Shown here piece after piece: positions 1 to 39,275 of a stretch of DNA of 39,275 nucleotides (the stretch's first letter is position 1; each line of letters begins with the position of its first letter). The translations under genes were made by a program, and so were the position numbers. Origin of the DNA: Pyrolobus sp. (GTDB taxonomy: Archaea; Thermoproteota; Thermoprotei_A; Sulfolobales; Pyrodictiaceae); the NCBI GenBank assembly GCA_015521195.1, contig WAOO01000127.1, positions 1-39,275 on the forward strand, written 5' to 3'. The notes beneath the pieces are model-generated. The model was not told where the DNA came from and did not search any database. It saw nothing but the letters and a program-made list of their open reading frames with translations.

Positions 1-1091
1 GCCTTATCCTCCCCAATCCTCTCCCTAAGCCTCCTCGCGAGCCTCTCGGCAGCGGCTATGCTCCTGGTGAAGACGAGGGTCACACCCTCATCCTCGACGT
101 ACGCCTCCAGTATCTCGATGGGGTCTAGGCGGGGCTCCGGCGCCTCAACCCCGAGGCCCCTAAGGACCTGGACGACGCGGTAGACCTCCCTCCTGAACGC
201 CTCCGGGTCGCGGAGCGCCTCCAGCACGTCGCGTGGGACGCTGACACCCCTCTCCTCTATCTCGCCGAGCAGCCTCCTCCTCAACCCCTCAAGGTCCTTG
301 CCCAGCACGACGTAGACGCGGTTCTCGACCCGGAAGGGCCTCCCCCTGACAACCCTCCAGCATCGCCCGGTCAACCTGCGTAGGTGGGCGCCGAGCTCCT
401 CGGGGTTGGCGAGTGTAGCTGTGAGGACCGCGACCCTGGGCTTGACGCGCGCAACCATGGCTATGATGCGGAGCATGGCGTCGATTAGGGCGATTCCACG
501 CGGCCCGTAGAAGTCGAACTCGTCTATCACGATGAGCCAAGGCTCCTCTATGAATGGTTTGAGGAGGGGGTCGCGGCCCTCGGCGAGCCTCTTCAACTCG
601 TGGAGGAGGAAGGCCGGGTTTGTCGCCACCACGCTAGCCTCGTAGACCAGCCTCCGGAGCCCAGCCCTCCCGTGGAGCCTCTCGAGCCTCTCCCTCTCGC
701 CGGCGTCGAGCGCCACAACCTTCACCCCTATAGCCTCACCGTACTCCCTGAGCCTCGCGTACTGGTCGTGGGCGAGGGCTAGGGTGGGGTAGAGGGCGAG
801 GACCCTCGGCCTTACACCAGCCTTTGCCGCCACGGCGAGGCTGGCGAACCAGGCCTCGGTCTTACCCGAGCCCGTGCCAGCGACAAGGATGACGTTGCAC
901 CCCTCGAGCAGAGCCTCTAGAGCCTCGACCTGATGCCTGTAGAGCCGGAGGCCTCTCAGCCTGGTGGACGAGAAACCCGAGTGTATATCCTCGAAGCGTA
1001 GCCCCGAGAAATCAGGCCTGGAGCCGGGCTCGACCAGCCTCTCGAAGCTATACCCGAGCCTCTCTAGCAGCGAGCCGGTATCCACGGGCAT
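1..1091 (-). CDS. DEAD/DEAH-box helicase, N-terminal part (C-terminus runs off the window start)
   Basis: Reverse-strand translation from ATG at 1091: MPVDTGSLLERLGYSFERLVEPGSRPDFSGLRFEDIHSGFSSTRLRGLRLYRHQVEALEALLEGCNVILVAGTGSGKTEAWFASL...WLIVIDEFDFYGPRG...AVLTATLANPEEL; Walker A GTGSGKTE, DEAD-like DEFD, SAT-like TAT; open to position 1. Confidence 0.88.
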   Translation of the reverse strand, partial: MPVDTGSLLERLGYSFERLVEPGSRPDFSGLRFEDIHSGFSSTRLRGLRLYRHQVEALEALLEGCNVILVAGTGSGKTEAWFASLAVAAKAGVRPRVLALYPTLALAHDQYARLREYGEAIGVKVVALDAGERERLERLHGRAGLRRLVYEASVVATNPAFLLHELKRLAEGRDPLLKPFIEEPWLIVIDEFDFYGPRGIALIDAMLRIIAMVARVKPRVAVLTATLANPEELGAHLRRLTGRCWRVVRGRPFRVENRVYVVLGKDLEGLRRRLLGEIEERGVSVPRDVLEALRDPEAFRREVYRVVQVLRGLGVEAPEPRLDPIEILEAYVEDEGVTLVFTRSIAAAERLARRLRERIGEDK

Positions 1092-1100
1092 CTAGCGCCG

Positions 1101-4100
1101 TTACCCCTCCCGCCTACCAGCCACACCCACCGCTATAGCGGTGAGGATTGCCGCCACGCTCATCACTACAGAGCCTCCCCAGACGAGGGGCGCGCCAGGC
1201 ACGAGCTTGATGTCAACCTCGACGCCCTCGGTTGCGACGCCCGGCTTGCTCACGTTGTACCTCTCTGCTAGGAGGTAGAGGCTGAGCGCGTCATAGGCTA
1301 TCCTGGCCAGCGTATCCTGCATCTCCCTCGTAGAACCACTCTTCATAGCGTTCTTGAACGAGTCTATGTCGAGGCCAGCGGCGAGCAGGGCTGCGAGGGC
1401 CAGCCTCTTCTCCGGACTCTTCACCCTCTTGAACACCTCGTGGAGGTAGTAGATTACGAGGTCTGGGAAGCCGGGCTGGTACGGCTGCCCCGATGGCAGG
1501 CTGAGCACGTAATCCGCGTATATGAACGGCTGGGAGACGCTGATGTAGACGTCCGTGAGCCCTATCGGGGCGTGGAAGACCTTCGGCACCGAACCGTGTA
1601 TACCCTGCACCTCACCGTTAACCTCGAACCTCACCTTGGCGTCGACAACCGTCTCGGCCCCGGTCTTCTTGTCGACAACGAGGAACCTGGCTATCAGGTA
1701 GGAGTTCTCGGGGACGTAGCGGGGCGCCGCCAGATACCCCTGGCAGATGCGCACCCCGAGCGCCCCGGCGAGCTCCGCCACCTTACCCGGGCAGTTCTTC
1801 GTGTTGATAATCTGCCAGAGCTTGGACGGGTTCTCGAGGACCACCGCCACGCTGCTGTGCGCAAGGTCCCTGAAGAAGCTGGCGAAGGGCGACTGTCTCA
1901 CAGCGAGGTATACTAGCAGCGAGAAGGGGTAGGGCCTCTCGAAGCCGAGCCCGAGAGTGGTACCGTTGACCTCCGCGACGGCATCGTCGACGCGTAGCAC
2001 AGCGTTCGGCGCTACAACCTCGCCGGTGCTATTGCCGAGCTTGTACCCCGCGACCATCGAGACGGTAGCCGCGGTAACGTTAACCTCGCCCAGCATGGGC
2101 AGCGGGAGACGGGCGGGCTCCTCGAACACTATGCGTAGCTCCGGCGCCGTCACGTGCTTCGAGCGCAGCACTTCCGCCAGGCTCTCCGAGCGTATTATCA
2201 GAGTGCCAGAGTAGAGCGGTATGAAGACGGTCTCGGGGTTCCCGTGGAACCCCGTGCGGTGCGAGAGCTGCACGGCAACCATCGCCTTCCTTATCTCGAG
2301 GAGGCTTATCGTCGCATTGAGCCTCGCCACCGTCGTGTTGGTCGCTGCGTCCCTCACGACTATACTCGCTCTGCATCCGCCGGTGCACGCGGTTACATTG
2401 CCGGCGTTGAAGTGCTGCCCGGTGATGTTCAGGAGGAGCGAGTACGGCGGTGTCTCTGCCAGCTTCTCTCCCTCCACGTAGAGGTTGAAGAGTGGCTGGA
2501 AGTTGAAGTGGAGGGCTAGCAGCGCCTGCTGTGCGGCGTAGTAGGTGAGTATCCTGCAGACGTAGAAGGAGTAGATGTCCACGGGCTTCGGGTTGATGCC
2601 GTACCGGTAGCCCTCGAAGACAAGCACCTTGCCGCCTGGGAGTGTGAGCTCATCGCCCGGCTTGAGGTGGGTGCGGTAGAGGTAGGTGCCAACCACCCTC
2701 CCGTTCACGATTATCTCGTTGTTGAACGAGTAGGTGCCCCCCATGAATACCCCGAGTAGCACCAGGGCGAAGCCTAGGTGGATTAGCGCGACCCCCAGGT
2801 ACTTGTCCCTGGCTATCCTCGAGAGCCTCGAGGCTAGGGGTGCGGCTTTCGCCTTAAGCGCGTTCCACGCGCGGAGCCCCAGGTAGGAGAGTAGCGCTGC
2901 TATGGTCACGCTGGAGAATACGATTCCGGCCGCCATCACCGCGTTGGTCTCGGGCGGCGTTAGGGGTGCGAGCGCCCTGGTGTTGTAAGCGTACCAGGCG
3001 TAGAACCCTGCGAGTATCGAGGTCGCGCCTACGAGTGCAGCTGAGCCCCTCCAGCCGAGCCTGTCGCCCAGGAACGCGATTGTGATGCCCGCGAGGAGGG
3101 CGAAGGCGGCGGGGTAGAGCCTCGGGTTGAAGTACCTGACACCCTCGCTCATCTGGGGCACCGAGACGTTCGGGAGCCCGAGGGCGGCTCTGACCGAGGG
3201 CACCAGGAGCGTGAAGGTGACGAGCAGCGCCGCGTAGAGGAGCATCGTTGTTGCCACGCCCATGCCGAGGTTAAACGGCGTCTTTATCCACGAGCGGGCT
3301 TGGGTGACGAGCCTCCGGTAGTCTGCGAAGACGAGCGTGTATAGCGCGTAGGCTAGGAGCAGGAGGCTCACCGCGAGGAGCACGTCCGCGGCGAGGTCTG
3401 GCATGGCGAAGCTGTGGAGGACGCTGAGCCCGCCCCTGGTCACGAACATGGCGAGGTAGACGGTGGAGACGGTGAGGGCTGATGTGAAGGGGGTGAGCTC
3501 GCCCAGCGCGACCATAACGTGTGGTATCGCTGTCGCGGCTAGCCACACCATGAGCTCTGAGGTCTCGACCGGGTCCCAGGCCCAGTAGCCAGCCCACCCG
3601 AACGTCTCGTAGCTCCAGAGGCCGCCGAGCATAATGCCGAGCGTCAGCATCGCCCAGCCTACGCTATAGACGATGACCGCGCTCCTGCTGCGGATGCGGA
3701 GCATGAAGGCCGCCGCTGCGACCGCGAGTAGAGCGAAGCCTCCGAAGGTGGCGAGGGGGTGGGGGTAGAGCCAGAAGCTCTTGAGGAGCGGGTTGAGGCC
3801 GAGCCCGGCCTTCTCCGGGTGCGGGTTCAGGTCGAAGGCGCCGTACATCCACGCATCCACAACCACTATGGCGGATATCAGCGGCGCCACGAGCATGTAG
3901 AGCCTCGCATCCCTGCCCCTAAGGCCCCGTGCCACCAGGTAGCCGCCGACCGCCGCTATGACCGCGAAGAGGAATAGGCTGCCTCCGCCAGTGCTCCAAG
4001 CTGTCGCGGGGAGCAGCCACCAGGGTAGGCCGGGGCTGGTCGACTCGTAGACGGGCTTCAGGCTATAATCGTGTGTGACGTAGGGCACCGTGTAGATAGC

Positions 4101-4280
4101 CCACGCTACGAGAGCCGCGATGGCCGCATAGCCGTATAGCCTCTTTGCGCTCCCGAGCCTACCCCTCGCAGCCTCATAGACCACGGCGAGGAGGAGCGCT
4201 AGCAGCGCGACGGCCGGGAGCAGCGTGTAGTGGTAGCCGGCTATGCTTAACACGGTATAGCCCCGGCTAAATCCGCGCAT
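1101..4280 (-). CDS. ccmF: CcmF/CcsA-type cytochrome c biogenesis (heme handling) membrane protein
   Basis: 1059 aa polytopic protein with tryptophan-rich WWD-like motif GWAGYWAWDPVETSELMVWL and CcmF-like architecture (large extracytoplasmic domain before a last TM helix). Confidence 0.87.
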   Translation of the reverse strand: MRGFSRGYTVLSIAGYHYTLLPAVALLALLLAVVYEAARGRLGSAKRLYGYAAIAALVAWAIYTVPYVTHDYSLKPVYESTSPGLPWWLLPATAWSTGGGSLFLFAVIAAVGGYLVARGLRGRDARLYMLVAPLISAIVVVDAWMYGAFDLNPHPEKAGLGLNPLLKSFWLYPHPLATFGGFALLAVAAAAFMLRIRSRSAVIVYSVGWAMLTLGIMLGGLWSYETFGWAGYWAWDPVETSELMVWLAATAIPHVMVALGELTPFTSALTVSTVYLAMFVTRGGLSVLHSFAMPDLAADVLLAVSLLLLAYALYTLVFADYRRLVTQARSWIKTPFNLGMGVATTMLLYAALLVTFTLLVPSVRAALGLPNVSVPQMSEGVRYFNPRLYPAAFALLAGITIAFLGDRLGWRGSAALVGATSILAGFYAWYAYNTRALAPLTPPETNAVMAAGIVFSSVTIAALLSYLGLRAWNALKAKAAPLASRLSRIARDKYLGVALIHLGFALVLLGVFMGGTYSFNNEIIVNGRVVGTYLYRTHLKPGDELTLPGGKVLVFEGYRYGINPKPVDIYSFYVCRILTYYAAQQALLALHFNFQPLFNLYVEGEKLAETPPYSLLLNITGQHFNAGNVTACTGGCRASIVVRDAATNTTVARLNATISLLEIRKAMVAVQLSHRTGFHGNPETVFIPLYSGTLIIRSESLAEVLRSKHVTAPELRIVFEEPARLPLPMLGEVNVTAATVSMVAGYKLGNSTGEVVAPNAVLRVDDAVAEVNGTTLGLGFERPYPFSLLVYLAVRQSPFASFFRDLAHSSVAVVLENPSKLWQIINTKNCPGKVAELAGALGVRICQGYLAAPRYVPENSYLIARFLVVDKKTGAETVVDAKVRFEVNGEVQGIHGSVPKVFHAPIGLTDVYISVSQPFIYADYVLSLPSGQPYQPGFPDLVIYYLHEVFKRVKSPEKRLALAALLAAGLDIDSFKNAMKSGSTREMQDTLARIAYDALSLYLLAERYNVSKPGVATEGVEVDIKLVPGAPLVWGGSVVMSVAAILTAIAVGVAGRREG

Positions 4281-4370
4281 TCAAACCTCTTTTATTAGAC
4301 GTGCGGCGGCTCAGCAATCCTATAACTCTTCACAGGCTCCGCACCGAGGGTCTCATCACTGCCTAGGCGC

Positions 4371-4988
4371 CTATCCTAGCAGCTCTGCGGCCTCCTCCAC
4401 GCTCTTAACGCTACCCACCCTCACAAGCCTACCATCCACGACGACCGCTGGCACGTAGGGGGAGGGCAGCCTACCCCCCATCCTCTCAAACTCCCGCGCG
4501 TCGACGACATCCACCCTAAGCCCCTCATTCGACGGAACCAATGGTATCAGGGCGCGGAGTGTCACCAGACACGGCCTACCCGGCACGACATACACGACTA
4601 CATGGTGGCTGCCGGTCTCGAGGCCGGGGGGCTCGAGGGCGCCGCCAGCGTAGAGTATCGCCTCGAGGAGGGGGCAGAGGAGTATCCCGTCGATAAGCCC
4701 GTAGAACCTCAGCCTGCCTCCCATAGCCCCGTGTATCTCGGCCCGAGGCTTCGGGTAGCCGGGCTCAACGTCACCCTCCTCGACCTCCACGCGGAGCCTC
4801 CCGTCCGAGAGCTTCTCGAAGCTCTCCAGCACATCCCTCATAACCTTCGAAGCCTCGTTTCCGCCGACGGTGAGCCTCACCAGCACCTCCCGCTCCATGA
4901 GCGGCAGCTTCCTCAGCAGCTCTGTCAGCCTCGGGGCGCCGAAGGCCTTCAGGAGAGCGTCTATCACGAGCAGGTTGAGTTGTGGCAT
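4371..4988 (-). CDS. Two-domain thioredoxin-fold protein, degenerate protein disulfide oxidoreductase/glutaredoxin-like
   Basis: 205 aa; C-terminal half VVVYVVPGRPCLVTLRALIPLV...PYVPAVVVDGRLVRVGSVKSVEEAAELL resembles a PDO C-terminal Trx domain with cis-Pro (VPAVVVDG), but the CxxC is reduced to PCLV. Confidence 0.6.
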   Translation of the reverse strand: MPQLNLLVIDALLKAFGAPRLTELLRKLPLMEREVLVRLTVGGNEASKVMRDVLESFEKLSDGRLRVEVEEGDVEPGYPKPRAEIHGAMGGRLRFYGLIDGILLCPLLEAILYAGGALEPPGLETGSHHVVVYVVPGRPCLVTLRALIPLVPSNEGLRVDVVDAREFERMGGRLPSPYVPAVVVDGRLVRVGSVKSVEEAAELLG

Positions 4989-5099
4989 GCCACCCGCCTC
5001 GCCGGGGGGAAGTTATTGGGCGTTTTTAGCGCAAGCCCCGCAATCTTCCATCATCCGCCAAGCTTTACGCCCACCCCTGCGCCGCACCCGGAGGGGCTC

Positions 5100-5822
5100 A
5101 TGGCGGGCTGCGAGAGGCCCTTCGTGCTCCACTTTTCCACCATGACCGTGGATGGGAGGATAGCGTCGTCGACGCGCTACAGCATGCTCAGCTGCAGGTT
5201 CGACCTCGAGAGGCTCTACGCGCTACGCTCCCATGTCGACGCCGTGATGGTCGGGGCTGGCACGGTCCTCGCCGACAACCCTAGGCTCGCCAGGAGGCTG
5301 AAGCCCGGCCGCCACTACCGGGTGGTCGTCGACTGTAGGCTCCGCGTGCCGCCCGACGCGAGGGTATTCGACGACTCGATGCCGTCGATACTGGTCACGT
5401 GCCGGGATGCGCCCCGCGAGAGGCTCAGTGAGATAGCCGGGCGCGGCGTCGAGATAATCGAGGCTGGCGAGGCTGGGCGCATAGAGCTTCGGGAGGCTCT
5501 ACGCACACTCCTCGAGTCGTACGGCGTAAGGAGGGTGCTGGTCGAGGGTGGAGGCGTCCTAGCCTACAGCCTCTACCGCGAGAGGCTCGTAGACGAGCTT
5601 AGGGTTACCGTGGCCCCCGTGCTCTTCGCGGCGGGCAGGAGCATAGTAGACGACCCTGAGGGGAGGGGGTTCCCCGACTGGGGCTCCTCCCCCCGCCTCC
5701 AACTAGTCTACACCGAGACCTGCCCCTGCGGCAACTGCGTCCACATGGTCTACCGCGTCGACTCCGACTGCTGCCCGGCCGCCTCCCCGCCTCCCCGCCC
5801 GCTCCGAGAGCTCCTAGAGTGA
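5100..5822 (+). CDS. RibD C-terminal-like reductase (2,5-diamino-6-ribosylamino-4(3H)-pyrimidinone 5'-phosphate reductase), riboflavin/F420 biosynthesis
   Basis: MAGCERPFVLHFSTMTVDGRIASSTRYS...VDAVMVGAGTVLADNPRL...RRVLVEGGGVLAYSLYRERLVDELRVTVAPVLF; start ATG at 5100 preceded by ggagggg; the longer ORF from 4602 is a spurious N-extension. Confidence 0.9.
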   Translation: MAGCERPFVLHFSTMTVDGRIASSTRYSMLSCRFDLERLYALRSHVDAVMVGAGTVLADNPRLARRLKPGRHYRVVVDCRLRVPPDARVFDDSMPSILVTCRDAPRERLSEIAGRGVEIIEAGEAGRIELREALRTLLESYGVRRVLVEGGGVLAYSLYRERLVDELRVTVAPVLFAAGRSIVDDPEGRGFPDWGSSPRLQLVYTETCPCGNCVHMVYRVDSDCCPAASPPPRPLRELLE

Positions 5823-6328
5823 CGAGGCGGCATGTGGAGAAGCGCCTTGGCCAGGCAGGACGGGCTCGGGTTGAAGGCTGGCACCCTCCTCCGGTACTCC
5901 AGGTACTCCTCGCCGAACCTATCGATGGACTCCAGCTCGTCGAGGGTGGCCGCAAGCACCATTGTTAGTATAGCCGCAGAGGGGCCGGTGATGAGCGCCC
6001 CCGCCGGGCTACCTGCTATGAGCGCGAGTGCCTCGGGGAAGAAGGCTAGGAAGAAGTGCATAGGGTGCCTCATGCAAGAGTAGGGCCCCTCTCTCACCAG
6101 CCTGGAGAGCGGCCTTCCCTCGGGCCCCCTGCCGTAGACTGCCAGGTAGCGGCCTGCTACCGAGGCCCCGCGTATCACGAGCGCCAGGAGCGCCAGGCCC
6201 ATGGCGAGGCAGGCCGGGTAGACCGTGCACCTCCAGCCAAGCACCCTGTCGAGGTACACGCCTCCCCCGACCGCATACGCTATTATCGCGAGCCAGCCTG
6301 CGATGCGAACCCACATCGGTATTATCAA
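5750..6328 (-). CDS. Isoprenylcysteine carboxyl methyltransferase-like / phospholipid methyltransferase-family membrane protein
   Basis: 192 aa, several TM segments, motif GPYSCMRHPMHFFLAFF and C-terminal EEYLEYRRRVPAFNPS typical of the ICMT family; TTG 6328 or ATG 6316 start; 3' end overlaps the RibD-like gene. Confidence 0.75.
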   Translation of the reverse strand: MIIPMWVRIAGWLAIIAYAVGGGVYLDRVLGWRCTVYPACLAMGLALLALVIRGASVAGRYLAVYGRGPEGRPLSRLVREGPYSCMRHPMHFFLAFFPEALALIAGSPAGALITGPSAAILTMVLAATLDELESIDRFGEEYLEYRRRVPAFNPSPSCLAKALLHMPPRHSRSSRSGRGGGEAAGQQSESTR

Positions 6329-6334
6329 CGCCGC

Positions 6335-6853
6335 CTACCTCCTGACCACGCGGAACTCCTTGGGCCTCAAAACCCTCTTCCCATCAACGGTCTCAATGAC
6401 GACGAACCTTGTTCTCCCCTCCGGGTCCCGGACCCTCACCCACCCCTCGTACACGTAGAGCTCGCGGTCCACGCTCCACCTTTGCAGGTGGAGGCTCCCG
6501 CCAGCCTCGCGTATCACGCCGACCGCGGTCAGCCTGGCGGGCCGGTAGTAGAGGACGGCCTCCACGCCGCTCAGCGTAGACTCTGCGTAGTAAACCTCGC
6601 GGCCGCCTAGCGCGAGCCTAGCCTCGACGACCACCCCCCTACCCCTCCTCCTAGCATCAGCCACTATGCTCGCAAGCCTCTCCTCGAGCGCCGAGACATC
6701 CCCCGATACATCCTTCAACACCCTCTCCTCCCGCTTAGCCACGCGGAGCGCAAGCAGCCTAACCGGCCCGACCTCGACCTCGACCGGCTCATAGTATGTC
6801 AGCGTGAGCTTAGCCTCCCCGGCCACGCCACCCGCCCAAGGGTAGAGCGGCAT
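6335..6853 (-). CDS. Hypothetical protein
   Basis: 172 aa ORF filling the gap between neighbours on the same strand; charged/hydrophobic composition plausible for a soluble beta-rich protein. Confidence 0.6.
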   Translation of the reverse strand: MPLYPWAGGVAGEAKLTLTYYEPVEVEVGPVRLLALRVAKREERVLKDVSGDVSALEERLASIVADARRRGRGVVVEARLALGGREVYYAESTLSGVEAVLYYRPARLTAVGVIREAGGSLHLQRWSVDRELYVYEGWVRVRDPEGRTRFVVIETVDGKRVLRPKEFRVVRR

Positions 6854-6911
6854 AGCCTACTCTAGTGTCACCCGCCCGCAGCGCCGGGAGCCAACATCAC
6901 ACTCTAGCATC

Positions 6912-9676
<2,765 letters not shown>

Positions 9677-9677
9677 G

Positions 9678-9956
9678 GTGAGCGTTTTGAGCGGCGTTTC
9701 GACCTGGCGTTCACTCCCATTATACCTCCTGGTCTACGAGGAGCTCAGACGGTTGGCTCCTAACCCGGGCGACCATGTAACGGATGTGAAGCTTTACGAG
9801 GCTGTAAGGAGGCGTGCGAGACAGATGGGTTTCGAGGTAAGCTTCTCCGACTTCCTAAAGGCGCTCATGATACTCGAGGTTCACGGGTACGTCAGTGTTA
9901 GAAGTACTAGCGAGAAGGCGGATACTGGCAGGATAATCGAATTGGTTAAGAGATGA
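9678..9956 (+). CDS. Small putative winged-helix protein between cdc48 and fen
   Basis: 92 aa, GTG start directly after the cdc48 stop; SLPLYLLVYEELRRLAPNPGDHVTDVKLYEAVRRRARQMGFEVSFSDFLKALMILEVHGYVSVRS has a wHTH-like pattern. Confidence 0.65.
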   Translation: MSVLSGVSTWRSLPLYLLVYEELRRLAPNPGDHVTDVKLYEAVRRRARQMGFEVSFSDFLKALMILEVHGYVSVRSTSEKADTGRIIELVKR

Positions 9957-9983
9957 TGGCGCCATATTAAACTAGGGAGCGAC

Positions 9984-12188
<2,205 letters not shown>

Positions 12189-12192
12189 TATT

Positions 12193-13026
12193 TTATGCGG
12201 CTTTGGTGCATTCGAGGTGGATACGGTAAACGTACTTTCGGGGGGCGTAGTCTAACACCCTTTTCAAATCTAACAGCTTGCATCTAGCACCCTCTATCTT
12301 CGTATCTACGAGTTTTTCGGCAAATGCTTCTACGTCGTTTTCGTGTAGTACGCGGTAAACCAGTAGGTGTGCCTTTTTGGAGGCGATCTTCAACGCATCC
12401 TGAATGAACTCTTCGCTTCCCTGAGGGTAGTCCAGTATGAGTAAATCGAACTTAACATCTCCGATTACATTGGGAATGAGGTGTGTGTCTTCGCACATCA
12501 CTATAATCTTTTTTCCTTTTAGTTTACGTCTATTTCGGTAAAGCGATGCTGTCAGGTCTGCTATAGAGTAAGTGTTAAGGTCGTTTGCAAGTATATGAGT
12601 TGCTTTAGAATAAGCTGCAATTGTGAGCGCATAGCCACCTACGCCGGAGAACAGGTCTGCCACTCTAGTAGCACCTATCTCGTCCACTAATCTTGCAGTA
12701 TTGAGGTGCTCTGTTGCAAGCCTAGGATTGAAATAGGTTTTGCCGAGCGTTACTCGAAAATATAGGTTATTCTCCCTGTGCCACGTACGGTCTATATGTT
12801 CGCCTACAAGTAGAATGAGCCTCGGGATTCTCAGCGTTCCTTCAGTATCTATTTTGGCGTATACTGCGCGTATACGCGGATGCCGCTGTTTTACCTCATA
12901 CGCTGCCTCGAGTACATCGGGGCTTCTGGCGTCTTCGGGACTCTTGACGCTGATTAATGCTGCCTCACCTATAATGACGTAAGGTATCCGGCGGTGTTCC
13001 TCCAAGGGGTTGCCCGTTGGTAACAA
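12193..13026 (-). CDS. Trm5/Taw2-like class I SAM tRNA methyltransferase (divergent)
   Basis: LRIPRLILLVGEHIDRTWHRENNLYFRVTLGKTYFNPRLATEHLNTARLV then SAM site VADLFSGVGGYALTIAAY and LLILDYPQGSEEFI in place of the canonical NLPxxxxEF. Confidence 0.78.
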   Translation of the reverse strand: MLPTGNPLEEHRRIPYVIIGEAALISVKSPEDARSPDVLEAAYEVKQRHPRIRAVYAKIDTEGTLRIPRLILLVGEHIDRTWHRENNLYFRVTLGKTYFNPRLATEHLNTARLVDEIGATRVADLFSGVGGYALTIAAYSKATHILANDLNTYSIADLTASLYRNRRKLKGKKIIVMCEDTHLIPNVIGDVKFDLLILDYPQGSEEFIQDALKIASKKAHLLVYRVLHENDVEAFAEKLVDTKIEGARCKLLDLKRVLDYAPRKYVYRIHLECTKAA

Positions 13027-13844
13027 CGGGGGGCTCTGCTATAGCGAGTGTAGGGATTGCAGCTAGGCTTGATCGTCCAGACGCGTTGAGGTGTGCAAGC
13101 AGCATAGTCGGTATGTTTCGCGAGATGGGGCTTAAGGTCGAAATCGAATACTTCCTTTACAAGCGGCTTAAAATGCTGCTACGAGAAAACCTCGGTGATA
13201 GTGTTAAACCCGTACTTGTAACCGGTCTCGCAAAGAACGACCTAGTTGTTGTCGTTGGAGGTGATGGTACACTTCTTCGTCTCCTCCACTATCTCGAGAG
13301 TGATGTGAAAGTTGTTGGTGTGCGTGTGGGGAGACGGGGCTTTCTAATGAACTTCGAGTGTAAAACACGAGACCTAGAAGACATCGCTAGCGGTAGGTAT
13401 CGATTCAAACGTATTCACCGCCTTATAGTGGACGGTGTTCATGCGCCTCCCGCGGTAAACGAGGTTGTAGTCTCTGCTGCTAGAGGAAAAACCGTAGCAT
13501 TGGAGCTAAAAGTATACTGCAGCAAGGAACATGCAAACCTAGAGTTTAGGGGCGATGGTATCATTATATCAACGCCCATAGGTAGTTATGCGTACAACCT
13601 TTCCGCAAAAGGCCCCTTACTCTATTGCGACAATTGCGTTGTTTTAACGCCTTTAAACCCCATGCCTGCCGACGTATACCCAATCGTACTAAACTCGAGC
13701 TGCAAAATAGAAGTTAGCGTTGTTGAAGGATACAGGGCGCCTTGGCTCATCATTGACGGCCAATACGCAATAACCATACCTCTCGGCTCCAGATTCGTAG
13801 TTGAAACCGGCTACGATGTACTAGTAGCGTCGAAAAAAGGCTAA
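13017..13844 (+). CDS. nadK: NAD kinase
   Basis: LAKNDLVVVVGGDGTLLRLLHYL, NEVVVSAARGKTVALELKVY, GDGIIISTPIGSYAYNLSAKGPLLYCDNCVVLTPLNP; TTG start overlaps the divergent Trm5-like gene by about 10 bp. Confidence 0.92.
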   Translation: MVTTGGSAIASVGIAARLDRPDALRCASSIVGMFREMGLKVEIEYFLYKRLKMLLRENLGDSVKPVLVTGLAKNDLVVVVGGDGTLLRLLHYLESDVKVVGVRVGRRGFLMNFECKTRDLEDIASGRYRFKRIHRLIVDGVHAPPAVNEVVVSAARGKTVALELKVYCSKEHANLEFRGDGIIISTPIGSYAYNLSAKGPLLYCDNCVVLTPLNPMPADVYPIVLNSSCKIEVSVVEGYRAPWLIIDGQYAITIPLGSRFVVETGYDVLVASKKG

Positions 13845-13897
13845 AATCGAGGCAGCATGTTTAAAAAGCCCGGCGAGCGGAAGGGTTAGACGGATGT

Positions 13898-13975
<78 letters not shown>

Positions 13976-14012
13976 CATCATCCTAGATTAGGTCTAGATT
14001 AGGTGTTGTAAT

Positions 14013-14849
14013 GTGGTGCGGCGCCGTTCAAGACGTTCCTCTAGGACATCCTCTAATGTCAAGTCTGCGTCGAGAAGTTCAAAACAACGTACTTCTTCGA
14101 CGCGTAGAGTTTCACTGAAACCTTTAGGAAGGTCTTATGTGACGGATGCACTTGTCGAGGCTATAGCGGCTGAGATAGTCGATAGGCTTGCGCTAGAAGA
14201 TATAGGTATCAGTGCAGCTGAGATAGTTGATGTTATAAGGCCTATTGTCGAAAGCATAGCGGACCAGTATTCTAGTAGGCCGAGTAAGGAGCAGATACTG
14301 AATAGAATATTGCGTCATCAGGATAAATTACTAGAGATTATTGCTGCCTATCTGCTAGAAACCCGAGAGGAGATTAACGAAATGCAACTTGAGTTTGTAG
14401 TGTACAACTCGTCCCCCCAGGTAGTTGCTAGATATATTCAACGCCTCTATGAGCTGGCGAAGAGGCTTGGACGTGAAGACCTAATTGAGATTTTAAGATC
14501 GAAGTGGTTGGAATCGGGATACGCGACACCATATCAGTGCCCGGTATGCGGCTTTTACGCCCTGACGCCGGAGTTCACCTGTATAGTCTGTGGCGCTGAG
14601 GTCGACGAAGACGACTATAAGGAGTTCATAGGTTTCAATGAGCTTCTAAGCCAGTTTGCTAGCGAAAGCAGCGTCGAAGATATTATGGATGTTCTTGCGG
14701 AAAAGAGGATAGCCTATGACGGCTCGAGACTACTGCCTCCTTCTAAAGCATCACGTAATATGATGTTCTTTAAGCTTGACGAGAAGGAGATTAAGGCCCT
14801 CGAAGAAACTCTGGCACGTAAAAAGGGTGCCATGCGGCATGGTGTATGA
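14013..14849 (+). CDS. Hypothetical protein with Arg/Ser-rich basic N-tail and C-terminal zinc ribbon
   Basis: 278 aa; MVRRRSRRSSRTSSNVKSASRSSKQRTSSTRRVS...YQCPVCGFYALTPEFTCIVCGAEVDEDD (two CxxC). Confidence 0.75.
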   Translation: MVRRRSRRSSRTSSNVKSASRSSKQRTSSTRRVSLKPLGRSYVTDALVEAIAAEIVDRLALEDIGISAAEIVDVIRPIVESIADQYSSRPSKEQILNRILRHQDKLLEIIAAYLLETREEINEMQLEFVVYNSSPQVVARYIQRLYELAKRLGREDLIEILRSKWLESGYATPYQCPVCGFYALTPEFTCIVCGAEVDEDDYKEFIGFNELLSQFASESSVEDIMDVLAEKRIAYDGSRLLPPSKASRNMMFFKLDEKEIKALEETLARKKGAMRHGV

Positions 14850-15255
14850 TGTGAAAAGGGGCGGGAGTAGGTCCGTTGAAAGGATTATTAAGACGAATAA
14901 CGCGGTGCTTGTAATCGTATATGATTCACGTAGTAACGAGAGGAAGTATATCCGTATGTTGACCGAGAATATTGCACCTGCCTTTGAACCTGAAGTTCCG
15001 GTGCTACGCATAGATCTCAGCGAACTGAATGAGGATGAGGTGCGCGAGTTGCTACGCATTCTGGAGATACGGAAGGTCGATGTATTACCGCTTCTTAGGC
15101 TCTACTATCAGGGTAAACCGGTTTGGAATCAATACGGGCTGTTCTACGATTATAGCGTTGATAGAGAGGCGTTGAGGCAGGGCCTGTGGGTTTCTCTAGA
15201 AGCATGGGGGTTGACTCCACGGCAACTAGGCATTAGGTTGGCGAAAATGTATTAA
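14839..15255 (+). CDS. Hypothetical protein, possible cysteine-less thioredoxin-like fold
   Basis: 138 aa from ATG 14839, overlapping the upstream stop; NNAVLVIVYDSRSNERKYIRMLTENIAPAFEPEVPVLRIDLSELNEDEVRELLRILEIRKVDVLPLLRLYYQGKPVWNQYG resembles the Trx beta-alpha-beta order without CxxC. Confidence 0.65.
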   Translation: MVYDVKRGGSRSVERIIKTNNAVLVIVYDSRSNERKYIRMLTENIAPAFEPEVPVLRIDLSELNEDEVRELLRILEIRKVDVLPLLRLYYQGKPVWNQYGLFYDYSVDREALRQGLWVSLEAWGLTPRQLGIRLAKMY

Positions 15256-15258
15256 AAT

Positions 15259-16089
15259 TTAAGACAAGTGTTCGTTTCGCCGCGCGTATAGCCGGGTGTA
15301 GAGCTCCTTTAGCAGCTTCAGAGGGCTGTAGATATACTCGGGGCTCTTATGCTGCAATTTTAATATTTCTTTGTCTATTAGATTGCAGATTTCAAGATTT
15401 CTTAGCGATTTGTCAAAATATAGATATGCCAGTGTCGTGTAATCCTGAGACGTGTATGTCAAAGGTAGTACTATACACGCTTCTCTTTTACAAGTCTTGA
15501 TTTTGAGTATGGCCCGCGTTAACCCTATGAATGTTGCTCCGAGAAGCCACTGTGAAACGTAATCCGGCGTATAAGGTAAGAGTATGAGCCTGGCTGCACC
15601 ATCATTAGTGTTTAACACGGCTTCAAGCACATTGAGAAAGTGTTGAGCCCCCTCAACTAAGACATTGCCATATCCTTTTTCCTCTAAAACAACTAGCTCT
15701 AGGTGAAGAGTTGCATTATGAGCGTTTGTGATTTTATTCAAGTATTTTGAGGATAAATCTATATGTGTGTCTATCTTATTTTTGTTTTCTTTTTGTGTAA
15801 TTGGTTGAACTATGAGTAACTTTATGCGTCTAAACCTGTGTACTAAGGCTATCCGAGGTAGGTGCTTAGAAGCTAATAATATCAGTGCTAGGCTAAGGTG
15901 GGGGACGCAGGTGTCATACACTACCTCTAGTGTATGGTACTCGTGCAGCCTATCTAGTGTGGCTTCTCTCAATGTCCTTCTAAACGCCTTTAGAAGGCTG
16001 CGCTGAAGGCATTCTAGGCATAATTTTTCGCCGGAATCCATGCGGTAGTATATTGCTTTTCGTCTCCGACATCTGCTGCAGGATGGTAT
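15259..16089 (-). CDS. TtuA/Ncs6-like protein with N-terminal zinc knuckle and degenerate (absent) PP-loop
   Basis: IPSCSRCRRRKAIYYRMDSGEKLCLECLQRSLLKAFRRTLREATL resembles the N-terminus of TtuA/Ncs6 tRNA thiolases; the expected SGGxDS is replaced by VVYDTCVPHLSLALILLA. No ATG/GTG/TTG between 16212 and 16042; ATA at 16089 proposed as start. Confidence 0.6.
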   Translation of the reverse strand: MPSCSRCRRRKAIYYRMDSGEKLCLECLQRSLLKAFRRTLREATLDRLHEYHTLEVVYDTCVPHLSLALILLASKHLPRIALVHRFRRIKLLIVQPITQKENKNKIDTHIDLSSKYLNKITNAHNATLHLELVVLEEKGYGNVLVEGAQHFLNVLEAVLNTNDGAARLILLPYTPDYVSQWLLGATFIGLTRAILKIKTCKREACIVLPLTYTSQDYTTLAYLYFDKSLRNLEICNLIDKEILKLQHKSPEYIYSPLKLLKELYTRLYARRNEHLS

Positions 16090-16118
16090 TGCGTGCTTAC
16101 AGAGTGCCCCGGGTAATG

Positions 16119-16126
16119 TTTTTATA
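16119..16126. promoter_or_regulatory. Candidate TATA element shared by the divergent thermosome and TtuA-like genes
   Basis: tttttata (+) / tataaaaa (-) in the 85-bp divergent spacer; about 33 nt to the proposed ATA start on the minus strand and about 50 nt to the thermosome ATG, which has an SD. Confidence 0.45.
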
Positions 16127-16174
16127 GAAGTGTATCCGTCCTTCCTACGTGGAAGGCTTGGAGGGTGACGAGAG

Positions 16175-17878
16175 ATGGCCCGTGCGGTTGGCCCCGCGGA
16201 GCCTACGGGCATACCAGTGTTGGTGCTCAAAGAGGGCACCCAGAGGACGTACGGCCGTGACGCGCTAAGAATGAACATAATGGCTGTACGCGCTATTGCA
16301 GAGACGCTTAGGACCACCTACGGACCCAAGGGTATGGACAAGATGCTTGTTGACAGTCTCGGCGAGATAACCATAACCAATGATGGTGCGACTATCCTCG
16401 ATAAGATGGACATACAGCATCCGGCTGCAAAGATGGTTGTCCAGATTGCCAAGGGTCAGGATGAGGAGGTTGGCGACGGTACAAAGACTGCGGTGATATT
16501 TGCGGGTGAGCTTCTAAGGAACGCCGAGGAGCTGCTCGACAAGGATATACACCCGACAATCATTGTCAGCGGCTATAAGAAAGCTATGGAGGCCGCCATA
16601 AACAAGCTTTATGAGATCGCAGAGCCCATCGACATCAACAATGATGAGATCCTGAAGAAAATCGCTATGACCAGCCTTACCAGCAAAGCCGTCCATGGTG
16701 CAAGGGAGTATCTTGCCGAGATTGCGGTCAAGGCGGTTAAGCAGATTGCGGAGAAGAGAGGCGACAAGTGGTACATCGATCTAGACACGATTCAGATTAT
16801 AAAGAAGCATGGTGGAAGCCTGCGTGACAGCCAGCTCATCAATGGCGTAGTAATCGACAAGGAGGTTGTGCACCCAGCGATGCCAAAGAGGGTTGAGAAC
16901 GCGTTCATCGTGCTGCTCGACGCGCCGCTGGAGGTCGAGAAGCCTGAGATAGACGCGGAGATCAGGATTAACGACCCTGCGTTGCTCAAGAAGTTCCTCG
17001 AGGAGGAAGAGAGGATACTCGAAGAGATGGTTAACAAGATCTATGAGGTTGCTAAGCAGAGGATTGAGAGGGAGGGCTACGAGCTAGGCAAGAACGCCGG
17101 TATAGTCGTCTTCTGCCAGAAGGGTATTGATGAGGTTGCGCAGCACTTCCTGGCCAAGAAGGGCATCATGGCCGTTAGGAGGGTGAAGAGGAGCGACATG
17201 GAGAAGCTGGCGCGTGCGACTGGCGCAAGGATAGTGAGCAACATTGATGACCTGACGCCGGACGACCTGGGCTTCGCAGGGCTCGTCGAGGAGCGTAAGG
17301 TCGGCGAAGACAAGATGGTGTTCGTCGAGAAGTGCAAGAACCCAAGGTCTGTGACGATCCTGCTGCGCGGCGGCCTTGAGAGGCTTGTTGACGAGGCCGA
17401 GCGTAGCATTAGGGACGCGCTAAGCGCCGTCGCCGATGCAATAAGGGACGGTAAGATTGTTGCTGGCGGAGGAGCTGTTGAGGTCGAGCTTGCCAAGTAC
17501 CTGCGCGAGCTTGCGCCAAAGATTGGCGGCAAGGAGCAGCTAGCTGTCGAGGCGTTCGCGAAAGCCCTAGAGGCCCTGCCGATGGCGCTGGCTGAAAACG
17601 CGGGTCTCGACCCAATCGAGATAATCATGAAGCTACGTGCGGCGCATGAGAAGCCCGATGGCAAGTGGTATGGTATCGATGTGTTCACAGGTGACATCAA
17701 GAACATGATGGAGCTGGGTGTCATAGAGCCAGTAAGCGTCAAGGCTAACGCCATCAAGGCAGGCACTGAGGCAGCAACAATGATACTGAGGATTGATGAT
17801 GTGATTGCTGCGGCCAGGAAGGAGGAGGAAGAGGAGAAGAAGGGAGAGGAGAAGAAAGAAGAGGAGGAAGAGAAGTAG
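16175..17878 (+). CDS. Thermosome (group II chaperonin) subunit
   Basis: [90 protein letters not shown]...[14 protein letters not shown]; acidic C-tail; SD-like ggagggtg. Confidence 0.98.
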
Positions 17879-17932
17879 ATGCACTCGTTTTAGCCTCTAT
17901 TCTTCCCCTATGCTGCTTTTTGGGAGACCAGG

Positions 17933-18535
17933 GTGGCGTTTATACTCGTTGTTGCTGGCGTACCGGGTGTCGGTAAGAGTACCCTTGCTTCTAGGCTAGT
18001 TAGGGCGCTTAACCTGCGGTATACGGGTATAGCTGAAACCGCCTTAGAGGAGGGTGCATGGAGCCAATATGACCCTAAACGTAGAACGTTTTATATCGAG
18101 TTTGAAAAGACGGCCCTAGCGTTAAGAAGACGTGCTAGGCGTTATGCAAGGTTGCTTATCGAAGCCACCGAGGTTGTAACCGTCTGGGAGGCGGGTCTAG
18201 AGCCTATAGCGATGATAATCCTTCGTTCTAATCCTATTGTGCTGTATGAGCGTCTAAAGCGTCGTGAATGGCCCTTAGTCAAGCTCGTTGAGAACATTGA
18301 GGCGGAGTTCATCGGCGTGGTTGCTAGGCAGGCTATAGACCTTTTTGGCGAAAAGCGTGTATGTGAAATTGATACTAGCAAGCGTTCACCGTCGGAGGTT
18401 CTGGGTGCGGCTTTAAAGTTCTTAAAAGAGTTTGACCCGAGCAGCTGCGATAGAATAGACTGGACGCTTGACGATATGGCTTCAGATTTCGTCTTGAAGC
18501 TTGCTAGCAAGCTCGGCTACCGGGATGTATGCTAG
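17933..18535 (+). CDS. AK6/Fap7-like adenylate kinase/NTPase
   Basis: MAFILVVAGVPGVGKSTLASRLVRALNLRYTGIAETALEEG...VLYERLKRREWPLVKLVENIEAEFIGVVARQAIDLFG; GTG start. Confidence 0.8.
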   Translation: MAFILVVAGVPGVGKSTLASRLVRALNLRYTGIAETALEEGAWSQYDPKRRTFYIEFEKTALALRRRARRYARLLIEATEVVTVWEAGLEPIAMIILRSNPIVLYERLKRREWPLVKLVENIEAEFIGVVARQAIDLFGEKRVCEIDTSKRSPSEVLGAALKFLKEFDPSSCDRIDWTLDDMASDFVLKLASKLGYRDVC

Positions 18536-20038
18536 CTGCGGCGTTTCTAGCTGGGGTGTGTCGATTATAGCGTGTCCTACAGGTAGTCTAGAGAGTTTGA
18601 CGCGCAGTTCTTGCGGTATGCTCATGCTTCTTGATACTACAGCTATATCCTGGGCGCTTTTCAGTGTGTGAACAATCCTTATGTTCGTGTTTTTCAAGAC
18701 GCTGGGGTGGAGCGATGAGGGCGATTGTGTAACGATTATCAATCCAAGTTTTCGCTTACGTGCCTCTGCCAATATGGATGGTATCGTCCTAGTATCGTTT
18801 GAGGCTATGTTGTGAGCCTCCTCGATAACAACGATTGTGTTCAGCGTTGTATTCCTGCTTAACGCTGTATAGTATAGGAATGCGAGGAACATTTTCACGT
18901 ATACCCTGCGCAGTGGCATCAGAAGTATCCTGTCCACCCTTACGACGGTTATCCCTCTTTCACTCATCTTCATGAGGGTGCCTTTAACACTGAAGTACTT
19001 CCTGCCTTCTCCGGTTACAAGACTCCTCAACCTGCGTTCAAGAGCAGCTCGTATTTCGAGCTCAGCGCGCGAAGGTACAGCCTGCTGCACCTCAACCGTT
19101 GCTAGAAGCGCGTCTGTGAATTCTTCAAGCTCATTCGGTATCACGTCTCTCCTCTTCATCGACTTTAACGCTTGATAGAGAAGCATCGACTGGTGGCGTG
19201 TGAGGTCAAAAGCATCTTCTAGCACGTTGACAGTTATCTCTATGTCGAGATTATCGGGTATAATCGGGAGGGGCGGGGGGTCGAGCTCTTGGTATTCTGC
19301 ACCTATCTTCTTAAGGTTTGAGGGGTATTCGCCATGCCAGTCAAACACTATTACGTTCACGTGTCTGCCAAGCTGTGATATTATAAAGGTTGTCGTAGTT
19401 GTCTTACCGGAGCCTGTTGTGCCAAAGACTCCCGTATGCCTCCAGAATTCATCGACGCTTGCATATATTGGTCGTCTATCCTCTATGCGCTTGCCTATGA
19501 GTATCTCGCCTCTTGTTACAACCTGGTCCTGTCCTAGCTCTACACCGGGCAGCAGGTTTGAAGGGATAATTGTATCGCCCCTCCCGCCCTTCAGGACGGT
19601 TTCCAGGTTTCCGCTATGCACACGGATATCGGCTTCGGGGAATAGGCCTTCCAGCAGCTTCTCCAGCTTATCGTCGGGGGGCAGTATCACGTACAGATTG
19701 CAGCCGGTTCTCGAACACGTAGAGGCTATTGTTGCGAAACCGTGGCTGAACCCTATGCTCCTCACAAGCTCTGATAGGAGCCTGAGGCGTGTCTCTATGA
19801 CTCTCTTAGGCGCGTCGCTAATCCTTATCTCGAAAATCTTGTAGTCAGACTGCCTTTTTATAAGTCTAGGGATGGTTGCAGCTGCTGCCGCCGCTCCAGC
19901 CATAATTGCCAATGGTGCAGTGCTCAGCGTAATGTGTAACGATGTAGGTGAAAGAGAGGCTGTCAGCAGGGTCAGTCCTGCCGCCGCTCCTGCTAGAGGG
20001 AGCATCATCGACATTCGCGGCTTGGAGCTGCTGGCCAT
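18482..20038 (-). CDS. HerA/VirB4-superfamily ATPase with predicted N-terminal TM segments (candidate CedB-like)
   Basis: HTGVFGTTGSGKTTTTTFIISQLGRHVNVIVFDWHGEYPSNL, NTIVVIEEAHNIASNDTRTIPSILAEARKRKLGLIIVTQSPSSLHPSVLKNTNIRIVH; hydrophobic N-terminus MMLPLAGAAAGLTLLTASLSP...TAPLAIMAGAAAAAATIPRLIKR. Confidence 0.85.
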   Translation of the reverse strand: MASSSKPRMSMMLPLAGAAAGLTLLTASLSPTSLHITLSTAPLAIMAGAAAAAATIPRLIKRQSDYKIFEIRISDAPKRVIETRLRLLSELVRSIGFSHGFATIASTCSRTGCNLYVILPPDDKLEKLLEGLFPEADIRVHSGNLETVLKGGRGDTIIPSNLLPGVELGQDQVVTRGEILIGKRIEDRRPIYASVDEFWRHTGVFGTTGSGKTTTTTFIISQLGRHVNVIVFDWHGEYPSNLKKIGAEYQELDPPPLPIIPDNLDIEITVNVLEDAFDLTRHQSMLLYQALKSMKRRDVIPNELEEFTDALLATVEVQQAVPSRAELEIRAALERRLRSLVTGEGRKYFSVKGTLMKMSERGITVVRVDRILLMPLRRVYVKMFLAFLYYTALSRNTTLNTIVVIEEAHNIASNDTRTIPSILAEARKRKLGLIIVTQSPSSLHPSVLKNTNIRIVHTLKSAQDIAVVSRSMSIPQELRVKLSRLPVGHAIIDTPQLETPQLAYIPVAELASKLQDEI

Positions 20039-20101
20039 GTACCCCCATATGCCCTGCCAAAAGGAAAACGTGGAGAGAGTGTAGCGAATATGGGCGAACT
20101 G

Positions 20102-20488
20102 CTAGTCGAGGGGGGCTACTCGCACGTACACTTTTTCAGTCGGTGTTAATGGCAGGGGTTCATCCTCATACAACACTACTAGTAGGCCTCCAATAGAGAG
20201 TATGTGTATCCACTGCTTCTCTTCACTGGGGTCCAATCCCTCATTCCTCTTAATGCTGACCACCGTTGCCCTCCCCACGAAGTCGATGCCGTCGCGGTAG
20301 TCTGGTATGCTCTTGGACAGCTGAAACTCTACCTTCTGGCCTTCGCGTAGCACGAAAAGCTCTTTATGAAGGTCCATTTTCACGACGTGCTTACCGTCCT
20401 CCGAGATTATCCTGCCAAGCAATATCTCTGGGATATTCTCCTGCGTTACGCTGTCGACGCGCCCCCTGAATCTTAGAACCTCGGCCAC
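20102..20488 (-). CDS. rpoG: Archaeal RNA polymerase subunit G (Rpb8 homolog)
   Basis: VKMDLHKELFVLREGQKVEFQLSKSIPDYRDGIDFVGRATVVSIKRN...WIHILSIGGLLVVLYEDEPLPLTPTEKVYVRV fits the crenarchaeal Rpb8/RpoG pattern; GTG 20488 gives a 128 aa protein. Confidence 0.78.
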   Translation of the reverse strand: MAEVLRFRGRVDSVTQENIPEILLGRIISEDGKHVVKMDLHKELFVLREGQKVEFQLSKSIPDYRDGIDFVGRATVVSIKRNEGLDPSEEKQWIHILSIGGLLVVLYEDEPLPLTPTEKVYVRVAPLD

Positions 20489-20555
20489 TCTATACACCGG
20501 GCATATCGCGGCTGTATATAGGCCGTTTAAACCTGAACCTCCCGGGTGGCTAACG

Positions 20556-22157
20556 CTGCCAGAGGTAGGCACGTTCGAGGTCAAAGATAAGGACCTTGCA
20601 GGTAGGATAGGAAAGCTATACACTCCTCACGGTGTTCTCGAGACGCCGGCGTTACTCCCGGTCATAGACTTGGCGAGACAGGCGCCCTCCGTAGACGAGA
20701 TAGCGAAGCTCGGCTTCCAGGCAGTGATAACAAACGCCTACCTGATATGGAGGCGTTGGCGGGATGAGGCCCTCGAGAAAGGTGTGCACGGTCTGCTTGG
20801 CTTCGAAGGGATAGTGATGACCGATTCGGGTGCATACCAGCTGCTACGCTACGGCCACGTCGATGTATCACCCGACGATATCGTAGAGTTTCAGAAGCGG
20901 ATTGGAAGCGACATAGCGGTCATCCTAGATGTCCCTACGGGCACCGCAGGAGGCTATGCAGAGGCTAAGAGGAATGTGCTCGAGACGCTTAGAAGGGCGA
21001 GAGAGGCGCTGCGCCTAATAAAAGGCGATCGCCGAGTCTGGACTCTACCTGTACAGGGAGGCCCCTACATCGACCTCGTTAGATTATCCGCGGGCGAGTC
21101 TGCAAAACTCTCCGATTACTACAGATTATACGCGATAGGCTCGCCTACCACGCTGCTAGAGAGGTATTCGTATGCAGAGCTCGTGAGAATAGTAGCTGAG
21201 GCTAAACTAAGGCTCCCCCTATCCCATCCGGTGCACTTGTTCGGCGCAGGACACCCGATGATGATACCTTTCGCCGTAGCCCTTGGCGTGGACATGTTCG
21301 ACTCTGCATCCTACATACTCTATGCTCGCGACAACCGATACATGACTCCATCGGGGACCTATCGCCTCGAAGACATGGAGTACTTTCCATGCAGCTGCCC
21401 AGTATGCACCAAGTATACACCCAAGGAGCTCATGGAGCTGCCTGTCCATGAGCGTGTAAGGTTGCTCGCCCTTCACAACCTATACGTGCTACGGGAGGAG
21501 ATAAACCGCGTAAAGCTTGCAATAAGAGAGGGGAGGCTTTGGGAACTGTTAGTTGAGCGGGCTCATGCACACCCGTCTCTTAAGCGTGCGTTAAAAGTTG
21601 TAATAGAGTATTCCGGCTACATTGAGAAGCTGGACCCGCGTGTAAAAGGCGGTGAGGTGCACGGCCTCTTCTTCTACGGTATACCCGAGGAGCTCGAAAG
21701 GCCCGAGGTGAGAAGGCATCACGAGCGTGTAGTGTCATGGTATAAGAGGCCGGGGGGCAAAGAGACGCTCATACTCATGCCTATAGATGTTGACGTGAAG
21801 CCTTTCACGTCTTCAACCCTCTATAAGCAGTTAAAGAAGAGCAACAGCGCGGCTCACATCGTCGGGTACGTGCCACCCCTAGGGCCCATACCCGAGGAGC
21901 TTGCAGAGACGTACCCTCTCTCGCAGTTCGAAGCGCCGCGAGACTTTACAAGCGAGGTTATAGAGGCTACAGCGAAGGTCATAGCAGAGTATATTGAGAA
22001 GCAGGGTTACAAGACCATAACAGTCTACTATGATAAAGGCGATTGGAGTGAACGCCTAACCCGCATCCTAGTAGAGCTGCTAAAGGGTAAGCGGATAGAG
22101 CTGCGCCAGGTGGGTGGCGAAGATGAAGCTGCGGAGGGCAACGAGGGAAGAGATTGA
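20556..22157 (+). CDS. tgtA: Archaeosine tRNA-guanine transglycosylase, catalytic part (split form)
   Basis: LPEVGTFEVKDKDLAGRIGKLYTPHGVLETPALLPVID...ITNAYLIWRRW...IVMTDSGAYQLLRYGHVDVSPDDIVEFQKRIGSDIAVILDVPT...VHLFGAGHPMMIPFAVALGVDMFDSASYILYARDNRYMT...FPCSCPVCTKYTP; conserved N-terminus requires start upstream of TTG 20670; CTG 20556 proposed. Confidence 0.92.
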   Translation: MPEVGTFEVKDKDLAGRIGKLYTPHGVLETPALLPVIDLARQAPSVDEIAKLGFQAVITNAYLIWRRWRDEALEKGVHGLLGFEGIVMTDSGAYQLLRYGHVDVSPDDIVEFQKRIGSDIAVILDVPTGTAGGYAEAKRNVLETLRRAREALRLIKGDRRVWTLPVQGGPYIDLVRLSAGESAKLSDYYRLYAIGSPTTLLERYSYAELVRIVAEAKLRLPLSHPVHLFGAGHPMMIPFAVALGVDMFDSASYILYARDNRYMTPSGTYRLEDMEYFPCSCPVCTKYTPKELMELPVHERVRLLALHNLYVLREEINRVKLAIREGRLWELLVERAHAHPSLKRALKVVIEYSGYIEKLDPRVKGGEVHGLFFYGIPEELERPEVRRHHERVVSWYKRPGGKETLILMPIDVDVKPFTSSTLYKQLKKSNSAAHIVGYVPPLGPIPEELAETYPLSQFEAPRDFTSEVIEATAKVIAEYIEKQGYKTITVYYDKGDWSERLTRILVELLKGKRIELRQVGGEDEAAEGNEGRD

Positions 22158-22596
22158 GAGGCTGAGGGCAATAGCCGATTACCAATTCGGCCCTAGCGCG
22201 GGTGAATGCCTAATACCGGATGGTGCAATAGTCGGAGTGTCCCCGAACACACTTAGGATAAGGGAGGTGTACGAGGCCGAAGGGAGGCTCATAGCCACCC
22301 TACGCGCACACGACTATCTATACTCGCTTAACATACTGGGCGCGCTAAAACTCCTCAAGTGTTTTGAAAAACCCGCCTTAAGGGCAGTGGTTGACCCCCA
22401 GAGGGTCGAGAAGGCTAAAAGTATTCCATCCCATGCCATCCTCGAGATAGACGAAAGGCTGAGGGCTGGCGACGAAGTGATAGTTGTCGATGCTGAGGAC
22501 AACCTACTCGGAGTGGGTAGATTGAGACTATCGCCTTTAGAGATAAAGGCGCGGGTCTACGGCGAAGCGATAAGGCTGCGTAAGAGGGTGAAGTAG
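22114..22596 (+). CDS. PUA-domain C-terminal partner of archaeosine TGT (TgtA2-like)
   Basis: IADYQFGPSAGECLIPDGAIVGVSPNTLRIREVYEAEGRLIATLRAHDYLYSLNILGALKLL...VDAEDNLLGVGRLRLSPLEI; matches the C2+PUA part of full-length TgtA; GTG 22114 or ATG 22123. Confidence 0.85.
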   Translation: MAKMKLRRATREEIERLRAIADYQFGPSAGECLIPDGAIVGVSPNTLRIREVYEAEGRLIATLRAHDYLYSLNILGALKLLKCFEKPALRAVVDPQRVEKAKSIPSHAILEIDERLRAGDEVIVVDAEDNLLGVGRLRLSPLEIKARVYGEAIRLRKRVK

Positions 22597-23355
22597 ATGA
22601 ACGACCCTATCCTAACCCACCGCGGAGTCAGGATTTACACTCTAGACCTAAAGGAGACGCTAGACTCCGCAAACGGTGGAACGCTGATAACGGGCTTCAA
22701 AGGTTTCGGCATGGTCGGCTATATAACCACGACGCATATTGTCGAGAAGCTCTCGCTGAAAAGACTAGGCTATATAGTGACAAGGTATATGCCCGAGTTC
22801 GCCAGCTACGGGTACAACGGTATACTGGCGCCCTTCGAGATCTACGGCTCTCCCAGGTACAACTTGCTCGTAATAGTAAACCACGATATACCGTCCGAGC
22901 GCGACAGGGATGCGTACGCAGAGGCGATAATACTGTTGGCGAAGAAACTCGGTCTGAAGACGGGCATATTCGTCGGCGGTTTTGACGCCAGGTTTAGGCA
23001 GGGCGAGGAACGGTACCGTTGGCTACCCTCCGGCGGCTACCCTGAAAGACTAGACGCGCCCATAATGGATAAGGACCTTTACGTCGTCGGTCCACTAGCC
23101 TTGCTGATAATATACTCCGAGATACACAGGTTCCCCGCGGCGACAATACTCCCCTACGCTGAGGCAGCCAGACCCGACCCTGCCGCTGCAGCAACAGCCG
23201 TAGAGATAATCTCTAAGATGCTTGGCGTCAGCATCTCGGTCGACGAGTTGATAGAAATGGCGAGGCGTATAGAGGAGGCTATAGAGAAGGTTGAGCAGCA
23301 GAAGGAGGCCGCGACAGCGCCCCCCTCATCCGCGAGCGAGAGGCTATACACGTAG
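22597..23355 (+). CDS. PAC2-family (proteasome assembly chaperone-like) protein
   Basis: TLITGFKGFGMVGYITTTHIVEKLSLKRLGYI...YNLLVIVNHDIPSERDRDAYAEAIILLAKKLGLKTGIFVGGFDARF...GPLALLIIYSEIHRFPAATILPYAEA. Confidence 0.88.
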   Translation: MNDPILTHRGVRIYTLDLKETLDSANGGTLITGFKGFGMVGYITTTHIVEKLSLKRLGYIVTRYMPEFASYGYNGILAPFEIYGSPRYNLLVIVNHDIPSERDRDAYAEAIILLAKKLGLKTGIFVGGFDARFRQGEERYRWLPSGGYPERLDAPIMDKDLYVVGPLALLIIYSEIHRFPAATILPYAEAARPDPAAAATAVEIISKMLGVSISVDELIEMARRIEEAIEKVEQQKEAATAPPSSASERLYT

Positions 23356-23384
23356 ACTCTCATCAGCTGTAAGAGGGCGGCTTT

Positions 23385-24620
23385 TTGCCTGGACGCAGGA
23401 TACCCCCAGAGTTATGCGCGCGCTGCAAAGGCTACAAGAGGCTCTGCGGGCTACCCCAGTGCCCTATACTGGCGCGATTCCGAGCCCAGGTAATGGCGGT
23501 GTCGCACGGCAAAGATGTTGAAGGCGATACGCCACCATCGCTCATTGTGGGAGAGGCTGGCTACCCAAATGTAAATGTGATGTACCAGGTGCCGCCTGGC
23601 AGCTACGGTTTATCCTCTAGGCAGCATGACGATCCCAAAGGGTGGTTCGAGAGAAGAGTAAAACTCGACACGATAATCGAGCTTAGATCGAAGCTCGTCG
23701 CAGGCACTATACGTGCGCGTGTAGACAAGCCTTGGACCCTATACGAGCGGGAGATAAGCGTAGCAGCTGTATCAGAGAAGCCTGTCACATCCGAGCTTCG
23801 CCTGGCGAGACAGCCCATTCCACGCCTGGTGTTCGATGGTCTCACCGCACCCCGCGGCCCAAGCGCCCCGGCATCGATGCTAAGGGTGACTTCAAACCCA
23901 AAGCCCCCAAAGCCGCTAGAGAAGCTGTTCTTCGATGACGCGCCTGCAGCAGAAGCGGTTGTAGAAGCATTTAGCCGGAATGTAGACATTTACACTATAA
24001 TACGTGGTTTTAGTGCAGGCCTTCTAGGCAGACTTAGGTCGCGTAGACTCGTACCAACCCGGTGGGCAATAACGGCTGTAGACTCTATCCTAGGAAACTG
24101 GCTTAGAACAATGCTCGAGAAGCTCCGCGAGCCCCCTGAGATACAAGTGTATAAAGGCTACTATCTGGGCAACAGGTTCGTAATCATCGTAGCCCCCGGA
24201 GGACCCAAGGTATCGATGATTGAGGTGTGGCACCCCTCAACACCCTGGGTGGCACGCGGAGGCCCGATTGCAATAGAGGTCTCGGAGAGACCCTCAGGCA
24301 ATCCCAGCGCGATGGACGGGGGCTTCATGGCTGCGAGGTTTGCCGTGTACAGGGCGCTATACGAGAAAGGCGTAAGAGGCCGTGTAATTGTAATCCGCGA
24401 GATACTCCCAGAGTATTATGCGCCGGTGGGCAACTGGCATATACGCGAGACTGTATATGCTGCTCTAAAATCGAGGCCCCTGCTGAGAACCAGTGACATC
24501 CGAGATGTGCTCGACTTTGTAGCAAGGAATCTAGAGGCGAAAAGCAACGAGATTAGACGCAGGATATCCGCAAAGGTTAGAGAGCTTGTCGCGCAGAGGA
24601 GACTAGATGAGTGGTTGTGA
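23385..24620 (+). CDS. nreA: NreA DNA repair protein
   Basis: N-terminal CARCKGYKRLCGLPQC (CX2CX6CX4C) then SLIVGEAGYPNVNVM...DDPKGWFERRVKLDTIIELRSKLVAG; C-terminal PIP-like QRRLDEWL; TTG start. Confidence 0.9.
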   Translation: MPGRRIPPELCARCKGYKRLCGLPQCPILARFRAQVMAVSHGKDVEGDTPPSLIVGEAGYPNVNVMYQVPPGSYGLSSRQHDDPKGWFERRVKLDTIIELRSKLVAGTIRARVDKPWTLYEREISVAAVSEKPVTSELRLARQPIPRLVFDGLTAPRGPSAPASMLRVTSNPKPPKPLEKLFFDDAPAAEAVVEAFSRNVDIYTIIRGFSAGLLGRLRSRRLVPTRWAITAVDSILGNWLRTMLEKLREPPEIQVYKGYYLGNRFVIIVAPGGPKVSMIEVWHPSTPWVARGGPIAIEVSERPSGNPSAMDGGFMAARFAVYRALYEKGVRGRVIVIREILPEYYAPVGNWHIRETVYAALKSRPLLRTSDIRDVLDFVARNLEAKSNEIRRRISAKVRELVAQRRLDEWL

Positions 24621-24734
24621 TGAAAACCCGCCGCACCGATTCCCCGTTATGAGGATGAACCCGGTTCTACTGAGCCATTGGGGAGGACGAAGGCCTTAAC
24701 CACTGATAGCCGGTGATGATAGGACGCCAGCCGA
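24617..24734 (+). ncRNA. Candidate C/D-box sRNA pair in the nreA-ahb intergenic region
   Basis: gtgatga(24617)-12 nt-ccga, gaggatga(24651)-11 nt-ctga(24670), gaggacga(24683)-12 nt-ctga(24703), gtgatga(24713)-11 nt-ccga(24731); short flanking complement tggt/gcca around the first unit; several boxes are non-consensus. Confidence 0.3.
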
Positions 24735-24788
24735 CCCGCCTCTAACAAGTTAACCTGCAGGCGCATTTCAACGTAGAAGGGCGGTTGC

Positions 24789-25781
24789 ATGCGTATAGAC
24801 CAGCTAGACCCTATGGATAGAAAGATGCTAATGGTGCTCCAGTACGAGTTTCCATTCAGTGCTATAGACCCCTACGAGACCGTAGCAGAAAAGCTCGGTA
24901 TAAGCGTAGACGAGATGCTTCAAAGGCTACAGGCGTTGAAGAAAGCAGGGATAGTCAAGAGGATAGGCTTCTATCTAAACCCGCGCTCGAGGCGCCGCAG
25001 TGTAGCACTTATAGCCTTTAAGGGTGGAAGTGTAGATGTTGCAGAGAAGCTGTGCAGAGAAGATGACGAAATTACACACTGCTATGAGCGGGAGGGTGGC
25101 GGCGACTGGAGAATATGGATTGTGAGAAGGGCTCCGAGCATGGAGGGGCTGCTTGAATGGGCTTCGGCTTTTGCAAGGAAGATAGGAGCCGTTAGGTTTG
25201 AGATACTCGAAGCCACGAGGGTTTACCGGCTCAGCGTGAAATACGACCTATACGAGGGCGTTAGCAGAGCAGGCCCCTATACCCGAGTAGTGTTAAACCC
25301 ACCATCCCCCGAAGAGCTCGGAATAGAGCCGTCAATCCCACGTGACCTTAGAAGCTTACCCCTCGAGCCTAGACCCTACCATCGTATAGCCGAGAAGCAT
25401 GGGCTCCCAGTGGAGCAGATGCCGCGTATAGTCGAGCTGCTCCTCGAGAAGGGCATCCTGGGGGACCCCGGGCTGGTGCTGGATGGTCATAGGCTTGGCT
25501 TCAGCTACAACGGTATGGTTATCGTGAAACCGGTTGGTGAGGTAAGCAAGGCATGCGAGGTTATAGTTGAAAAGGTGCCTGAAGCGACTCACATAGTGTC
25601 GCGACGAGCATACCCACCCGACACTAGGTCGGCATGGGCGCCAACATGCTATGCAATGATACACGCCGTCTCAAGGGAGAAGCTCGACGCTATATACCGG
25701 AGGATACAGGGCGAGATAGAGGCGCGCGAAATAAAAATGCTAATATCCGTGCGAGACCTTAAACCAGGCGCAGAACGATAA
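24789..25781 (+). CDS. Siroheme decarboxylase, AhbA-AhbB fusion (Lrp/AsnC-type fold)
   Basis: DPMDRKMLMVLQYEFPFSAIDPYETVAEKLGISVDEMLQRLQALKKAGIVKRIGFYLNPR...THCYEREGGGDWRIWIV, then a second copy EPRPYHRIAEKHGLPVEQMPRIVELLLEKGIL...ATHIVSRRAYPPDTRSAWAPTCYAMIHA. Confidence 0.85.
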   Translation: MRIDQLDPMDRKMLMVLQYEFPFSAIDPYETVAEKLGISVDEMLQRLQALKKAGIVKRIGFYLNPRSRRRSVALIAFKGGSVDVAEKLCREDDEITHCYEREGGGDWRIWIVRRAPSMEGLLEWASAFARKIGAVRFEILEATRVYRLSVKYDLYEGVSRAGPYTRVVLNPPSPEELGIEPSIPRDLRSLPLEPRPYHRIAEKHGLPVEQMPRIVELLLEKGILGDPGLVLDGHRLGFSYNGMVIVKPVGEVSKACEVIVEKVPEATHIVSRRAYPPDTRSAWAPTCYAMIHAVSREKLDAIYRRIQGEIEAREIKMLISVRDLKPGAER

Positions 25782-26534
25782 CGTGAAGGCCGCGACAGAG
25801 AGGTATGCAAGCCTCGACAGCTCTATTATAGCTCCCGCTACATCCCCGTTTACGAAGCCTATCCGGGACAACGAGTCGCGATACACGAGGTATCCTGTTA
25901 TAAGTGCAGCTATGCAACCTGCCACCGATGGAGCCGTGTCAAAGAGGAGGGCGGGGAGTATCGCTATACACCCGGTTGCGACCAGCGTGAGCCTCTTACC
26001 CTCAAGCGCATCTTGGAACCTCCTAGCTAGGCCACGGTAGGGCTCTCTAGGCGAATACGAGAGGTATAGAAGCGAGACGGTGTATGCGGTTGCGAAGGAA
26101 ACTCCGGAGTCGAGCAGGACCATGTATAGCGGTTGCAGACGTTCTGCCGTCGCAGCCACGCTTACAAATAGAAGCGAGTATGTGACTATGGCTAACAGTG
26201 CGCCGCTACCCTTACGCGGGTCTTTCATCACCTTTAGCGCTCTCTCCCCCCTCAGCCCCGGGAGAATAGCATCAAAATAGTCTAGCACACCGTCAAGATG
26301 TATGCCTCCAGTTATTGCCACGTGAAGCACGAACCATAATGATGCTCTAACTAGCGGGTCTGTAAAATAGAGTAGCACGGGTATTGCTTCAAGAACGCCG
26401 ATGAGGAAGCCGAAAAGAGGCGACAGCCACGAGCAGCTAGCCGCAGTATCGATGTCACCACTGCCAACCGGGAACCTTGTGAAGAGGGAGAGTAGGCTCG
26501 AAAAACAAGTTTTAACCTGTCGCATCACACGCAC
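25740..26534 (-). CDS. cobS: Adenosylcobinamide-GDP ribazoletransferase (cobalamin synthase)
   Basis: LLSLFTRFPVGSGDIDTAASCSWLSPLFGFLIG...HVAITGGIHLDGVLDYFDAILPGLRGERALKVMKDPRKGSGALLAIV; polytopic. Confidence 0.93.
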   Translation of the reverse strand: MRVMRQVKTCFSSLLSLFTRFPVGSGDIDTAASCSWLSPLFGFLIGVLEAIPVLLYFTDPLVRASLWFVLHVAITGGIHLDGVLDYFDAILPGLRGERALKVMKDPRKGSGALLAIVTYSLLFVSVAATAERLQPLYMVLLDSGVSFATAYTVSLLYLSYSPREPYRGLARRFQDALEGKRLTLVATGCIAILPALLFDTAPSVAGCIAALITGYLVYRDSLSRIGFVNGDVAGAIIELSRLAYLSVAAFTLSFCAWFKVSHGY

Positions 26535-26537
26535 CCA

Positions 26538-26870
26538 GTGAACTTGACGCAGGTAACGTTAGCGGTAGAAGAGCATGAGCATCCAGAGGCTCTCGTAGGG
26601 TTTCTGATGGAGATTGCGAGTCTCTTAAAAGAAGAGGGGTGTGAAATAGCAACACCAGCTCCAGGCTCATGGCTTGTAGCTGCATGCGGCGATGCACTTC
26701 TTGCAGTATATCCTATGCCTCCTGCAGTAGAAGGCAGGGTTGCCATCGATACAAGTGCGGCACTCATATTGCGTATCGAGGGGGCGCCGGAATCGATAGT
26801 TAAACTCGTAAAGATAGTGTTAGGTGCAGCCAGGTCTAGAGGTATACGTGTTAAACCGGTAATGATATAA
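26538..26870 (+). CDS. Hypothetical small protein
   Basis: 110 aa; GTG start abutting the divergent cobS start; MNLTQVTLAVEEHEHPEALVGFLMEIASLLKEEGCEIATPAPGSWLVAACGDALLAVYPMPPAVEGRVAIDTSAALILRIEG. Confidence 0.6.
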   Translation: MNLTQVTLAVEEHEHPEALVGFLMEIASLLKEEGCEIATPAPGSWLVAACGDALLAVYPMPPAVEGRVAIDTSAALILRIEGAPESIVKLVKIVLGAARSRGIRVKPVMI

Positions 26871-26902
26871 GACCCTAACCGAACGAACCCCTTGATGGGT
26901 TT

Positions 26903-27011
26903 GGGGCCGTCGTCTAGCCTGGACTAGGATGCCAGCCTGGGGCGTGGAGCCCCGCGCCGGGGTCCACCCGGATCGCTGGTGGCCCGGGTTCAAATCCCGG
27001 CGGCCCCACCA
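26903..27011 (+). tRNA. tRNA-Pro (anticodon GGG) with 31-nt intron at 37/38 (intron 26943..26973), CCA encoded
   Basis: GGGGCCG/CGGCCCC acceptor; anticodon stem CCAGC/GCTGG; loop CTGGGG|intron|C; T arm CCGGG TTCAAAT CCCGG; intron self-pairs GTGGA/TCCAC and CCCC/GGGG. Confidence 0.93.
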
Positions 27012-27095
27012 CCCCAGCTTCTCACTATACCATCATCTGCAAGGCTGAAAGATAGATTATATGTTGTAGAGCGTCTTCCACAGCGTCATGGGTAG

Positions 27096-30000
27096 GTGAA
27101 GGTGAGGCTGAAGCGTAGCACTTTGTATGCGTATCTGTTTGTTACGCTAGCAGTGCAGCTTATACTAGTGGCTTCGAGCGTAACGGGTAACGCTCAATCA
27201 TTGCCCTTATGCCCTTCGCCCTACCATCGCGTCGAAATAGGCGCACCTATCTACAAGGTGCTCTTCGACGGCTCTAAGTTATGGGTTGTGTACCCGGCGG
27301 GCGACAAGACGGATATAGCACTTTACACGCTTCAGGGTGGCTCGTTCATACAGAGGTGGGTGAGCAGCCTACCGGGCAAACCGCTGGCAATAGCCACCGA
27401 TGATAAGCTTAACCTGTTAGCGGTTGCAACCGATGCTAAGAAAGTAGCAGTCTTCGACATACACGGCAGGCCGGTCCTCTACCTGGAGAGGGGTGTACGC
27501 GGCAAGCCCCTCTACATCGACATAGTGAAGCTTAAAGACGAATACGACGTGATAGTGATAGAGGAGTTTGAGAACGGCTATTGGGTCTACGCTTACAGCC
27601 TCAACTATACGAGGAGACCCGCCGAGGCATGGTTCCCTGCGCCCCCAGCCCTGGGCCTTACAAAGTATAAGCTAGTTCCAGTTCTAATAGCGGGTAGTTA
27701 TGGCGCATTACCATCCTTTGCAGTAGTGTGGGTAAACACCACAACCTACAATTACACCGGCATCCTGGTGCAGGGAGACGAGGTCATAATAGACCTGTAC
27801 AACCTCACTATAGGCAGCACGGGTAGCCTCGAGTTTACCAAATGGTTCAGCTTTAAGGTGCAACCTGGCTACGAGATAAACGAGTCGCCATACACGATAC
27901 AGAGCATAGACTATGTAGATGTATACTACTCGCCGCTCCGCAAGAAGGTGTACGCCGCGCTAGGATTAACCATGGTGCAGAATTATAACTCGCAGCTGGG
28001 AGGTAAGCAGCTCCCAGGCACGCTCTACGCATTCATGCTGGTCGACTCCGAGACTAACACGAGCCTCGTAAGATACGTTGATGTGAACATTGGGACGCTA
28101 GACTTCTACCCCCTAGGCGGGAAAATGACAGCATTCGCAGCGACACGTGACAACTACATGCTCGCGGTAGGCTCCCAAGACTATAACATGCGTATCTTCA
28201 CCTATTCGATTACAGACGGCTACTACTACATACTATACTCCGTTAGCCTCGCTGGGCCCGTCTCAGCTCTCTCAATCTCGCCCTACGGCCAGCTCGTCAT
28301 AGCGGCATCCACGAACGGCCAGATGATCGCAGTGAACGGTCCAACAGGCTCGATATACTGGAGTCTACCTATAGGAGCATCTGCTACAACTGCCTCGATA
28401 TACTCGGGGTATGCCGCTGTAGGTACACAGGGCGGGACGGTACTAGCCTTCACAAATCCGAGGTTCAAACTATACTATCTGGGCATACGTGTAAACGCAA
28501 CCAGCATCGAAAACGAGACGTACGTGCTGAAGTCGAATACGACGATACGCATAGTCGGCGTGTACCAAGGATGCCTGGTAAACAAGACTTTCACGACAAC
28601 GTTGCAGAGACTAGCCTCCAGCGTCTACTTTGAACTCCTACCATCCACAAGCTACACCGTCACTATAGACAATGAGATACTCGGTATCGTGGTCTACAAT
28701 ATACTATTAACCTCGAATGTCGTGTACAATATACTGCCTAGCGACTTCCACATACCCTACTACCACCTCAAACTATGCCTAATAGACACTTGGAGGCATA
28801 AGCCGCCCGTATGGCAAGGCGCACAGATAAATGTGACCAGACTGGCGTCTCCAACGCCAAAAGCACAAGTGATAGCAAGCTGGGTTTACCCGCTAACACC
28901 CTCCGGGTGCCTAGACTTACTGCTGCCACGAGGCTACTACAAGCTCATGCTCGTATCGTGGAGGTACCACCCAGAGATAACGTTCAACAGAAGCCAGAAC
29001 ATCGTTAGACTCTGGAGCAACGTGACCCTCACCGGTTACGTGACACCCTACCTGGCAAAACAGGTCGTCATAAACGTCCAGACAGACTATGGCCTGCCGC
29101 TGAGCAACGCAAACGTAACCCTCTACGACCCATTCAGCGGCGTCCGGCTGAGCAGAATAAGCGGTGCTGGCAAAGTGGTCTTCACTTCGATACCCTACGG
29201 CAACTACACTGTAACCGTTACTTTCCCATACGCGTATCCCGCGAAGGCATTGCTCAATCTAGACTCCGATACAGCCTCGCTGACAGTCACGCTAAAACCC
29301 CGCAGTTACTACCTCGTCATAAACGTTGTAGACGCTGAGACCGGGGCACCCGTACAGCCCTTCACATTCACTCTCCTACGCCCCTTCGACGGCTACACGC
29401 TAACCGGTACGGTAACGAAGCACAACTATGTGGTGTTAAAGGTCGTATATGGCACATACACGTTGACTGTCTCGGCACCCGGCTATAAGAGCTACGAGTA
29501 CAAGTCGTTGGTCGTGGACCGCGACATGATGATAACGGCCAGACTGCCCCCCGTCTACTACCAGGTAGTCTTCCAGGTGAAGGATGCGGTTTATCAGCGT
29601 CCCCTTCCAGCGAGAATCATCGTCATCAACGAGGAAACGGGTAGGCGTTACAACCTTATGGCGCTACATGGCACTGCAACAGTCCAGCTCCGCAGAGGCA
29701 ACTATACCGTAATAGCAATCTCGCCATACGCCTACCCGAGGAAACTTAAGGTCGTCATAGCGTCGAGCACGGAGATAACGATACCGGTAACACCGAGAAA
29801 CTTTACGGTGACCGTAGTCCCTATAGATGCTCGTGCAGAGAAGCCGCTAGCCGCCCTAGGCTATAATGCGACAGGATACATATACTGCAAGGACACCGGA
29901 AACTGGACGTTAAGGTGGAACGGCTACGCCCTAGTAACGATGCTCCCATACTCGACGAGCTGCATACTACACGTAGGCTCGAGATGGTACATGCCTGCGA

Positions 30001-31433
30001 CTGTCAACCTAGGGGTTATAGCATCGAATAAAACAATAGACGTGGCCTTAACGCCAATAGAGTTTACGGTGACGCTAAGCGTCACAAGCATAGAAGGCGT
30101 GAAACTCGACTTTAACGCCACTTTCAGCGGAGGCCCGCTTAACCAGACGGTAAGTGTAAGCGGGTACGGCGCTGCAAGTGTGACGCTTAGGCCTGGCAGG
30201 TACCGGCTCATCATCTTCGCGAGATACTACATGCCGTTAAAGACGGTGATAGTAGTAAATAAGTCTCTAAAGCTCGCCTTCAGGCTGAAACCAAAACTAT
30301 ACACGGTATCAATACTGGTTCTCGACGCACAGACAGGCCGTCAGGTGAAGGGCGCGACGATACTGATAGCGAGGACCGTGCCCGTTCGCAGCCGCGAATA
30401 CACCCTGATAGCCGAGAATGGTTTCGCATCAGTGCCTCTACCCTGGGGCACCTACACGTTAACCGTTACAGCGCCGGGCTACCTCAAGAGCACCGAGACT
30501 ATACGAGTACCGCAAGAGAAGAGCGTCACTGTAACACTCGAACCCATCAAATACAAGGTAAAGGTCGAAGTTCGAGACTATTACGATGGAATGCTAGTAC
30601 CAGACGCGACGCTAACATTCTATGGAGTGAGAACAGGCATCGCGTTCCGAGTCATAGCGCCAAAGGGCACGGCAACAATAGAGCTAAGAGAAGACACATA
30701 CCGAGTCACGGTGGCAGCGCCATACTATCAGCCGTATTCGGCGACGCTCCGCATAACATCAAACCGTAAGCTAACCTTCAGGTTAAAACCGGTCAACTAC
30801 ACGCTAACAATCATAGTATATGATGGCATGACGCGCAAGCCCATACATGAACCATGGACCATCAAAGCGATTTCTCTCATCTACAAGCACTTCACAATAA
30901 CAGCCACCTTCAAGACGCCGACAGCCACAATAGAGCTGCCACGTGGAAAATACCGCATCGAGATTACAGCAAAACGCTACCAGCCCCAGACTATAAAGAC
31001 GTTGACGCTCTATGCGCCGGTATCAAAGAAGGTATTCCTTGCTAGAGAGACATACAGTGTAACATTCAAGGTGATAGATACGAGAGGGGCGCCGGTATCT
31101 AACGCAATTATAACTGCAAGGTGTCTGGATAATGGTCAAGTGTTGTTCACGGGCGTCACAGGTAAAGATGGCACTGCGACGGCGAACCTACCTTGGTGCC
31201 GTTACGAGGTGAGGATAGAGGCTGGAGGCTACTTCCCAAAGACGATATTCGTAACTATACAGAGCAATGGTCAAGTAATACCGGTTATAATAAAACCAAC
31301 GATGGCCAAGATAGTGCTAGACCTGCTTCCAGCAATAATCATCGCCGGTGCTGTGGTCGGTACTGGTGCCTGGGTCGGTATAAGGGTACGCAGGAAGCCG
31401 GCAGGTGCAGAATTGCTAGAAGAAGAGATATGA
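27096..31433 (+). CDS. Giant secreted surface protein: signal peptide, beta-propeller (PQQ/WD-like) region, about 9 tandem carboxypeptidase-regulatory/PEGA-like beta-sandwich modules, C-terminal TM anchor
   Basis: 1445 aa; N-terminal hydrophobic signal LYAYLFVTLAVQLILVASSVTGNAQS; propeller-like VSALSISPYGQLVIAASTNGQMIAVNGPTGSIYW; repeated modules ending G.YTLTVSAPGY..., LRRGNYTVIAISPYAYP, LPWGTYTLTVTAPGYLKS, LREDTYRVTVAAPYYQP, LPRGKYRIEITAKRYQP; C-term VLDLLPAIIIAGAVVGTGAWVGIRVRRK. Confidence 0.88.
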   Translation: MKVRLKRSTLYAYLFVTLAVQLILVASSVTGNAQSLPLCPSPYHRVEIGAPIYKVLFDGSKLWVVYPAGDKTDIALYTLQGGSFIQRWVSSLPGKPLAIATDDKLNLLAVATDAKKVAVFDIHGRPVLYLERGVRGKPLYIDIVKLKDEYDVIVIEEFENGYWVYAYSLNYTRRPAEAWFPAPPALGLTKYKLVPVLIAGSYGALPSFAVVWVNTTTYNYTGILVQGDEVIIDLYNLTIGSTGSLEFTKWFSFKVQPGYEINESPYTIQSIDYVDVYYSPLRKKVYAALGLTMVQNYNSQLGGKQLPGTLYAFMLVDSETNTSLVRYVDVNIGTLDFYPLGGKMTAFAATRDNYMLAVGSQDYNMRIFTYSITDGYYYILYSVSLAGPVSALSISPYGQLVIAASTNGQMIAVNGPTGSIYWSLPIGASATTASIYSGYAAVGTQGGTVLAFTNPRFKLYYLGIRVNATSIENETYVLKSNTTIRIVGVYQGCLVNKTFTTTLQRLASSVYFELLPSTSYTVTIDNEILGIVVYNILLTSNVVYNILPSDFHIPYYHLKLCLIDTWRHKPPVWQGAQINVTRLASPTPKAQVIASWVYPLTPSGCLDLLLPRGYYKLMLVSWRYHPEITFNRSQNIVRLWSNVTLTGYVTPYLAKQVVINVQTDYGLPLSNANVTLYDPFSGVRLSRISGAGKVVFTSIPYGNYTVTVTFPYAYPAKALLNLDSDTASLTVTLKPRSYYLVINVVDAETGAPVQPFTFTLLRPFDGYTLTGTVTKHNYVVLKVVYGTYTLTVSAPGYKSYEYKSLVVDRDMMITARLPPVYYQVVFQVKDAVYQRPLPARIIVINEETGRRYNLMALHGTATVQLRRGNYTVIAISPYAYPRKLKVVIASSTEITIPVTPRNFTVTVVPIDARAEKPLAALGYNATGYIYCKDTGNWTLRWNGYALVTMLPYSTSCILHVGSRWYMPATVNLGVIASNKTIDVALTPIEFTVTLSVTSIEGVKLDFNATFSGGPLNQTVSVSGYGAASVTLRPGRYRLIIFARYYMPLKTVIVVNKSLKLAFRLKPKLYTVSILVLDAQTGRQVKGATILIARTVPVRSREYTLIAENGFASVPLPWGTYTLTVTAPGYLKSTETIRVPQEKSVTVTLEPIKYKVKVEVRDYYDGMLVPDATLTFYGVRTGIAFRVIAPKGTATIELREDTYRVTVAAPYYQPYSATLRITSNRKLTFRLKPVNYTLTIIVYDGMTRKPIHEPWTIKAISLIYKHFTITATFKTPTATIELPRGKYRIEITAKRYQPQTIKTLTLYAPVSKKVFLARETYSVTFKVIDTRGAPVSNAIITARCLDNGQVLFTGVTGKDGTATANLPWCRYEVRIEAGGYFPKTIFVTIQSNGQVIPVIIKPTMAKIVLDLLPAIIIAGAVVGTGAWVGIRVRRKPAGAELLEEEI

Positions 31434-31540
31434 GTAGTAAAGAATCTCTTGTAGATTACCTAAAGTTTTTTGTACTTCCCGGTGTAAGCTTTCCTACAAT
31501 ACATCTCTTTTGAAACGGCCCATGCGTCACCATAATATAA

Positions 31541-31975
31541 ATGCTCGGTGGTAAGATACACGGGGGCCGTGTATTGGCGCTGGATGAGCTACGCCGAGAG
31601 CTGGATAGGATACGCCGCCTGCTACAAGCCTATGGCTTCGTTCCGCCAGATGAGCCGCCATTCGACCCTCAGCAGGGGATACTCTACCCGCTCTACACGC
31701 TAGAGCCTTATGAGGATGCATACCGCATACTGATAGACTTGCCAGTTGCAAACTTAGATACCCTCAAGGTATACACTGAGGATGGGGAACTCATAGTCGA
31801 GGCTAGCCTAGAGAGGGAGATAGAACTTGGAACGCCGTGGAGCTATGAGCGTCGAATAATAGTTAGGAAGTATCGTAGGCGCATAGCACTACCCTCTGAT
31901 GCGGATGTAGGAAACATGAGGATACGGGTCTACCCAGATAGAAAAATGGTGGAGATAGTCATCCCTCGCCGCTAG
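31541..31975 (+). CDS. Small heat shock protein (Hsp20/alpha-crystallin family)
   Basis: LYTLEPYEDAYRILIDLPVANLDTLKVYTEDGELIVEASLEREIEL...YERRIIVRKYRRRIALPSDADVGNMRIRVYPDRKMVEIVIPRR. Confidence 0.82.
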   Translation: MLGGKIHGGRVLALDELRRELDRIRRLLQAYGFVPPDEPPFDPQQGILYPLYTLEPYEDAYRILIDLPVANLDTLKVYTEDGELIVEASLEREIELGTPWSYERRIIVRKYRRRIALPSDADVGNMRIRVYPDRKMVEIVIPRR

Positions 31976-33146
31976 TCGCCTCCATGCCCTCCTCCCCGGT
32001 CTTCCTTCTCCTGCGTCTCCGCGTTCGGAGAACCGCATAAACTACAGCAGCTATACCCGCGTATACCAAGATTGGGGTAAGGTCGATGACCACAAGGACG
32101 TTGCTCGACTCCGCTATGGCTGGATGATCCACTCCAACGCATTTTGCTAAGGCGTATGCCCTTAGAGGCATTGTAGCTAACGGTATTAGAAGCTGAGGTG
32201 GCGTATACGCGGCGATTTTACCTCTAATAGCATGCGTCTCCATCGTCCCTAGCTTACCATTAACGATATACTCGGAACGCTTAGTATAGGAGCCTAACGT
32301 GGCTGTCATCTCTACTTTACATCTAGACGAGTTAGTCGTTAGTGTAAGGCTATAGTCGGCGTCGACAATTCCGCCGAAAAGAGTGAGGTATGGGTTGTGG
32401 ACAGTGAGTGCCAGTGTCAGATGTACGACAATCCTGCCTATGACGAACCTTACTCGCAGGCCATCAGTACTAACATTCACTGCTTCAGCGGTCAGCATGA
32501 ATGTATGGAATGTGTGTGGCTTAAAAGGCCCTAGGTTATAGCATAGTCTTCTTCCTCGGTTGACATATACTAGCTTCTTGTCTATCACCTTGCCGTCTAG
32601 AATCGCTGTTAAGATAACTCTGAATCCGCGCCCCCTAGGAGAGTATGGGGCTAGGCCCATGCATATCTCTGCAGTCTTCTCTGCAGGGTTGACGTGAAGG
32701 CTTAGAAGGGAGACTCTCACGCCAGGCACGATCACGTATATGGGCACGACTATTACGGGAATTGCACGTACACTTCCACCCTGGGCTTTCCGAGGGGCTA
32801 GTTCGATAAAGAGTCCATACTTGTAGTATCCAGGTCTATACGCGAATATGCCTAGCGTGAGGAATGTTGTATCGTCCCTACGCGTCACGTTCAATATCGT
32901 TACGTTGATGCCATCGCGGCTACCACTCAGCCATTTTACATACATCTTTGCAGGTTTTATGCCAATGACGCGTACGGTTACGCTTGCCGAGTAGCCCTGA
33001 GGCACATACGCCTCTATCTTTGACGGTGTGATTGCAAAGCCGGTAACCTGTGCCCTCACAGCCTGAGAGTAGGCAGTCGAGCCGGTTAAACTAAGAGAGA
33101 AGATGAGAAACAACGCTGTAAAAACGAGTATCGTGTGTTTCGCCAC
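31959..33146 (-). CDS. Secreted, C-terminally membrane-anchored protein with N-terminal Ig/PapD-like domain
   Basis: 395 aa; signal peptide LVFTALFLIFSLSLTGSTAYSQA; GFAITPSKIEAYVPQGYSASVTVRVIGIKPAKMYVKW; C-term TM LTPILVYAGIAAVVYAVL followed by RTRRRRRRK. Confidence 0.75.
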   Translation of the reverse strand: MAKHTILVFTALFLIFSLSLTGSTAYSQAVRAQVTGFAITPSKIEAYVPQGYSASVTVRVIGIKPAKMYVKWLSGSRDGINVTILNVTRRDDTTFLTLGIFAYRPGYYKYGLFIELAPRKAQGGSVRAIPVIVVPIYVIVPGVRVSLLSLHVNPAEKTAEICMGLAPYSPRGRGFRVILTAILDGKVIDKKLVYVNRGRRLCYNLGPFKPHTFHTFMLTAEAVNVSTDGLRVRFVIGRIVVHLTLALTVHNPYLTLFGGIVDADYSLTLTTNSSRCKVEMTATLGSYTKRSEYIVNGKLGTMETHAIRGKIAAYTPPQLLIPLATMPLRAYALAKCVGVDHPAIAESSNVLVVIDLTPILVYAGIAAVVYAVLRTRRRRRRKTGEEGMEATSGEG

Positions 33147-33190
33147 CGTAAATCACCATGTTACGGTCTCCCCTTGAGCCAATCAGCTCT

Positions 33191-34360
33191 TTACGTCTGC
33201 TCCAGCTCTATGTAGACTGTCGCTGTGTACTTGCCTGCAGGGGCGCCGACGGGCAGTATTATGGCTGGCCAGGCGTGCAGGTATGGCTCCTCGCTGTTAG
33301 CGTAGAGTGGGCCTAGGGTAGCCGAGTACGGTATAGGCTTGACAGGTATGAGCGTTATTTCGAGCGTTGTCGAGCTGAGTGCAAGCTCTACCCTGTAGTA
33401 GGCGGTTTCGGTTACGCCGCCGGGATAGCCGACGGTGTAATTGAGTACCGTGTAGTCGGTCTGGTTGTAGTTGTAGAATTGTATTGCTGGTGTGTTGGCG
33501 AGGGCTGAGGTGCCGCCTGGCACGGCATAGTCGGCGGTGGATGCTAGGTCGGCCCTGGAGGGTGCAGTCGCGGCGGCGGTCGCGTTGCTGCTATCCACGT
33601 CGAAGTCGCAGGTCGGGTTGACTATGACAATCTCGTCTCCGCTGAGCTGGCCGGCTGCAAGGCTACCGTCCTTATCGGCTACGAGTATACAGAGGCTTGT
33701 AGAGTTGGCTACAGTGAAGGTGCCGGTCGAGGGGTTGTATAGCACCGTTATAGCCGGTATAGTGACCTTCTCCGCGTAAGTATAGTTGTACCACTGTGTC
33801 TCGTTATAGCTGGTGCCATAGAAGGTGTTTAGGAAGCCCTCCGGCAGGTCTATCCATGTCAACTGGGAGCCCGTATTGAGATACTGCTGGTATAGGTTGG
33901 TGGTGCCGAGGTCCATGGTTATCGTATAGTTCTGCACCTCGATTTGAACAGTGTTGGTCAGGTTTGTGGGGCTGGAGGAGCTGGTCACATTGAGATACAG
34001 CGAGACTATGGGTACCTCCATGCCGCTTGGATAGCTTGGAGGCAGGCTTATGCTATAGGTGTAGCTGGCGGTGAGGTTGACGTTCGTACCCGTCATGTTG
34101 AATATCATGTCGTCTGTCGCGTTAGCGTTAGCCCAGCTTGCAATACTGTTGTACGTTATCGTTGGAACGTTGGCCGGATTTACTGTAATCACTGATGCCG
34201 TGTCGATGGGCGTCGCAGCAATGTACCCTGTAACCGTGACGGTCACCGTACCCGTGCCGGTTGCAGTGGTCTGCGAGAAGACAGTTGTAATGCTGGCAAC
34301 CGCCGCGGCGATGGCAACGAGAACCACTACAGTGTATGCGATGTATACACGTCTCGTCAT
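33191..34360 (-). CDS. Thr/Asn/Tyr-rich secreted protein, candidate TasA/camelysin/cannula-type filament subunit
   Basis: 389 aa; signal MTRRVYIAYTVVVLVAIAAAVASITTVFS then TTATGTGTVTVTVTGYIAATPIDTASVITVNPANV; very few Lys/Arg; many N-x-S/T sequons; SD-like ggaggg upstream on the minus strand. Confidence 0.75.
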   Translation of the reverse strand: MTRRVYIAYTVVVLVAIAAAVASITTVFSQTTATGTGTVTVTVTGYIAATPIDTASVITVNPANVPTITYNSIASWANANATDDMIFNMTGTNVNLTASYTYSISLPPSYPSGMEVPIVSLYLNVTSSSSPTNLTNTVQIEVQNYTITMDLGTTNLYQQYLNTGSQLTWIDLPEGFLNTFYGTSYNETQWYNYTYAEKVTIPAITVLYNPSTGTFTVANSTSLCILVADKDGSLAAGQLSGDEIVIVNPTCDFDVDSSNATAAATAPSRADLASTADYAVPGGTSALANTPAIQFYNYNQTDYTVLNYTVGYPGGVTETAYYRVELALSSTTLEITLIPVKPIPYSATLGPLYANSEEPYLHAWPAIILPVGAPAGKYTATVYIELEQT

Positions 34361-34615
34361 ACTATTTCAACCCTCCAACTAGTACTACTACCGTACTATA
34401 GTCCCGGTATAAAATTGCGCTCCGAACGTGCCATGTGCCCCTTACTATACTAGTCGAATGAAAGCAAGAGTAGCTGCTAGCAGCGATATTGTGCTATGCA
34501 GAATAGCTTGAGCTTGTGAGGAAAGGGTGTTCTATGGGGACGTATCTCGTTTGACGATGGTAATGATATACACTGGCTGTCGCGGGTTTAGGGTCTCTGG
34601 GGAAGGTGAAAGGTT

Positions 34616-35233
34616 TTGGAGGGGCGCGTCAGGACTGTTTCGATGCTGATAGCCCTCATGGCGATTGTGGTAGTTGCAATCGTCCTGGGAGTCATGTTTG
34701 CAGGCTATGCGTTCAGCATATTCAGCGCATACCATTCAGATAGGCTGCAGATACGCGAAGCGCGCTACTACTACTTCACAGAGAAACCAAACATAATCTA
34801 CAATAAGTGTGTGAAACCCCCATGTGGGATTGTAGTCGTCTACCTATATTCGAGTGGACTCGTCCGCATATCGCTCATCAAATACTGGAATTACACCTGG
34901 AAGCCCGAGATGTGCCTATGGCAGACTACGCGTAGAGGCTACCTCGACCCAGGCTACAATATAATAGTGCTCACGAATCCGTCCCTAGCTACCAGCTACA
35001 TACCAGCGTGTAGGATAGTATCGCCCTCTGGCAACCCGACGGCCTACAAATGGTTCTATGATATTGTACTCTCGGACGGAGACGCAACCTCCCTGACTCC
35101 AACAGAGTTATATATACTGAAAGAGTATGCAGACCTGACGGTCAACGCGATATTCTCTCCGACGAGTTTAAAGATTATCACGGCTAACGCAGGCGAATAT
35201 GTTGTGCCCGTGGTCCCGCGAAGAGTAAGCTAA
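34616..35233 (+). CDS. Secreted pilin-like protein with single N-terminal hydrophobic helix
   Basis: 205 aa; MEGRVRTVSMLIALMAIVVVAIVLGVMFAGYAFSIFSAYHSDRLQIREARYYYF; four Cys in ectodomain (NKCVKPPCG, EMCLW, PACRIV); TTG start. Confidence 0.65.
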   Translation: MEGRVRTVSMLIALMAIVVVAIVLGVMFAGYAFSIFSAYHSDRLQIREARYYYFTEKPNIIYNKCVKPPCGIVVVYLYSSGLVRISLIKYWNYTWKPEMCLWQTTRRGYLDPGYNIIVLTNPSLATSYIPACRIVSPSGNPTAYKWFYDIVLSDGDATSLTPTELYILKEYADLTVNAIFSPTSLKIITANAGEYVVPVVPRRVS

Positions 35234-35315
35234 CGCGCTTAGAGCAGGCATAATCAAAAAGCAATTATTTTAAACCCTTGGATGGAACCTTCTTGACGGA
35301 TGCCGCGCGGGTGGT

Positions 35316-35391
35316 GCCGGGGTAGCTCAGCTGGTAGAGCGCCGGGCTGTTAACCCGGTGGTCGGTGGTTCGAATCCACCCCCCGGCGCCA
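35316..35391 (+). tRNA. tRNA-Asn (anticodon GUU), CCA encoded
   Basis: GCCGGGG/CCCCGGC acceptor; D arm GCTC...GAGC; CCGGG CTGTTAA CCCGG; T arm GGTGG TTCGAAT CCACC; G-CCA; TATA-like ttattttaaac upstream. Confidence 0.97.
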
Positions 35392-35492
35392 CCTCCCTCA
35401 CTTACGATTACAATACAGGGTTAGGGGCTTCTCGCCCCGAGCACTGGAGTCGTTGGGGGGGACAGTGCGGGTATGCGGGCTTAGACGCAGTC

Positions 35493-37478
35493 CTAATCCT
35501 CACCTGTTCCAGGCTTTCCCCGGATTCCTATTAGGGTGTCAAGTGTGTCTTTGAATCTGCGCCACCATTCTAGGTGCGCCTTAGGGTCTTTCATTAGCCT
35601 CTCTGCCCACTCTAGGTAGCCTATCTCGGCTGCTATGGTTGCGAGGAGGTCTCGGGTTCTGGCCGTCTCCCAGGGTGTTGGCTCGGCGCCTGCTGCCTTG
35701 GAGTATCTCGCTATCTCCCTGTACATCTTCTTTGCATGCTCTCTAAGCGGCTTATCCGCCTCTAGCATCTCCGCGTAGAGCTGCTGGATTAGCTTCTCTA
35801 GCCAGCCTCGGTGGAAGCGGCAGAAGCCAGCGTTGTCGACGAGGTACTCGTTTATAATGCGTTCGTAGCTGGTTTTAGCGTACTCCTCCGGCTCCATGAA
35901 GGTTGGGTGGTAGTTGGTCCAGTATTTGCCGGTGACGTATACGGGTGCTATGAGGCCGGGCGTCCAGTAGAGGTTCGGCGTCATATAGCCCCTGTCACCG
36001 AAGGCGGCGTATACCAGTATGTCTCTCGCCTCGGGCCTACTCCCTGCAAGCTTGGCCGCTGTCGCCCGCAGCCCATTCTTTGCCAGCTCTTCTAGCAGGG
36101 GGCAGCCGGCTCCACCCTCGTAGAAGACCTTGCGGATTAGCCTCTCTGCTATCCGGGCGTTCCTGGCGCTGCACTCTCTCGGCTTCTCGGCGAGGAGTAT
36201 GGGGTCCCAGCAGGGCTGCTCGTCTATACACGCGTCTCTAGGGTCTATCAGGTTCTTTGCAGCCGCTTCTAACAGCCATGCGACCCAGTATCCCGCTTCT
36301 ATCGCATCGGCGCCCGCCGCGTCGACCAGCTCCACGAGGCGGCGCGTCTCCTCGAAGACAACTATTCCCGAGAACGGCCCCAGCGCGTTGAAAGGCTCGT
36401 AGTCCACCTTTGACCCTCTCACTATCTTCTTGCAATTCGCGGGGCAGGGTTCGCCGCAGGTCTTCCAGTTCCTGGGGTTACTCCCGGCAACCTCCTGGAA
36501 GGGCCTCCAGAAGTACTCGAGTACCGTCTCGAGGAGTTTGAGCCTAGCGACCTTGGCGAGGTAGATGCTGGAATAGCCTAGCATCGGTATGAGCTCCCGG
36601 TAGTGTACGTAGTTTACTCCGAAGGTTCCGCCCGTGCCGAGCTTCTCGTCAAAACGGTACTTCTTGGTCTTCTCGAGTACAAGGCGGCCGTAGGGCTCTC
36701 CGGTAACCCTCCTCGCAACCTCCTCGATGAGGCGCCGGTCTCCGAGCTTAGGGTTGAGCTTCTCTGGCCTCCACGAGCCACCGGCCAGTATCGCTGCCAC
36801 GCCATGCGCGCGGAGCAGGACTGTGCCCGGCCCACCCCTAGCGGCTATATCGATGAAGCCTCTCCAGACCTCGAGGGTTGCCGGGTCATAGTGTATCGAG
36901 ACTATCCCGCCTATCGGCGTGTAGAGGGCAGCCGGGCCCGTCACCAGCACGGCGGGCTTAGCTCTCCTTACGAACCCCGAATACGCGTGTAGCAGGTGCT
37001 CGGCCAGCGCGTATACCCCTCCTTTATCGAAGAGTCTCCGCACGTCTACGCCGAGAGCCTCAACATCGACCTTCTTGACTCCCTCCTCGCCACCCTCAAC
37101 GATTACCACGGAGGGCTCTTCTGCATACCCTCGTATAATCAGCGCGTGCGCCCCCATCCCCCTCATCCTCTCGCCCACACCGCCTACCGTGCTAACGTGG
37201 AGCGTCCTCGAGACGGGGCTCCTGAAGACGACGACGCCCCTGTTCGAGCCGAAGAGGGGTGAGCCGGTGAACGGCCCAAGGCCTATGACTACAACGTTCT
37301 TGTCGGAGAGCGGGTCGTGCCTCCACGTCTCTTCCTCAACGTGGAGCTTCACGCCGAGGTCTACAGGGCCGAGTATGTCGCCCTCGCCCAGCCTATACTC
37401 TCGCAGCATCCACCTCCCGGTGGAGGCGTCGACCTCTACCACACGGTATGTCGCCGGCAAGCCTACACCGTTATACAT
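35493..37478 (-). CDS. Aldehyde:ferredoxin oxidoreductase family protein (tungsto/molybdo-bispterin enzyme)
   Basis: GLGPFTGSPLFGSNRGVVVFRSPVSRTLHVSTVGGVGERMRGMGAHALIIRGYAEEP, cluster motif WKTCGEPCPANCKKI, DAAGADAIEAGYWVAWLLE; ATG 37478 (ORF-track start at 37742 is an overextension). Confidence 0.9.
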   Translation of the reverse strand: MYNGVGLPATYRVVEVDASTGRWMLREYRLGEGDILGPVDLGVKLHVEEETWRHDPLSDKNVVVIGLGPFTGSPLFGSNRGVVVFRSPVSRTLHVSTVGGVGERMRGMGAHALIIRGYAEEPSVVIVEGGEEGVKKVDVEALGVDVRRLFDKGGVYALAEHLLHAYSGFVRRAKPAVLVTGPAALYTPIGGIVSIHYDPATLEVWRGFIDIAARGGPGTVLLRAHGVAAILAGGSWRPEKLNPKLGDRRLIEEVARRVTGEPYGRLVLEKTKKYRFDEKLGTGGTFGVNYVHYRELIPMLGYSSIYLAKVARLKLLETVLEYFWRPFQEVAGSNPRNWKTCGEPCPANCKKIVRGSKVDYEPFNALGPFSGIVVFEETRRLVELVDAAGADAIEAGYWVAWLLEAAAKNLIDPRDACIDEQPCWDPILLAEKPRECSARNARIAERLIRKVFYEGGAGCPLLEELAKNGLRATAAKLAGSRPEARDILVYAAFGDRGYMTPNLYWTPGLIAPVYVTGKYWTNYHPTFMEPEEYAKTSYERIINEYLVDNAGFCRFHRGWLEKLIQQLYAEMLEADKPLREHAKKMYREIARYSKAAGAEPTPWETARTRDLLATIAAEIGYLEWAERLMKDPKAHLEWWRRFKDTLDTLIGIRGKPGTGED

Positions 37479-37542
37479 GATGGGTGCGATGCTAGGATAA
37501 GAAGGGAGTAGGCGTCCACACGCATAGTGGAAAAAGCGCGCC

Positions 37543-38814
37543 ATGCTACCCTGGAGGGAGACGCTAAGAGTCATACTGGAGGCTCTCGAGGAAGCCAGGA
37601 GGGTCAAGCCAGCCTCGTGGGCTGCTAGGAGGGTTTTGATACGCAGGGGGCTTGCCGGTAAGCCCGTTGACCGTTTCGTAACAGGGGTTGTCACGGGGTT
37701 TGCGAGAGGCTCGAGGATAGCAGAGGAGGTGTGTCGGCGCACCTACGGGCGCCTCTGTGGCAGCGGGAGGCTGGGGCTACTCCTACAGCTTCACGTCTAT
37801 GTACAGGCTGTTGATGACAGGATGCGGGTGGAGGCTAGGGAGCGTCTACTCGAAGCCATTGAGGAGGAGATTAGACGGCATGGTGTTGAGCCACGCCGCG
37901 TGAACGCCTCTCGCGTGGGAGGCCTCCCCGTCGCCAGGTGGATATACGAGGAGCTTGTAGGCGCGTGGGGGAGGCTTCGAGCTGAGAGCGTTTTGAGGCA
38001 TATGGCTGGAGGGAGGCGAATCCACTGGTTCCGCGTGAACCCCCTAAGGGCTCGCAACCCTGAAGCCCTCTACGAGAAGATACTCGGCATGATAGAAGGC
38101 CGGGGTGGCGCAAGCAGCCTGGTCCCCCTGGGCTTCTACGTGGAAGGCCCCATCCCCCGCGGCCTAGCCAGGCTGCTCGACGAGGGGGTTGTTGTCGCGC
38201 AGGATGAGTCGGCGGCTGTCGCGGCCCTGCTCCTAGACCCGAGGCCGGGGGAGCTCATAGTGGATATGTGTGCAGCCCCCGGCGGCAAGACGAGCATGTT
38301 GGCTGCGTTGACGGGCAACCGCGCCAGGATGGTCTCGATAGAGGTTAGCCCGTCGAGGGCTAGGAGCATGGAGAAGCGGCTACGGAAGCTCGGAGCCCGC
38401 GTCGAGATCATCGTGGCGGATGCTAGGGATGCGCCGAGGCTTCTCGGCGAGGGCGTAGCAGATGCGGTACTATTGGACCCTCCCTGTACCTCGACCGGCG
38501 TGCTGGACAAGAGCCCGGATGCGAGGTGGCTCGAGAGGGGCTCGCTAGAGAGGCTTACGCGGCTCCAGCGGGAGCTGCTGCATGCGGCGGTTAGGCTGGT
38601 TAAGCCTGGCGGCAGGATACTATACTCGACGTGCAGCCTCCTCCCCGCCGAGAACGAGCTCCTAGTCTACGATGTTATGGGCGAGGAGAGGGTCTACGAG
38701 GAGCATCTCCCAAGCGTCTACGAAGCCTCTCCCTACATGCCGTCCGCGCGGAGGTCCTGGCCGGATAGGCACAGGACGGGTGGCATGTTCTACGCTATGC
38801 TCGTGAAGGGGTAG
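37543..38814 (+). CDS. RsmB/NOP2/Sun-family RNA (cytosine-5) methyltransferase
   Basis: GELIVDMCAAPGGKTSMLAALTG, DAVLLDPPCTSTGVLDKSPDARW, GGRILYSTCSLLPAENELLV. Confidence 0.93.
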   Translation: MLPWRETLRVILEALEEARRVKPASWAARRVLIRRGLAGKPVDRFVTGVVTGFARGSRIAEEVCRRTYGRLCGSGRLGLLLQLHVYVQAVDDRMRVEARERLLEAIEEEIRRHGVEPRRVNASRVGGLPVARWIYEELVGAWGRLRAESVLRHMAGGRRIHWFRVNPLRARNPEALYEKILGMIEGRGGASSLVPLGFYVEGPIPRGLARLLDEGVVVAQDESAAVAALLLDPRPGELIVDMCAAPGGKTSMLAALTGNRARMVSIEVSPSRARSMEKRLRKLGARVEIIVADARDAPRLLGEGVADAVLLDPPCTSTGVLDKSPDARWLERGSLERLTRLQRELLHAAVRLVKPGGRILYSTCSLLPAENELLVYDVMGEERVYEEHLPSVYEASPYMPSARRSWPDRHRTGGMFYAMLVKG

Positions 38815-38873
38815 CGGCCGAGGCAGAGGTTTAACGAGTAAAACGCCGAGCATAGGGCGAATGGTGGTCTAGT

Positions 38874-39275
38874 CTGCCGGAGAGGATACGCTTCGGGCCG
38901 GCCGGCAAACCGACAGTGATGAAGAGCGGCGACTACGTGAAAGCAGTCGAGATAGTGGCTAAGATGGGGCTAGACGCTCTTGAATACGAGGCTGTGAGGG
39001 GTGTGCGCATCAGCGAGAAGAAGGCCGTCGAGCTGAAAAGGGCTGCAATGGAGCATAATGTGCTGCTATCGATGCACGCCCCCTATTTCATCAACTTCGC
39101 GTCCCCGAACGAGGATACGGTGAAGAAGAGCCAGCAGAGGCTCCTAGCAGCCCTGAAGGCCGCGCACCTCATGGGGGCATACGTCGTTGTCTTCCACCCG
39201 GGCTACTACAAGGACAATCCGAGTAGAGAAGCCGCGTTGAAGAGGACTATCGAGAACCTGCGCCCAGTATACGAG
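38874..39275 (+). CDS. Endonuclease IV/AP endonuclease family 2-like TIM-barrel protein (truncated by window end)
   Basis: LPERIRFGPAGKPTVMKSGDYVKAVEIVAKMGLDALEYEAVRGVRISEKKAVELKRAAMEHNVLLSMHAPYFINFASPNEDTVKKSQQRLLAALKAAHLMGAYVVVFHPGYY; in-frame CTG 38874; first canonical in-frame starts GTG 38916/ATG 38919. Confidence 0.82.
   Translation, partial: MPERIRFGPAGKPTVMKSGDYVKAVEIVAKMGLDALEYEAVRGVRISEKKAVELKRAAMEHNVLLSMHAPYFINFASPNEDTVKKSQQRLLAALKAAHLMGAYVVVFHPGYYKDNPSREAALKRTIENLRPVYE

Follow-up and report, generated by a model that had tools for sequence, protein, structure and literature searches.

A Pyrolobus gene pair predicted to encode a structural surface protein and a membrane-anchored Ig-like partner

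Gene pair and main finding

Two adjacent genes, P1 and P2, most likely encode a genus-specific, abundant structural surface protein and a membrane-anchored partner with an Ig-like domain. In the reading preferred here, with a probability of roughly 45%, P1 is an abundant exported surface polymer, probably N-glycosylated, and P2 is the anchored partner that fixes or starts this polymer. The window, i.e., the whole stretch of 39,275 nucleotides that was analysed, is a contig of a Pyrolobus MAG (1.24 Mb, 78% complete); this archaeal genus is heat-loving and lives in the deep sea. The two genes were located as follows.

33191-34360, minus strand: P1, predicted 389-aa secreted beta-rich structural protein (ORF with ATG start; P. 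fumarii orthologue)
31959-33146, minus strand: P2, predicted secreted protein of 395 aa, anchored in the membrane at its C-terminus (ORF with GTG start; P. fumarii orthologue)

P2 lies downstream of P1 with a gap of 44 nt. The first-pass annotation had proposed a two-gene secreted locus, and both ORFs were recovered exactly where it had placed them, on the minus strand, and are inherited together in both Pyrolobus genomes. Judged by their relatives, P1 and P2 are real genes, since full-length orthologues of both are present in P. fumarii in syntenic position.

Relatives and conserved neighbourhood

In P. fumarii 1A, one orthologue of P1 (45-46% identity over its length) and one of P2 (35% identity) were found. 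The gene order hsp20, P2, P1, pilin-like gene, AFOR, and RsmB is common to the window and P. fumarii. The 3' ends of hsp20 (plus strand) and P2 (minus strand) overlap by 17 nt at 31959-31975 of the window, and the same convergent overlap was present in P. fumarii (9863-9879 of the retrieved locus). In six other Pyrodictiaceae genomes, hsp20 was placed among housekeeping genes and no surface gene was seen beside it.

On the other side of the pair, a divergent gene was found.

34616-35233, plus strand: type IV pilin-like gene, 205 aa, divergent from P1 (33% identity to the syntenic P. fumarii neighbour)

The P. fumarii neighbour scored 20.3 bits on Pilin_N and 18.3 bits on TIGR02537, both just below the cut-offs. 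In class III pilin leaders, G or A is usual before the cleavage point. P1 itself was rejected as a type IV pilin, with no Pilin_N match and with RRV-Y lacking the usual G/A ahead of the cleavage point.

Two further genes of the window were recorded. A secreted surface protein of 1445 aa (27096-31433) combines an N-terminal part resembling a propeller with numerous PEGA/CarboxypepD_reg repeats and with a membrane helix at the C-terminus; its gene does not adjoin the pair in P. fumarii. The tRNA-guanine transglycosylase (20670-22596) is split over two adjacent genes, one with the TGT domain and the other with C2 plus PUA.

Beyond P. fumarii, the searches for relatives of P1 or P2 came up empty. 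They covered 147 genomes from the order and about 400 from the phylum, as well as GTDB and viral contigs. The GTDB and viral contig scans probe only the more distant relatives, because genomes close to the window may be omitted there and P. fumarii did not appear. No match was obtained in PDB, Pfam, NCBIfam, or PHROGs, and in the latter three no enzyme or solute-binding family was hit. With just two sequences, profile methods have too little to work on, so such missing matches are weak evidence of absence. Besides unrelated or broken frames, the few weak extra matches comprised an ABC-linked surface protein and a SlaB-like protein; all were discarded as relatives. So far, the searched sequences place the pair apparently in Pyrolobus only.

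It is also conceivable that P1 and P2 are unrelated neighbours; P1 would then be a secreted adhesin or binding protein, and P2 would be anchored at the surface independently of it. Direct evidence of interaction between the two is absent, and their order is kept in just two genomes of one genus. However, both genes are read from the same strand across a gap of 44 nt, in which no promoter is obvious, and their order was retained despite divergence to 45% (P1) and 35% (P2) identity. This reading is considered quite unlikely.

Expression signals

Upstream of P1, two putative signals were recognized.

34408-34414, minus strand: TATA-like box TTTTATA (by sequence; AATTTATACT stands upstream of P. 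fumarii P1)
34371-34376, minus strand: Shine-Dalgarno-like GGAGGG before P1 (by sequence)

By eye, no promoter-like element was evident in the 44 nt ahead of P2, and the two genes would be co-transcribed. The codon bias of P1 beyond the GC3 expectation was 0.213. Among 18 window genes this is the joint highest value, level with a PAC2-family gene (0.213) and the thermosome gene (0.212); P2 reached 0.069. In P. fumarii the values were 0.142 for P1, which two ordinary genes match, and 0.050 for P2. As an indirect sign of expression, codon bias suggests that P1 is abundantly produced and P2 less so.

Features of P1

The following features were assigned to P1.

34274-34360, minus strand: signal peptide, residues 1-29 (hydropathy; alignment with S29 and Q30 invariant)
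34223-34255, minus strand: alternating strand near the N-terminus, TGTVTVTVTGY (residues 36-46), a candidate donor strand (TATVTVSVTGF in the orthologue)
33824-33868, minus strand: invariant motif SQLTWIDLPEGFLNT, residues 165-179 (15 of 15 residues identical in P. fumarii)
33578-33679, minus strand: acidic loop region (conserved D229, D231, D242, E243, D252, D254, and D256)
33215-33286, minus strand: C-terminal motif PYLHAWPAIILPVGAPAGKYTATV, residues 359-382 (conserved in P. fumarii)

Cleavage is likely between S29 and Q30, as the orthologue has the same S/Q-T junction. The hydrophobic segment of the signal peptide is the only membrane segment detected by hydropathy. The mature protein of 359 residues (about 36 kDa) contains 15.6% T, 7.2% N, and 7.8% Y, and only six of its residues are K or R against 27 D or E. 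None of its Lys or Arg is conserved in the orthologue. The annotated 389-aa product with a signal peptide and a Thr/Asn/Tyr-rich, Lys/Arg-poor sequence was thus borne out by composition and hydropathy. Twelve N-X-S/T sequons were counted in mature P1, of which six are common to the P. fumarii orthologue. This T/S/N/Y-rich, K/R-poor, and sequon-bearing composition is typical for archaeal surface structural proteins.

The motif SQLTWIDLPEGFLNT is the stretch of P1 most conserved with P. fumarii, and the C-terminal PVGAPAGxYTATV ranks with it among the most conserved parts. The C-terminal motif resembles the last strands of an Ig-like domain. The C-terminal part also gave a marginal profile match to a surface protein of another family, in one of 398 genomes (E 6.9e-5). 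Two Cys are conserved, C224 just ahead of the acidic loop region and C251. With its seven kept Asp/Glu, this region might be a divalent-cation site. The strand TGTVTVTVTGY is well conserved in P. fumarii, and its role as a donor is inferred. AlphaFold prediction of P1 from the single sequence gave an unusable model (pLDDT 37).

Features of P2

The following features were assigned to P2.

33066-33146, minus strand: signal peptide, residues 1-27 (hydropathy; probable cleavage between AYS and Q)
32709-33062, minus strand: first domain, residues 29-146, all-beta Ig-like pattern (low-confidence single-sequence model)
32031-32099, minus strand: transmembrane helix, residues ~350-372 (Kyte-Doolittle maximum 2.31 at 350-369; conserved in P. 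fumarii)
31962-32030, minus strand: predicted cytoplasmic Arg-rich tail RTRRRRRRKTGEEG... (by sequence; RRRRR kept in P. fumarii)

The C-terminus has one membrane segment followed by an RRRRRRK tail. The signal peptide, membrane segment, and basic tail are all conserved in the P. fumarii orthologue. Hydropathy and this conservation agree with the first-pass annotation, in which the second gene encoded a secreted, C-terminally anchored protein. A second hydrophobic stretch, at residues ~122-150, would more likely form two beta strands than span the membrane. No coiled coil was found on inspection of the sequence, and P2 appears to have no coiled-coil stalk.

When the first domain alone was modelled by single-sequence AlphaFold, seven strands were obtained with pLDDT 47.5. 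In Foldseek, this low-confidence model found immunoglobulin domains as the best matches, which were not significant (E ~0.05, TM ~0.3). The suggested kinship with PapD or DUF916-type proteins found no support, as neither P2 (searched up to E 1) nor its P. fumarii orthologue (up to E 5) matched any Pfam family, including those of the chaperone-usher (PapD-like) and DUF916/WxLIP proteins.

Comparison with surface layers

The SlaA/SlaB system of Sulfolobus consists of a soluble beta-rich protein and an anchored beta-sandwich protein (PMC10903991), and its division of labour resembles that of soluble P1 and anchored P2. A doubtful but conceivable alternative is a small surface layer of two components, or an accessory layer lying beneath or upon the S-layer; the same split of roles (PMC10903991) is one argument for it. 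The S-layer of P. fumarii has p4 symmetry, unusual in a family that is otherwise hexagonal (PMC5744192), and P1 and P2 are likewise found in Pyrolobus only. In addition, the N-terminus of P2 gave a marginal profile match to a SlaB-like protein of another family, which has a signal peptide, Ig-like domains, a heptad-like stretch, and a membrane helix; however, this match was not significant over 300 genomes.

SlaA has 151 kDa (PMC10903991), whereas P1 has about 36 kDa. By arithmetic, one P1 tetramer per 18.5 nm p4 cell (342 nm2) would give only ~0.4 kDa/nm2, which would be thin for an S-layer. P2, with three Ig-size domains and without the coiled-coil stalk of the SlaB type, could hardly span the quasi-periplasm of 40 nm (PMC3156397).

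Comparison with cannulae

CanA of Pyrodictium (PDB 7UII; CanX, 9H8B) resembles P1 in archaeal family, secretion, beta-richness, and an N-terminal segment after the signal peptide, and cannulae, like the structure proposed for P1, are surface structures. However, CanA has 182 aa, about half the size of P1, and neither sequence nor profile similarity was detected between the two. Cannula proteins are not all as short as the 182-aa CanA; the family also has open frames of ~390-450 aa, and Thr-rich linkers occur in some of them.

The start "ATGT...PID...S", which had been likened to CanA, is not conserved beyond the window copy of P1, as TATVTVSVTGFTGATVVD stands at this place in the orthologue, and shuffling gave p ~0.05-0.08. 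P1 does not carry the conserved mature start of CanA, TTQSPLxSFYAxGxAxAxxEPI, of which ATGT/PID occurs in the window copy alone. When the P1 alignment was compared with a 10-member CanA-family alignment in hhalign, the probability was 3.7 and only 14 signal-peptide columns were aligned.

The genomes were also searched with a 41-letter CanA start, a bait whose identity was confirmed by its PDB match. Cannula genes are multi-copy in P. abyssi AV2 (12 matches), and five matches were found in a second Pyrodictium-group genome. The relatives for the profile were taken from these two genomes. P. delaneyi Su06 showed no match to the start. In both Pyrolobus genomes, unlike P. abyssi, no CanA-family match was found with either the N-terminal query, which had a positive control in the set, or the 10-member alignment, which had none. 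P. fumarii was reported without a cell-to-cell network, unlike Pyrodictium (PMC3156397). The proposed kinship with cannulae is not supported by the hhalign result, by the searches of both genomes, or by the report that P. fumarii forms no network. With no profile match and a start not kept in the orthologue, P1 was rejected as a member of the cannula family.

Comparison with TasA-type filaments and threads

TasA, camelysin, and the archaeal bundling pilin AbpA are, like P1, secreted beta proteins that lack an anchor and have a partner gene close by (TapA in the case of TasA), and P1 is larger than TasA. The chaperone TapA has an Ig fold and nearly shares its N-terminal strand with TasA (PMC10151520). 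Donor-strand filaments are known in the same phylum, namely the threads (PMC9715654). The Sulfolobus thread protein Saci_0406 with Saci_0405 is comparable to the present pair, i.e., a crenarchaeal secreted, sequon-bearing beta protein with an adjoining partner gene. However, Saci_0405 is a putative cap for which Sec secretion is not predicted (PMC9715654), whereas P2 is membrane-anchored, and no PDB sequence match was found between P1 and Saci_0406.

The Peptidase_M73/camelysin model PF12389 detected its positive control, B. subtilis, but neither P1 (up to E 1) nor anything in 117 genomes of the order. The suggested kinship with TasA and camelysin found no backing here, and P1 was rejected as a member of this family. 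The two-sequence P1 profile did not recover AbpA or thread sequences from PDB. Because such a profile has little reach, close membership of P1 in the TasA, AbpA, or thread families is what the searches rule out, and a distantly shared fold would still agree with them. Pfam scanning of 27 window proteins, a subset of the ORFs, revealed no SipW-type signal peptidase. Similarity between the N-terminal strands of P1 and P2 was not beyond chance (p 0.09 in the window and 0.86 in P. fumarii).

These comparisons bear on the reading in which P1 is a genuine subunit of donor-strand filaments of the cannula, TasA, or bundling-pilus class and P2 is its anchored Ig chaperone or initiator. An anchor-less secreted P1 with a conserved alternating N-terminal strand adjoins an anchored Ig-like P2, TasA relies on the Ig-fold chaperone TapA (PMC10151520), and threads in the same phylum (PMC9715654) and cannulae in the same family offer precedents. 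However, P1 has no CanA-family profile, PF12389, or PDB sequence match, its CanA-like start is not kept in the orthologue, and it is about twice the size of CanA. The N-terminal strands of P1 and P2 are no more alike than by chance, whereas TapA and TasA nearly share theirs (PMC10151520), and SipW was not assigned among the window proteins scanned. Membership in these classes is regarded as unlikely. A new donor-strand filament built by P1 is conceivable, and the analyses run speak neither for nor against it.

Proposed role

In the preferred reading, P1, with a signal peptide and without an anchor, would be exported, N-glycosylated, and polymerised outside Pyrolobus cells. Its expression would be high and that of P2 lower, as codon bias suggests. 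P2, with a beta-rich outer part, a single C-terminal helix, and a basic tail, would fix or start the P1 polymer at the membrane. As a guess at the geometry, the polymer may be a thin filament joined via the N-terminal strand TVTVTVTGY, with divalent ions at the conserved acidic loops assisting. This thin-filament geometry has about one chance in four, and the more general assignment, a surface structural protein plus its anchor, is the better-supported one.

A more specific version is a class of extracellular filament of Pyrolobus' own, with no sequence relationship to cannulae, threads, bundling pili, or type IV pili. Its subunit would have about double the size of CanA, and an anchored Ig-like protein would start it at the membrane. 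Such a class is rather unlikely.

P. fumarii can grow at temperatures up to 113 °C. Its genome paper describes an S-layer and no other surface polymer (PMC3156397). P1, which is genus-restricted and apparently highly expressed, is with its anchored partner a concrete candidate for a further surface component of P. fumarii. If P1 does form a filament, a family already known for cannulae would have another independent polymer, and the filament would be a very heat-stable protein material.
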